From assembly GCA_905236735.1 (NCBI GenBank), contig CAJOOU010000082.1, forward strand, positions 1 through 34,291: a stretch of DNA of 34,291 nucleotides, in the 5' to 3' direction. Source of the DNA: an uncultured Eubacterium sp. (lineage in GTDB: Bacteria > Bacillota > Clostridia > Lachnospirales > Lachnospiraceae). Shown one piece after another: positions 1-34,291 of the stretch; position 1 is the stretch's first letter, and every line of letters begins with the position of its first letter. Made by a program: the position numbers and the translations under genes. The notes under the pieces are model-generated. The model was not told where the DNA came from, ran no database searches, and saw only the letters and a list, made by a program, of their open reading frames with translations.

Positions 1-1
1 A

Positions 2-1537
2 GGTATGGAGATTTATACCAATACTCCGAAAGTACTTGAAACAAGAAAGTCAACTCTTGAGTTTATCTTATCTACTCATGATAAGAAGTGTCTTTCATGT
101 GTCAGAAGTGGAAAATGTGAACTCCAGACACTTTGCAGACAGTTCGGTATAGAAGATCAGGATGCCATTTCAGGTGAGAATAACAAATATGAGCTTGATA
201 CATCGGCTGCGCACATGGTCCGTGATAATAATAAATGTATTCTTTGCAGAAGATGTGTTGCTGCATGTACAAAGACTCAGGGCATAGGGGTTATTGGTGC
301 AATCCAGAGAGGATTCAATACTCATATCGGTTCACCATTTGATATGCCTCTCGGCGATACAAGCTGCGTATCCTGCGGACAGTGTATAGCAGTCTGTCCT
401 ACAGGTGCTATATATGAAAAAGACTTTACAAAGGATGTGTTTAACGATATAGCAGATCCGGATAAATTCGTTATCGTTCAGACAGCTCCGGCTGTGCGTG
501 CGGCTCTCGGAGAAGCATTTGGTATGCCTGTCGGAACGGATGTTGAGAAGAAGATGGCGGCAGCATTAAGACGCCTCGGATTTGACAAGGTATTTGATAC
601 CAATTTCTCAGCCGATCTTACCATTATGGAAGAAGCAAACGAATTCCTGGATCGTGTACAAAACGGAGGAGTTCTCCCACTTATTACATCATGCTCACCG
701 GGATGGATAAAGTACTGCGAGCACTATTTCCCGGAGATGACGGACAACCTTTCGTCATGCAAGTCACCACAGCAGATGTTCGGTGCAATTGCTAAATCTT
801 ACTATGCTGAGAAGATGGGCATTGATAAGGAAAAGATGGTTGTTGTAAGTATTATGCCATGTACTGCCAAGAAATTTGAGCAGCAGAGACCGGAGATGAA
901 TGCAAACGGAGTTCCGGATGTGGATTATGCTCTTACTACGAGAGAACTTGCGAGAATGATTGAGCGTGCCGGAATCAACTTTATGAACCTTCCGGATGAA
1001 GAATTCGATATGCCTTTAGGTCTTGGTACAGGTGCGGCTGTTATCTTCGGTGCTACCGGTGGTGTTATGGAGGCTGCCCTTCGTACTGCGGTGGAAAAAC
1101 TTACGGGAGAAGACCTTCAGGGCGGAGCTCTTAACTTTACCGATGTCAGAGGTATCGAAGGCGTTAAAGAAGCTACATACAATGTTGCAGGTATGGATGT
1201 GAAGGTTGCTGTAGCATCGGGACTTGGCAATGCAAGAAAGCTTCTCGAAGCTGTTAAAAGCGGTGAAAAAGAATATCATTTCATCGAGATAATGGGTTGC
1301 CCGGGCGGATGCGTAAACGGTGGCGGTCAGCCTCAGCAGCCGGGCAATGTGAGAAACTTTATTGACCTGCGTGCTGAGAGGGCAAAGGTTCTTTATTCTA
1401 TTGATGAGGCAAATACAATCAGAAAGTCACACGAGAACCCTGCGATTATCGAGCTTTACGATACATATCTCGGTCAGCCGGGAAGCGAAAAGGCTCATCA
1501 CCTGCTTCATACAACATATACAAAGAGAGGGCTTTAA
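2..1537 (+). CDS. hydA: [FeFe]-hydrogenase catalytic subunit, group A type with NuoG-like Fe-S front end (5' truncated by window edge)
   Basis: H-cluster motifs TSCSPGW, MPCTAKKFEQQRPE and EIMGCPGGCVNGGGQP; HDKKCLSCVRSGKC His-Cys3 cluster motif; 2x[4Fe-4S] motifs CILCRRCVAAC and CVSCGQCIAVCP. Frame is open to the window start. Confidence 0.95.
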   Translation, partial: GMEIYTNTPKVLETRKSTLEFILSTHDKKCLSCVRSGKCELQTLCRQFGIEDQDAISGENNKYELDTSAAHMVRDNNKCILCRRCVAACTKTQGIGVIGAIQRGFNTHIGSPFDMPLGDTSCVSCGQCIAVCPTGAIYEKDFTKDVFNDIADPDKFVIVQTAPAVRAALGEAFGMPVGTDVEKKMAAALRRLGFDKVFDTNFSADLTIMEEANEFLDRVQNGGVLPLITSCSPGWIKYCEHYFPEMTDNLSSCKSPQQMFGAIAKSYYAEKMGIDKEKMVVVSIMPCTAKKFEQQRPEMNANGVPDVDYALTTRELARMIERAGINFMNLPDEEFDMPLGLGTGAAVIFGATGGVMEAALRTAVEKLTGEDLQGGALNFTDVRGIEGVKEATYNVAGMDVKVAVASGLGNARKLLEAVKSGEKEYHFIEIMGCPGGCVNGGGQPQQPGNVRNFIDLRAERAKVLYSIDEANTIRKSHENPAIIELYDTYLGQPGSEKAHHLLHTTYTKRGL

Positions 1538-1541
1538 TCCT

Positions 1542-1612
1542 TTCACCGAAACGGTGAACAAGGATAAGGCATGTGCCATAAATGGGAGTGCGGATATATC
1601 CGTGCTCCCTTT
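1542..1612 (+). terminator. Two tandem hairpins downstream of hydA; the second is a likely terminator
   Basis: TTCACCG-AAA-CGGTGAA (1542-1558), then GGGAGTGCGGATATATCCGTGCTCCC (1584-1609, 2 G-U pairs) followed by TTTG. The U-tract is weak. Confidence 0.5.
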
Positions 1613-1690
1613 GTGATAAGTTGTATTTGCATAATCAGCCTGAAACATTTATACTGTAAATAATGAAACGCCACAATTGGAGGAAATACA

Positions 1691-2128
1691 ATGAAAGAGG
1701 TACATAGTTGTGGTGGTGTGGTAATATTTCGTGGGAAAATTCTTTTACTGTACAAGAATTATCCCGGTCATTATGACGGATGGGTTTTGCCAAAAGGAAC
1801 GGTAGAAGAGGGCGAAACCAATGAGCAGACGGCGCTCAGAGAGGTCTACGAAGAGGCTGGTGTGAATCCTAAACTTATGGAATATATAGGAAAGACATCA
1901 TTCCAGTTCTATGCCGACAATGTGCCGATTAAAAAACATGTCAGCTGGTATCTTATGATGGGGGAGAATTATCACAGCAAGCCACAGCAGGAAGAATACT
2001 TTGAAGATTCAGGCTACTATAAATATCACGAGGCCTATCATCTGCTGAAGTTTTCTAATGAAAAAGAAATTTTGAGCAGAGCGTACGATAAGTATCAGAA
2101 GATGAGAAAACAGCACAGATGGAAATAA
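1691..2128 (+). CDS. NUDIX hydrolase
   Basis: Nudix box GTVEEGETNEQTALREVYEEAGV; RBS ggaggaaat upstream. Confidence 0.93.
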   Translation: MKEVHSCGGVVIFRGKILLLYKNYPGHYDGWVLPKGTVEEGETNEQTALREVYEEAGVNPKLMEYIGKTSFQFYADNVPIKKHVSWYLMMGENYHSKPQQEEYFEDSGYYKYHEAYHLLKFSNEKEILSRAYDKYQKMRKQHRWK

Positions 2129-2129
2129 T

Positions 2130-2942
2130 ATGATAATACTAACTGCTTTAAAAATCATCGGAATTATTCTTCTGGTGATTTTGGGATTACTTTTCTTTCT
2201 TTTGCTTTGCATCCTTTTTATCCCTATAAGATATGATATTTACGGCAAAGCCGGGGAAGGATATGAGGCCGGATTCAATGTATCTTATCTGATTGGGCTG
2301 TTTAAGGTTCACGGGCAGTATGATGGAGACGGTTTTGATATTAAACTTAGGGTTTTATGGTTTAAGTTGTTTGAGGACAAAAAAACTGAAAAAACCATAA
2401 AAGACGGTGAAAGCCAAAGGGCAGAAGAAGGACCTGAAACAGAGCCGGAAAATTGCAGCCGGCAAAAGTATGCCGACCCGGTAAAAACAGAAGAAAAGAA
2501 AGATGCAAAGAAAGATGCAAAAGAGCCGGAAAAACCCAAAAGACGGCAAAAATCCCAAAAGGATGAAAAAGACAATGCCCCAAATACTCTCGGCAAATTA
2601 AAAAAGCTGCTTGAAGATGAGTCTGATAAGGAAGCGATATCACATATTTTTAATGTTATAATAAAGCTGCTTAAAAGGATTTTTCCCGATACGGCAAAGG
2701 GAAGGGTGATTTTTTCACTGGGCAGCCCGGAGCTTACCGGACAGGCACTTGGCATACTGAGCCTTATCCCTATGTTTATGGATAAAAGACTTCATGTAGG
2801 AGCGGATTTTGAGTCTGATGAGGTCTATGTTAACGGTAATATCAGGATAATAGGCCGTATCAGACTGTATATATTTGTACTGGCGGCTGCTTATATTTTT
2901 AAAGACAGTAAAATAAGAAGGTTAATTAAACACTTAAGATAA
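2130..2942 (+). CDS. DUF2953-like membrane-associated protein
   Basis: N-terminal TM helix followed by FIPIRYDIYG, a charged K/E-rich linker and a C-terminal conserved region; adjacent to the gerW-like gene as often seen in Clostridia. Confidence 0.7.
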   Translation: MIILTALKIIGIILLVILGLLFFLLLCILFIPIRYDIYGKAGEGYEAGFNVSYLIGLFKVHGQYDGDGFDIKLRVLWFKLFEDKKTEKTIKDGESQRAEEGPETEPENCSRQKYADPVKTEEKKDAKKDAKEPEKPKRRQKSQKDEKDNAPNTLGKLKKLLEDESDKEAISHIFNVIIKLLKRIFPDTAKGRVIFSLGSPELTGQALGILSLIPMFMDKRLHVGADFESDEVYVNGNIRIIGRIRLYIFVLAAAYIFKDSKIRRLIKHLR

Positions 2943-2956
2943 CAGGAGGATTTAAA

Positions 2957-3379
2957 ATGGCAGAAAATAATTTTAAAGCAACGGTGCAGACTCTGTTTGA
3001 GGGTATGGATTCTTTCCTATCATCAAAAACTGTTGTCGGGGAACCTATCAAATTCGGTGATACTATAATTCTTCCGCTTGTGGATGTTATGTTTGGCGTG
3101 GCGGCCGGAGCCTTTGCCGACAGTAAGAAAAACAATGGCGGAGGAGGAATGGGAGGAAAGATGACTCCCAGCAGCGTGCTTGTCATACAGGGAGATAAGA
3201 TAAAGCTGGTAAATATCCGTAACCAGGACGGACTTACCAAAATCCTCGATTTAGTGCCGGATATTGTCGATAAGATAAGCGGCAGAATGCACAAAGGAGA
3301 GGAAACCGAAGAAGAAAAAGCTGCCAAAGAAAAGCTGGAAGAAATGATAATTGAAGCAGCAAATAATACGGAGCAGTAG
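2957..3379 (+). CDS. GerW/YtfJ family sporulation-associated protein
   Basis: VVGEPIKFGDTIILPLVDVMFGVAAGAF...GGGMGGKMTPSSVLVIQGDKIKLV; RBS aggagg. Confidence 0.85.
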   Translation: MAENNFKATVQTLFEGMDSFLSSKTVVGEPIKFGDTIILPLVDVMFGVAAGAFADSKKNNGGGGMGGKMTPSSVLVIQGDKIKLVNIRNQDGLTKILDLVPDIVDKISGRMHKGEETEEEKAAKEKLEEMIIEAANNTEQ

Positions 3380-3390
3380 GGCGCCTTATA

Positions 3391-3424
3391 AAAAAGACTT
3401 CCGATTATTTTCGGAAGTCTTTTT
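3391..3424. terminator. Bidirectional intrinsic terminator between convergent gerW-like gene and rpmB
   Basis: Perfect 14-bp stem AAAAAGACTTCCGA-ttattt-TCGGAAGTCTTTTT with A- and T-tracts on both sides. Confidence 0.9.
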
Positions 3425-3455
3425 ATTCTCATATATTTGGGAAAGAGAAAGAACC

Positions 3456-3650
3456 TTAGGCTCTCTCAACTTTACCCGATCTTAAACAAGAAGTGCAAAC
3501 ATGCATCTTCTGAGAAGCTCCGTTAACCTTAACCTTTACGGATTTTACATTCGGTTTCCAAATCTTGTTGGATCTTCTATGAGAATGGCTCACTGCATTA
3601 CCGAAATGAGCGCTTTTTCCACAAACATCACATTTTGCCATTTTGAGCAC
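3456..3650 (-). CDS. rpmB: 50S ribosomal protein L28
   Basis: MAKCDVCGKSAHFGNAVSHSHRRSNKIWKPNVKSVKVKVNGASQKMHVCTSCLRSGKVERA. True start is probably the internal ATG at 3641 (MAKCDVCG), preceded by aaggaggtgctcaaa. Confidence 0.95.
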   Translation of the reverse strand: MLKMAKCDVCGKSAHFGNAVSHSHRRSNKIWKPNVKSVKVKVNGASQKMHVCTSCLRSGKVERA

Positions 3651-3851
3651 CTCCTTGCATTATCTTCATTAGCACAAACCTCTGTGAGGTTCGCAACATT
3701 GATAGTTTATCAGAGACAGGGGCAAAATGCAAGTGATTTTTTCATTTTATAAAAAAGATATTTATTTTTCCGCACATAAATAGTATAATAACGACGAGCG
3801 GCCGTCGAATACGGCGAAAATGTTATTTCTGGAAGACTTGGAGGTACATTA

Positions 3852-4208
3852 ATGAAAGGACATATGGACAATGCAATGGGCAAGGTCGTTATAAGCCCGG
3901 AAGTTATTTCTACATATGCAGGAAGCGTTGCTGTAGAATGCTTTGGTATAGTGGGCTTTGGCGCGATAAGCATGACTGACGGTATTGTAAAGCTTCTCAA
4001 AAAAGAGAAGATTACCAGAGGTATTAATGTTACGGTAAAAAACGGAGAAATAACCCTTGATTTTCACATTATCATTGCATATGGCGTAAATGTGGCTACC
4101 GTTACGGATAATCTTATTGAAACGGTTAAATACAAGGTAGAAGAATTTACCGGACTTAAACTTGATAAAATAAATATTTATGTTGAAGGCGTAAGAGTCA
4201 TCGACTAA
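3852..4208 (+). CDS. Asp23/Gls24 family envelope stress protein
   Basis: VISTYAGSVAVECFGIVGFGA...IHIIIAYGVNVATV-type Asp23 pattern; position directly upstream of the DAK2 gene. Confidence 0.9.
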   Translation: MKGHMDNAMGKVVISPEVISTYAGSVAVECFGIVGFGAISMTDGIVKLLKKEKITRGINVTVKNGEITLDFHIIIAYGVNVATVTDNLIETVKYKVEEFTGLKLDKINIYVEGVRVID

Positions 4209-4225
4209 TTAAGGAGGATATTCTC

Positions 4226-5899
4226 TTGGAATTAAAAAGTATTGATGCTTCGCTTCTTGCGAGAATGTTTTTGGCGGGGGCAAAGAATCTTGAATCTCAG
4301 AAAGAGTATATAAATGAACTCAATGTTTTTCCTGTGCCGGACGGTGATACGGGTACAAACATGACAATGACAATAATTTCGGCAGCGGGAGAGGTATCTT
4401 CCCTTGATGAGCCTACAATGACAAGCCTTGCAAAGGCTATTTCTTCCGGCTCACTTCGTGGGGCAAGGGGTAACTCAGGCGTTATCCTTTCCCAGCTTTT
4501 AAGAGGGTTTTCCAAAACCATAAGTGAATATGATGAGCTTAATGTAAGCATAGTTGCCGACAGTTTTGAAAGAGCTGTGGAAACGGCTTATAAGGCTGTA
4601 ATGAAACCAAAAGAAGGTACAATCCTTACGGTGGCCAGACGCACCTACGAAAAAGCGGCTGCAATGGCGCTTGAGACAGACGATTTTGTTGCCTTCGGTC
4701 AGGCTGTGCTTGATGAAGCGCAGGCTGCTTTGGATGAGACTCCGGAACTTCTGCCCGTACTTAAGGAAGCCGGCGTTGTAGATTCGGGCGGAACAGGTCT
4801 TTTGGAGTTTTTAAAGGGCTGTTATGATGTTGTTCTCGGTAAGGAGATCGATTATTCCCTGGCAGCTCCAAAAGAGTCCGGCAGACCAATGAAGATAACT
4901 GCCGAAACCGAAGCAGAAATCAAATTCGGATATTGTACGGAGTTTATCATTGTTTTAAACAATCCGGTGGCTCAGGATGAACAGATGGCTTTCAGAGACT
5001 ATCTCGAAGCTCTCGGAGACTCTATAGTATTTGTTGCTGATGACGAGATAATAAAGGTACATGTACATACGAACGATCCAGGTCTTGCATTGCAGAGAGC
5101 CCTTAACTACGGGTCACTGAGCAAGATTAAAATTGACAATATGCGCGAGGAGCACCAGGAAAAGCTGTTTAAGGACTCGATGAAACTTGCAAAAGAGCAG
5201 GCGTCCGAAAGAAAACAGTCTGCCGCTTTAGCTAAACATAAGGAGTTTGGATTTGTGACAGTGTCTGTCGGAGACGGACTTTCCGCAATATTTAAAGAAC
5301 TTGGTGCAGATGAAGTCATAGAGGGCGGTCAGACTATGAACCCGAGTACCGATGACCTGCTTAAGGCGGTAGAGAGGATAAATGCCGATACCGTATTTAT
5401 TCTGCCTAATAATAAAAACATAATAATGGCAGCCAATCAGGTTGCAGAGCTTGCTGAGGGCAAGGAGGTTATTGTTATACCTACAAGCACGGTTCCTCAG
5501 GGTATAACAGCTCTTATCAGCTTTTTGCCGGAGACATCGGCCGAAGAAAACAAAGAGGCTATGGTTAATGCGATAAGTGTCGTTAAAACAGGTCAGCTCA
5601 CCTATGCCGTGAGAAATACCACAATAGACGGCATGGAAATATCGGAAGGTGATTATATGGCTGTCGGTGACAAGAGTATACTTGCCGTGGGCAAGGATAT
5701 GAGACAGGTTATTGCTGATATGATGGATGAAATGGTGGATGACGATTCCGAGATTATTACCATTTATTCCGGAGCAGAGGTTTCAGATGAGGATGCGGCA
5801 TCTGTTGAAAAGATGATAGCAGAAAAGTATCCTGAGTGCGAGGTGGAACTTCACGAAGGCGGTCAGCCTATTTATTACTATGTTATTTCTGTTGAATAA
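4226..5899 (+). CDS. fakA: DAK2-domain fatty acid kinase FakA-like protein (YloV)
   Basis: NELNVFPVPDGDTGTNM DhaL motif, LRGARGNSGVILSQ, VVDSGGTGL; TTG start with RBS aaggagg; Asp23-YloV-RecG order. Confidence 0.92.
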   Translation: MELKSIDASLLARMFLAGAKNLESQKEYINELNVFPVPDGDTGTNMTMTIISAAGEVSSLDEPTMTSLAKAISSGSLRGARGNSGVILSQLLRGFSKTISEYDELNVSIVADSFERAVETAYKAVMKPKEGTILTVARRTYEKAAAMALETDDFVAFGQAVLDEAQAALDETPELLPVLKEAGVVDSGGTGLLEFLKGCYDVVLGKEIDYSLAAPKESGRPMKITAETEAEIKFGYCTEFIIVLNNPVAQDEQMAFRDYLEALGDSIVFVADDEIIKVHVHTNDPGLALQRALNYGSLSKIKIDNMREEHQEKLFKDSMKLAKEQASERKQSAALAKHKEFGFVTVSVGDGLSAIFKELGADEVIEGGQTMNPSTDDLLKAVERINADTVFILPNNKNIIMAANQVAELAEGKEVIVIPTSTVPQGITALISFLPETSAEENKEAMVNAISVVKTGQLTYAVRNTTIDGMEISEGDYMAVGDKSILAVGKDMRQVIADMMDEMVDDDSEIITIYSGAEVSDEDAASVEKMIAEKYPECEVELHEGGQPIYYYVISVE

Positions 5900-5911
5900 T
5901 ACGGAGGCAAA

Positions 5912-7969
5912 ATGGAACTTTATTCTTCTATAAGAGGCTTAAAAGGCATAGGAGAAAAAACAGAAAAACTGTTTGGGAAATTAGGAGTATATTCATGTCT
6001 GGATATGCTCCTTTATTTTCCCAGGTCCTTTGCGGAGTATCCTGATATAGCCGACCCTGTTGATATAACGGTAAACAAGGTTTTTGCCGTAAAAGGGAAG
6101 GTGCTCGATAAACCACTTAGAAAAAAGACTGCGAGAATGGATATAGTTATTGCACAGATGACGGACGGACTGAATGAATTTGGTCTTACTTTTTTCAGAC
6201 AGCCCTATATGTCATCTGTACTTAAAAGCGGAGATGAGTTTGTTTTTTACGGTAAGGTATATGCCAAAGGGCAGAAGTTTCAAATGGATCAGCCAAGGGT
6301 ATTTACTACCGAAAAATATCAGGAGATGCAGACATCACTTCAGCCGGTATATCCGCTTACCTTTGGACTAAAAAACCAGACCGTTATAAAAGGGGTAGAG
6401 GCTGCGCTTTCTAACGGAGTTTTTCCGGATGAGATTATTCCTGAAAATATAGCTGTAAAATATGATTTTCCAAATGAAAAAGATGCTGTTTTTGCCATGC
6501 ATTTTCCGAAAAGTAAAGAGGAGTATTTAAGAGCCAGAAGCAAATTCACCTATGAAGAATTTTTGTTTTTTATCCTTGGAATAAAGTATCAGAAGCAGAG
6601 TCTGGGAAATATTAAAAATAATTACAGGATTACGGAAACATCCGTTATGGAGGAGGTAAAAAACAATCTGGGATATGAGCTTACACCTTCCCAGAAAGAT
6701 GCTCTTTTTGATATTTTAAGAGATGTTTCGGCAGAAGGATGTATGCAAAGGCTTTTGCAGGGAGATGTGGGCTCGGGAAAAACAATAGTAGCCTTCCTTA
6801 GCATGATTGCCTTTGCTCAAAACGGATATAAGTCTGCTCTTATGGCGCCTACCGAGGTTCTGGCGGTGCAGCATTACGAGTCTTTATGTAAACTGGTAAA
6901 GAAAAACGGTCTGAAAACCGAGGTTTTGCTTCTTACAGGTTCTGTTAAGGCGAAGGAAAAAAGAGAGATTTATGAGAAGCTGATAAAAGATGAGCCTGTA
7001 TTTGTTATTGGCACCCAGGCGCTTATACAGGAGGGTGTTTTGTATAACGGGCTCGGTCTTGTTGTTACTGACGAGCAGCACAGATTCGGAGTAAACCAAA
7101 GGGATATTTTTTCTCAGAAAGGCTCTCATCCCCATGTACTTGTAATGAGTGCAACTCCGATACCGAGGACTTTGTCCATAATATTATACGGAGATCTTGA
7201 TGTATCTGTTATGGAGGGGATGCCCCGAAAAAGGCTTCCGATAAAAAATGCCGTGGTGAAGGAAAAAAGCCACCCGGCATGTTATAGAAAAATACTTGAA
7301 CAGCTCAATATGGGGCATCAGGCGTATGTAATATGTCCCCTTGCGGAAGAGTCGGAAGAGATCAATGCCAAAGATGTGGTGAGTTTTTGCAATCAGCTGA
7401 GGGATGTTTTTCCCAAAACTGTAAGGATAGAATACTTAAACGGAAAACTTCCTTCATCACAAAAACAGGAAATAATGGACGATTTTGCGTCGGGTAAAAT
7501 AAAAATCCTGGTTTCCACAACTGTAATTGAAGTGGGCATAGATGTTGCAAATGCCACAATTATTATGATAGAAAATGCCGAAAGGTTTGGACTGGCACAG
7601 CTGCATCAGCTAAGAGGCAGGGTGGGACGAAGCGATAAGCAGTCCTATTGTATTCTTGTAAACGGTTCCGATAAGGATGAAGCATCGGAAAGACTGGAGA
7701 TATTAAACGGGTCAAATGACGGGTTTTATATAGCCGAACAGGATTTGAAACTCAGGGGACCGGGAGAGTACTTCGGCTACAGACAAAGCGGTGATATGTC
7801 TTTTAAGGTGGGAGATATTTATGAAGACCAAAATATGCTCAAAAATGCCGCGTCAGATGCTGCGGATATTCTTTCAAAAGACCCCGCCCTTGATTTGCCT
7901 GAGCACCAGAGGCTTAAGGCGAGGGTACTTTTATATATGAAAGAGAGAGCCGAACTTACCGGAATATAG
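5912..7969 (+). CDS. recG: ATP-dependent DNA helicase RecG
   Basis: LLQGDVGSGKT Walker A, DEQHRFGVNQR, SATPIPRTL, QLRGRVGRSDKQSYC. Confidence 0.97.
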   Translation: MELYSSIRGLKGIGEKTEKLFGKLGVYSCLDMLLYFPRSFAEYPDIADPVDITVNKVFAVKGKVLDKPLRKKTARMDIVIAQMTDGLNEFGLTFFRQPYMSSVLKSGDEFVFYGKVYAKGQKFQMDQPRVFTTEKYQEMQTSLQPVYPLTFGLKNQTVIKGVEAALSNGVFPDEIIPENIAVKYDFPNEKDAVFAMHFPKSKEEYLRARSKFTYEEFLFFILGIKYQKQSLGNIKNNYRITETSVMEEVKNNLGYELTPSQKDALFDILRDVSAEGCMQRLLQGDVGSGKTIVAFLSMIAFAQNGYKSALMAPTEVLAVQHYESLCKLVKKNGLKTEVLLLTGSVKAKEKREIYEKLIKDEPVFVIGTQALIQEGVLYNGLGLVVTDEQHRFGVNQRDIFSQKGSHPHVLVMSATPIPRTLSIILYGDLDVSVMEGMPRKRLPIKNAVVKEKSHPACYRKILEQLNMGHQAYVICPLAEESEEINAKDVVSFCNQLRDVFPKTVRIEYLNGKLPSSQKQEIMDDFASGKIKILVSTTVIEVGIDVANATIIMIENAERFGLAQLHQLRGRVGRSDKQSYCILVNGSDKDEASERLEILNGSNDGFYIAEQDLKLRGPGEYFGYRQSGDMSFKVGDIYEDQNMLKNAASDAADILSKDPALDLPEHQRLKARVLLYMKERAELTGI

Positions 7970-9718
7970 CTATGATTCCACGAGAGTAAGCGCGGAGATG
8001 TCCGTGGAAGCTATGAGGGAATAGTTGGTATAATAGACTACAAATCCCGGTTTTGCTCCGTTTGGTTTTTTGACATTTTTACGCTGCAGGTAGTCAATCT
8101 CGACCTTACCTGCATTTCTGCCGCCTGAATAATAGGCGGCAAGCGAGCCCGCCTCTTCAAAGGCGCGGTCTGTCATTTCTTTTCCGCCTGTTTTAACTAT
8201 TACATGGGAGCCCGGAGTCTTTTTGGCGTGAAACCACCAGTCTCCGCCGTTTGCCACCTTGAAGGTGAGTTCATCGTTCTGCAGGTTGTTTTTGCCTACA
8301 TACATATCAAAACCATCGGAAGATATATAGTGAAACGGAGTGCTTTTTCCCGGTTTAGAGACCTTTTTTGAAAGCGTATGTCTTTTTATATATCCGCAGT
8401 TTATTAGTTCGTCCTTAATCTGCATAAGGTCGGCCTCGGATACGGCAATGCCCAGGGAAGTATCTATTGTCATAAGATGGTCAAGCTCGGATTTGGATGA
8501 TTCGAGCTGAGAGCTTAATGCCTCTGCCGTTCTTTTCAGCTTGTTGTATCTGGCAAAATATTTCTGTGAGTTTTCCTGGGCGCTTATGGTGCTGTCGAGA
8601 GGTACAATTATATTTTCGTTGGTATAGTAGTTTAAAAGCTCGCATTTTTTTTCGCCTGCTTTTACGCTGTATCCGTACGCATTTAAGAGCTCACCGTAGA
8701 GCTTGTATTTGTCTTTCTTTTCCGTGTCTTTCATTTGGCGAAGCTGCAGGTCGTACTTCCTTCTTGTGCGGTCTATTGCGTTTGAAACAACCTTTCTGAG
8801 GTCGGATGATTTTTGCCTTATCCTTGAATATACTTCCTTGTCCTTGTAATAGGTATGGATGACTTCGGATACGCTGCTGAATTCTTTTATTTCGTATCCT
8901 TCATACATTGAGGGTTTTATGCATGAAAAATCAACCGGTTCCCTGCCGCTGTAAATAATACACGGGAAGAACCTGCCGTTTTTGATATCGTCCATAAGCC
9001 ATGAAAAGTGATTGTATATATGCTTTTTGGTATCTTTGCTGAGACTGCTTGTCATAGTTTCAGGATCAATTGAGCTCCTGAAACAGATTTCTGAGGCAAT
9101 CTGGGGAGAAATACCGTTATAGCTCTGATAGATGGCTTTTTGTATATCTGCATCTTTTGATGAGATAAGACCGCAGAATTCCTCTTCGCTTGTGTTTAGA
9201 GGATCTTTTTTATCGGCCGTTTTCGGGTAAAAATATTCTCTGCCCGGCAAAACCTCTCTTAATGAACTCATATTTGCCGAAATATGCTTTACGGCGCCGA
9301 GAATCATATTATTTTCATCACAGAAAATAATGTTGGAGCGTTTACCCATAAACTCGGCATAAATATATTTGGTGCATAAATCTCCGAGGTCGTTATAGTG
9401 CTGTATTTCGAATCTGATTATTCTTTCGGTCTCAGGCTGGGTGATGCTTATTATCCTGCCGTTTGCTATATGTTTTCTTAAAAGCATACAGAAGTTGGGC
9501 GCACTTATAGGGCTGGGTTTTCCCGTTTGGGTAATATATATAAGTGGGAGAGAGGCGTTTGCCGACATAACGAGTTTGACAGAGCCTCCCTGTTTTTTGT
9601 TTATAGTAAAAAGAAGCTCATCGGGTTCGGGCTGGGCGATTTTGGCAAGCCTGCCGCCTATTACTTCTTTGTTTAAATCATAGACAATATTTGCGATAAC
9701 TGTTCCGTCAAAAGCCAC
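7970..9718 (-). CDS. rqcH: Ribosome quality control protein RqcH (NFACT/Rqc2 homolog)
   Basis: N-terminal MAFDGTVIANIVYDLNKEVIGGRLAKIAQPEPDELLF; C-terminal NFACT-R region DWWFHAKKTPGSHVIVK; GTG start. Confidence 0.95.
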   Translation of the reverse strand: MAFDGTVIANIVYDLNKEVIGGRLAKIAQPEPDELLFTINKKQGGSVKLVMSANASLPLIYITQTGKPSPISAPNFCMLLRKHIANGRIISITQPETERIIRFEIQHYNDLGDLCTKYIYAEFMGKRSNIIFCDENNMILGAVKHISANMSSLREVLPGREYFYPKTADKKDPLNTSEEEFCGLISSKDADIQKAIYQSYNGISPQIASEICFRSSIDPETMTSSLSKDTKKHIYNHFSWLMDDIKNGRFFPCIIYSGREPVDFSCIKPSMYEGYEIKEFSSVSEVIHTYYKDKEVYSRIRQKSSDLRKVVSNAIDRTRRKYDLQLRQMKDTEKKDKYKLYGELLNAYGYSVKAGEKKCELLNYYTNENIIVPLDSTISAQENSQKYFARYNKLKRTAEALSSQLESSKSELDHLMTIDTSLGIAVSEADLMQIKDELINCGYIKRHTLSKKVSKPGKSTPFHYISSDGFDMYVGKNNLQNDELTFKVANGGDWWFHAKKTPGSHVIVKTGGKEMTDRAFEEAGSLAAYYSGGRNAGKVEIDYLQRKNVKKPNGAKPGFVVYYTNYSLIASTDISALTLVES

Positions 9719-9794
9719 TTGAAATCATCCTTTCAATTTTTAGGCTGACGGGACGCATGTGTTTGGCTTTCGTCAGCCTGATTCAGTAAAACTA

Positions 9795-9823
9795 ATCATA
9801 ACTTAAAAAATGTAAAGTTGCAA
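9795..9823 (-). promoter_or_regulatory. Candidate sigmaA promoter for rqcH
   Basis: On minus strand: TTGCAA - 17 nt - TATGAT. Confidence 0.55.
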
Positions 9824-9847
9824 TGTATTAATAAATTATGATACTAT
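9818..9847 (+). promoter_or_regulatory. Candidate sigmaA promoter for the hybrid kinase operon
   Basis: TTGCAA - 18 nt - TACTAT; uses the same palindromic TTGCAA as the rqcH candidate. Confidence 0.45.
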
Positions 9848-9934
9848 TCTAATATCTATTCCGGGCCTGTGGGTGGCGTATGTTTATGGCTCGCCTCAGC
9901 CTCAATATGCAAGGAGTTATTTTGGGGAGTTTTT

Positions 9935-11974
9935 ATGTACAGAGACGAAGAAAGGGAGACAATATCTCATATTGCGTATTTAGCCGTGCTTACTTTGCTC
10001 GGGCTTCTTTTGATAATCATTTCTTACATTTCAGGTTGGAATACGGCTTTTATACCGATTACATTCATAATGATAGTAAGCTGCTGGGCGTTTCACATTA
10101 TTAATCTGGGAACCGAAAGTCAGAGACTGTATTTTTATACAATATGTACAGGCATACTTCTTTTTTACTATGGAGCCCATCCCAAGGCTCTTACAGACAT
10201 TCCCATTGTTATCTGCCTTGTTGTCATAGCTCTTTCGGCAAAGAATGATATGAAGCTTGCGTATATGGCTGTTATTCCTTATCCGTTACTTATTATTTAT
10301 CATATATTTACGGGTTATATAGGGCCGGGAAGCGAGCAGATAGTTATATCAAGGCTCTTTCTCGGGATAGTTGCCGTTGCTGCGTCCCTTATTCTTGCCA
10401 AATCCATTTTTGTAAACAGAATTAATTCCGAGTCTGAATATAAGCAGCTTCAAAAAGAACTTGATGATGCTATGAATAATACCGAGAACTTTCTTGCAAA
10501 TGTGTCGCATGAACTAAGGACTCCGATAAATGCAATTAACGGTATTACCGAAATCATGCTTTCGTCAAAGCTTCCGGAGAATCTTATAAAAGATGCCGAA
10601 TCAATTCATTATGCCGGGAAAAGGATATATAACCAGATATCAAATATTCTGGATTTTTCGGAGATAACCACCGGAAGCATCCGGGTAGTGCCCCACGAGT
10701 ATGAAATTACCTCTGTGGTTAATGATGCATATGAGAATGTTATCTGGGGAGACTATGGCAAAAATCTGGATATTGCCATAGATATTGAATCGGATATTCC
10801 GGTTGTTTTATTTGGTGATGACGCAAAAATTAAGAAGATAATAAGTGAGCTCCTTGATAATGCGATTAAATTTACCTCGGTCGGCGGAGTATATCTCTAT
10901 ATAAGCAAGAGGGATGAAAAATACGGCATTAATCTCAATATAGATGTCAAAGATACCGGAAAAGGAATGAACCGCAGAGAGATTGAGGCTATTTATAAAG
11001 GGTATTATAAAAAAGACACCGAGAGTAACCGTACAACAAACGGTATGGGCATAGGCCTTTCTATAGTACATGCTCTTGCCTCGGCAATGGACGGATTTAT
11101 GAGTATAAGTTCCCGTGAAGGAGAGGGGACTCATGTGCACATATCCATACCTCAGGCGGTCAGAAACAAACAGCCTGCAATCTACCTGCCCGACAGCAGC
11201 AGATACAATATAGGATGTTATTTTAATACGGACAAATATGCCAAAAAAGAGGTTGCCGCATATTACGGGGCTGTTATTGAACATATAAGGGAAGGCCTGG
11301 GTATAAAGATAGCAACTGCTTCATCTTTCATAGAATTTAAGGAAATCATTAAATACAATAAGCTGTCCCATGTATTTATCTCCGAATGGGAGTATGAGAT
11401 GGACAGAAGATATTTTGAGGAATTATCAAAGAGTGTGCGCCTTTTGATGTTTTCGGCAACGGGTGATGCAGTTGACAATGCGGACATTCTTGTTGTTAAA
11501 AAACCTGTATTTGTCTTAAATGCCATAAATATTTTGGATGATGCCTATACCGGCGTAAAAAAGGAAAAAGAGCCTTTTGCTGATTACAGCCGGCTCAGGG
11601 TACTTGTTGTAGATGATGACTCAATGAATATCATGGTGGCCAAGGGAATACTTTCCATGTACGGGATAAGTGCCGAGAGTGCCACAAACGGCAGAATGGC
11701 GGTGGACAGATGTGCAGCAGAAGATTTTGACATTATTTTCATGGATCATATGATGCCGGGGATGGACGGCGTCGAAACTATGAAAAAAATCAGAATGCTA
11801 AGAAACGGATTTTATAACGATATACCTATTATTGCTCTTACTGCAAATGCGGGAAGCGGTGCAAGGAGTATGTTTTTTGAACAGGGATTTAATGATTTTG
11901 TTGCCAAGCCGGTTGAGAGCTCGGCAATGACAAGGGTTCTCAGAAAGTTTTCGGGAGGCGTGGGAAGCGTATGA
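9935..11974 (+). CDS. Membrane hybrid histidine kinase (multi-TM sensor, HisKA, HATPase, degenerate receiver-like region, REC)
   Basis: FLANVSHELRTPINAI H-box; NAIKF N-box; DTGKGM; GMGIGLSIV G-box; REC VLVVDDD...IIFMDHMMPGMDG...FVAKP. The 9869 ORF start is less likely than ATG 9935, which follows ggggag. Confidence 0.93.
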   Translation: MYRDEERETISHIAYLAVLTLLGLLLIIISYISGWNTAFIPITFIMIVSCWAFHIINLGTESQRLYFYTICTGILLFYYGAHPKALTDIPIVICLVVIALSAKNDMKLAYMAVIPYPLLIIYHIFTGYIGPGSEQIVISRLFLGIVAVAASLILAKSIFVNRINSESEYKQLQKELDDAMNNTENFLANVSHELRTPINAINGITEIMLSSKLPENLIKDAESIHYAGKRIYNQISNILDFSEITTGSIRVVPHEYEITSVVNDAYENVIWGDYGKNLDIAIDIESDIPVVLFGDDAKIKKIISELLDNAIKFTSVGGVYLYISKRDEKYGINLNIDVKDTGKGMNRREIEAIYKGYYKKDTESNRTTNGMGIGLSIVHALASAMDGFMSISSREGEGTHVHISIPQAVRNKQPAIYLPDSSRYNIGCYFNTDKYAKKEVAAYYGAVIEHIREGLGIKIATASSFIEFKEIIKYNKLSHVFISEWEYEMDRRYFEELSKSVRLLMFSATGDAVDNADILVVKKPVFVLNAINILDDAYTGVKKEKEPFADYSRLRVLVVDDDSMNIMVAKGILSMYGISAESATNGRMAVDRCAAEDFDIIFMDHMMPGMDGVETMKKIRMLRNGFYNDIPIIALTANAGSGARSMFFEQGFNDFVAKPVESSAMTRVLRKFSGGVGSV

Positions 11975-14802
11975 AAGGAAAAGAACATATAATTATTTCT
12001 GCCGACAGCATCTGTGACCTTCCGCCGGAACTTAAGGATAAATACAAAATCAGCTGTATACCGTATTATGTAAACACATCGGGAGCTCATCTTATTGACG
12101 GCGAAGAGGTTGATTCGGATGATCTTATGGTGTATCTGTCAAACAGCAGTAATATAGCTGTTTCCGCTTCACCGGAAGTCAATGAATATAATGCGTATTT
12201 TCGCAGCCTTAAGCTTAAGGCAGACCACATTATACATATCAGTGCCGGCAAAAATGTCGGCGAAGGGTATACAAGGGCAAATGAAGCTGCCAAAACCATG
12301 GAAAATGTTTATGTTGTTGAGAGCGGTCTTATTTCGAGCGGAATAGGTATACTTGCAATAAAAGCATCTGAATATGTGAGTGAAGGTCTGGCCGTTGATG
12401 AGGTTTTGCGTGAACTTGAACAGGATAAAAAGCTGATACCCGTGTCTTTTTATGCAAAATCGGGAGACAGGCTTTCAGAAAGCGGCAGGATTTCGGAAAG
12501 AATAAATAAAACAAGTAAAAGACTGGTTTCACATCCGATACTTGAGATGAGAAATTCTTCCATTTCACTAAAAAAGTTTGTTTTCGGCAGGGATAAAAAG
12601 GCGTTTTCCTCGTACATAAGAAGTGTAATGAAAAATCTCTGGAGGATAGATGATGAGACAGTATTTATTACCTATGCGGGTATGGATGACGACTCACTTG
12701 AGTTTATCAGGGATGAAATTAAAAAATACATAGAGTTTAAAAATGTTATTTTCCAGAAGGCGTCCGCGGCCATAGCGGTTAACTGCGGTGCGGGTACGGT
12801 AGGGATAATATTCTCATATAAAAGAAGTGCGCCGTCAAAACTTTCGGGAGAGGAGAACAAAAAACCGGGTTTAAAGGACAACCTCAAAAATTTTGCTTTT
12901 TATTTTTTTATAAATGAAGAATACGAAATCAGACATATAAGGGTAAATATCATCTTCAGCTTAATGATTATCGGAGGCGTTATATTTATGCGGCTCTCCG
13001 GGGTAAAGCTTATACCTGTGATTTTCTATGCTGTGGTTTTTGTTTTATTGTGGATGGTTTTTGCTGTTTTAAACCTGGCATATAAAATGCAGAGGGAGGC
13101 CTTGATGAGACACGAAGAGGAGCTGCTTTTTGCAAATAATGCAAAAAACACCTTCCTGGCAAATATGTCTCATGAGATTAGAACGCCCATAAACGGTATT
13201 ATTGGTATGGATACGATGCTGCTTCGGGAGTGCGGGGATGATAACCAGGCCCTCAAAGAATATGCAGTTAATATCAAGCATGCTTCAAACCAGCTTCTTG
13301 CCATTGTAAATGACATACTTGACATATCCAAGATAGAGTCAGGCAAACTTGAGGTTATTAATGCGGACTATAAGGTTTTCAATCTGATAAGGGATTGTGT
13401 AAATATAAATGAACCAAGGGCTGATGCCAAAGGGATTAAATTCATTTTAAAGGCGGATGGGGCTCTTCCTTCCGTGCTCTTTGGGGATGAGATAAGAATA
13501 AAGCAGATTATAAACAACCTTTTATCCAATGCCATTAAATATACCGAGAGCGGAAGTGTTATTTTTGAAGTAGGCTATAAGTTTATTAACGATGCAAGGA
13601 TTAATCTCGTGCTTTCCGTTAAAGATACGGGTATAGGTATTAAAACCGAAGATATGGCATCGCTTTTTGACAGCTTTACGAGACTTGAAGAGGGAAGAAA
13701 CAGAGCTATAGAGGGCACGGGACTTGGACTGAACCTGACAAGGGCTTTGGCGGAGCTTATGGACGGAACTATTTCCGTGGAAAGCGTATACGGCAAGGGA
13801 TCCACATTTAAGGCGGTTTTGCCACAGATAATAAAAAGTAATGTGCCTGTGGGAGACTTTAATAAAAGGCTTAAAGAAATTGATTTATCGGAGATGACCG
13901 AAAGAACCTATGTTTACGCACCTAAATGCCGCATTCTTGTTGTGGATGATGTGGAAATGAACCTTTTTGTTGCCAAAGGATTGCTTAAATACACCGGAGC
14001 TGTCATTGATACGGCATCCAGCGGTATGGAAGCCCTTGACCTGGTTGCAAAAAACAGCTATGAAATTATTTTCCTCGATCATCTTATGCCAAAGATGGAT
14101 GGCGTTGAGACTCTTAAAAAGATGATGGAGTTTGAAAATAGTATTAATGCTGCAACTCCGATTATCATGATGACTGCAAATGCAATTGCAGGTGCAAAGG
14201 AGGAGTATATAAAAGACGGATTTACGGATTATATAGCAAAACCGATTGTTGATAATAAATTCCAGGAGATTTTAAAAAAATATCTGCCTCAGGATAAGTT
14301 TACCGTGGTTAAATCCAAAAGCACTGAGGAAAACAGTAAGGAAGAAGAAACTGTTGCAGTGGATTTTTCGGAAGACATTATTGAAATCGAGCCGTATGAA
14401 GAAGAGGTGCTTTCGGGCAAAAATGACGCCTCGGAGTTTCCTTCTTTTATAAAAGAAATAGACTTCCTTGATACGGAGACGGGACTTAAGTTTTGTCTTT
14501 CGGATATAAATTTTTACAGGCAGATATTAAATGAGTTTATTACGGCAGATAAGACGCTTGTGCTTAACGCGGCCTTTGTCGCAAAAAACTGGAGCGATTA
14601 CAAGATATATGTCCATGCTTTAAAAAGCACCTCTCTTAACATTGGTGCCATAGCCCTTAGTAATGCGGCTCTTGAAATGGAAGAAAAGTGCAAACTCTCC
14701 GATACGGACTATATTATTAGTCATCATGATGAACTTATGGAAATGTATGGTGATATTCTTAAAAAACTCAAAAGAAGGCTGATGCTCCCTGAAACAGAGT
14801 GA
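11971..14802 (+). CDS. DegV-domain hybrid histidine kinase (DegV - 2 TM - HisKA - HATPase - REC - HPt)
   Basis: N-terminal DegV-like SADSICDLPPELKDKYKISCIPYYV...VESGLISSGIGIL...KASAAIAVNCGAGTVGIIF; H-box FLANMSHEIRTPINGI; G-box GTGLGLNLT; REC RILVVDDVEMN...DHLMPKMDG...YIAKP; HPt HALKSTSLNIGA. Starts in an ATGA overlap with the upstream kinase. Confidence 0.93.
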   Translation: MKGKEHIIISADSICDLPPELKDKYKISCIPYYVNTSGAHLIDGEEVDSDDLMVYLSNSSNIAVSASPEVNEYNAYFRSLKLKADHIIHISAGKNVGEGYTRANEAAKTMENVYVVESGLISSGIGILAIKASEYVSEGLAVDEVLRELEQDKKLIPVSFYAKSGDRLSESGRISERINKTSKRLVSHPILEMRNSSISLKKFVFGRDKKAFSSYIRSVMKNLWRIDDETVFITYAGMDDDSLEFIRDEIKKYIEFKNVIFQKASAAIAVNCGAGTVGIIFSYKRSAPSKLSGEENKKPGLKDNLKNFAFYFFINEEYEIRHIRVNIIFSLMIIGGVIFMRLSGVKLIPVIFYAVVFVLLWMVFAVLNLAYKMQREALMRHEEELLFANNAKNTFLANMSHEIRTPINGIIGMDTMLLRECGDDNQALKEYAVNIKHASNQLLAIVNDILDISKIESGKLEVINADYKVFNLIRDCVNINEPRADAKGIKFILKADGALPSVLFGDEIRIKQIINNLLSNAIKYTESGSVIFEVGYKFINDARINLVLSVKDTGIGIKTEDMASLFDSFTRLEEGRNRAIEGTGLGLNLTRALAELMDGTISVESVYGKGSTFKAVLPQIIKSNVPVGDFNKRLKEIDLSEMTERTYVYAPKCRILVVDDVEMNLFVAKGLLKYTGAVIDTASSGMEALDLVAKNSYEIIFLDHLMPKMDGVETLKKMMEFENSINAATPIIMMTANAIAGAKEEYIKDGFTDYIAKPIVDNKFQEILKKYLPQDKFTVVKSKSTEENSKEEETVAVDFSEDIIEIEPYEEEVLSGKNDASEFPSFIKEIDFLDTETGLKFCLSDINFYRQILNEFITADKTLVLNAAFVAKNWSDYKIYVHALKSTSLNIGAIALSNAALEMEEKCKLSDTDYIISHHDELMEMYGDILKKLKRRLMLPETE

Positions 14803-15346
14803 CAAGTCCGAAAATCGCAAATATGAGGGCGGCAGCTTTATTTAAGATTTTATTGTCAATGCGACCGGCTATGATTTTGCCAAGGAAAAGCCCGAACATA
14901 TCTGCGGCAAAAAGACCGAGGGAACAGGCGAGCCATACTAAAAGAGCACTTTTCAGACCGGCGTTTGCTCCGAATGTAATGGCTGTAAGTTGTGTTTTGT
15001 CACCGAGTTCGGCAATGAAAAATGTAATAAAAACTGCAAGCGGCGCAAATGAAATCTTTATATCATTTGCGTCTTCTTCTTTGCCCACATCAGGCCTGAA
15101 AAATGAAATTGCAAAAAAGATAAATACGGTTCCGGCAATGAACTTTATCAGGTATTCGGGTATCAGGGAGGCTACAAAACCGCCGGCAAGTACTGCGAGG
15201 GCGTTTAAAAGAAGGATGGCGCAGAGGGTTCCTGCGATAATATCTTTTGTTTTATATTTACCGGTTAAAGCTATGAGCATAAACTGGGTTTTGTCTCCCA
15301 TTTCTGCGATAAATTCTGCGAAAAAAATTGATAAAAATGATAACAT
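14768..15346 (-). CDS. UPF0016/TMEM165-GDT1 family cation (Mn2+) exporter
   Basis: Duplicated signature FIAEMGDKTQFMLIAL and FIAELGDKTQLTAITF; about six TM helices. Confidence 0.9.
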   Translation of the reverse strand: MLSFLSIFFAEFIAEMGDKTQFMLIALTGKYKTKDIIAGTLCAILLLNALAVLAGGFVASLIPEYLIKFIAGTVFIFFAISFFRPDVGKEEDANDIKISFAPLAVFITFFIAELGDKTQLTAITFGANAGLKSALLVWLACSLGLFAADMFGLFLGKIIAGRIDNKILNKAAALIFAIFGLVTLFQGASAFF

Positions 15347-15363
15347 GATTAACCTCCGTAAAA

Positions 15364-16320
15364 TTATCTTATGATGATGTAGATTGCATAAACAATGTAG
15401 AGAAAGAGCATCAGTAGTCCGTTTAATTTCCCAAGGGCTCTTTTTTTATAACATATCAGCCATACAATAATTGTAAAAAACATAAGGATGATGAAGTCTA
15501 TTGCATTTTCGGTAACAAAGGATATTGGACTTATGGTCGAAGCTATACCCAAAACCATAAGGATGTTAAAAATATTTGAGCCTATGGCATTGCCGAGAGC
15601 CATGTCTATTTCACCCTTTTTAGCAGCCACAAAGGAGGTGCAAAGTTCCGGTAAAGATGTTCCTATGGAAACGATTGTAAGACCGACGAGGGTTTGGCTC
15701 ATACCGGCTTCAAGTGCAATCCGGGTTGCACTTTTTACGCACAGTTGTCCTCCGATTGCTATTGCTGCGGCACCGTCAATAATAAAGATAGCACTTAAAT
15801 AAGGTGATATGAGTTTTATATCATCATCAGGAGTTTTGTTTTCACGGGCTCTTTTGAGAAGGTTGTATATGTAATACGCAAATATGACAAGGAGGATAAT
15901 TCCTTCTATTCTGCCGAGAGTTTTACCTGCAGTAATACCGAAAATAAAAAGAAGACCGGCTGAAAAAAGCGAAAACGGAATATCCCATTTTATTGTTTTT
16001 TCTTCAACTTTAATTACGGTTAAAAGGCTACAGACTCCAATTACAACCATAAGATTGAAGATGTTTGAACCGACTACATTTGAAATTGCAAGTTCATTGT
16101 TGTTATTTATAGATGCAACAACACTTACGGCTGTTTCAGGGAGAGAAGTACCCATGGCTATAATGGTAAGTCCGATAACTATTGGTGGAACATTGAATCT
16201 TTTTGCTATGGATGAGGCTCCCTCGACAAATGTGTCGGCGCCTTTTATAAGACAGACAAAGCCGATAATCAGTATAAGGACAACAATGAATATTGGTGCG
16301 TTTGATATGTATTCGCTCAT
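15364..16320 (-). CDS. CaCA-family calcium/sodium-type antiporter
   Basis: Duplicated alpha repeats MGTSLPETAVS...VVGSNIFNLMVV and IGTSLPELCTS...AIGSNIFNILMV. Start reassigned to MSEYISN (RBS aggagga) because the 16350 start lies in a terminator hairpin. Confidence 0.92.
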   Translation of the reverse strand: MSEYISNAPIFIVVLILIIGFVCLIKGADTFVEGASSIAKRFNVPPIVIGLTIIAMGTSLPETAVSVVASINNNNELAISNVVGSNIFNLMVVIGVCSLLTVIKVEEKTIKWDIPFSLFSAGLLFIFGITAGKTLGRIEGIILLVIFAYYIYNLLKRARENKTPDDDIKLISPYLSAIFIIDGAAAIAIGGQLCVKSATRIALEAGMSQTLVGLTIVSIGTSLPELCTSFVAAKKGEIDMALGNAIGSNIFNILMVLGIASTISPISFVTENAIDFIILMFFTIIVWLICYKKRALGKLNGLLMLFLYIVYAIYIIIR

Positions 16321-16347
16321 AAATCTTCCTCCTGAAAATAAAAAAAT

Positions 16348-16377
16348 CATGTATAGGTATAGATATACCTACACATG
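16348..16377 (-). terminator. Intrinsic terminator in the leader of the antiporter operon (riboswitch expression platform)
   Basis: Minus strand CATGTGTAGGTATATCTATACCTATACATG (14-bp stem with one G-U, 2-nt nominal loop) followed by ATTTTTTTA. Confidence 0.85.
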
Positions 16378-16458
16378 AGTCTCATTCTTTAAGATTTGCC
16401 AGGAATATAATTCCGGGACTGTTGACAAACCACGCTTTGCGCGAACTACTCCCTCATG
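16374..16458 (-). ncRNA. Candidate yybP-ykoY (Mn2+-sensing) riboswitch aptamer
   Basis: Minus strand CATGAG-GGAGTAG...GTCAACA...CCGGAATtatATTCCtGGCAAATC...GAGA-CTCATG; P1 CATGAG/CTCATG, conserved GGAGUAG and UCAACA elements, upstream of a UPF0016 exporter. Confidence 0.75.
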
Positions 16459-16476
16459 GAAATGTCTATTGGACAT

Positions 16477-16505
16477 AATATACTTAAAAATCATGTCTTT
16501 GTCAA
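16477..16505 (-). promoter_or_regulatory. sigmaA-like promoter of the riboswitch/antiporter operon
   Basis: Minus strand TTGACA - 17 nt - TATATT. Confidence 0.75.
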
Positions 16506-16542
16506 TCTGATTTTGAGGTTTATCGCAGCTGATTAAATATTA

Positions 16543-16571
16543 TTGACTATTTTGAAGTACTTAATTATAAT
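16543..16571 (+). promoter_or_regulatory. sigmaA-like promoter of yicC-gmk-rpoZ
   Basis: TTGACT - 17 nt - TATAAT. Confidence 0.8.
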
Positions 16572-16628
16572 GATTTCGTATGCATACATATATTTTAAGA
16601 CAGCAGATGCATACAGATTGGAGAAAAC

Positions 16629-17507
16629 ATGATTTATTCTATGACGGGCTTTGGCAGATATGAAGCCCTGGGCGAGAACCGTAAGGTCTCTGTGGAAATT
16701 AAATCTGTAAATCACAGATATCTGGATTTGAACATTAAAATTCCACGCAGACTTACATCTTATGAAGCACAGATCAGAGATTTCTTAAAGGAAAATATCG
16801 CTAGAGGAAAGGTTGATGTATTTGTTTCTTTTGAAGACTATTCAATAGGAGAGACTACGCTGCATTATAACAAAGAGCTTGCAGCCAGATACATGGAATA
16901 TCTTTCCCAAATGTCTGAGGATTTTGAAATAAAGAATGATATCTGTGTATCACATCTTTCGAGATATCCTGAAGTAATAACAATGGAAAACGCATCGGGC
17001 GAGGATGAGATTCTTGAAAATCTTCTTATGGAAGCTGCAAAGGGAGCCTTGGATAATTTCAATCGCACCCGTACCAAAGAAGGCGAGAGTCTTAAGGAAG
17101 ACCTTATCGGTAAACTCGATGATATGCTCGGGTTTGTCGACAAAATCGAGACCAGATACCCGGATGTTATTGCCGAATACAGGCAGAAACTTCTTGATAA
17201 GGTAAATGAAATCCTCGGAGAACGGACATTTGACGAAGCCAGACTCTTATCCGAAATAGTTATTTATGCAGATAAAATCTGCGTAGATGAAGAAACGGTA
17301 AGGCTTAAAACCCATATTAAATCCATGAAAGACACTCTTACAAAGGGTGGCAGTATGGGGCGTAAGCTTGATTTCATTGCTCAGGAAATGAACAGGGAGT
17401 CTAACACCATACTTTCCAAGTCCACAGATGCGGAAATATCCGATGTGGCGATAGAGCTTAAGACTACTGTTGAAAAGGTAAGAGAACAGATACAGAATGT
17501 TGAGTAA
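16629..17507 (+). CDS. yicC: YicC family endoribonuclease
   Basis: MIYSMTGFGRYE...VEIKSVNHRYLDLNIKIPR...EMNRESNTILSKS. Confidence 0.95.
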   Translation: MIYSMTGFGRYEALGENRKVSVEIKSVNHRYLDLNIKIPRRLTSYEAQIRDFLKENIARGKVDVFVSFEDYSIGETTLHYNKELAARYMEYLSQMSEDFEIKNDICVSHLSRYPEVITMENASGEDEILENLLMEAAKGALDNFNRTRTKEGESLKEDLIGKLDDMLGFVDKIETRYPDVIAEYRQKLLDKVNEILGERTFDEARLLSEIVIYADKICVDEETVRLKTHIKSMKDTLTKGGSMGRKLDFIAQEMNRESNTILSKSTDAEISDVAIELKTTVEKVREQIQNVE

Positions 17508-17522
17508 TGGAGAAGTAAAATT

Positions 17523-18155
17523 ATGAAAGGCAAGTTAATCATTTTTTCCGGTTTTTCCGGTACGGGAAAAGGGACAATAATGAATGAACTTTTGAAAAGA
17601 TATCCCGAGGAATTCTGTTTGTCTGTTTCAGCTACTACAAGAAGTCCGAGAGAGGGCGAAAAAGAAGGAGTGGCCTATTTTTTTAAAACCAGAGATGAGT
17701 TTGAAGAAATGATTTCAAAAGGAGAATTCCTTGAATATGCCGAGTATGTTGGTAACTACTACGGTACACCCAGGTCATATGTGGAAGAGAGACTTAATGA
17801 AGGCAAAAATGTTTTTCTTGAAATAGAGATGCAGGGAGCTATGAAGGTAAAGGCGAAGATGCCGGAGGCGGCACTTGTGTTTATTCTGCCTCCCTCGATA
17901 AAAATTCTGGCTGAGAGGCTTTCGGGCAGAGGTACAAACACCGAGGAAGATATCCGGCAGAGAATGAACCAGGCCAGCCGTGAGGCGGAAGGTATGACGA
18001 GGTATGATTATTTCGTTATAAATGATGACCTTGAAAAATGCATTACCGATGTCAGGAATCTGGCGCAGGGAAATATTCCGGACGATTTGCCGGATGAGAG
18101 TTTTTTAAAGAATATTAAAGATGAACTTGACAGTATGTTGAAAGGAGATTTATAA
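17523..18155 (+). CDS. gmk: Guanylate kinase
   Basis: LIIFSGFSGTGKGTIMNEL; SVSATTRSPREGEKEGVAYFF. Confidence 0.95.
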   Translation: MKGKLIIFSGFSGTGKGTIMNELLKRYPEEFCLSVSATTRSPREGEKEGVAYFFKTRDEFEEMISKGEFLEYAEYVGNYYGTPRSYVEERLNEGKNVFLEIEMQGAMKVKAKMPEAALVFILPPSIKILAERLSGRGTNTEEDIRQRMNQASREAEGMTRYDYFVINDDLEKCITDVRNLAQGNIPDDLPDESFLKNIKDELDSMLKGDL

Positions 18156-18156
18156 A

Positions 18157-18492
18157 ATGTTACATCCATCTTACACAGATTTAATGCAGGTAGTTAACAA
18201 AGATGTTGAGCCGGGAGAAGAGCCGGTGGTAAACAGCAGATATTCAATAGTTATGGCTACAGCCAAAAGAGCCCGTCAGATTATTGATGGAGATAAGCCG
18301 CTTGCTACGGCGAAATGCCAGAAGCCGTTTTCTGTAGCTGTAGAAGAACTTTATGAAGGCAAGGTTAAGGTCATCGGAGACGGGGAAGAGGATCTTGAGT
18401 TTGATGATGAAGAAGAGTTTTTTGAAAATACTGCTGCAGAAGAAGCGGTAGAGGAAGAAGCTTTACCGGAAGAAACTGAAGAAGAGGTCTAA
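18157..18492 (+). CDS. rpoZ: DNA-directed RNA polymerase subunit omega
   Basis: MLHPSYTDLMQVVN...NSRYSIVMATAKRARQI; follows gmk; acidic C-terminal tail. Confidence 0.92.
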   Translation: MLHPSYTDLMQVVNKDVEPGEEPVVNSRYSIVMATAKRARQIIDGDKPLATAKCQKPFSVAVEELYEGKVKVIGDGEEDLEFDDEEEFFENTAAEEAVEEEALPEETEEEV

Positions 18493-18500
18493 AGATTACG

Positions 18501-18525
18501 GGCGCATTATATGATGCGCCTTTTT
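18501..18525 (+). terminator. Intrinsic terminator after rpoZ
   Basis: GGCGCAT-tatatg-ATGCGCC-TTTTT. Confidence 0.85.
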
Positions 18526-18538
18526 AAGTTTGAAATAT

Positions 18539-19873
18539 ATGAAAGTATTTTTTGTTTCACTCGGATGTGATAAAAACCTTGTTGATTCTGAGGTTATGCT
18601 TGGCCTGCTTAAAGAAGGCGGGTATGAGATAACCGATAATGAAGATGAGGCTGATGTAGCGGTTGTAAATACCTGCAGTTTTATTCTTGATGCCCAGGAT
18701 GAAAGTGTCGAGACCATTTTACAGATGGCCGAAAAGAAAAACGAAAATCTTAAGGTACTTATCGTCACCGGATGTCTGGCACAAAGATATGAGGCAGAGA
18801 TTAAGACAGAGATACCTGAGGTTGATGCCGTGCTAGGCACAAATTCTTATGATAAGATTGTCGAAGCGGCAAATGAGGCGCTTGAGGGAAATTTTTATGA
18901 TGAATGTTCCCCGCTTAAAGGTATACCTGAGGTTAATACGGAAAGAATTATTTCCACGCCTTCCCACTATGCCTTTTTAAAAATAGCGGAGGGGTGTAAT
19001 AAAAAATGTACCTACTGCATTATTCCGTCGCTAAGGGGCTCCTACAGAAGTGTGCCCATGGAAAAGCTTGTTTCGGAAGCCCGTACGCTCGCCGAAAAAG
19101 GTGTGAAAGAGCTTATTCTTGTGGCTCAGGAGACCACGGTATACGGAATAGACCTTTATGGTAAAAAATCATTGCCGGAGCTTATAAGCAGACTGTCTGA
19201 GATAGAGCAAATAAGGTGGATAAGGATACTGTACTGTTATCCTGAGGAAATCACAGATGAGCTTATTAATGTGATTAAGACAAATGAAAAGGTCTGTCAT
19301 TATCTTGATTTACCTATCCAGCATGTAAATGATGATGTGCTAAAAAGCATGGGCAGAAGAACGACCAACAAGGAACTTTCGGGGCTCATTAAAAAGCTTA
19401 GGGAGGAGATACCGGACATTGCTCTTCGCACAACTCTTATTGCAGGCTTTCCAGGAGAGACAAACGAGGCTCACGAGGATGTGCTCAGGTTTATTAACGA
19501 AGCTGAATTTGACAGGCTCGGCTGCTTTACATACTCGAGAGAGGATGGCACGAAAGCGGCATGCTTTGAAAACCAGATTGCCGATGAGGTAAAAGCGTCA
19601 AGGCGCGATGATATTATGGAACTTCAAAGCGAGATTTGCGCCGATATTAACGAGGGCCTTATAGGCAATGAATACGAGGTGATTATTGACGGCTATATTC
19701 CGGAAGAAAACACCTATGTGGCGCGAAGCTTTCGGGATGCACCGGATGTTGACGGATATGTTTTTATAGAGACTGACCGCAAAAGCCTTTTGTCCGGAGA
19801 TATGGTCAGGGTAAAGATTAGCGGTGCTCATGAATATGATTTAATAGGAGAACTTACAGATGAATCTGCCTAA
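18539..19873 (+). CDS. rimO: Ribosomal protein S12 methylthiotransferase RimO
   Basis: VFFVSLGCDKNLVDSEVMLG; radical-SAM CNKKCTYCIIPSLRGSYRS; C-terminal TRAM-like region. ATG at 18539 preferred over TTG at 18530. Confidence 0.95.
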   Translation: MKVFFVSLGCDKNLVDSEVMLGLLKEGGYEITDNEDEADVAVVNTCSFILDAQDESVETILQMAEKKNENLKVLIVTGCLAQRYEAEIKTEIPEVDAVLGTNSYDKIVEAANEALEGNFYDECSPLKGIPEVNTERIISTPSHYAFLKIAEGCNKKCTYCIIPSLRGSYRSVPMEKLVSEARTLAEKGVKELILVAQETTVYGIDLYGKKSLPELISRLSEIEQIRWIRILYCYPEEITDELINVIKTNEKVCHYLDLPIQHVNDDVLKSMGRRTTNKELSGLIKKLREEIPDIALRTTLIAGFPGETNEAHEDVLRFINEAEFDRLGCFTYSREDGTKAACFENQIADEVKASRRDDIMELQSEICADINEGLIGNEYEVIIDGYIPEENTYVARSFRDAPDVDGYVFIETDRKSLLSGDMVRVKISGAHEYDLIGELTDESA

Positions 19874-20399
19874 TAAACTTACTGTATTAAGGGTTGTACT
19901 TATACCGTTTTTTGTGATTTTGCTTTTATTTGATTTGCCGATAGCAAACAGGGAAATCTGGGCGCTTGTTATCTTTATTGTGGCATCATTAACCGACCTT
20001 TTGGACGGTAAGATTGCACGAAAATACAATCTCGTTACGAATTTCGGCAAGTTCATGGACCCGCTTGCGGACAAGATGCTTGTCTGCAGTGCTATGATCT
20101 GCCTCGTGGAAAAAAGCAGGCTTTCCGCATGGATAGTTATTATTATTATATGCAGGGAATTTATAATCAGCGGTTTCAGACTTATTGCGGCCGAAAACAA
20201 TATTGTCATTGCAGCGGGCTGGTGGGGAAAGTTTAAAACCACCTTCCAGATGATAATGATAATACTTCTGATATTAAATATAGACAATGCATATTTTATG
20301 ATTTTGACACAGGCTGTCACCTATATAGCGCTTGCGCTTACTATAATATCTCTGGCTGATTATATAGTCAGAAACAAAGATGTTCTAAAAACAAATTAA
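19860..20399 (+). CDS. pgsA: CDP-diacylglycerol-glycerol-3-phosphate 3-phosphatidyltransferase
   Basis: MNLPNKLTVLRVVLIPFFV; CDP-OH-P signature DLLDGKIARKYNLVTNFGKFMDPLADK. Confidence 0.95.
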   Translation: MNLPNKLTVLRVVLIPFFVILLLFDLPIANREIWALVIFIVASLTDLLDGKIARKYNLVTNFGKFMDPLADKMLVCSAMICLVEKSRLSAWIVIIIICREFIISGFRLIAAENNIVIAAGWWGKFKTTFQMIMIILLILNIDNAYFMILTQAVTYIALALTIISLADYIVRNKDVLKTN

Positions 20400-20420
20400 A
20401 CAATCAGGTGTGAGGTGTGT

Positions 20421-20978
20421 ATGAGAGTTATAGCGGGAAGTAAAAGACATTTTACCTTAAAAACCGTGCCGGGAAAAAATACAAGACCGACACAGGACAG
20501 AATCAAGGAAACTCTTTTTAATATATTACAGACACGCATATACGGCACAAGATTTTTAGACCTTTTTGCCGGAAGCGGAGGCATAGGCATAGAGGCCTTA
20601 AGTCGCGGGGCGGAATTTGCGGTATTTGCGGACAATGATAAAAGGGCCGCAGCTGTAATAGAAGACAACCTTGAACATACCGGGTTTACAGAAAAAGCCC
20701 TTGTTATAAACAAAGACATTAAGGCCACGCTCCGTATGACGGAAAAACTGGAGCCTTTTGATATAATATTTATGGATCCGCCGTATTTTGAAGGACTCGA
20801 AAGGGAGGTGCTTGAGGCCCTTGCAGACAGTCCTGTGGTGAGTGATGATACGCTTATAATAGTGGAAGCCGATTTACATACCGGATTTGACTATGTAGAA
20901 GAAATCGGACTTAAAATCGTAAGAATTAAAGAATACAAAACAAATATGCATGTATTCATTGAAAGACAGGAGAAATAA
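20421..20978 (+). CDS. rsmD: 16S rRNA (guanine(966)-N(2))-methyltransferase RsmD
   Basis: [11 protein letters not shown]...[14 protein letters not shown]...[19 protein letters not shown]...IIFMDPPY. Confidence 0.94.
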
Positions 20979-20980
20979 AA

Positions 20981-21487
20981 ATGAAGAGAGCGATTTATCC
21001 GGGGAGTTTTGATCCATGTACTCTGGGGCATCTTGATATAATAAAAAGAGCCTCAAAAATGGTGGATGAACTGGTTGTCGGGGTGCTGATAAACAAGGCA
21101 AAAACACCATTGTTTTCAACTGAATATCGTGTTAGTATGTTAAAAGAGGTCGTAAGAGATCTGCCTAATGTTAAGGTTGAATCTTTTGAGGGATTGCTTG
21201 CTGATTATGCAAGAGAAAAAGATGCAAATATCATAGTGAGAGGCCTTAGGGTTGTCACGGATTTTGAGTTTGAACTTCAGGTGGCACAGACCAACAGAAT
21301 GCTCAACTCTGATCTGGAAACCGTATTTTTGACAACAAGCCTTGAGTATTCGTATTTAAGTTCTACAACCGTCAGAGAGACGGCTGCATTCGGCGGAGAT
21401 GTTTCCAAATTCGTACCGCCTGAGCTTACAGATAAAATATATGAAAGAATTAAAGAAGTAATTAAGGAGGGGGAAAATGAGCAGTAG
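20981..21487 (+). CDS. coaD: Phosphopantetheine adenylyltransferase
   Basis: [35 protein letters not shown]. Confidence 0.96.
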
Positions 21488-22082
21488 AATTGAACAGCTT
21501 ATCGAAGAAATCGAAGATTATATTTCAGATTGCAAGTATCAGCCTTTTTCACAGTCAAAGATTATTGTAGATAAGGACGAACTTGAGGAACTTTTGGATG
21601 AATTAAAAAGTAAAACTCCTGAAGAAATCAGAAGATACCAGAAAATCATATCAAACAAGGATGCCATTCTTTCTGATGCACAAAAGCAGGCAGATAATAT
21701 TATTGCTCAGGCTCAGATTCAGACAAATGAGCTTGTTTCAGAGCATGAAATCATGCAAAGAGCATTTGCCCAGGGCAATGAGGTGATTGTCAATGCCACA
21801 AATCAGGCTCAGGAGATACTGGATAAGGCAACAAGCGATGCCAATGCCATAAGAACAAGCGCCATTGCCTATGTGGATGATATGCTTATGAATATTGAGA
21901 GACTTCTTTCCGGAACAATTGATGCCTCAAATCAGAGACAGGAGTCACTTGTAAAGAGTCTTCAGGCAAGTCTTGATATTGTTACGGCAAACAGGATAGA
22001 ACTCAATCCGCCGGAGGCTGCTCCATCTGATGCTGCTCCTGAAACGACTGAAGACAATCAGGAAGAAAAGAAGGCACAGTAA
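21477..22082 (+). CDS. Coiled-coil protein (ATPase/DivIVA-like, function unknown) linked to coaD
   Basis: Long heptad-rich Ala/Gln helical region; overlaps coaD by 11 nt. Confidence 0.6.
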
Positions 22083-23528
22083 ATGGGAAAACTGGAATCA
22101 CTTAACCCCGGCAGAGTATTTTACTATTTTGAGGAAATCGCTTCGATTCCTCATGGTTCGGGAAATACAAAAGAAATATGCGATTACATATGCAATTTTG
22201 CAAAAAACAATTCCTTAAAATATCACAGGGACAGCGCCGGAAATGTCATTATATATAAAGAAGCGTCATCGGGCTATGAAAATTCCCCATCAGTAATTTT
22301 GCAGGGACATATGGATATGGTCTGTGAAAAAGAAGACGATGTGGTGTTTGACTTTGAAAAAGACGGTCTCAGACTTTGCGTGGACGGAGATAATATTACC
22401 GCAGAAGGTACGACGCTTGGCGGAGATGACGGCATTGCCGTGGCAATGATACTGGCTGCGCTTGAAGATAAGGAATTAAAGCATCCGGCAATTGAGGCTG
22501 TAATTACTACGGATGAAGAAATAGGACTTGTCGGAGCGAAGGCTCTGGATATGTCACTTATTTCGTCAAAGCGTCTGATAAATATAGACTCTGAAGGGGA
22601 AGGCGTTTTTTTGACATCCTGCGCCGGAGGTGTGGATTGTGACAGCTCTTTTGAACTTGAATACAAACCTTTTGCGGGAGAGTGTTTTTTGCTTAGCGTA
22701 AAGGGACTCGAGGGAGGACATTCCGGCAGTGAAATTGATAAGGAAAGGGCAAATGCCATAACCCTTATTGGCAGGGCGCTCGGAATGCTTTCGGAAAGTG
22801 TTTCGTTTGAGATTTTTGAGGTGAGCGGAGGCCAGAAGACCAATGCAATTCCAAGAAAAACCGTTGCTTTAATTGCTGCTGCGCCGGAGGATGTAGACAG
22901 GCTCATAAGTAAAATTGATGAAATTGACGGGATTTTCAGAAATGAGTTCAGGGTGACAGATCCAGGGCTCAGGGTGAGTATCTCAGCGGCCGAAAGGTTT
23001 GACAGGGTGCTTAAACCTGCTTCCAAGGCATCGGTTCTTTCTTTTCTCAGGCTTTTACCTCAGGGAGTTATGGGATACAGCAAAGAGATTTCCGGTCTTG
23101 TTGAAACATCACTTAATCCCGGAATCATGAAATGTGAAGATGGAAAATTTATAGTATATACCTCGATAAGAAGCAGCGTTTTGTCAAAAAAAGAAGAGCT
23201 GCTTGAAAAAATCAGAGTGCTTACCGCTGTTTGCGGAGGAAGTATGACATCCTTCGGAGATTATCCGGGATGGGAATACAATCCGGAGTCTTTGCTAAGG
23301 CCCATATTCGCCGAAACATATAAAGAACTTACCGGGAAAGAGTCAAAACTGGAGGCTATACATGCCGGACTTGAATGCGGTCTCTTTGCCGGGGGCATTG
23401 ATAATCTTGATGCGATTGCTCTTGGTCCGGATTTGTGGGATATTCATACTCCGGGAGAGACGCTCGGTATTTCTTCCACGGAAAGGACTTACAACCTTAT
23501 TTGCAGGGTTTTGGAAAAACTAAAATAA
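22083..23528 (+). CDS. pepD: Aminoacyl-histidine dipeptidase (M20 family, PepD)
   Basis: FEEIASIPHGSGNTKEICDY; LQGHMDMVCEK; TTLGGDDGIAVAM; TTDEEIGLVGA; LEGGHSGSEI. Confidence 0.94.
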   Translation: MGKLESLNPGRVFYYFEEIASIPHGSGNTKEICDYICNFAKNNSLKYHRDSAGNVIIYKEASSGYENSPSVILQGHMDMVCEKEDDVVFDFEKDGLRLCVDGDNITAEGTTLGGDDGIAVAMILAALEDKELKHPAIEAVITTDEEIGLVGAKALDMSLISSKRLINIDSEGEGVFLTSCAGGVDCDSSFELEYKPFAGECFLLSVKGLEGGHSGSEIDKERANAITLIGRALGMLSESVSFEIFEVSGGQKTNAIPRKTVALIAAAPEDVDRLISKIDEIDGIFRNEFRVTDPGLRVSISAAERFDRVLKPASKASVLSFLRLLPQGVMGYSKEISGLVETSLNPGIMKCEDGKFIVYTSIRSSVLSKKEELLEKIRVLTAVCGGSMTSFGDYPGWEYNPESLLRPIFAETYKELTGKESKLEAIHAGLECGLFAGGIDNLDAIALGPDLWDIHTPGETLGISSTERTYNLICRVLEKLK

Positions 23529-23529
23529 A

Positions 23530-24486
23530 ATGAGAGAGATTTCGGTTGGAGTAAACGAAGCCGGACAGAGGATGGATAAACTGATATTTAAATATCTGCC
23601 GAATGCTCCGAAAAGCTTTGTTTACAAAATGCTTAGGAAAAAGAATATTACCCTTAACAGGAAAAAAGCTGAAGGGAAAGAAAAGCTGAAAGAGGGAGAT
23701 GTTATATCCCTCTTTTTTTCTGATGAAACTTTTGAGAAATTTTCGGGAACTGCTATGTCTGCTTATTTGGGGCATTCTCATATAGATGTAATATACGAAG
23801 ACGATAATGTACTGATTTTGAATAAACCGGCAGGAGTTCTTTCACAGAAATCTTCACAGGATGATGTATCCTTAAATGAGGAGATTATTTCCTATCTTTC
23901 GGAAAAGGGGGAAATAGATGCAGAATCTCTTAAAACCTTTAAGCCGGCCGTTGTTAACCGCCTCGACAGAAATACAGCCGGGATAATACTTTGCGGCAAA
24001 ACCCTTTTTGCACTTCAGAAACTCTCGGAGATTATAAGAGAGCGCTCAATCCGCAAAATATACAGGTGTATAGTAAGCGGCGAGATTGAGCGCGAAAAAA
24101 CCATAGAAGGGTATCTGTTAAAGGATGAAAAATCAAACAGGGTAAGCATTTTCAAAAACAAAAAAGAAGGTGCTTCCTACATAAAAACGGGGTATAGTCC
24201 GATAAAACACTCTGACGGCTTTACTCTTCTTGAGGTAGACCTTATTACCGGAAAGAGTCATCAGATAAGGGCGCATCTGTCATCCATAGGCCATCCTATT
24301 TTGGGTGATGTAAAATACGGCGGTAAAAAGACGGGAAAGTATTCTTATCAGATGCTCTATGCCGCCAGGGTGGTATTTCCCAAAATGGAAGGGGAGATGG
24401 CGTATCTGTCGGGTAAAGTATTTGAGGCGCCGGCTCCGCCGGAGTTTGATGCGGCTTTTGAAAAGAATTTTAGGATGAGTAAATAA
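23530..24486 (+). CDS. RluA-family ribosomal large subunit pseudouridine synthase
   Basis: S4-like N-terminus; VVNRLDRNTAGIILCGK catalytic motif; GKSHQIRAHLSSIGHPILGDVKYGG. Confidence 0.93.
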   Translation: MREISVGVNEAGQRMDKLIFKYLPNAPKSFVYKMLRKKNITLNRKKAEGKEKLKEGDVISLFFSDETFEKFSGTAMSAYLGHSHIDVIYEDDNVLILNKPAGVLSQKSSQDDVSLNEEIISYLSEKGEIDAESLKTFKPAVVNRLDRNTAGIILCGKTLFALQKLSEIIRERSIRKIYRCIVSGEIEREKTIEGYLLKDEKSNRVSIFKNKKEGASYIKTGYSPIKHSDGFTLLEVDLITGKSHQIRAHLSSIGHPILGDVKYGGKKTGKYSYQMLYAARVVFPKMEGEMAYLSGKVFEAPAPPEFDAAFEKNFRMSK

Positions 24487-24654
24487 AAAACATATATTTA
24501 TATTGTGATAATAACACAAAGTTTTTTGTATATATTGACCAAAGGTTTTGTACAAAAATCCGAACAATCTATACAAAATCCTCCTGTCTTTAGGCAATTT
24601 TTCACAAATAAAAAATTTTTTTTAGTGAAAATGTACAAAAAAATCAAAAAATCA

Positions 24655-24683
24655 TTGCCTTGTTTCGCCAAAAATACTATAAT
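24655..24683 (+). promoter_or_regulatory. sigmaA-like promoter of the FAD-dependent oxidoreductase gene
   Basis: TTGCCT - 17 nt - TATAAT, 45 nt upstream of the ATG, with taggagg RBS. Confidence 0.65.
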
Positions 24684-24728
24684 TATGTCAGTTTGCAAAA
24701 CAATATATTTGTATAGGAGGATAATACA

Positions 24729-26297
24729 ATGAAACAGATGGAAGCAGATGTTGTAGTAGTAGCCTGCGGTATGTCAGGTCTTGCTGCTTTAACACAGGCT
24801 CAGGAAAGTCTTAACGCAACAGGCGGCGGAAAGGCAATCGCATTCGAGAAATCAGGTACTTCAGGCGGATCGGCTAATATGGGAATGGCTCTTCTTGCCT
24901 TTGAGTCACAGATGCAGAAAGAGCAGATGTATAATGACTTCACAAAGGATGATGCTTTTAACTTCTTTATGGAGTATGTACATTGGCGTTCAGATGCAAA
25001 ACTTGTTCGTCGCTGGTTCAACCAGTCTTCAGAGACTATTGAGTGGCTTCAGAATATGGGTGTTGAGTTCCTTGGCGTTTACAAATACTTCAAGAACTCA
25101 CATGCAACACAGCATATCGTAAAGACTCCGGGCTCAAACAAGCCTTGCGAGAGATGTGCATCTATCATGAACAAGACGATTACATCTTACGCACAGGAAA
25201 TCGGTGCTGAGATTGTATTCAATACACCTGTTAAAAAGATTCTTACAGGTTCTAAGGGACAGGTAAGAGGAGTTATCGCAGTAGATGAGAACGGTGAAGA
25301 AATCGAGTGCCTTTGCAATGCAGTAATCGTTGCTACAGGTGGTATCGGTAACAATGTAGATATGATCGAGCAGTACATGGGATGGAAATGGGGCGTTGAT
25401 ATGTTCACATTCCGTATCCCGGGTATTGACGGTGACGGTCTTAATATGGTATGGGATATCGGCGGAAAGAAAGCAAAAGTTAACATGGAGGTAACATACA
25501 ATACTCCTGGTACAACAGATATCTTCAAGACACTTTCAGAGACAATGAGACAGCCTAACCTCATGGTTAACCTTCAGGGTAAGAGATTTATCAATGAGGA
25601 AATCATGGATAACACAACATTTACAGGTAACTCACTTCTTCTTCAGAAGGGACATCAGGGCTTTACTATCATCGATCAGGATATCGTTGATTGCTACAAA
25701 GAGCACGGCCTTGACTATATTACATATCACCATGGTGTTACACACATGGATAAGTGGGATGAAGAGCTTGAGCTTTACTTAAACGGTGGTACAATCGAAG
25801 CTTCAGGTCTTTCAGACCTTCACGATGGTAAGGACGATGTTTCAAGCGGCCAGGTTAACTTCTGGAAGTTCGATTCTATCGAAGAGCTTTGCGCTACTAC
25901 AGGAATCGATGAGAAGAACCTTAAGGCTACAATCGCTGAGTACAATGATATGTGCAACGGAAACATGAGAGGTTATGACTGGCAGTTCACAAAGGATCAC
26001 AGATTCCTTAAGCCAATCAAAACAGCTCCGTTCTATGTGGCTCGTCACTTACCTGGCGGATATGGCTCACTCGGCGGTATCGAGGTTGATGAGAACATGG
26101 CTTGCCTTGACAACGATTACAAGCCGATTCCGGGACTTTATGCCTGCGGTAATGATACTGCTACAGTATTTGCTGATTCATACTGCTTCTACAATCCGGG
26201 TTCAACAATGTCATACGCTGTAAACTCAGGTCGTATCGCTGGTATGGAAGCCGTTAAGTATATGGATTCAGATGACTTTATCGATCCTGAAGAGTAA
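24729..26297 (+). CDS. FAD-dependent oxidoreductase (fumarate reductase/ketosteroid dehydrogenase flavoprotein superfamily), substrate unknown
   Basis: N-terminal ADVVVVACGMSGLAAL; AVIVATGGIGNN; IPGLYACGND; MSYAVNSGRIAGMEAVKY. Confidence 0.88.
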   Translation: MKQMEADVVVVACGMSGLAALTQAQESLNATGGGKAIAFEKSGTSGGSANMGMALLAFESQMQKEQMYNDFTKDDAFNFFMEYVHWRSDAKLVRRWFNQSSETIEWLQNMGVEFLGVYKYFKNSHATQHIVKTPGSNKPCERCASIMNKTITSYAQEIGAEIVFNTPVKKILTGSKGQVRGVIAVDENGEEIECLCNAVIVATGGIGNNVDMIEQYMGWKWGVDMFTFRIPGIDGDGLNMVWDIGGKKAKVNMEVTYNTPGTTDIFKTLSETMRQPNLMVNLQGKRFINEEIMDNTTFTGNSLLLQKGHQGFTIIDQDIVDCYKEHGLDYITYHHGVTHMDKWDEELELYLNGGTIEASGLSDLHDGKDDVSSGQVNFWKFDSIEELCATTGIDEKNLKATIAEYNDMCNGNMRGYDWQFTKDHRFLKPIKTAPFYVARHLPGGYGSLGGIEVDENMACLDNDYKPIPGLYACGNDTATVFADSYCFYNPGSTMSYAVNSGRIAGMEAVKYMDSDDFIDPEE

Positions 26298-26375
26298 AAG
26301 GAAAAATTAATCTCGTAATAAGTGTTATGGGGGTAATAAATATTACAGAGATATTTTTAAACAAACTTACAGGGG

Positions 26376-26410
26376 ATGAGGTAGATTGGGAATTTCTTAA
26401 TCTGCCTCAT
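26376..26410 (+). terminator. Likely terminator after the FAD-dependent oxidoreductase
   Basis: ATGAGGTAGATT-gggaatttctt-AATCTGCCTCAT (12-bp stem with one G-U) followed by TTCTT. Confidence 0.7.
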
Positions 26411-26434
26411 TTCTTGTGAAATCGGAAGGTTATT

Positions 26435-26938
26435 ATGCAAAAAAATAAAAAGAATGTAACTGAATATGTGGTTGACAGAGACTGGTCAATTATCATATCC
26501 GAAGATAAGGATACGGATGTTTTTCTTTATAATGCAAAAAGCCGTAATGCTAAATTTATTTTAAAGCAGCAGGGCAGAATTGAAAATCCCGACGAGTATG
26601 TGCTTGATGTTATCCGCAATATTGACAAATTCAAAGATGATATAGTCTTTGACAAGGAAGTGGATCCAAAACATATAGTTGATGAGATTTCAAAACTTTA
26701 TAAAACCTGCCGCGGCGAAAAGGAATTTCAGGCCAACATTGCTTATATGATTTTAGGGGCAATAAGCAAGACATATAATGATATGGAAGAGGCTGGAGAC
26801 GGATTTAAAACAGAAGACTCTAATGTCCATGTAAATATCATGAAAACAGTACACAGAGTCGGAGAGATGCTCGAAAGTGTTGAGAGCAGGGATGGTTTGG
26901 TTAATGCTGTTGCAAATAATAAGACGAGTCCTTTTTAA
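26435..26938 (+). CDS. Hypothetical protein, no family recognised
   Basis: 167-aa ORF with sequence-wide coding character, flanked by intergenic regions; ATG preceded by cggaaggtt. Confidence 0.7.
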   Translation: MQKNKKNVTEYVVDRDWSIIISEDKDTDVFLYNAKSRNAKFILKQQGRIENPDEYVLDVIRNIDKFKDDIVFDKEVDPKHIVDEISKLYKTCRGEKEFQANIAYMILGAISKTYNDMEEAGDGFKTEDSNVHVNIMKTVHRVGEMLESVESRDGLVNAVANNKTSPF

Positions 26939-26967
26939 TTACTTTTTTTCATTTAAAACAGTTAGGC

Positions 26968-26997
26968 TTGAGTAACATATATTTCCTGTGATACACT
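26968..26997 (+). promoter_or_regulatory. Candidate extended -10 promoter of the Fe-S flavoprotein operon
   Basis: TTGAGT - 18 nt - TACACT with TG at the extended -10 position. Confidence 0.45.
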
Positions 26998-27085
26998 CAA
27001 AACATCTGTAAAAGGTAGATTTAATATATGGCACATTTTATAAGCATTTGGTAATATCCCGTGATATTACGGAAGGAGGCAAAAA

Positions 27086-29200
27086 GTGGCGAAAGTAAAA
27101 ATTTTCGTTGACGGAACAGAAATTGAAGCGGAAGAGGGACAGAATGTCCTGAGAGCTGCACTTGGCGCAGGTATTTATATTCCGCATTTATGTTCACACC
27201 CGGACCTCGAAAGCAGAGGCGGATGTAAACTTTGCGTTGTTAATGTCGAAGGCATGGAAGGTGCTCAGACATCATGTACAACCATTGTTAAAGAAGGCAT
27301 GAAGATTACAACAAAGGGCGCTCGCTTAGAGCAGATACGCCGTGTTGCAATGGAACTTATGCTTGCGGGACACCCACATGATTGTACATCATGTAAGATG
27401 TACCTTAAATGTGAGCTTCAGGCTATGATGCAGGTAACAAACGCGGTTGCCGGTCGTATGCGTGAGGTTACAAAAACAACGACTCGTATCAATACAAACA
27501 ATCCTCTCAATGTTCGTGAGATGGAAAGATGTATAGCCTGCGGAAGATGTATCAGAGTATGTAAGGATGTCCGCGGAGTAGGCGTTTACCAGCTTAATAA
27601 AACCAATACCAATTATGAGGTCTATGTTGGTACAGAGGGAGACAAGTCCCTTATGGATTCGGATTGTGCATTCTGCGGAGCATGTATCGAAGTCTGTCCT
27701 ACAGGCGCTCTTCAGGATATGGAAGGAGTATTCAGAACCGATATTCCGAGAAGCGAAGCTCTTATCCCATGTAGCGCACAGTGCCCGGCTCACATTGATA
27801 TACCGGAATACATCAGACTTGTTAAAGAAGGAAAGCCTTCAGAAGCTCTTGCTGTTATCCGTGAGAAGGTACCTTTCCCACACTCACTCGGAAAGGTATG
27901 CGTAAGAAGCTGTGAGGGCGCTTGTAAGAGGACGGCTTTAAATGATCCTCTTTCAATCAGAAACCTTAAGAGATATGCAGCAGAGCATGGTGATGCAATG
28001 CTCTGGCAGAAGAATTCCGTTCAGAAACCGGATACGGGCAAGAAGGTCGTTGTTGTAGGTGCAGGCCCGACAGGTCTTACGGCTGCATTCTATTTAAGAA
28101 AACAGGGACATGATGTTACCGTATACGACAGAAACGAATATGCCGGAGGATATATGGAATATGGTATTCCGATGTATCGTCTTTCACATGATGATGTACA
28201 GGAAGAGGTAAAATACATCACAGATACCGGCGTTAATCTTGTTACAAATCACAAGGTTAATAATATAGATGAGCTTAAGAAAGAAGGCTTTGATGCTATT
28301 GTTCTTGCAATGGGTACCATAGCCGGTAAGGATGCCGTTATTCCGGGAAGAGAAAACGGTCATACCACAAGAGCGGTTGAATTCCTTCATAAGATTGCCG
28401 CAGGCGAGCAGGATGAAAATGTTCATGAAGGTGCTAAGGTTATTGTCCTCGGCGGCGGTAATGTTGCCTTTGATGCTGCCAGAACATCTGCAAAGCTCGG
28501 CGCTCATGTTGAACTTTTCTGCCTTGAGCAGAGAAAGGACATGCTTGCTGATGATGAGGAAATCGAGCAGGCACAGGAAGAAGGCGTGGTTGTTCATGAC
28601 GGAACCACCAACCTCGAACTTGTTGGAAATACCGACAAACTTGAAGGTTTAAGATATGCTAAAATCAACAGCTTCAAGTTCGGACCAAACGGACTTGAGG
28701 TAGATATGGTTGAGGGCTCTGAGGCAGTTTGCGAGGGTGATTACATTATCTTTGCAATGGGTCAGAAAGCTGACTTTGAAGGCTTTGGAATTGAGACCAA
28801 TAAATTCGGATTCCCTGTAATGGAAGGCGAACATACACTTCCTATGGAAGGTGTATTTGCGGCCGGTGATTGCATCACAGGAACAAAATCTGTTATACAG
28901 GGTATTGCCGGAGGTAGAGAAACAGCCATTGAAGTAGATAAATATCTTGGCGGAGACGGTGATATCTCAGAGAATCTTTATGAAAGAGAAGCTCATAATC
29001 CGAATCTCGGACTCAGAGAAGGCTTTAATAAGATTCCGAGAGAAGAACTTACCGTTACACCTCTCGCAGAAAGAGCACGCACCTTTAATGCAGTTGAAGC
29101 TGGCTTTACTGAAGAGCAGGCACATTGCGAGTCAGGCAGATGTCTCCAGTGTGATTTGAGATGCGATCTTCAGAGAGTTAAGATGTGGACTGAGTACTAA
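27086..29200 (+). CDS. Fusion of NuoG/HydA-type Fe-S module ([2Fe-2S], His-Cys3, 2x[4Fe-4S]) with NfnB/GltD-like NAD(P)-dependent flavoprotein
   Basis: HLCSHPDLESRGGCKLCVV and SC; HPHDCTSCKMYLKC; CIACGRCIRVC and CAFCGACIEVCP; CSAQCPAHIDIPEYI; GAGPTGLTAAFYL; GGYMEYGIPMYRL; GGGNVAFDAARTSAKLGA; GTG start with aaggagg RBS. Confidence 0.93.
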   Translation: MAKVKIFVDGTEIEAEEGQNVLRAALGAGIYIPHLCSHPDLESRGGCKLCVVNVEGMEGAQTSCTTIVKEGMKITTKGARLEQIRRVAMELMLAGHPHDCTSCKMYLKCELQAMMQVTNAVAGRMREVTKTTTRINTNNPLNVREMERCIACGRCIRVCKDVRGVGVYQLNKTNTNYEVYVGTEGDKSLMDSDCAFCGACIEVCPTGALQDMEGVFRTDIPRSEALIPCSAQCPAHIDIPEYIRLVKEGKPSEALAVIREKVPFPHSLGKVCVRSCEGACKRTALNDPLSIRNLKRYAAEHGDAMLWQKNSVQKPDTGKKVVVVGAGPTGLTAAFYLRKQGHDVTVYDRNEYAGGYMEYGIPMYRLSHDDVQEEVKYITDTGVNLVTNHKVNNIDELKKEGFDAIVLAMGTIAGKDAVIPGRENGHTTRAVEFLHKIAAGEQDENVHEGAKVIVLGGGNVAFDAARTSAKLGAHVELFCLEQRKDMLADDEEIEQAQEEGVVVHDGTTNLELVGNTDKLEGLRYAKINSFKFGPNGLEVDMVEGSEAVCEGDYIIFAMGQKADFEGFGIETNKFGFPVMEGEHTLPMEGVFAAGDCITGTKSVIQGIAGGRETAIEVDKYLGGDGDISENLYEREAHNPNLGLREGFNKIPREELTVTPLAERARTFNAVEAGFTEEQAHCESGRCLQCDLRCDLQRVKMWTEY

Positions 29201-29218
29201 AATAAGGAGGTGCGGAAA

Positions 29219-29884
29219 ATGGAAAAAATATGTAATGTAACTGATGAATCTTTAAAAGATTTAATAGAACTCGCAGGAAAGGCCGGATCGGATACCGGCG
29301 TATGTCCTGTAGAAACTGCCTTCCTTATAGCAGAGAAGTCAATTAAGATGACCTGCGGCAAGGGTGTAATGTGCAGAGACGGTCTCAGACAGTTTTATCT
29401 CATACTCGAAGATATTACAAACGGTCGAGGCAAGAATGAAGATATAGAGCTTCTTCTGGAACTTTGCGGTGTTATCAAGGAATGCGCTGATTGTGATCTT
29501 TCATATACATGCGCAGAGCAGATTGAAAAGCTTATAAATGAGCATATGGAAGACTTTGAACTCCATATCAAGAGAAAAAGCTGTAAGAATCTCATTTGTC
29601 CGGGATGTCATACGGTACATATCGATGCATCGAAGTGTACAGGTTCCGGAGAATGTATCAAGGTATGCCCTGCTGATGCCATAAAGGGCGGTGCCGGACT
29701 TTTCAGTGTTATCGTTCAGTCCAAGTGCACGGCCTGCAATAAGTGTATAGAGGTCTGCGGCGCAGGTGCCATTAAAGGCGCAGGTGCGGTTAAACCTCAG
29801 GGACCTACGGAACCGGCTGCAGTTGGTTCGTGGGGAGCAGGTGCCGGCGGAGAAGGCGGAGGAAGAAGACGCCGCCGCGGATAA
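29219..29884 (+). CDS. Short Fe-S protein resembling the NuoF/HydB C-terminal domain plus two ferredoxin-like motifs and an Arg/Gly-rich tail
   Basis: CGKGVMCRDGLRQFYLILEDITNGRGKNEDIELL (cf. NuoF CGKCxPCREG region); CTGSGECIKVCP and CTACNKCIEVCG; C-terminus GGEGGGRRRRRG. Start taken as ATG 29219 (MEKICNV) after the aaggagg RBS. Confidence 0.85.
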   Translation: MEKICNVTDESLKDLIELAGKAGSDTGVCPVETAFLIAEKSIKMTCGKGVMCRDGLRQFYLILEDITNGRGKNEDIELLLELCGVIKECADCDLSYTCAEQIEKLINEHMEDFELHIKRKSCKNLICPGCHTVHIDASKCTGSGECIKVCPADAIKGGAGLFSVIVQSKCTACNKCIEVCGAGAIKGAGAVKPQGPTEPAAVGSWGAGAGGEGGGRRRRRG

Positions 29885-29910
29885 CCTTACAAATACAAAT
29901 ATATTGTTTA

Positions 29911-29949
29911 AAATACTCCCGTTTGTCATATTGGCAAACGGGAGTATTT
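29911..29949. terminator. Perfect 15-bp inverted repeat, probable terminator of the Fe-S operon
   Basis: AAATACTCCCGTTTG-tcatattgg-CAAACGGGAGTATTT. Weak U-tract in the + direction. Confidence 0.7.
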
Positions 29950-29965
29950 GTGTGATAATATCACT

Positions 29966-30505
29966 ATGGGAAACAGCAAATCAAGAGGACTGAGGGGAAG
30001 TATCCTCGAGGCCATTATTAACGAAACAAATGCAGAATATCAAAGCAGTGGTCTTTCTGTCATACAGAAGGTTCCAACGCCCATTACCCCTGTGGAAATA
30101 GACAGCACAAGCAGGCATATTACCCTTGCATACTTTGACAAGAAAAGTACTGTCGATTATATAGGCGTTGTACAGGGCATACCTGTATGTTTTGATGCCA
30201 AGGAGTCTGCATCTGATACATTTCCGCTGCAGAATATCCATAAGCACCAGATGCAGTTTATGGAAGACTTTGAAAAGCAGGATGGAATATCCTTCTTTAT
30301 TCTGTATTTTACGCAGCGGGATATTTATTACTATCTCAGATTTGAAGAAGCAGCAGGGTTCTGGAACAGGATGCTTGAAGGCGGAAGGAAGAGTTTCAGA
30401 CTCGAAGAGCTTGATGAAGAGTTTTTTTTCAGTAGTGAAAACAGTATTTTTCTGCCGTATCTTGAGATGTTGCAGAAGGATTTAGACAGAAGAAAGCAGG
30501 GTTGA
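29966..30505 (+). CDS. recU: Holliday junction resolvase RecU
   Basis: SRGLRGSILEAIINETNAEYQ; IQKVPTPITPVEID; STVDYIGVVQGIPVCFDAKES; LQNIHKHQMQFM. Confidence 0.9.
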   Translation: MGNSKSRGLRGSILEAIINETNAEYQSSGLSVIQKVPTPITPVEIDSTSRHITLAYFDKKSTVDYIGVVQGIPVCFDAKESASDTFPLQNIHKHQMQFMEDFEKQDGISFFILYFTQRDIYYYLRFEEAAGFWNRMLEGGRKSFRLEELDEEFFFSSENSIFLPYLEMLQKDLDRRKQG

Positions 30506-30562
30506 CTTTAGTACGCTAATATGCTACCATACTACTACGAAAAAGTGATGGATGAGGTGTAT

Positions 30563-31753
30563 ATGAAAGACAGATTGTTACACACACCTGAAGGTGTAAG
30601 GGATATCTACGGAAAAGAATTTGAAAAAAAGATTATTATGGAGGAAAGACTTCATAATATAATCAGAATGTACGGATACAAACCTATTCAAACGCCATCG
30701 TTTGAATTTTTTGATGTGTTTGGCAGGGATATTGGTACAACCCCTTCTAAGGATTTATATAAGTTTTTTGACAGAGAGGGCAATACCCTTGTGCTGCGTC
30801 CGGATATTACTCCTTCCATAGCAAGGGCGGCGGCTAAATACTATATGGAGGAGACAAGACCATTGAGGTTTTCTTATGTCGGTAATACCTTTATAAACAA
30901 TTCCTCTTATCAGGGCAGATTAAAAGAGACTACCCAGATAGGAGCTGAGCTGATAAATGACAATTCGGTAGATGCTGATGCCGAGATGATAGCAATTACC
31001 TGTGAATGTTTCTTAAAGGCAGGTCTAAACGATTTCCAGATTAGTGTAGGCCATGTTGATTTTTTGCGCAGGGTTTGCGAGATGGGTGGAATTGATAAAA
31101 AAGACGGAAGTATTATCAGGGATCTTATATCCATAAAGAATTATTTCGGTGCCGAGGAATACGCATCCACCCTTAATGTTTCGGAAGAGACCATAGCAAT
31201 ATTTAAGATGCTTCCTTCTTTTAACGGTGGAATAGAGATGCTTGCAAAGGCACGCAACTTTGTTATGAACAATGAGATGGCTTTAAAGGCTATTGACAGA
31301 CTCGAGGAACTTTACGAGGTGCTTTCATACTACGGCTGCGAAAAATATGTGACATTTGACCTCAGTTTCTTAAGTCCTTATGATTATTATTCCGGCATTA
31401 TTTTTGACGGATATACTTTCGGAAGCGGACAGGCTATAGCAAAGGGCGGCAGGTATGACAATCTGGTAGGGTATTTTGGAAAGGATGCACCTGCAGTCGG
31501 TTTTGTAATCATGATTGATGACCTTATGACCGCCGTTTCGAGACAGAAAATTGATATACCTATCAATGAAAAAAAAGTTTTGCTTTTATATTGTGAGGAA
31601 AAGAAAAAGGCTGCTGTCGAAAGAGCAAAGAATTTAAGGGATTTTGGCAGTTATGTAGAGATGATGAAGATTGACAAATCTATCACCAAAGCGCAATACG
31701 ACGAGTATGCCAGGCATCATTCCATAAACGAAATTATAGCTATGGGTGAGTAG
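30563..31753 (+). CDS. hisZ: ATP phosphoribosyltransferase regulatory subunit HisZ
   Basis: LLHTPEGVRDIYGKEFEKK; LVLRPDITPSIAR; YYSGIIFDGYTFGSGQAIAKGGRYDNL. ATG 30563 follows gatgaggtgt; the longer ORF starts at 30521. Confidence 0.92.
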   Translation: MKDRLLHTPEGVRDIYGKEFEKKIIMEERLHNIIRMYGYKPIQTPSFEFFDVFGRDIGTTPSKDLYKFFDREGNTLVLRPDITPSIARAAAKYYMEETRPLRFSYVGNTFINNSSYQGRLKETTQIGAELINDNSVDADAEMIAITCECFLKAGLNDFQISVGHVDFLRRVCEMGGIDKKDGSIIRDLISIKNYFGAEEYASTLNVSEETIAIFKMLPSFNGGIEMLAKARNFVMNNEMALKAIDRLEELYEVLSYYGCEKYVTFDLSFLSPYDYYSGIIFDGYTFGSGQAIAKGGRYDNLVGYFGKDAPAVGFVIMIDDLMTAVSRQKIDIPINEKKVLLLYCEEKKKAAVERAKNLRDFGSYVEMMKIDKSITKAQYDEYARHHSINEIIAMGE

Positions 31754-31765
31754 AAGGAGATTATA

Positions 31766-32425
31766 ATGCGTTATTTGACATTTGCACTGACTAAGGGCAG
31801 GCTGGCTGACAAAACAATGGAGCTTTTAAACAAGGCCGGCATTACCTGCCGCGAAATGCAGGATAAAAATACCAGAAAACTTATATTTGTTAATGAAGAC
31901 CTCAAGATGAAATTCTTTCTTTCAAAGGGGCCGGATGTTCCGACCTATGTGGAATACGGAGCCGCCGACATAGGAATAGTCGGAAAAGATACAATTATGG
32001 AAGAGGGCAGAAACATTTATGAGGTGCTCGACCTTGGGTTCGGCAAGTGCAGGATGTGTGTCTGTGGACCGCAGGAAGCCCGGGAATGCTTAAAGCATCA
32101 TGAGCTCATAAGGGTTGCAACAAAGTATCCCAATATTGCAAAGGACTATTTTTACAACAAAAAGAATCAGACGGTTGAAATAATAAAGCTTAACGGTTCA
32201 ATTGAACTTGCGCCTATAGTCGGACTTTCAGAGGTTATTGTTGATATTGTCGAAACCGGCTCTACTCTCCGGGAAAACGGACTTACCGTACTTGAGGAGG
32301 TTTGCCCGCTTTCGGCGAGAATGGTGGTTAACCAGGTCAGCATGAGGATGGAAAACCAAAGAATTACGGAACTTATTACCAGTGTGAACAAGGTACTTAA
32401 AGAAGAAAGGGATATTATTCTATGA
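31766..32425 (+). CDS. hisG: ATP phosphoribosyltransferase
   Basis: LTFALTKGRLADKTMELL; YGAADIGIVGKD; VDIVETGSTLRENGL. Confidence 0.95.
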   Translation: MRYLTFALTKGRLADKTMELLNKAGITCREMQDKNTRKLIFVNEDLKMKFFLSKGPDVPTYVEYGAADIGIVGKDTIMEEGRNIYEVLDLGFGKCRMCVCGPQEARECLKHHELIRVATKYPNIAKDYFYNKKNQTVEIIKLNGSIELAPIVGLSEVIVDIVETGSTLRENGLTVLEEVCPLSARMVVNQVSMRMENQRITELITSVNKVLKEERDIIL

Positions 32426-33711
32426 AAACGGTTAATCTTGATAAAGAAAGTAAAAAGGATCTGCTTGAAAAACTTCTTAAAAGAAGCCCATCGAGTTATG
32501 GGGATTTTGAAGAAAAGGTAGGTAAAATAGTAAATGATGTCAGAAACCGCAGAGATGAGGCGATTTTTGACTATACCAGGCAGTTTGACGGAGCTGATAT
32601 TTCAAAGGATAACATTCTTGTTACCGAAGAGGAAATAAAGGAAGCTTATGACAAAATAGACAAAGAACTTCTTGAGGTCATGAGGAAGGCTCTCAAAAAC
32701 ATCAGGGAGTTTCACGAAAAACAGCGCATGAACAGCTGGTTTGATGCCAAGGGAGACGGAAGCATTCTCGGGCAGAAGATTACTCCGCTCGGCAGAGTCG
32801 GGGTATATGTTCCGGGAGGAAAGGCTGTGTATCCGTCATCTGTTCTTATGAATATACTTCCGGCAAAGGTGGCCGGAGTCGAAGAAATAATAATGACTAC
32901 ACCTCCGGGAAAAGACGGCAAAATCTGTGAGACAACACTGGTCGCCGCCAAAGAAGCAGGGGCTGATAAGATATTCAAGGTTGGCGGAGCTCAGGCTGTG
33001 GCTGCTATGGCTTTCGGAACCGAAAGCATACCCAAGACGGACAAGATAGTAGGACCGGGCAATATTTATGTGGCTCTCGCTAAAAAGGCGGTTTACGGAC
33101 ATGTTAGTATAGATTCTATTGCAGGGCCGAGTGAAATCCTTGTTCTTGCGGACGAAACTGCAAATCCTAGATTTGTTGCAGCGGATTTACTTTCCCAGGC
33201 TGAACATGATGAGATGGCATCGGCAATTCTTATTACAACAAGTAAAAAGATAGCTGATGAGGTTTCAAGGGAAATCGATGGCTTTTTAAAGGTACTTTCA
33301 AGGAAGGATATTATCTCAAAGTCCCTTGATAATTATGGATATATCCTTATAGCAGATAATATGGATGATGCTATTGATGCAGTAAATGAGATAGCTTCGG
33401 AGCATCTTGAAATTGTGACAAAAGATCCGTGGCTTACAATGACAAAGGTTAAAAATGCCGGAGCCATGTTCCTCGGAACTTATTCAAGCGAACCTCTCGG
33501 AGATTATTTTGCCGGTCCTAACCATGTACTTCCGACAAACGGAACGGCAAAATTCTTCTCGCCGCTTTCGGTTGATGATTTTATTAAGAAATCAAGTGTG
33601 ATATCATATTCTGAGGAAGCATTAAGAAAGGTACACAAAGATATTATCAAATTTGCACAGTCAGAGCAGCTGACTGCTCACGCGAATTCAATTCAGGTCA
33701 GATTTGAATAG
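32422..33711 (+). CDS. hisD: Histidinol dehydrogenase
   Basis: GRVGVYVPGGKAVYPSSVLMNILPAKVAG; VGGAQAVAAMAFGT; IAGPSEILVLAD; SQAEHDEMA; GPNHVLPT. Confidence 0.96.
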   Translation: MKTVNLDKESKKDLLEKLLKRSPSSYGDFEEKVGKIVNDVRNRRDEAIFDYTRQFDGADISKDNILVTEEEIKEAYDKIDKELLEVMRKALKNIREFHEKQRMNSWFDAKGDGSILGQKITPLGRVGVYVPGGKAVYPSSVLMNILPAKVAGVEEIIMTTPPGKDGKICETTLVAAKEAGADKIFKVGGAQAVAAMAFGTESIPKTDKIVGPGNIYVALAKKAVYGHVSIDSIAGPSEILVLADETANPRFVAADLLSQAEHDEMASAILITTSKKIADEVSREIDGFLKVLSRKDIISKSLDNYGYILIADNMDDAIDAVNEIASEHLEIVTKDPWLTMTKVKNAGAMFLGTYSSEPLGDYFAGPNHVLPTNGTAKFFSPLSVDDFIKKSSVISYSEEALRKVHKDIIKFAQSEQLTAHANSIQVRFE

Positions 33712-33731
33712 TATTGGAAGGAGGAAGTGTG

Positions 33732-34291
33732 ATGGCAAGAATAGGTGATGTTCAGAGAAATACGGCTGAGACAAAGATAACCTGCAGTCTGAATATTGAC
33801 GGCAGCGGAGATGCAAACATAGATACAGGCATAGGTTTTTTTGACCATATGCTCATAAGTTTTGCAAAGCACGGTCTTTTCGATTTGGATTTGAAGGCAG
33901 ACGGAGACCTTATAGTTGACTGTCATCATACTGTTGAGGATACGGGGATAGTCATAGGTACGGCTATTAAACGCGCCCTCGGAGACAAGGGAGGAATCAA
34001 AAGGTACGGAAACGCAATACTGCCTATGGATGAGTCACTGGCCTTATGCGCCATTGATTTATCGGGCCGTCCGTATCTTGTTTTTGATGCGGAGTTTCCT
34101 ATGGAGAGGGTAGGATATTTTGACAGCGAAATGGTAAAGGAATTCTTTTATGCCATCAGTTATTCGTGCGGAATGAATCTGCATATCAAAATGATAAACA
34201 GCGGAAACACACATCATATGATTGAAGCTATATTCAAGGCGTTTGCGAAGGCGCTTGATGAAGCTACGGTTTTTGATGAAAGAATAAAGGG
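33732..34291 (+). CDS. hisB: Imidazoleglycerol-phosphate dehydratase (3' truncated by window edge)
   Basis: Own translation from ATG 33732: MARIGDVQRNTAETKITCSLNIDG...GIGFFDHMLISFAKHG...DCHHTVEDTGIVIGTAI...NTHHMIEAIFKA. Absent from the ORF track because it runs off the end. Confidence 0.95.
   Translation, partial: MARIGDVQRNTAETKITCSLNIDGSGDANIDTGIGFFDHMLISFAKHGLFDLDLKADGDLIVDCHHTVEDTGIVIGTAIKRALGDKGGIKRYGNAILPMDESLALCAIDLSGRPYLVFDAEFPMERVGYFDSEMVKEFFYAISYSCGMNLHIKMINSGNTHHMIEAIFKAFAKALDEATVFDERIK

Follow-up and report, generated by a model that had tools for sequence, protein, structure and literature searches.

A DegV domain fused to a hybrid histidine kinase within a conserved two-kinase operon of Lachnospiraceae, possibly an undescribed membrane sensor controlling cyclic-di-GMP signalling

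Characterised DegV proteins are fatty-acid carriers, and several of them are partners of the fatty-acid kinase FakA. In the carrier FakB1 of S. aureus, the carboxylate of the fatty acid is gripped by Thr62, Ser95, Ser171 and His270, while Arg173 is required for phosphorylation and Arg205 is required for the binding of FakA and of the membrane (PMC8892158, PMC9136124). A second relevant system is RpfC/RpfG of Xanthomonas, which consists of a hybrid kinase with REC and Hpt domains and a REC-HD-GYP regulator, and responds to the fatty-acid signal DSF (PMC3749722). Here, we describe a gene of the window (the whole stretch of 34,291 nucleotides that has been analysed), referred to as gene B, in which a DegV domain is fused to a hybrid histidine kinase, together with its co-encoded partner kinase, gene A. 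The order HisKA-HATPase-REC-Hpt of gene B is also that of TorS, BarA and ArcB, which give the best NCBIfam alignments of its kinase part; the scores, however, are far under the cut-offs of these families, the input domain is a different one, and the system is formed by a pair of proteins instead of one chain. Our search of the open-access literature has returned no paper on a DegV-kinase fusion; most subscription papers were outside this search, and a prior description is possible.

The preliminary description had read gene B as a fusion of DegV, two transmembrane helices, HisKA, HATPase, REC and HPt, and this layout (Table 1) has been confirmed by Pfam, which places HisKA at residues 391-458, HATPase_c at residues 505-619 and Response_reg at residues 655-768, and by a hydropathy scan. 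The Hpt of the window (residues 865-911) scores 18.9 bits, under the Pfam cut-off of 24.6, but the homologous stretches of its relatives exceed the cut-off, and the phospho-acceptor motif VHALKS is found in it. The further claim that residues 1 to about 285 form a complete DegV fold has also held: Pfam matches DegV at residues 7-283 with 123 bits against a cut-off of 27, TIGR00762 is matched above its cut-off, and the predicted structure of residues 1-289 (pLDDT 96.3) superposes over its length with the fatty-acid-bound DegV/FakB structures 2dt8 and 5uto with a TM-score of 0.86. The domain is thus a member of the DegV family by full-length sequence as well as by fold, and it is under purifying constraint between orthologs (dS saturated). 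The hydrophobic helices of gene B are located at residues 327-345 and 348-366, and none is located N-terminal of DegV; this hairpin would leave DegV in the cytosol, as had been proposed. The direct wiring of DegV to a phosphorelay is likewise supported, and the phospho-acceptor histidine of HisKA, the HATPase boxes, the aspartate of REC and the histidine of Hpt are all present. Gene B is no assembly artefact, because an ortholog in another genome of the same genus (locus L161; loci are designated by L and a number) shares its length of 943 residues, its layout and its synteny, at 65% identity.

Table 1. Features of the gene A/gene B pair, in positions of the window.
Feature	Position	Strand	Description and evidence
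Gene A	9935..11974	+	TM-HisKA-HATPase-receiver-like-REC membrane hybrid kinase, without Hpt
Gene A membrane region	9974..10396	+	five predicted helices; hydropathy scan
Gene A HisKA	10487..10675	+	phospho-acceptor His present; Pfam, alignment
Gene A HATPase_c	10814..11155	+	Pfam, alignment
Gene A receiver-like (pseudo-receiver) domain	11207..11536	+	no Pfam match; predicted fold
Gene A REC	11600..11938	+	phospho-acceptor Asp present; Pfam, alignment
Gene B	11971..14802	+	DegV-2TM-HisKA-HATPase-REC-Hpt; 943 aa
Gene B DegV domain	11971..12825	+	residues 1-285; Pfam, predicted model, PDB fold match
Gene B two-helix membrane hairpin	12949..13068	+	hydropathy scan
Gene B HisKA	13141..13344	+	Pfam, residue alignment
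Gene B HATPase_c	13483..13827	+	Pfam, residue alignment
Gene B REC	13933..14274	+	Pfam, residue alignment
Gene B Hpt (VHALKS)	14506..14799	+	sole Hpt of the pair; Pfam sub-threshold, homologs pass

Two aspects had been overlooked in the preliminary description, namely the partner kinase upstream of gene B and a commoner layout, in which DegV is the last domain. The mechanical open reading frame of gene A spans 9869-11974, with a GTG start at 9869; the true start is probably the ATG at 9935, which is preceded by GGGGAG, the GTG being 66 bases too early, and the gene A ortholog at L161 is devoid of the additional N-terminal residues of the mechanical frame. The stop of gene A and the start of gene B overlap in the sequence ATGA; promoter-like and terminator-like sites were not above chance. 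The receiver-like domain of gene A is predicted with a pLDDT of 85 and its top PDB matches are mainly receiver domains (TM 0.5-0.59), while its profile comparison with REC was not significant.

The search for further architectures that combine DegV with HisKA, which the preliminary description had suggested, has yielded a conserved A/B operon pair at about 100 loci, and about one in five of the 120 genomes sampled from this family has a DegV-kinase fusion, as judged from open-frame length. Most of the named loci come from Lachnospiraceae; some others are labelled Oscillospiraceae, and a few bear different labels. A scan of genome contigs with the N-terminal sequence alone gave no matches, and the plasmid records contained ordinary DegV proteins only. 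In the commonest layout, gene B is a TM-HisKA-HATPase-REC-DegV protein and the upstream gene A ends in Hpt; in the layout of the window, DegV is located at the N-terminus of B and Hpt at its C-terminus, as is also seen in L092, L106, L107, L123, L143, L160, L161 and L163. The fused DegVs form one clade, in which the DegV-first loci make up one clade of their own (SH-aLRT 96-97), as do their gene A sequences (support 100). The DegV-first order of the window is probably derived, since the DegV-first clade nests inside the fused DegVs in the drawn, midpoint-rooted tree; DegV-first as the normal layout has been rejected, this being a minority clade.

Several variants of the layout have been observed. 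Giant DegV-first relatives of 1561 and 1578 aa occur at L123:4983-9668, where dCache extracellular sensor domains are located between DegV and the kinase, and at L160:5808-10544, which belongs to the window's own genus. In L053, L066, L162 and L164, a single gene encodes an A-like kinase with DegV directly at its C-terminus (with no HisKA detected by Pfam in L053 and L066), and the same two genes, with products of about 459 and 554 aa, come next. In L068, DegV is a separate protein. A DegV-last pair also occurs in L104 and L150, metagenome-assembled genomes labelled as spirochaetes (Treponema, Avitreponema), either by mis-binning or by transfer.

The location of Hpt follows that of DegV: an Hpt region is present on A and absent from B in all 80 complete DegV-last pairs, it is present on B and absent from A in all nine DegV-first or DegV-mid pairs, and no pair carries it on both proteins, although these counts overstate the evidence for a shared relay, because the trees indicate that independent relocations of Hpt have been few. 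The window, L160, L161, L163 and L166 have their Hpt on B, while L158 and L159 have it on A; in L057 and L167, where the histidine is missing from the Hpt of A, an adjoining REC-Hpt gene has an intact one. These separate REC-Hpt proteins are encoded at L057:7564-8541 and L167:14166-15140, and the REC of the former looks degenerate. In the alignments, the catalytic residues of the kinases and receivers of both A and B are conserved, apart from occasional gaps and, in B, two single substitutions. Judged from sequence, a single phosphorelay common to A and B is the likeliest arrangement, given that Hpt is never found twice in a pair and that the catalytic residues are intact in the two kinases and their receivers.

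The DegV domain of gene B resembles the FakB/DegV proteins (S. aureus FakB1, 5uto and 6alw; T. thermophilus, 2dt8) in its whole fold and sequence family, but it is linked to a kinase and differs from them at the functional residues. Relative to FakB1, the window has Ser for Thr62, Gly for Ser95, Phe for Arg205 and Asn for His270, with Ser171 and Arg173 unchanged; the expected likeness of the pocket to that of FakB has stood for the fold, and has failed for the carboxylate network (T62>S, S95>G, H270>N), of which Ser171 is retained. Two of these changes extend to the other fused DegVs: Arg205 is lost in 104 of 105, and His270 is replaced by Asn in 100 of 105, with the histidine kept in three. 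Of 16 DegVs that are stand-alone or serve as references, 14 have Arg205; L068 and L090, both stand-alone, do not, and cluster with the fused DegVs. Ser/Thr62, Ser95 and Arg173 are all retained in 59 of the 105 fused DegVs, Arg173 being Arg in 72 of 106.

That the fused DegV acts as the fatty-acid kinase partner of FakA and reports to the histidine kinase is a very improbable reading. The YloV/FakA gene on which the preliminary description had based this link is real (4226-5899, about 6 kb upstream of gene B), it occupies the same chromosomal site beside L161, and the window retains Arg173; yet L161, of the same genus, is the only locus beside which the gene recurs, FakA being near 0 of 118 other loci, and the site looks like an ordinary Asp23-YloV-RecG neighbourhood. 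Moreover, Arg173 is Met in the L161 ortholog, the docking residue Arg205 is missing, the window segment that matches the membrane-inserting helix of FakB1 is polar, and the genome of the window encodes three stand-alone DegVs that retain Arg205. Coupling to FakA has been rejected on account of the changed carrier residues and of the gene neighbourhoods of the 118 other loci, which are without FakA, and a role of the fused DegV in the Fak pathway is considered unlikely from the sequence comparison.

The best reading of these residues is that DegV is a putative lipid or acyl sensor with a changed head-group site. It is possible, though rather unlikely, that the domain senses a small molecule other than a fatty acid, the Asn in place of His270 selecting a neutral or otherwise different head group: the replacement is clade-wide and is not random decay, but neither a candidate ligand nor a metabolic gene common to the neighbourhoods has been identified. 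The main rival to a sensor, to which we assign a similarly low likelihood, is that DegV has lost ligand binding and serves as a docking or bridging module, e.g. for the contact between A and B, while the membrane or periplasmic regions do the sensing. The changed head-group residues agree with such a module, as do the varying position of DegV (first, middle, last or separate) and the presence of its own dCache sensor domains in the L123 protein; the intact fold with its high-confidence model, the mostly non-polar or small interior positions of the fused DegVs and the joint retention of Ser/Thr62, Ser95 and Arg173 in more than half of them speak against it.

With respect to the output of the relay, a REC-HD-GYP gene is located directly upstream of gene A in 12 of the 36 pairs whose neighbour is visible (L039, L040, L041, L044, L046, L049, L052, L058, L123, L158, L159 and L160). 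Among the better matches listed from five of these genomes, such a gene occupies this position in two of 84 other hybrid-size kinases (Fisher 7e-6); the five genomes were chosen from those with HD-GYP-linked loci, and loci that are related do not count independently. A few further pairs have REC-GGDEF or EAL genes nearby. In the window, no response regulator or HD-GYP gene adjoins the pair, and HD-GYP proteins are encoded elsewhere in its genome. As a separate observation, MCP, CheW and CheA genes are located just upstream of the DegV-last pair of L055 (L055:13979-17906), and genes of similar sizes precede the pairs of L054, L061, L064 and L065.

Our best overall explanation, to which we attach about an even chance, is that A and B work together as a single phosphorelay at the membrane, in which DegV has been repurposed as a lipid sensor. 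The two co-encoded hybrid kinases, with their common single Hpt and single DegV, would act in a complex; DegV, formerly a fatty-acid-carrier fold, would be situated at the cytosolic side of the membrane as the sensor, having apparently lost its surface docking to FakA and the bilayer, with its fold kept and its head-group site altered. Lipid binding, most probably of an acyl chain, would alter the kinase activity of the complex, and the phosphate would pass from HisKA to REC, then to the one Hpt and to a separate response regulator; this regulator may often be a REC-HD-GYP protein, which would lower cyclic-di-GMP. Counting against this explanation are the partial loss of the carboxylate network, the few independent moves of Hpt behind the pair counts, the absence of a response regulator next to the window pair, and the occurrence of DegV at differing ends of B or, in L068, on its own, which fits a docking module equally well.

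The A/B proteins resemble RpfC/RpfG in their REC and Hpt domains, in the REC-HD-GYP neighbour that is frequent among the related pairs and absent beside that of the window, and in a possible fatty-acid-type signal, and differ from it by comprising two kinases with one common Hpt, plus a DegV domain; the resemblance is one of logic rather than of shown descent, and is drawn as an analogy, with no claim of membership. A more speculative and fairly improbable extension is that the pair is a separately arisen counterpart of RpfC/RpfG in Bacillota, where two kinases share one Hpt, a retired FakB domain reads a free fatty acid or a fatty-acid-like signal and HD-GYP regulators set the level of cyclic-di-GMP; if true, the pair would link host or community lipids to motility or to life on surfaces.

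What is new here comprises the conserved pairing of A with B, the swap of Hpt and DegV, the loss of the carrier residues and the linkage to HD-GYP genes, and the system is possibly an undescribed membrane sensor that controls cyclic-di-GMP signalling. With its single Hpt moved between two proteins or to a third gene, the A/B pair lends itself naturally to testing whether two kinases can share a relay, and a DegV clade taken into signalling would allow the question of lipid sensing by gut Lachnospiraceae, its existence as well as its mechanism, to be addressed directly.

Follow-up and report, generated by a model that had tools for sequence, protein, structure and literature searches.

A NuoG-GltD fusion protein and a truncated NuoF remnant as the probable electron-supply arm of a FAD_binding_2 flavoenzyme

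To what do two adjacent Fe-S proteins of an uncultured Eubacterium sp. pass their electrons? The window analyzed here is a DNA stretch of 34,291 nucleotides, which is the entire contig C82 of a draft genome (1.85 Mb, 264 contigs, 88% complete), and the two genes in question, referred to here as P1 (27086..29200) and P2 (29219..29884), lie next to each other on its forward strand. An initial annotation had inferred either a self-contained two-subunit ferredoxin-NAD(P) oxidoreductase or an adaptor in electron exchange with HydA, the [FeFe]-hydrogenase encoded at positions 2 to 1537. Our analysis upholds the underlying reading of the two proteins and points to a different partner.

P1 is a 704-amino-acid protein, with a GTG start and the Shine-Dalgarno sequence GGAGG, in which a GltD/NfnB-type FAD-NAD(P)H domain follows a NuoG-like front end in the same chain. 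All of its Pfam domains scored above the cut-off (Fer2_4, residues 3 to 77; NADH-G_4Fe-4S_3, 85 to 116; Fer4_Nqo3, 144 to 209; Fer4_20, 228 to 303; Pyr_redox_2, 319 to 605), and the front end is predicted to hold a [2Fe-2S] cluster, a His-ligated [4Fe-4S] cluster, and two [4Fe-4S] clusters. The 16 NuoG-type ligands (C36, C47, C50, and C64; H96, C100, C103, and C109; C149, C152, C155, and C159; C194, C197, C200, and C204) are identical in 99 of 99 aligned homologues. The GltD part adds seven cysteines and K295, the ligands for two further [4Fe-4S] clusters, which are all invariant in the same 99 proteins, and R365 is kept in 98 of them. These domains and ligands agree with the initial annotation, which had seen in P1 a complete HydA/NuoG-like Fe-S front end and an NfnB/GltD-like flavoprotein. 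It had also pointed to a front-end layout common to HydA and P1, and both motifs behind this comparison were found, HDKKCLSCVRSGKC in HydA and HPHDCTSCKMYLKC in P1.

The nucleotide used by P1 is most likely NADH, judging from the segment that follows the second Rossmann motif. StnC-like and N3-GltD proteins carry a Y-R-R stretch at this site, which reads C-L-E in P1, with the Glu present in 97 of 99 homologues. In NADP-binding Rossmann folds, the loss of Arg and gain of Glu points to NADH; since the Arg residues of Y-R-R are lost and a Glu is gained, P1 is predicted to be NADH specific. Weighing against this reading, R-K replaces L-E at the predicted specificity site in the P1 proteins of two loci (L113 and L137).

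The listed open reading frame of P2 (29210 to 29884) begins at a GTG and encodes 224 amino acids. However, the Shine-Dalgarno sequence AAGGAGG overlaps this GTG, and the P2 protein of a sister species starts at a Met that matches the ATG at 29219. For these reasons we moved the start to this ATG, which is probably the true one and yields a protein of 221 amino acids. Pfam identified an NADH_4Fe-4S domain (residues 46 to 119) and two 4Fe-4S motifs in P2, and a Pfam search for Complex1_51K, SLBB, and 2Fe-2S_thioredx found none of them. This is in line with the earlier description of P2 as the C-terminal Fe-S part of HydB/NuoF, without FMN/NADH-binding or HydC-like parts. Residues H119, C125, and C130 (in the 224-residue numbering) are kept in 73 of 75 homologues and are, by their position, plausible ligands of a putative Zn linker. 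P2 of the source genus has Gly at one N3 ligand position (G52), where 70 of 75 homologues have Cys, and Ser at one ferredoxin ligand position (S146), where 65 of 75 do. With these two ligands lost, its Fe-S chain may be altered. The C terminus of P2 (29840 to 29884) carries an arginine run, GGGRRRRRG; arginine runs also occur at L042, L043, L058, and L093, and other P2 proteins end in KKR or FKKRH, so that the character of this basic tail, though not its sequence, is conserved.

The P2 homologues form a ladder from proteins bearing the FMN domain to proteins that lack it fully; an eroded NuoF domain persists in most relatives and a recognizable FMN domain in a few. The P2 protein of L099 (Dehalococcoidales) retains the NuoF FMN domain with its RGRGGGGY motif (Complex1_51K, 112 bits), followed by those of L133 (Acetobacterium tundrae, 70 bits), L127 (55 bits), and L148 (23 bits, under the cut-off). 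The commonest form, of 365 to 450 amino acids, has a 190-residue N terminus; in L046 this region has no FMN match in Pfam, and it aligns with the FMN/SLBB region of NuoF (hhalign local probability 98.8, E value 1.2e-16). The fully truncated state costs four changes on a quick, midpoint-rooted P1 tree, suggesting that it probably arose more than once. As judged from these sequences, P2 goes back to a NuoF/HydB subunit in which the FMN/NADH arm first decayed and then disappeared in a stepwise manner.

The self-contained oxidoreductase of the initial annotation is at odds with the genomic context of the pair. By linkage, co-occurrence, and gene fusion, P1 and P2 belong with a third component, a FAD_binding_2 flavoprotein of 522 amino acids, whose gene (24729..26297, forward strand) had been overlooked. 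A scan of public genomes yielded at least 497 relatives of P1, with a full-length alignment in nearly all of the best 80. The 101 P1 loci that we compared span Bacillota, Spirochaetota, Chloroflexota, Actinomycetota, Acidobacteriota, and other phyla; one locus (L143), from a Prolixibacteraceae (Bacteroidota) metagenome-assembled genome, did not count as independent because it is near-identical to the Acetobacterium tundrae locus, and its contig is probably a binning contaminant. The NuoF-like gene of L143 is split in two frames. P1 and P2 are immediate same-strand neighbors in 99 of the 101 loci, and both exceptions have P1 near a contig end. No more than 4 kb separates the flavoprotein gene from P1 in 85 of the 101 loci, and where at least 4 kb of flank is available on both sides, the two are this close in 54 of 59. 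Among 299 genomes of the family, whose contigs match Lachnospiraceae-type isolates such as Catenibacillus scindens, Eubacterium oxidoreducens, and Anaerobium acetethylicum, independent searches found 23 genomes with P1 and 22 with the flavoprotein; both occur in 20, compared to 1.7 expected (hypergeometric p of about 6e-26, uncorrected for the relatedness of the genomes). The two apparent flavoprotein-only genomes are one in which P1 is cut at a contig end (G224, locus L058) and one that is 79% complete (G170). Moreover, P2 and the flavoprotein are fused into a single chain of 910 to 982 amino acids in at least nine loci (L077, L078, L079, L094, L100, L106, L109, L151, and L153, where L079 and L106 come from isolates, L151 from a single-contig genome, and L100 and L109 equal L052 and L060, respectively). 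At L150, the fusion joins P1 to the N3 portion of P2, and the P2 ferredoxin domain is missing there. Each of the two junctions in the proposed chain thus occurs as a natural fusion.

In the window, a gene for a 167-amino-acid protein (26435..26938, forward strand) is located between the flavoprotein gene and P1, with intergenic gaps of 137 and 147 bp on either side, which makes a single transcript less certain. This protein belongs to no family that we recognized, as it matched neither Pfam nor NCBIfam models, and its only homologue is found in the sister species (L042), at the same position between flavoprotein and P1. The two copies share 32% identity, whereas the flanking genes are 72 to 84% identical to their sister-species copies; by this comparison the 167-residue protein is fast evolving. 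With a homologue confined to the sister species, it is probably accessory or unrelated to the module. The surroundings of the locus, rluA upstream and recU and his genes downstream, give no hint about the substrate.

The flavoprotein is the predicted terminal reductase of the module. It contains the FAD_binding_2 domain (PF00890, E value 4e-36), and comparison with PDB entries places it with FccA and urocanate reductase; the flavoprotein part of a relative's fusion protein reaches a TM score of 0.85, by target length, against urocanate reductase (6t86). The best NCBIfam match is the vinyl phenol reductase VprA (NF053717), at 261 bits for the window protein and 309 to 348 bits for relatives, against a cut-off of 600, and no curated NCBIfam family covers P1, P2, or the flavoprotein. 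The protein shares its fold and FAD domain with flavocytochrome c fumarate reductase, urocanate reductase, and VprA. In contrast to flavocytochrome c fumarate reductase, the flavoprotein has no heme domain, and its electrons would come via P1 and P2. We take the catalytic residues of that enzyme to be Arg402, His504, and Arg544; in phmmer alignments with 1d4d and 1qo8, these positions hold residues other than Arg or His in the flavoprotein. The fumarate/urocanate-reductase fold, the loss of these Arg and His residues, and VprA as the nearest curated family together suggest a substrate with a C=C bond that is not fumarate.

In our view, P1 and P2 probably supply the electrons for a soluble flavoenzyme of three components, whose flavoprotein would use electrons from NADH to reduce its substrate. 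A pyridine nucleotide, most likely NADH, would donate a hydride to the FAD of the GltD-like domain of P1, and single electrons would then pass, by way of the P1 Fe-S clusters, to P2, where they would reach first the NuoF-type cluster and then the C-terminal 2x[4Fe-4S] domain. This domain, the putative ferredoxin outlet in Stn and Hyd complexes, would here feed the flavoprotein, which in turn would reduce an organic acceptor, probably at an activated C=C bond. The main mechanistic clue is that the natural fusions attach precisely this exit domain to the flavoprotein, so that the ferredoxin outlet appears to have been rewired to a dedicated flavoenzyme. With the FMN/NADH arm of P2 lost, and the NAD-side FMN outlet gone with it, the complex should conduct electrons from NADH to its substrate in a single line, without bifurcation. 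For one of the natural fusions of P2 with the flavoprotein, an AlphaFold model based on an alignment of fusions and flavoproteins shows well-folded domains (mean pLDDT, 85; pTM, 0.57) connected by a disordered linker (residues 395 to 439), with no confident packing between them and no support for docking at the flavin.

The kinship of the pair to Stn, Hyd, and Nfn modules, as previously suggested, was borne out. Among solved structures, P1 is closest to StnC and its relatives, and the GltD part of P1 has the StnC-type Lys and Arg: by phmmer alignment, K295 corresponds to StnC K170 and R365 to StnC R239, both of which have been studied (PMC10482914). The FAD of StnC was assigned a non-bifurcating role (PMC10482914), and by analogy the same would apply to the FAD of P1. 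Compared to NfnB, P1 has the invariant StnC-type Lys (K295) instead of Glu at the proximal cluster, which also suggests that it is probably not bifurcating. The GltD domain of StnC interrupts the NuoG part, separating the [2Fe-2S] domain from the other NuoG clusters, and StnC continues with an FdhF-like domain, whereas the NuoG part of P1 is contiguous and the protein ends after the GltD domain; in StnC order, phmmer aligned P1 residues 1 to 101, 228 to 693, and then 103 to 222. StnB and P2 are both NuoF-type proteins with an N3 cluster, a Zn-type linker (putative in P2), and a C-terminal ferredoxin domain, and in StnABC, the Sporomusa-type Nfn of S. ovata (PMC7483475, PMC10482914), this last domain of StnB, joined via a Zn-stabilized linker, is the putative ferredoxin site. 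Unlike StnB, P2 has no FMN/NADH-binding domain (no Complex1_51K), a StnA (NuoE/HydC-like) partner is absent, with a HydC-like match in only one of the 101 loci (L043), C-L-E stands in place of Y-R-R, and a flavoprotein partner is added. On the domain order, the missing FMN domain, and the missing StnA, we reject a known Stn complex as the identity of the pair, and a separate Stn-type operon in the sister species (L069) speaks against it as well.

The electron-bifurcating hydrogenase HydABC of A. woodii, T. kivui, and T. maritima has its counterpart of P2 in the C-terminal portion of HydB and that of the P1 front end in the N terminus of HydA, but the pair has no H-cluster (no Fe_hyd_lg_C in P1), no HydC, and no FMN, and the terminal enzyme is another one. 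NfnAB shares the GltD/NfnB-type FAD-NAD(P)H domain with P1, but NfnA, which is ferredoxin-NADP reductase-like, is missing and the NuoF-derived P2 is present instead. Finally, the N3-GltD fusions of the source genus (PRK12771-like; L063 and L069) combine NuoF N3 and GltD domains and differ from P1 in lacking the NuoG front end, in keeping Y-R-R, and in having no flavoprotein alongside in the loci read. In the genome studied here, this type is represented by a 616-residue protein with Y-R-R (L063, contig C45, 782 to 2632), followed by a gene for 902 residues. In the sister species, L069 (G091:C30, about 6065 to 14375) comprises a separate Stn-type operon encoding proteins of 162, 583, and 718 amino acids, the last with an inserted GltD domain and no FdhF-like tail, beside an [FeFe]-hydrogenase (HydA) and an N3-GltD fusion, forming a dense cluster of related redox modules.

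The same components could also run in reverse, with the flavoprotein as a dehydrogenase that oxidizes its substrate and P2 and P1 passing the electrons to NAD+. The flavoprotein superfamily does contain 3-ketosteroid and tricarballylate dehydrogenases, and in Butyrivibrio-type loci (L081, L088, L089, L092, L101, and similar ones) the module is found near FMN_red, phosphotransacylase, butyrate kinase, and thiolase/ChsH2-like genes and a PucR-type regulator, neighbors that hint at a catabolic pathway for the substrate and so speak for this direction. Across the loci, however, the neighboring genes (PucR and LysR regulators, FMN_red, and phosphotransacylase/butyrate kinase/thiolase) point to no single substrate. 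We consider the reverse direction unlikely, since VprA, the top match among curated families, is a reductase, urocanate and fumarate reductases have the most similar folds, and strict fermenters usually need electron sinks. Less probable still is that P1 and P2 form a stand-alone ferredoxin:NAD(P) oxidoreductase, with P2 meeting soluble ferredoxin and the flavoprotein being a mere frequent neighbor. The role ascribed to the homologous StnB domain and the absence of the flavoprotein from five of the loci with full flanks would fit such a pair, which is set against the fusions of P2 to the flavoprotein and their near-perfect co-occurrence. That the pair is a degenerating Stn-type complex with little function left, as the missing FMN domain and, in the source genus, the two missing cluster ligands of P2 might suggest, seems highly improbable in view of the invariant P1 ligands (99 of 99 proteins), a widespread FMN-less state that was probably reached more than once, and the separate Stn-type operon kept by the sister species. 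We give almost no credence to the adaptor to HydA, for although both have NuoG-type front ends, HydA matches the model of the NADH-dependent group A6, and L043 has HydABC near the pair, the hydrogenase gene is about 25 kb away in the window, none of the other 100 loci (mostly with 4- to 7-kb flanks) except L043 has a hydrogenase nearby, and HydC and HydB are encoded on contig C6.

Returning to the supply arm of an NADH-dependent reductase, we tentatively propose a widespread and uncurated class of soluble enzymes, in which the NuoG-GltD protein and the amputated NuoF serve as an interchangeable supply arm for FAD_binding_2 reductases. Literature searches for a module of this make-up returned only Stn papers, bifurcation reviews, and unrelated work, with thin coverage of subscription journals, so that an earlier description is possible. 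Gut anaerobes dump electrons on dietary and host molecules, and many of the soluble enzymes and electron donors involved are still to be found; the module names a specific electron supply for one branch of FAD_binding_2 reductases. If the proposed class exists, unsaturated organic molecules would be cytoplasmic electron sinks for gut and other anaerobes, and the forms that keep the FMN domain (Acetobacterium and Dehalococcoidales) would be bifurcating versions. A correct assignment would also give a joint function to hundreds of genes without a curated family. P2 and its homologues also record, within one set of present-day sequences, how a bifurcating-type NuoF subunit lost its FMN arm step by step and became a plain wire.

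HydA itself, whose match to the group A6 model is above the cut-off, has its usual partners, since HydC and HydB are encoded elsewhere in the same genome (C6, L062). Upstream of hydA, where the initial annotation had proposed to look for them, a second contig (C256, L066) shows cell wall genes instead. The protein encoded at L066, positions 1 to 497, is 98% identical to the window HydA over 97 residues near its N terminus, and this overlap between C82 and C256 likely reflects an assembly break over strain variation. The same genome has two divergent genes for proteins with NuoG/HydA-type front ends (L064, contig C236, 1227 to 3466). Both products extend into a molybdopterin-oxidoreductase Fe4S4 domain; at 356 and 305 amino acids they are short, and the genes are perhaps broken or frameshifted.
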